Shown here piece by piece: positions 1-6,185 of a DNA stretch of 6,185 bases (the first letter of the stretch is position 1; the number at the start of each line of letters is the position of its first letter). A model generated the notes under the pieces. It searched no databases and was not told where the DNA came from. It saw nothing but the letters and a program-made list of their open reading frames with translations. Made by a program: the position numbers and the translations under genes. The stretch covers positions 1 to 6,185 of the forward strand of contig CAIXQV010001094.1 of NCBI GenBank assembly GCA_903921605.1, given 5' to 3'. This stretch comes from an uncultured Planctomycetaceae bacterium. GTDB taxonomy: Bacteria; Planctomycetota; Planctomycetia; Planctomycetales; Planctomycetaceae.

Positions 1-1715
1 CCAAAGTGAAACTGCCACAAACGATTAACCATGACTCGCGATGTCAGCGGATTCTGTGGACTCGTCATCCATTTCGCTAAAGCAGTACGGCGACCTGTAC
101 TGGCAGCATCCTCAGCCGGAGCAATGATTTCCGGAACTGGCGGAGAAAGCACAGTTGGGAAACCTGGCTGAACTTCATCTCCAGGACTCGCAGGATTTCC
201 TCGCAGCAGAACATGCGTCGGCCGCAGTCCTTTCACGTCTTCTTTGACACACAACGCCTTGGCCAGACCCGTCGGCGGATTCTCACGCAGTCGATTGCGA
301 CGATCCGTCAAATGGCGATAATGATTGACCTGATTCTCCTTCAGCAGCCCGCCTTTTCGCTTCTCGATCAAACGAACGCGGTTGACTTCAAACTGGTATT
401 CGTCGTTTTCGACACCCGTGAAGTCGGCTTTGACCTTCTCTTCGATCTCGGCGATTTCCCGTTCGATATGCTTCAATTCGTCCTTATGCTGGCGAACGGC
501 CGCCTCATGCAACTCACTTCGTTCCGGCTCGCTGATTTCCGTTACGGAATTCTCCATGACCGATTCACCCGAGCGGACTCCATAACGCCGCACACCTCGG
601 AAGAAGGCCAGCAGACTGTAATAGTCTGATTGTGGCACTGGGTCGATCTTGTGATCATGACAGCGAGCACAATTGATCGACAATCCCAACAGCGATTGAC
701 CAGTCGTGGCGACGATATCATCAAGGTCATCATAGTACGCGAGTTCCGGATCAGCGGGCTCATCGTCCCATCGTCCCAAGCGATAAAAGCCGGTTGCCAC
801 GATTGAATCCGGTGACTTATCCGGAAGCTCATCACCAGCAAGCTGCTCCATCAGGAAGCGATCGTACGGCTTGTCGGCATTGAACGACTGAATCACATAG
901 TCTCGATAGCGCCAGACAAACGGTTTGGCTCCATCGCGTTCGTAGCTGTTGGTTTCTGCGTATCGCACCAGATCAAGCCAGTGCCGTCCCCAGTGCTCAC
1001 CGTAATGCGGTGAATTGAGCAGATCGTCGATGAGTTTCGACCAGGCTTCTGGAGATGGATCTTTCGCAAACGCCTCCACAACTTCCGGCGCCGGAGGCAA
1101 CCCGGTCAGGTCGTAATAGGCTCGACGCACCAGCTCACGAGGCTCCGCCGGAGCATTCGGCTCCAGCCCATTCTTCTGCAACTGGCTCAGAATGAAGGCA
1201 TCAATCTCAGACTTCGCCCTGTCTCCTTTGACTTTGGGAACAGACGGCTTTTTCACAGGCTGAAAGGACCAATGCTTTTTTGTCTCTTCATTAACCGTTG
1301 GAGCTTCGCGAGGAACTTCAAAGTGCAGTGGCTTGCCGTCTTTCGACCACGCAAGTCCATCGGTGACCCACTTCGTCAAAGCTTCAATCTGCTTTGGCGA
1401 AAGCTGTCCCGTCGGAGGCATCTCGTAGCCATCGTAATTGACAGCTTTCAGAAGCACGCTTTCCGCAGGCTTTTCAAGATCGACAGCCGCTCCGGATTCG
1501 CCCCCTTTGAGGATCGCCTCTCGAGCCGTCAAATCCAACCCGCCTTTGGGCTTAGCTCCGGCATGACACTTGAGGCAATTCGCCTCAAGGATCGCCACGA
1601 TCTCATTTTCAAAGTGCTCGATCTGTGCTGCCGTGGCTGTCGCTTCATCTCCTCGGACATTCACCGAGCAAAGAGCGATTAAAGGGATCAAACAAAGCCA
1701 AAATCGAGTCAACAT
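1..1715 (-). CDS. PSCyt1/DUF1549/DUF1553 planctomycete cytochrome-like secreted protein (3' part beyond left edge)
   Basis: The frame is open without interruption from an ATG at 1713-1715 to the left edge (571 full codons). Residues 1-22 form a Sec-type signal peptide: Arg-4, a hydrophobic run of Trp, Leu, Cys and Ile, then a likely cut just before Asp-23. Residues 35-120 resemble the planctomycete cytochrome C domain, with haem motif C47-L-K-C50-H51 and a Met-Pro-Pro at 99-101 whose Met could be the distal ligand. Residues 172-385 match DUF1549, including a second CxxCH (C349-A-R-C352-H353). Charged, coiled-coil-like sequence fills about 398-480. DUF1553 begins near 541 and is cut at its conserved Asn-Arg-Leu-Trp-Gln segment. 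Family members are usually 800-1100 residues, so roughly half is missing. Such genes are often followed by a DUF1501 gene, which would lie off the left edge. The biochemical role is unestablished; haem binding and extracytoplasmic location are inferred. The ribosome binding site is weak (GAG, 7 nt before ATG). Confidence 0.93.
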   Translation of the reverse strand, partial: MLTRFWLCLIPLIALCSVNVRGDEATATAAQIEHFENEIVAILEANCLKCHAGAKPKGGLDLTAREAILKGGESGAAVDLEKPAESVLLKAVNYDGYEMPPTGQLSPKQIEALTKWVTDGLAWSKDGKPLHFEVPREAPTVNEETKKHWSFQPVKKPSVPKVKGDRAKSEIDAFILSQLQKNGLEPNAPAEPRELVRRAYYDLTGLPPAPEVVEAFAKDPSPEAWSKLIDDLLNSPHYGEHWGRHWLDLVRYAETNSYERDGAKPFVWRYRDYVIQSFNADKPYDRFLMEQLAGDELPDKSPDSIVATGFYRLGRWDDEPADPELAYYDDLDDIVATTGQSLLGLSINCARCHDHKIDPVPQSDYYSLLAFFRGVRRYGVRSGESVMENSVTEISEPERSELHEAAVRQHKDELKHIEREIAEIEEKVKADFTGVENDEYQFEVNRVRLIEKRKGGLLKENQVNHYRHLTDRRNRLRENPPTGLAKALCVKEDVKGLRPTHVLLRGNPASPGDEVQPGFPTVLSPPVPEIIAPAEDAASTGRRTALAKWMTSPQNPLTSRVMVNRLWQFHF

Positions 1716-1785
1716 GGAAGCGCTCGTCACAAATGGTGGAAAATTCAGGGCGGGACCACGACCAGGAACCGAAGTCCGATTCGAC

Positions 1786-1814
1786 AGGCTACCCCTCGCT
1801 CTCGCTGGTGTCAA
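1786..1814 (-). promoter_or_regulatory. possible sigma-70-type promoter of the cytochrome-like gene
   Basis: Read on the minus strand, a perfect TTGACA (1809-1814) is followed after exactly 17 bp by TAGCCT (1786-1791), which matches only three of six -10 positions. Transcription would start near 1779, giving a leader of about 64 nt before the ATG at 1715. A TTGACA hexamer is expected about three times by chance in both strands of a window this size, and planctomycete promoter consensus is poorly defined, so this is a weak call. Confidence 0.3.
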
Positions 1815-1840
1815 CGAGCAGAGAAGTTCCCCAAATAAAT

Positions 1841-1923
1841 GCGAGAGGCACCGATCGCCTCAAAAGACCAACTCTGCGATCGAAGTGCCTTCTCGGCCCC
1901 AAACATTCGCTCATGCCTCTCGC
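1841..1923 (-). other. nested inverted repeat / strong RNA hairpin between the AlkC-like and cytochrome-like genes
   Basis: GGCAC-CGATCGC at 1847-1858 pairs with GCGATCG-AA-GTGCC at 1876-1889. This makes a 12-bp stem with a 2-nt bulge and a 17-nt loop. An outer 10-bp perfect inverted repeat, GCGAGAGGCA (1841-1850) and TGCCTCTCGC (1914-1923), shares four bases with the inner arm. The two stems therefore compete at that point, or stack with a shortened outer helix. In the minus-strand transcript the hairpin lies about 160-200 nt past the AlkC-like stop codon and is followed by TCTCGCATTTATTT. It could act as an imperfect terminator for that gene or as a structured element ahead of the cytochrome-like gene. 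The pairing is seen directly; the role is inferred. Confidence 0.5.
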
Positions 1924-2046
1924 TTACGGGAAGCCAATCAGAAAGACACCTTTCTCTTACTGCACGACAGCGGTTTCTAAAGGCTGCTGAACCGAGAACT
2001 TACTGGTCTACTGTCCCGGGCACAAACCGAAGAATAAGTCTCCGCA

Positions 2047-2922
2047 TCAGGCCTTTTTGCGAATCTCGAGAGCGCGGGCATCTCCTTTTTTGGCAGGTAA
2101 TCGAACGGCATGACGTATCATCCACTTACGCGTCTTTGCCGTCTCTGGTGGCGCTGATTTCTTTGTGATCTCGTTCAGCCACTGCTCGCAGATTTCATAA
2201 ATCACATCTGGATGATCCTTCAAAATGTCGGCCAGATGATTGGCCACCGACCGCCGCACATACAATTCCGGATCATCTTTAAGCAATTCCAACAGAGGCA
2301 GCATCCTCTGAGGATTCTGCTGAAATTCTCGCAACCGTCCGGCCCATGGAAGTCGTGGACGAGTTCCCTCGCTCACAAGTCGACGCACATGAGCATTCGG
2401 ATCCTCGGTCCAGCTTTTCAGGAGCTTTAAAGACTCATCCGGGTACTTCGTCAGAAATGGCCTGATACTGAACTCTGCGGAGAATCGCTTGGTCAACTCA
2501 TAGTTGGCCCGCATGCCATTTTCAAAATCCGCCAACCCACGTTCCATAATGACATGGGAGTGAGGCATATAAAAGAATGGTGCAAGTCCGTTGCCTTCGG
2601 TGCGAGTCAGCTCCGGGCCAAACGAAGCCAGCAACAGAGGACAGGCTTCCGAAAAACTTTGCGGCAATTGTTCGGCCAGCGCTAAGCCAATCTGGCGCGC
2701 TCGCTGGCTGAGCTCCAGAGCTTCCAGACCATCCATGGCGGTCTGCTCAAAAGATTGCCGATTAAACTTCGGCGCTATGTCCGCAAACGACTCAGCGATG
2801 AGCTGAATCAGATCGCGGCCCATCAAATCCTTCAGCGGGACGCCCTGCAGGATTGCATCAGGCGCCTGAAATTGCTGCGAAGGATGCTCCTTTGTCGAGA
2901 TTTGTTTCTTCTTTCCGGTCAA
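2047..2922 (-). CDS. AlkC-family HEAT-like-repeat DNA alkylation repair protein (probable 3-methyladenine-type DNA glycosylase)
   Basis: The 291-residue product is soluble and alpha-helical, with no signal peptide. It carries the signatures of the AlkC-like DNA alkylation repair family (COG4335). These are Pro-Asp-Ala-Ile...Gly-Val-Pro-Leu-Lys-Asp-Leu at 21-33, Asn-Gly-Leu-Ala-Pro-Phe-Phe-Tyr at 111-118, RPFLTKYPDESL at 154-165, HVRRLVSEGTRPRLPWA at 178-194, YVRRSVANHLADILKDHP at 221-238, and a basic C-terminus around 267-285. The two HVRR/YVRR segments are successive HEAT-like repeats of the kind that grip damaged DNA. Known AlkC enzymes excise N3-alkylated purines as part of base excision repair; activity here is inferred. 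The C-terminal Ig-like domain present in some AlkC proteins is absent. The chosen start is TTG (2920-2922), with GGAG 7 nt upstream and family homology beginning about 20 residues in. The frame extends to a GTG at 3054, but that form adds 44 unconserved residues and overlaps the divergent gene. An ATG at 2983-2985 sits directly against AGGAGG, too close for initiation. Confidence 0.88.
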   Translation of the reverse strand: MTGKKKQISTKEHPSQQFQAPDAILQGVPLKDLMGRDLIQLIAESFADIAPKFNRQSFEQTAMDGLEALELSQRARQIGLALAEQLPQSFSEACPLLLASFGPELTRTEGNGLAPFFYMPHSHVIMERGLADFENGMRANYELTKRFSAEFSIRPFLTKYPDESLKLLKSWTEDPNAHVRRLVSEGTRPRLPWAGRLREFQQNPQRMLPLLELLKDDPELYVRRSVANHLADILKDHPDVIYEICEQWLNEITKKSAPPETAKTRKWMIRHAVRLPAKKGDARALEIRKKA

Positions 2923-3066
2923 CGCATCGCTCCACAGAAACTGTCGCAACTCTCCTCTCAGCTGACGGATTGTACTTTGACACATCCCTCCTGAAACTGC
3001 GACGATCCGAATTTCTGGAAACACTCCCGGATGCCCCGACCCCTCCGCGCTCACGAGAAAATCATC
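2923..3066. promoter_or_regulatory. divergent intergenic region with weak promoter elements in both directions
   Basis: These 144 bp separate the starts of the AlkC-like gene (minus) and the beta-helix gene (plus), so both promoters should lie here or just inside the genes. On the minus strand TACAAT (2969-2974, five of six matches to TATAAT) would start RNA near 2962, about 40 nt before the TTG start. Its -35 is poor (GTTTCA). On the plus strand a perfect TTGACA (2977-2982) is followed at 18 bp by GACGAT (3001-3006), a weak -10. The two candidates nearly abut, which would couple their occupancy if both are real. No operator-like palindrome was seen. Confidence 0.35.
2930..2933 (-). promoter_or_regulatory. 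ribosome binding site deciding the TTG start of the AlkC-like gene
   Basis: On the minus strand GGAG lies 7 nt before the TTG at 2920-2922, a normal spacing. The upstream alternatives in the frame are worse: an ATG at 2985 has its AGGAGG only 1 nt away, and a GTG at 3054 has no clear site. This supports a 291-residue product. Confidence 0.55.
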
Positions 3067-4596
3067 ATGAACTCAAAGCGTGAGCTGGATTTATGCCATC
3101 CGCACCACCCACCGGAACAGCACAGCGATGCTGACCTACTTGGCTCACGCATCAACAGCAAATGCTCTTCGTTCAGGATGACATTCCTGAGCCTGTTGCT
3201 GATGTCTTCTGCCGGATCATCTGTTGGATTCGCTGCTGATATTCATGTCGACCCCAACCTCGGTGATGATTCAGCGGATGGCAGCGTTTCCCCTGTAAAG
3301 ACCATCGCCGCTGCGATTCGACAATCGAATCCCGGCGATACGATTCACCTCAAACCCGATACTGTCCATCGAGATTGGGCCGCGTTTTTCGATAAGTCCG
3401 GAGAACCGAGAAAACCTATCACTCTTGACGGACATGGTGCGACACTCGACGGCTGCGATCCTCTTGATCCACGCGGCTGGGTCGAGATTGAACCAGGACT
3501 CTTTCGCAATGACGATCTGACGCCACTGACCGATGCGATCATCGACCGCTGGTTCTTCGTCATGGACGGCCAGCTGAATCGCATGCAGCGCTGTTCAAAA
3601 GGCCCCAGCCAGCCTCTGAAGATGCCGCAGGAGTTGCAGCCCGGAGAATGGACGTTCATCAAGGATTCCGACCGCACCACGGCAGCTCGTGCGGGGTACA
3701 TCTTTGGCTCATTCTGGATACGACTGCCTCCGAACATATCGCTTCTTGAGGCGAAGATTGAAGCCCCCGTGCGCACCGCCGGAGTGCTCATTCGAGGAAC
3801 CTCGTCGCATCTCGTCATTCGTAACTTGACGGCCACACGTCCTTACAATGATGGGTTCAATCTTTCAGACAGCAAAGACATCCTGCTCGAGAACATCCGT
3901 GCCATCAATTGCGGCGACGACGGTATCAGTGCTCATGGACATTGCCGCTATTCTGTTCAGGGATTTCACTCGATCGGAAACGCTACGGGAATCTGCGACA
4001 CCGGCACCAGCGAGACCACCTACGACGATGTGCTGATTCGCGACTGCATTGGCTTCGATTTGTTCTTTCTGGACTCAGGGATCTACACGGTCCGCAATGC
4101 TCAAGTGATTTCATCGGCAGCAAAAGCGTTCTATTTGCAGGGCAGCGAAGCACCAGCAGAACCCTGTCGAGTCACGCTCGATAATGTGCTGATCCGTCGC
4201 GAAGGAACAGCAGGCGAAGTTCGAGTGTCCGCCAACTGCCTGCTCAAGGCCGAGCATCTCACGCTGCTGAATCTGGATGTGCAGGCGACGGGCGGAACGA
4301 TTGAGCTGTCGAAATCTTTCATCGGCGGCGAAATCACTGTCAATAAGATTCAAGGCCGTGACGCTCCCGAAGACCAACCGCGCAGACCAAATCTGCATCT
4401 ATGGAAAGACGCCACATGGCGCGGAGTCGGGAACTGGTACGATCTCAACTCCGCTCGCGTTGATCGAGTCACCTACAGCCAGTCCGAGTTAAATGTTTTT
4501 GCACAGGCGGTTGCGGCAGAGCAGGGCAGTCGCTGGGAAACAGGAACACCCGTCGAAGCTGCAGCAGTCGGTCTCGGGGCGAAGATTGCTCCTTGA
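3067..4596 (+). CDS. secreted right-handed parallel beta-helix (pectate-lyase-like fold) protein
   Basis: The 509-residue product has a hydrophobic signal core at about 39-50 (Leu/Met-rich) ending in Gly-Phe-Ala-Ala, with a likely cut after Ala-57. The mature protein opens with the pattern common in secreted beta-helix proteins of this kind: Val-Asp-Pro-x-x-Gly-Asp-Asp at 61-68, Pro-x-Lys-Thr-Ile at 76-80 and Pro-Gly-Asp-Thr-Ile at 89-93. Residues about 240-350 show short repeating strand-turn units with Asn and Gly-Asp-Asp-Gly turns (for example CGDDGIS at 282-288), as expected for stacked beta-helix rungs. Such folds are common in polysaccharide lyases and hydrolases, but I see no catalytic triplet that identifies a substrate, so no enzyme is named. 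The start is uncertain. ATG 3067 has GAG 9 nt upstream and leaves 37 residues before the signal core. ATG 3178 would give a classic short signal peptide but has no spaced ribosome site. ATG 3031 adds 12 residues. The gene converges on the UvsE fusion gene. Confidence 0.85.
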   Translation: MNSKRELDLCHPHHPPEQHSDADLLGSRINSKCSSFRMTFLSLLLMSSAGSSVGFAADIHVDPNLGDDSADGSVSPVKTIAAAIRQSNPGDTIHLKPDTVHRDWAAFFDKSGEPRKPITLDGHGATLDGCDPLDPRGWVEIEPGLFRNDDLTPLTDAIIDRWFFVMDGQLNRMQRCSKGPSQPLKMPQELQPGEWTFIKDSDRTTAARAGYIFGSFWIRLPPNISLLEAKIEAPVRTAGVLIRGTSSHLVIRNLTATRPYNDGFNLSDSKDILLENIRAINCGDDGISAHGHCRYSVQGFHSIGNATGICDTGTSETTYDDVLIRDCIGFDLFFLDSGIYTVRNAQVISSAAKAFYLQGSEAPAEPCRVTLDNVLIRREGTAGEVRVSANCLLKAEHLTLLNLDVQATGGTIELSKSFIGGEITVNKIQGRDAPEDQPRRPNLHLWKDATWRGVGNWYDLNSARVDRVTYSQSELNVFAQAVAAEQGSRWETGTPVEAAAVGLGAKIAP

Positions 4597-4625
4597 ACTC
4601 GGATTCTCCGTATTCGCGGCAAGCC
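4597..4625. other. 29-bp convergent intergenic spacer
   Basis: The stop codons of the beta-helix gene (TGA, 4594-4596) and the UvsE fusion gene (ending at 4626) face each other across 29 bp. The only pairing seen is a 4-bp stem, CGGA-TTC-TCCG (4600-4610), with no T-tract on either strand. I do not call a terminator; transcripts may overlap into the opposite gene. Confidence 0.6.
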
Positions 4626-5783
4626 TCAGACCTTTGCGGCCTTGATCAGCTTTTCTTTCTCCTGACGCGACAGATCTTTGATCGCCAACTCCCGCTTCAG
4701 CGCCTGACTGCGGCCGGGCTGCTCTTCCTGATAAACTAACACAACCGGCAGACGGCTGCGTGTATATCGAGAAGCCGTGCCTGCATTATGCTTTTTGATA
4801 CGACGAGGCACATCATTGCTGACGCCTGTGTACAAGGAACCATCCGCACAACGCAAAAGATAAACGAACCAGGGCGTGTCAACTTTGGCTGCCTTTTTGA
4901 GATCGGTCAGCAGTTTCCCAACAGCCAGTTCTTTGGCTTTCGCCTCGACTTCAACCGTTAGCGACTTGTTGCGCCAGATGTCGGGAAAATCTCGCACGTC
5001 GATGTAGTCATGATGTCGTTCCGGTTTTGGCCCATCCCAGCCTTCCAGTGGACTGGACAGATGAAACATAGGCTCACGATTCCAGGTCGCCAGAGCTTTC
5101 TCCGTCGCCTGTTCAATGCTCAATTCATCCGGGAGACAGCGATGATGATGCACGTCATAGACAAGAGGAATCCCGGTTGACTCACAGACTGGCAGCAGAT
5201 CGGCCGGCGAGAAAATCTTATCATCGTTCTCCACCGTCAGTCGACTTCTCGCGCGAACAGAGAGGCGATCGACATTTCGAGCAAACTCAGCCAGAGCTTT
5301 GGTTTTATCACCGTAAGCTCCGCCGCCGTGAATATTGACGACATCAGCTCCGATCCATTCCGCTACCTCGGCCTGGTACTCCAGCTCCAGCAATGATTTC
5401 TCCACGACATCCGCGCGTGGCGAATTCAGCACGACAAACTGATCGGGATGAAAGCTGGTTCGAAGCTGATGCTGCTCGGCGAATTTTCCGCACTCTTTGA
5501 ATCGCCGAATGATCTCCTGTCCGTCGGGTAATTCCTCGATGCCGTAGCCCGACGTTGAATGAGTTTTCACGGGCAGGATCTGGCTATTGACTCGAAAGCA
5601 GCCAATGTCATTCCCCGCACAGTATTGAAGCGAAGCCAGCAGAGCATCTGCGTTCTGAAGACACAGGCGACTCAGTTTCGCCAGAGCATCCTCACGATTC
5701 ATTCGACCGATGGCCGTCACGGTCGTATTTGCAAACTTGATTGGCTGCTCCTGAAACATGCAGCAGAGGCCCAGACGAATCAC
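4626..5783 (-). CDS. uvsE: UV-damage endonuclease (UvsE/UVDE) fused to a C-terminal YhbQ-like GIY-YIG nuclease domain
   Basis: The 385-residue product has two domains. Residues 1-295 form the UVDE TIM barrel, which in this family nicks DNA directly 5' of UV photoproducts and other lesions using a cluster of metal ions. By alignment from memory to the Thermus enzyme, the metal-ligand equivalents are His-75, His-112, Gln-115, His-152, Glu-185, Asp-210, His-213, His-241, His-258 and Glu-280, all present. The Thermus modified lysine corresponds to Met-239. Residues 304-381 are a complete GIY-YIG domain of the YhbQ/UPF0213 type: Val-Tyr at 307-308, Tyr-Thr-Gly at 318-320, catalytic Arg-327, the HNAG...RYTR segment (332-342) and catalytic Glu-365. 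The linker is only about 8-10 residues, rich in Lys and Ala, and no frameshift or stop separates the domains. The start is GTG (5781-5783), with AAGGG 6 nt upstream and the family N-terminus (Ile-Arg-Leu-Gly) immediately following. The frame continues upstream to a TTG at 5969 but that part matches nothing known. No signal peptide is seen, so it is cytoplasmic. A weak promoter-like pair, TTGGAT and TATCTT (18-bp spacing; -10 at 5820-5825), lies just upstream. Confidence 0.93.
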   Translation of the reverse strand: MIRLGLCCMFQEQPIKFANTTVTAIGRMNREDALAKLSRLCLQNADALLASLQYCAGNDIGCFRVNSQILPVKTHSTSGYGIEELPDGQEIIRRFKECGKFAEQHQLRTSFHPDQFVVLNSPRADVVEKSLLELEYQAEVAEWIGADVVNIHGGGAYGDKTKALAEFARNVDRLSVRARSRLTVENDDKIFSPADLLPVCESTGIPLVYDVHHHRCLPDELSIEQATEKALATWNREPMFHLSSPLEGWDGPKPERHHDYIDVRDFPDIWRNKSLTVEVEAKAKELAVGKLLTDLKKAAKVDTPWFVYLLRCADGSLYTGVSNDVPRRIKKHNAGTASRYTRSRLPVVLVYQEEQPGRSQALKRELAIKDLSRQEKEKLIKAAKV

Positions 5784-5789
5784 GGTTTG

Positions 5790-5794
5790 CCCTT
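5790..5794 (-). promoter_or_regulatory. ribosome binding site deciding the GTG start of the UvsE fusion gene
   Basis: AAGGG on the minus strand lies 6 nt before the GTG at 5781-5783. This is the best Shine-Dalgarno match near any in-frame start, and it places the conserved UVDE N-terminus at the first residues. In-frame ATGs at 5841-5843 and 5931-5933 lack a well-spaced site. Confidence 0.65.
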
Positions 5795-6095
5795 GTTCAA
5801 CATCGTGAGCCACAATGGAAAGATAGCCGCCTGTGACACCCATATCCAATAAGCGATGAGAGCCCGACTCGACAGAATCACGGGTCCGAAACTCTGCCAG
5901 ATCAGCCCATCCTCGCCCGGAACGAACGTCCATGAAAGTTCGGGGAGTCTGTTGCTCAGAATTCTCCAATCCATGAATCTTCCGGTTCCTGCCTGAAACG
6001 AATCGCTACGGCCCGATACCAACTCGCAAGTCATTCACTCTGTTATCGACCATTGCCGCCTCGCTCCTGATTGTAGGCAACGCGGCGTCGTTTAA

Positions 6096-6139
6096 AGGAT
6101 TCTGTGACCCAACAACTTGTAGTTGTAGGACAGAATTCT
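6096..6139. repeat. imperfect long hairpin with palindromic arms
   Basis: AGGATTCTGT (6096-6105) pairs with ACAGAATTCT (6130-6139) over 10 bp with one G-T wobble. Inside it ACAACT (6112-6117) pairs with AGTTGT (6121-6126) around a TGT loop. The right outer arm is itself part of a perfect 10-bp palindrome, CAGAATTCTG (6131-6140). There is no T-tract on the plus side and only CCTTT on the minus side, so a terminator is not well supported. It could be a structured repeat, a protein-binding site or the end of a gene beyond the right edge. Confidence 0.45.
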
Positions 6140-6185
6140 GGTGGCCTGGAAAAAGGTGGCGGCGTCCTGTTTGATTGACAAAAAA

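Follow-up and report, generated by a model that had tools for sequence, protein, structure and literature searches.

A fusion of the UV damage endonuclease UvsE with a GIY-YIG nuclease domain, widespread in planctomycetes

Closest described systems

The UV damage endonuclease UVDE nicks DNA on the 5' side of photoproducts and leaves a 3'-OH and a lesion strand with a 5'-phosphate; in the UVDE pathway the nick is followed by strand-displacement synthesis, in which the flap nuclease Rad2 takes part in S. pombe (excerpted text of PMC7582305). The UVDE/UvsE proteins of Thermus thermophilus and Sulfolobus acidocaldarius (PDB 2j6v, 3tc3, and 4gle) are chains without a GIY-YIG domain, unlike the protein described here, which is encoded in a 6,185-nucleotide stretch of planctomycete DNA (the window). 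The UPF0213/YhbQ-like GIY-YIG proteins 1zg2 and 1ywl stand alone, whereas here a domain of this type is attached to UvsE. Eukaryotic Slx1 and At-HIGLE are also among the closest known systems. Slx1 cuts branched DNA near the branch, with values of 90% for the flap strand versus 50% for the continuous strand of a 5' flap (excerpted text of PMC6902002). The eukaryotic enzyme has a C-terminal RING domain and a partner, Slx4; neither is part of the window protein, in which Pfam found no RING domain. UvrC likewise places a GIY-YIG nuclease beside a second nuclease in one protein; however, its GIY-YIG domain is followed by UvrB-binding, RNase H-like, and HhH domains, none of which was found here with Pfam, and in the window protein GIY-YIG is the last domain. 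The EndoIII-GIY-YIG fusion of Methanococcales (MJ0613, COG1833) also combines a lesion-specific nuclease with a GIY-YIG domain, and a two-sided cut or a gap-making role has been proposed for it (PMC1564403). It is, however, an archaeal glycosylase/AP lyase joined to another GIY-YIG family, with two members in 2006, and an endonuclease III domain was not found in the window protein with Pfam.

UVDE, the UPF0213 GIY-YIG proteins, and fusions of repair enzymes with GIY-YIG domains are thus each already known. No description of a UvsE-GIY-YIG fusion was found in the open-licence papers searched, including those on planctomycetes with either domain, nor was a paper with both YhbQ and GIY-YIG. The open-licence papers that name UVDE/UvsE together with GIY-YIG describe two distinct proteins in the excerpts seen, and the databases label the fusion proteins simply as UV DNA damage endonuclease.

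Architecture and lineage of the fusion protein

The fusion gene is a single, uninterrupted frame on the minus strand (Table 1). An upstream extension of this frame stays open to a TTG at position 5969 (447 amino acids), although the GTG listed in Table 1 is probably the better start because the homologues align from it and tspO ends over it in many relatives. As claimed in the preliminary description, a UVDE barrel runs straight into an intact GIY-YIG domain within one open reading frame, and both domains score above the Pfam cut-offs: PF03851 (UvdE) with an E-value of 2e-61 (208.1 versus 24 bits) and PF01541 (GIY-YIG) with an E-value of 1.2e-16 (61.2 versus 22.6 bits). AP_endonuc_2 is the only other Pfam domain in the whole protein.

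Table 1. Coordinates in the window of the fusion gene, its parts, and the adjacent tspO remnant.
Feature	Position	Strand	Description
UvsE-GIY-YIG fusion gene	4626..5783	minus	385 aa; GTG start at 5783, stop codon 4626-4628
UvsE/UVDE TIM-barrel domain	4896..5783	minus	Residues 1-296 (Pfam stretch 5-268)
Glu185 codon	5229..5231	minus	Corresponds to T. thermophilus UVDE Glu175 (alignment mapped by hand); 121/121
Predicted helix 285-302	4878..4931	minus	Ends the UVDE part and leads to the first GIY-YIG strand, 305-312 (AlphaFold2 model)
GIY-YIG nuclease domain, Slx1/UPF0213 lineage	4629..4874	minus	Residues 304-385 (Pfam stretch 305-377)
Glu365 codon, metal-binding Glu of the GIY-YIG domain	4689..4691	minus	121/121; 65/65 within the clade, fused or not
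tspO remnant	5780..6034	minus	84-aa frame, diverged and shortened, overlaps the uvsE start; phmmer 5e-8 to the tspO of L001

The N-terminal part has the UVDE barrel fold, and its closest sequence matches among solved proteins are UVDEs. It passes the equivalog model TIGR00629 (uvde; 176.4 versus 124.45 bits) and lies below the cut-off of the narrower equivalog NF002640 (159.3 versus 456 bits). Conservation was assessed in an alignment of 121 sequences, i.e., the window protein and the best 120 of 7879 relatives. His112, His152, Glu185, His213, and His241, which align with metal-site residues of UVDE, are identical in all 121; the T. thermophilus counterpart of Glu185 is the residue replaced in the PDB mutant entry titled "UVDE E175A". 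Gln115-Phe116 occupies the position of the Gln-Tyr pair of UVDE, which we take to be DNA-probing, and Phe116 is present in 121/121. At the position of Lys229 of T. thermophilus UVDE, presumably a modified lysine, the window protein has Met239 (mapped by hand), and the homologues together with the window protein have Met in 95/121 and Leu in 22/121, so that a modified lysine is not found there. Since SacUVDE also has Met at this position, Lys229 does not define the family.

Among solved proteins, those closest in sequence to the C-terminal domain are the UPF0213 proteins BH0048 and EF2693, with the UPF0213/YhbQ-like PDB entries 1zg2 and 1ywl as best sequence matches (E-values of 9e-17 and 4e-15 with the whole protein, and 1e-26 and 2e-24 with a profile). 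In both the profile comparison and the predicted fold of the GIY-YIG part alone, UPF0213 and Slx1 rank ahead and UvrC lower; the domain is more similar to these two than it is to UvrC or I-TevI. UvrC is absent among the 50 Foldseek matches listed for the GIY-YIG part, and a second comparison ranks it lower. The conserved Asn at the C-terminal end is missing from the Slx1/UPF0213 lineage (PMC1564403), and the lack of an Asn after Glu365 in the window protein agrees with this. No NCBIfam model names the GIY-YIG domain. By profile and predicted fold, the domain is assigned to the Slx1/UPF0213 lineage and not to that of UvrC. The earlier label "YhbQ-like" was right in pointing to YhbQ/UPF0213, while the wider placement is with Slx1 rather than UvrC.

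In the AlphaFold2 model (mean pLDDT of 89.6, pTM of 0.75), the helix of residues 285-302 is predicted to run straight into the first GIY-YIG strand at residue 305. Because fold searches with the whole model listed barrels only, a separate prediction was made for the GIY-YIG part. Counted from the end of the conserved Glu-x-Glu-Ala-Lys, the linker is 12 residues long in 15 of 30 loci and 14-18 residues long in the other 15. A rigid device that measures the distance between two sites would be expected to keep its length, and the observed range of 12 to 18 residues is weak evidence that the tether is flexible.

The catalytic residues named in the preliminary description (Tyr308, Tyr318, Arg327, and Glu365, with Glu185 in the barrel) are at the claimed positions; Glu185, Tyr308, and Glu365 are identical in 121/121, and Tyr318 and Arg327 in 120/121. 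The median dN/dS is 0.091 for the UvsE part and 0.114 for the GIY-YIG part, which indicates purifying selection on both; these values come from 28 of 496 gene pairs (468 were dropped because synonymous sites were saturated) and are descriptive, as the pairs share genes. Judged from these residues, both halves look active. Over 29 fused loci, the distances of the UvsE and GIY-YIG parts are correlated (r = 0.53; 0 of 2000 permutations gave a value as high), as expected if both parts were mostly inherited together. When fused and unfused GIY-YIG domains were compared, without 19 distant GIY-YIG rows, none of the top eight columns listed separated the two groups cleanly, and a specialization of the GIY-YIG domain for UvsE is for that reason not visible.

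Distribution, history, and genomic setting

The fusion is real and widespread in planctomycetes. A search of a protein collection, in which 7999 candidates were scored, gave the 7879 relatives mentioned above; a search for proteins with both domains had been suggested earlier, and the best 120 of these relatives all carry PF03851 and PF01541 (120/120, 71-98% identity), on contigs of up to 488 kb for fused homologues. A GTDB contig scan gave 43 loci, in which our own HMM placed both domains in one frame in 12 (L001-L010, L016, and L024) and UvsE alone in 21 close relatives (L011-L015, L017-L023, and L025-L033), the remainder being one fragment (L037), six distant UvsE genes, and three loci with GIY-YIG only. 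The close loci are nearly all from Planctomycetota; the unfused ones include a few Riflebacteria and one Armatimonadota (taxa per record). Among 170 genomes of the planctomycete order of G003, 27 have both parts in one frame (G474, G475, and G509 without the N-terminal part; G440, in which the contig-end loci L166 and L167 are two parts of one fused gene, counted extra) and 37 have an unfused UvsE (in pieces in G485 and G489). Five fused and 19 unfused UvsE genes at 50% identity or more were found in an even sample of the phylum (392 genomes, with up to four candidates scored per genome, so that genes may have been missed). Since G139, G355, and G013 carry the fusion and lie outside the 170 genomes, it is not limited to one order; the possibility raised earlier that it is confined to one assembly is contradicted by these three genomes and the 27 in the order. 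The fusion persists in homologues down to 61-64% identity (G506 and G169). The genome set, for which completeness is not given, contains many MAGs, some possibly mis-binned.

Most named fused loci are indeed MAG contigs, the one point in favor of an assembly or gene-calling artefact. This explanation has practically no probability left, being ruled out by the 120/120 fused relatives, the nearly invariant catalytic residues, and the purifying selection on both domains, and fused copies sit deep within contigs of Mb size (e.g., G169:C1, G355:C1, and G524:C1). A phage or plasmid origin of the whole fusion was also rejected, as 0 of 135 phage and 0 of 93 plasmid matching records reached at least 80% query coverage. 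The only locus from a viral collection (L044:3001-3885, contig of 67.7 kb) is an unfused close UvsE, which groups with fused planctomycete genes on the UvsE tree. G512 has, beside an intact fusion, a second copy that is broken into two frames and lies behind a lipase-like frame (G512:C20, L164).

The fused genes do not form one clade. The UvsE tree of 101 rows requires 15 state changes with L166 counted as unfused; the tree of 84 rows (33 fused), in which 17 distant rows were left out, L166 was scored as fused, and L077 as unfused because its GIY-YIG part is mostly deleted, requires 14, of which at least 3 are forced by well-supported branches. A single clean fused clade was rejected on the 84-row tree (p-AU = 1.75e-41). 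Rows with an aligned span of less than 200 positions were dropped from the UvsE tree, and the trees were quick ones without mixture models. In the GIY-YIG tree (80 columns, few forks resolved), one group (SH-aLRT of 91) holds all 34 fused domains, 4 relics, 11 DUF6933 fusions, and 16 of 35 domains classed as alone, one of which, L167, is really fused. The change counts do not tell gain from loss; the intermediates suggest decay in both directions. L145 has a uvsE-like opening (Asp-Glu-Leu-Gly-Asn before the start, as in L166) and the UvsE tail with an intact GIY-YIG domain, and the barrel is missing. L140, approximately 1.5 kb from a fused gene on the same contig, has a UvsE tail in front of its GIY-YIG domain, and L075 and L078 are relics of the same kind, with GIY-YIG kept and UvsE lost. 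In L077, UvsE is kept and most of the GIY-YIG domain is deleted.

The same GIY-YIG clade occurs behind DUF6933 (PF22016) in planctomycetes (L076, L082-L085, L150, and L153-L157; confirmed with Pfam in L082 and L154, the two tested, and assigned by likeness in the others). Several planctomycetes with this second fusion have an unfused UvsE. The case for a strict exchange, in which a genome has either the fusion or a separate GIY-YIG gene, is weak: some genomes with an unfused UvsE have a separate close GIY-YIG gene (G408, G513, G528, and G492) or a DUF6933-GIY-YIG gene (G254, G315, G366, G405, G427, G428, and G431), others showed no separate GIY-YIG above the limit (e.g., G066, G087, G198, and G401), and both forms are present in G009.

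Repair genes were checked in 26 of 30 fusion genomes (G474, G475, G506, and G509 were left out). UvrC (TIGR00194) is above the cut-off in 26/26 and UvrB (TIGR00631) in 24/26 (partial at a contig start in G007, none in G453), which rules out the fusion as a stand-in for missing UvrABC; the Pol I-type 5_3_exonuc_N domain in 25/26 (none in G536) likewise rules it out as a stand-in for a missing 5' nuclease. As these systems are nearly always present, nothing evident has been replaced, and the fusion works beside them.

Among distinct loci with 400 or more bases upstream, tspO immediately precedes uvsE in 16 of 28 that are fused and in 19 of 41 that are unfused, and its end frequently runs over the uvsE start. 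The gene was seen when a shared regulatory motif upstream of uvsE was sought by eye, and no such motif was seen. The tspO of L001 (L001:5600-6001) is TspO_MBR (PF03073), the remnant in the window has no Pfam match, and the similarity of the window to L001 stops at position 5846. Elsewhere in the window, positions 2047-3054 (minus strand) encode a HEAT-repeat protein that matches DNA alkylation repair enzymes below the threshold (20.3 versus 21 bits; 19.3 for the L001 counterpart), and positions 1-1713 (minus strand) a planctomycete-typical PSCyt1-PSCyt2-PSD1 (DUF1549/DUF1553) protein, the scanned counterpart of which is L001:9864-12566.

Possible roles of the tethered nuclease

We tentatively propose that the GIY-YIG domain is an optional, tethered nuclease of the Slx1 lineage, which trims the strand carrying the lesion once UVDE has made its nick. 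The UvsE half would nick 5' of the photoproduct and leave a 3'-OH and a lesion strand with a 5'-phosphate, and the tethered domain, acting like Slx1, would then cut the lesion strand, either close to the nick or at the base of the polymerase-displaced flap. This second cut would remove the lesion and leave an end suitable for filling and sealing. By keeping the GIY-YIG nuclease at the nick, the tether would make the repair intermediate shorter-lived. The domain is an optional add-on: UvrBC and the Pol I-type 5' nuclease are kept, and many close relatives have UvsE alone. In favor of the trimming role are the completeness of both domains, their conserved catalytic residues and low dN/dS, the correlated distances of the two parts, the Slx1/UPF0213 lineage of the GIY-YIG domain, the preference of Slx1 for the flap strand, and the strand displacement in the UVDE pathway. 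Against it stand the patchy occurrence of the fusion, the variable linker, the lack of visible specialization for UvsE, the presence of the GIY-YIG domain elsewhere, and the relic L145; the 5_3_exonuc_N domain in 25/26 fusion genomes also counts against it, since a flap nuclease is not missing.

A rival reading is a mobile GIY-YIG module that settles behind various proteins, has its own work on branched DNA, and gains from the tether only a shared expression after UV, with no coordinated reaction. Such a loose passenger is somewhat less likely. It would explain why the same clade is found behind UvsE, behind DUF6933, and alone, why there are many gains or losses on the UvsE tree, and why relics run both ways (GIY-YIG kept in L145, L140, L075, and L078, and UvsE in L077), and Dunin-Horkawicz et al. 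(2006) cautioned that many GIY-YIG fusions may reflect domain mobility (PMC1564403). It accounts less well for the constant C-terminal position of GIY-YIG relative to UvsE, the retention of both active sites, the low dN/dS, the correlated divergence over the 29 fused loci, and the persistence of the fusion down to 61-64% identity. A dual incision, as suggested in the preliminary description, in which UvsE would cut on the 5' side and GIY-YIG on the 3' side of one lesion in uninterrupted duplex and a lesion oligonucleotide would be released without UvrABC, is unlikely. Two intact active sites on one short-linked polypeptide would suit it, and the same idea is in print for the Methanococcales EndoIII-GIY-YIG fusion (PMC1564403), yet the lineage is that of Slx1 and not UvrC, the linker length varies, UvrC (26/26) and UvrB (24/26) are kept, and close relatives often lack the fusion. 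A self-contained excision enzyme that makes both cuts on the same strand in one binding event and so frees an oligonucleotide with the lesion, as one polypeptide beside UvrABC, is improbable; if true, dual incision would have been solved a second time by convergence, with the nuclease types swapped. A role mainly in DNA binding or in targeting branched DNA, with catalysis of little weight, would suit a small domain that by eye is rich in basic residues and has linkers of varying length, but it is very improbable in view of the near invariance of Tyr308, Tyr318, Arg327, and Glu365 (120-121 of 121). Overall, the interpretation in the preliminary description is partly supported.

To our knowledge, it is not settled which bacterial nuclease finishes repair after the UVDE nick. 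The natural joining of UvsE to a nuclease points to a candidate for this step and allows it to be tested in a single tube, and the fused, unfused, and relic forms in close relatives are matched natural pairs for experiment. The fusion also suggests a role in DNA repair for the GIY-YIG proteins of the UPF0213/YhbQ type.
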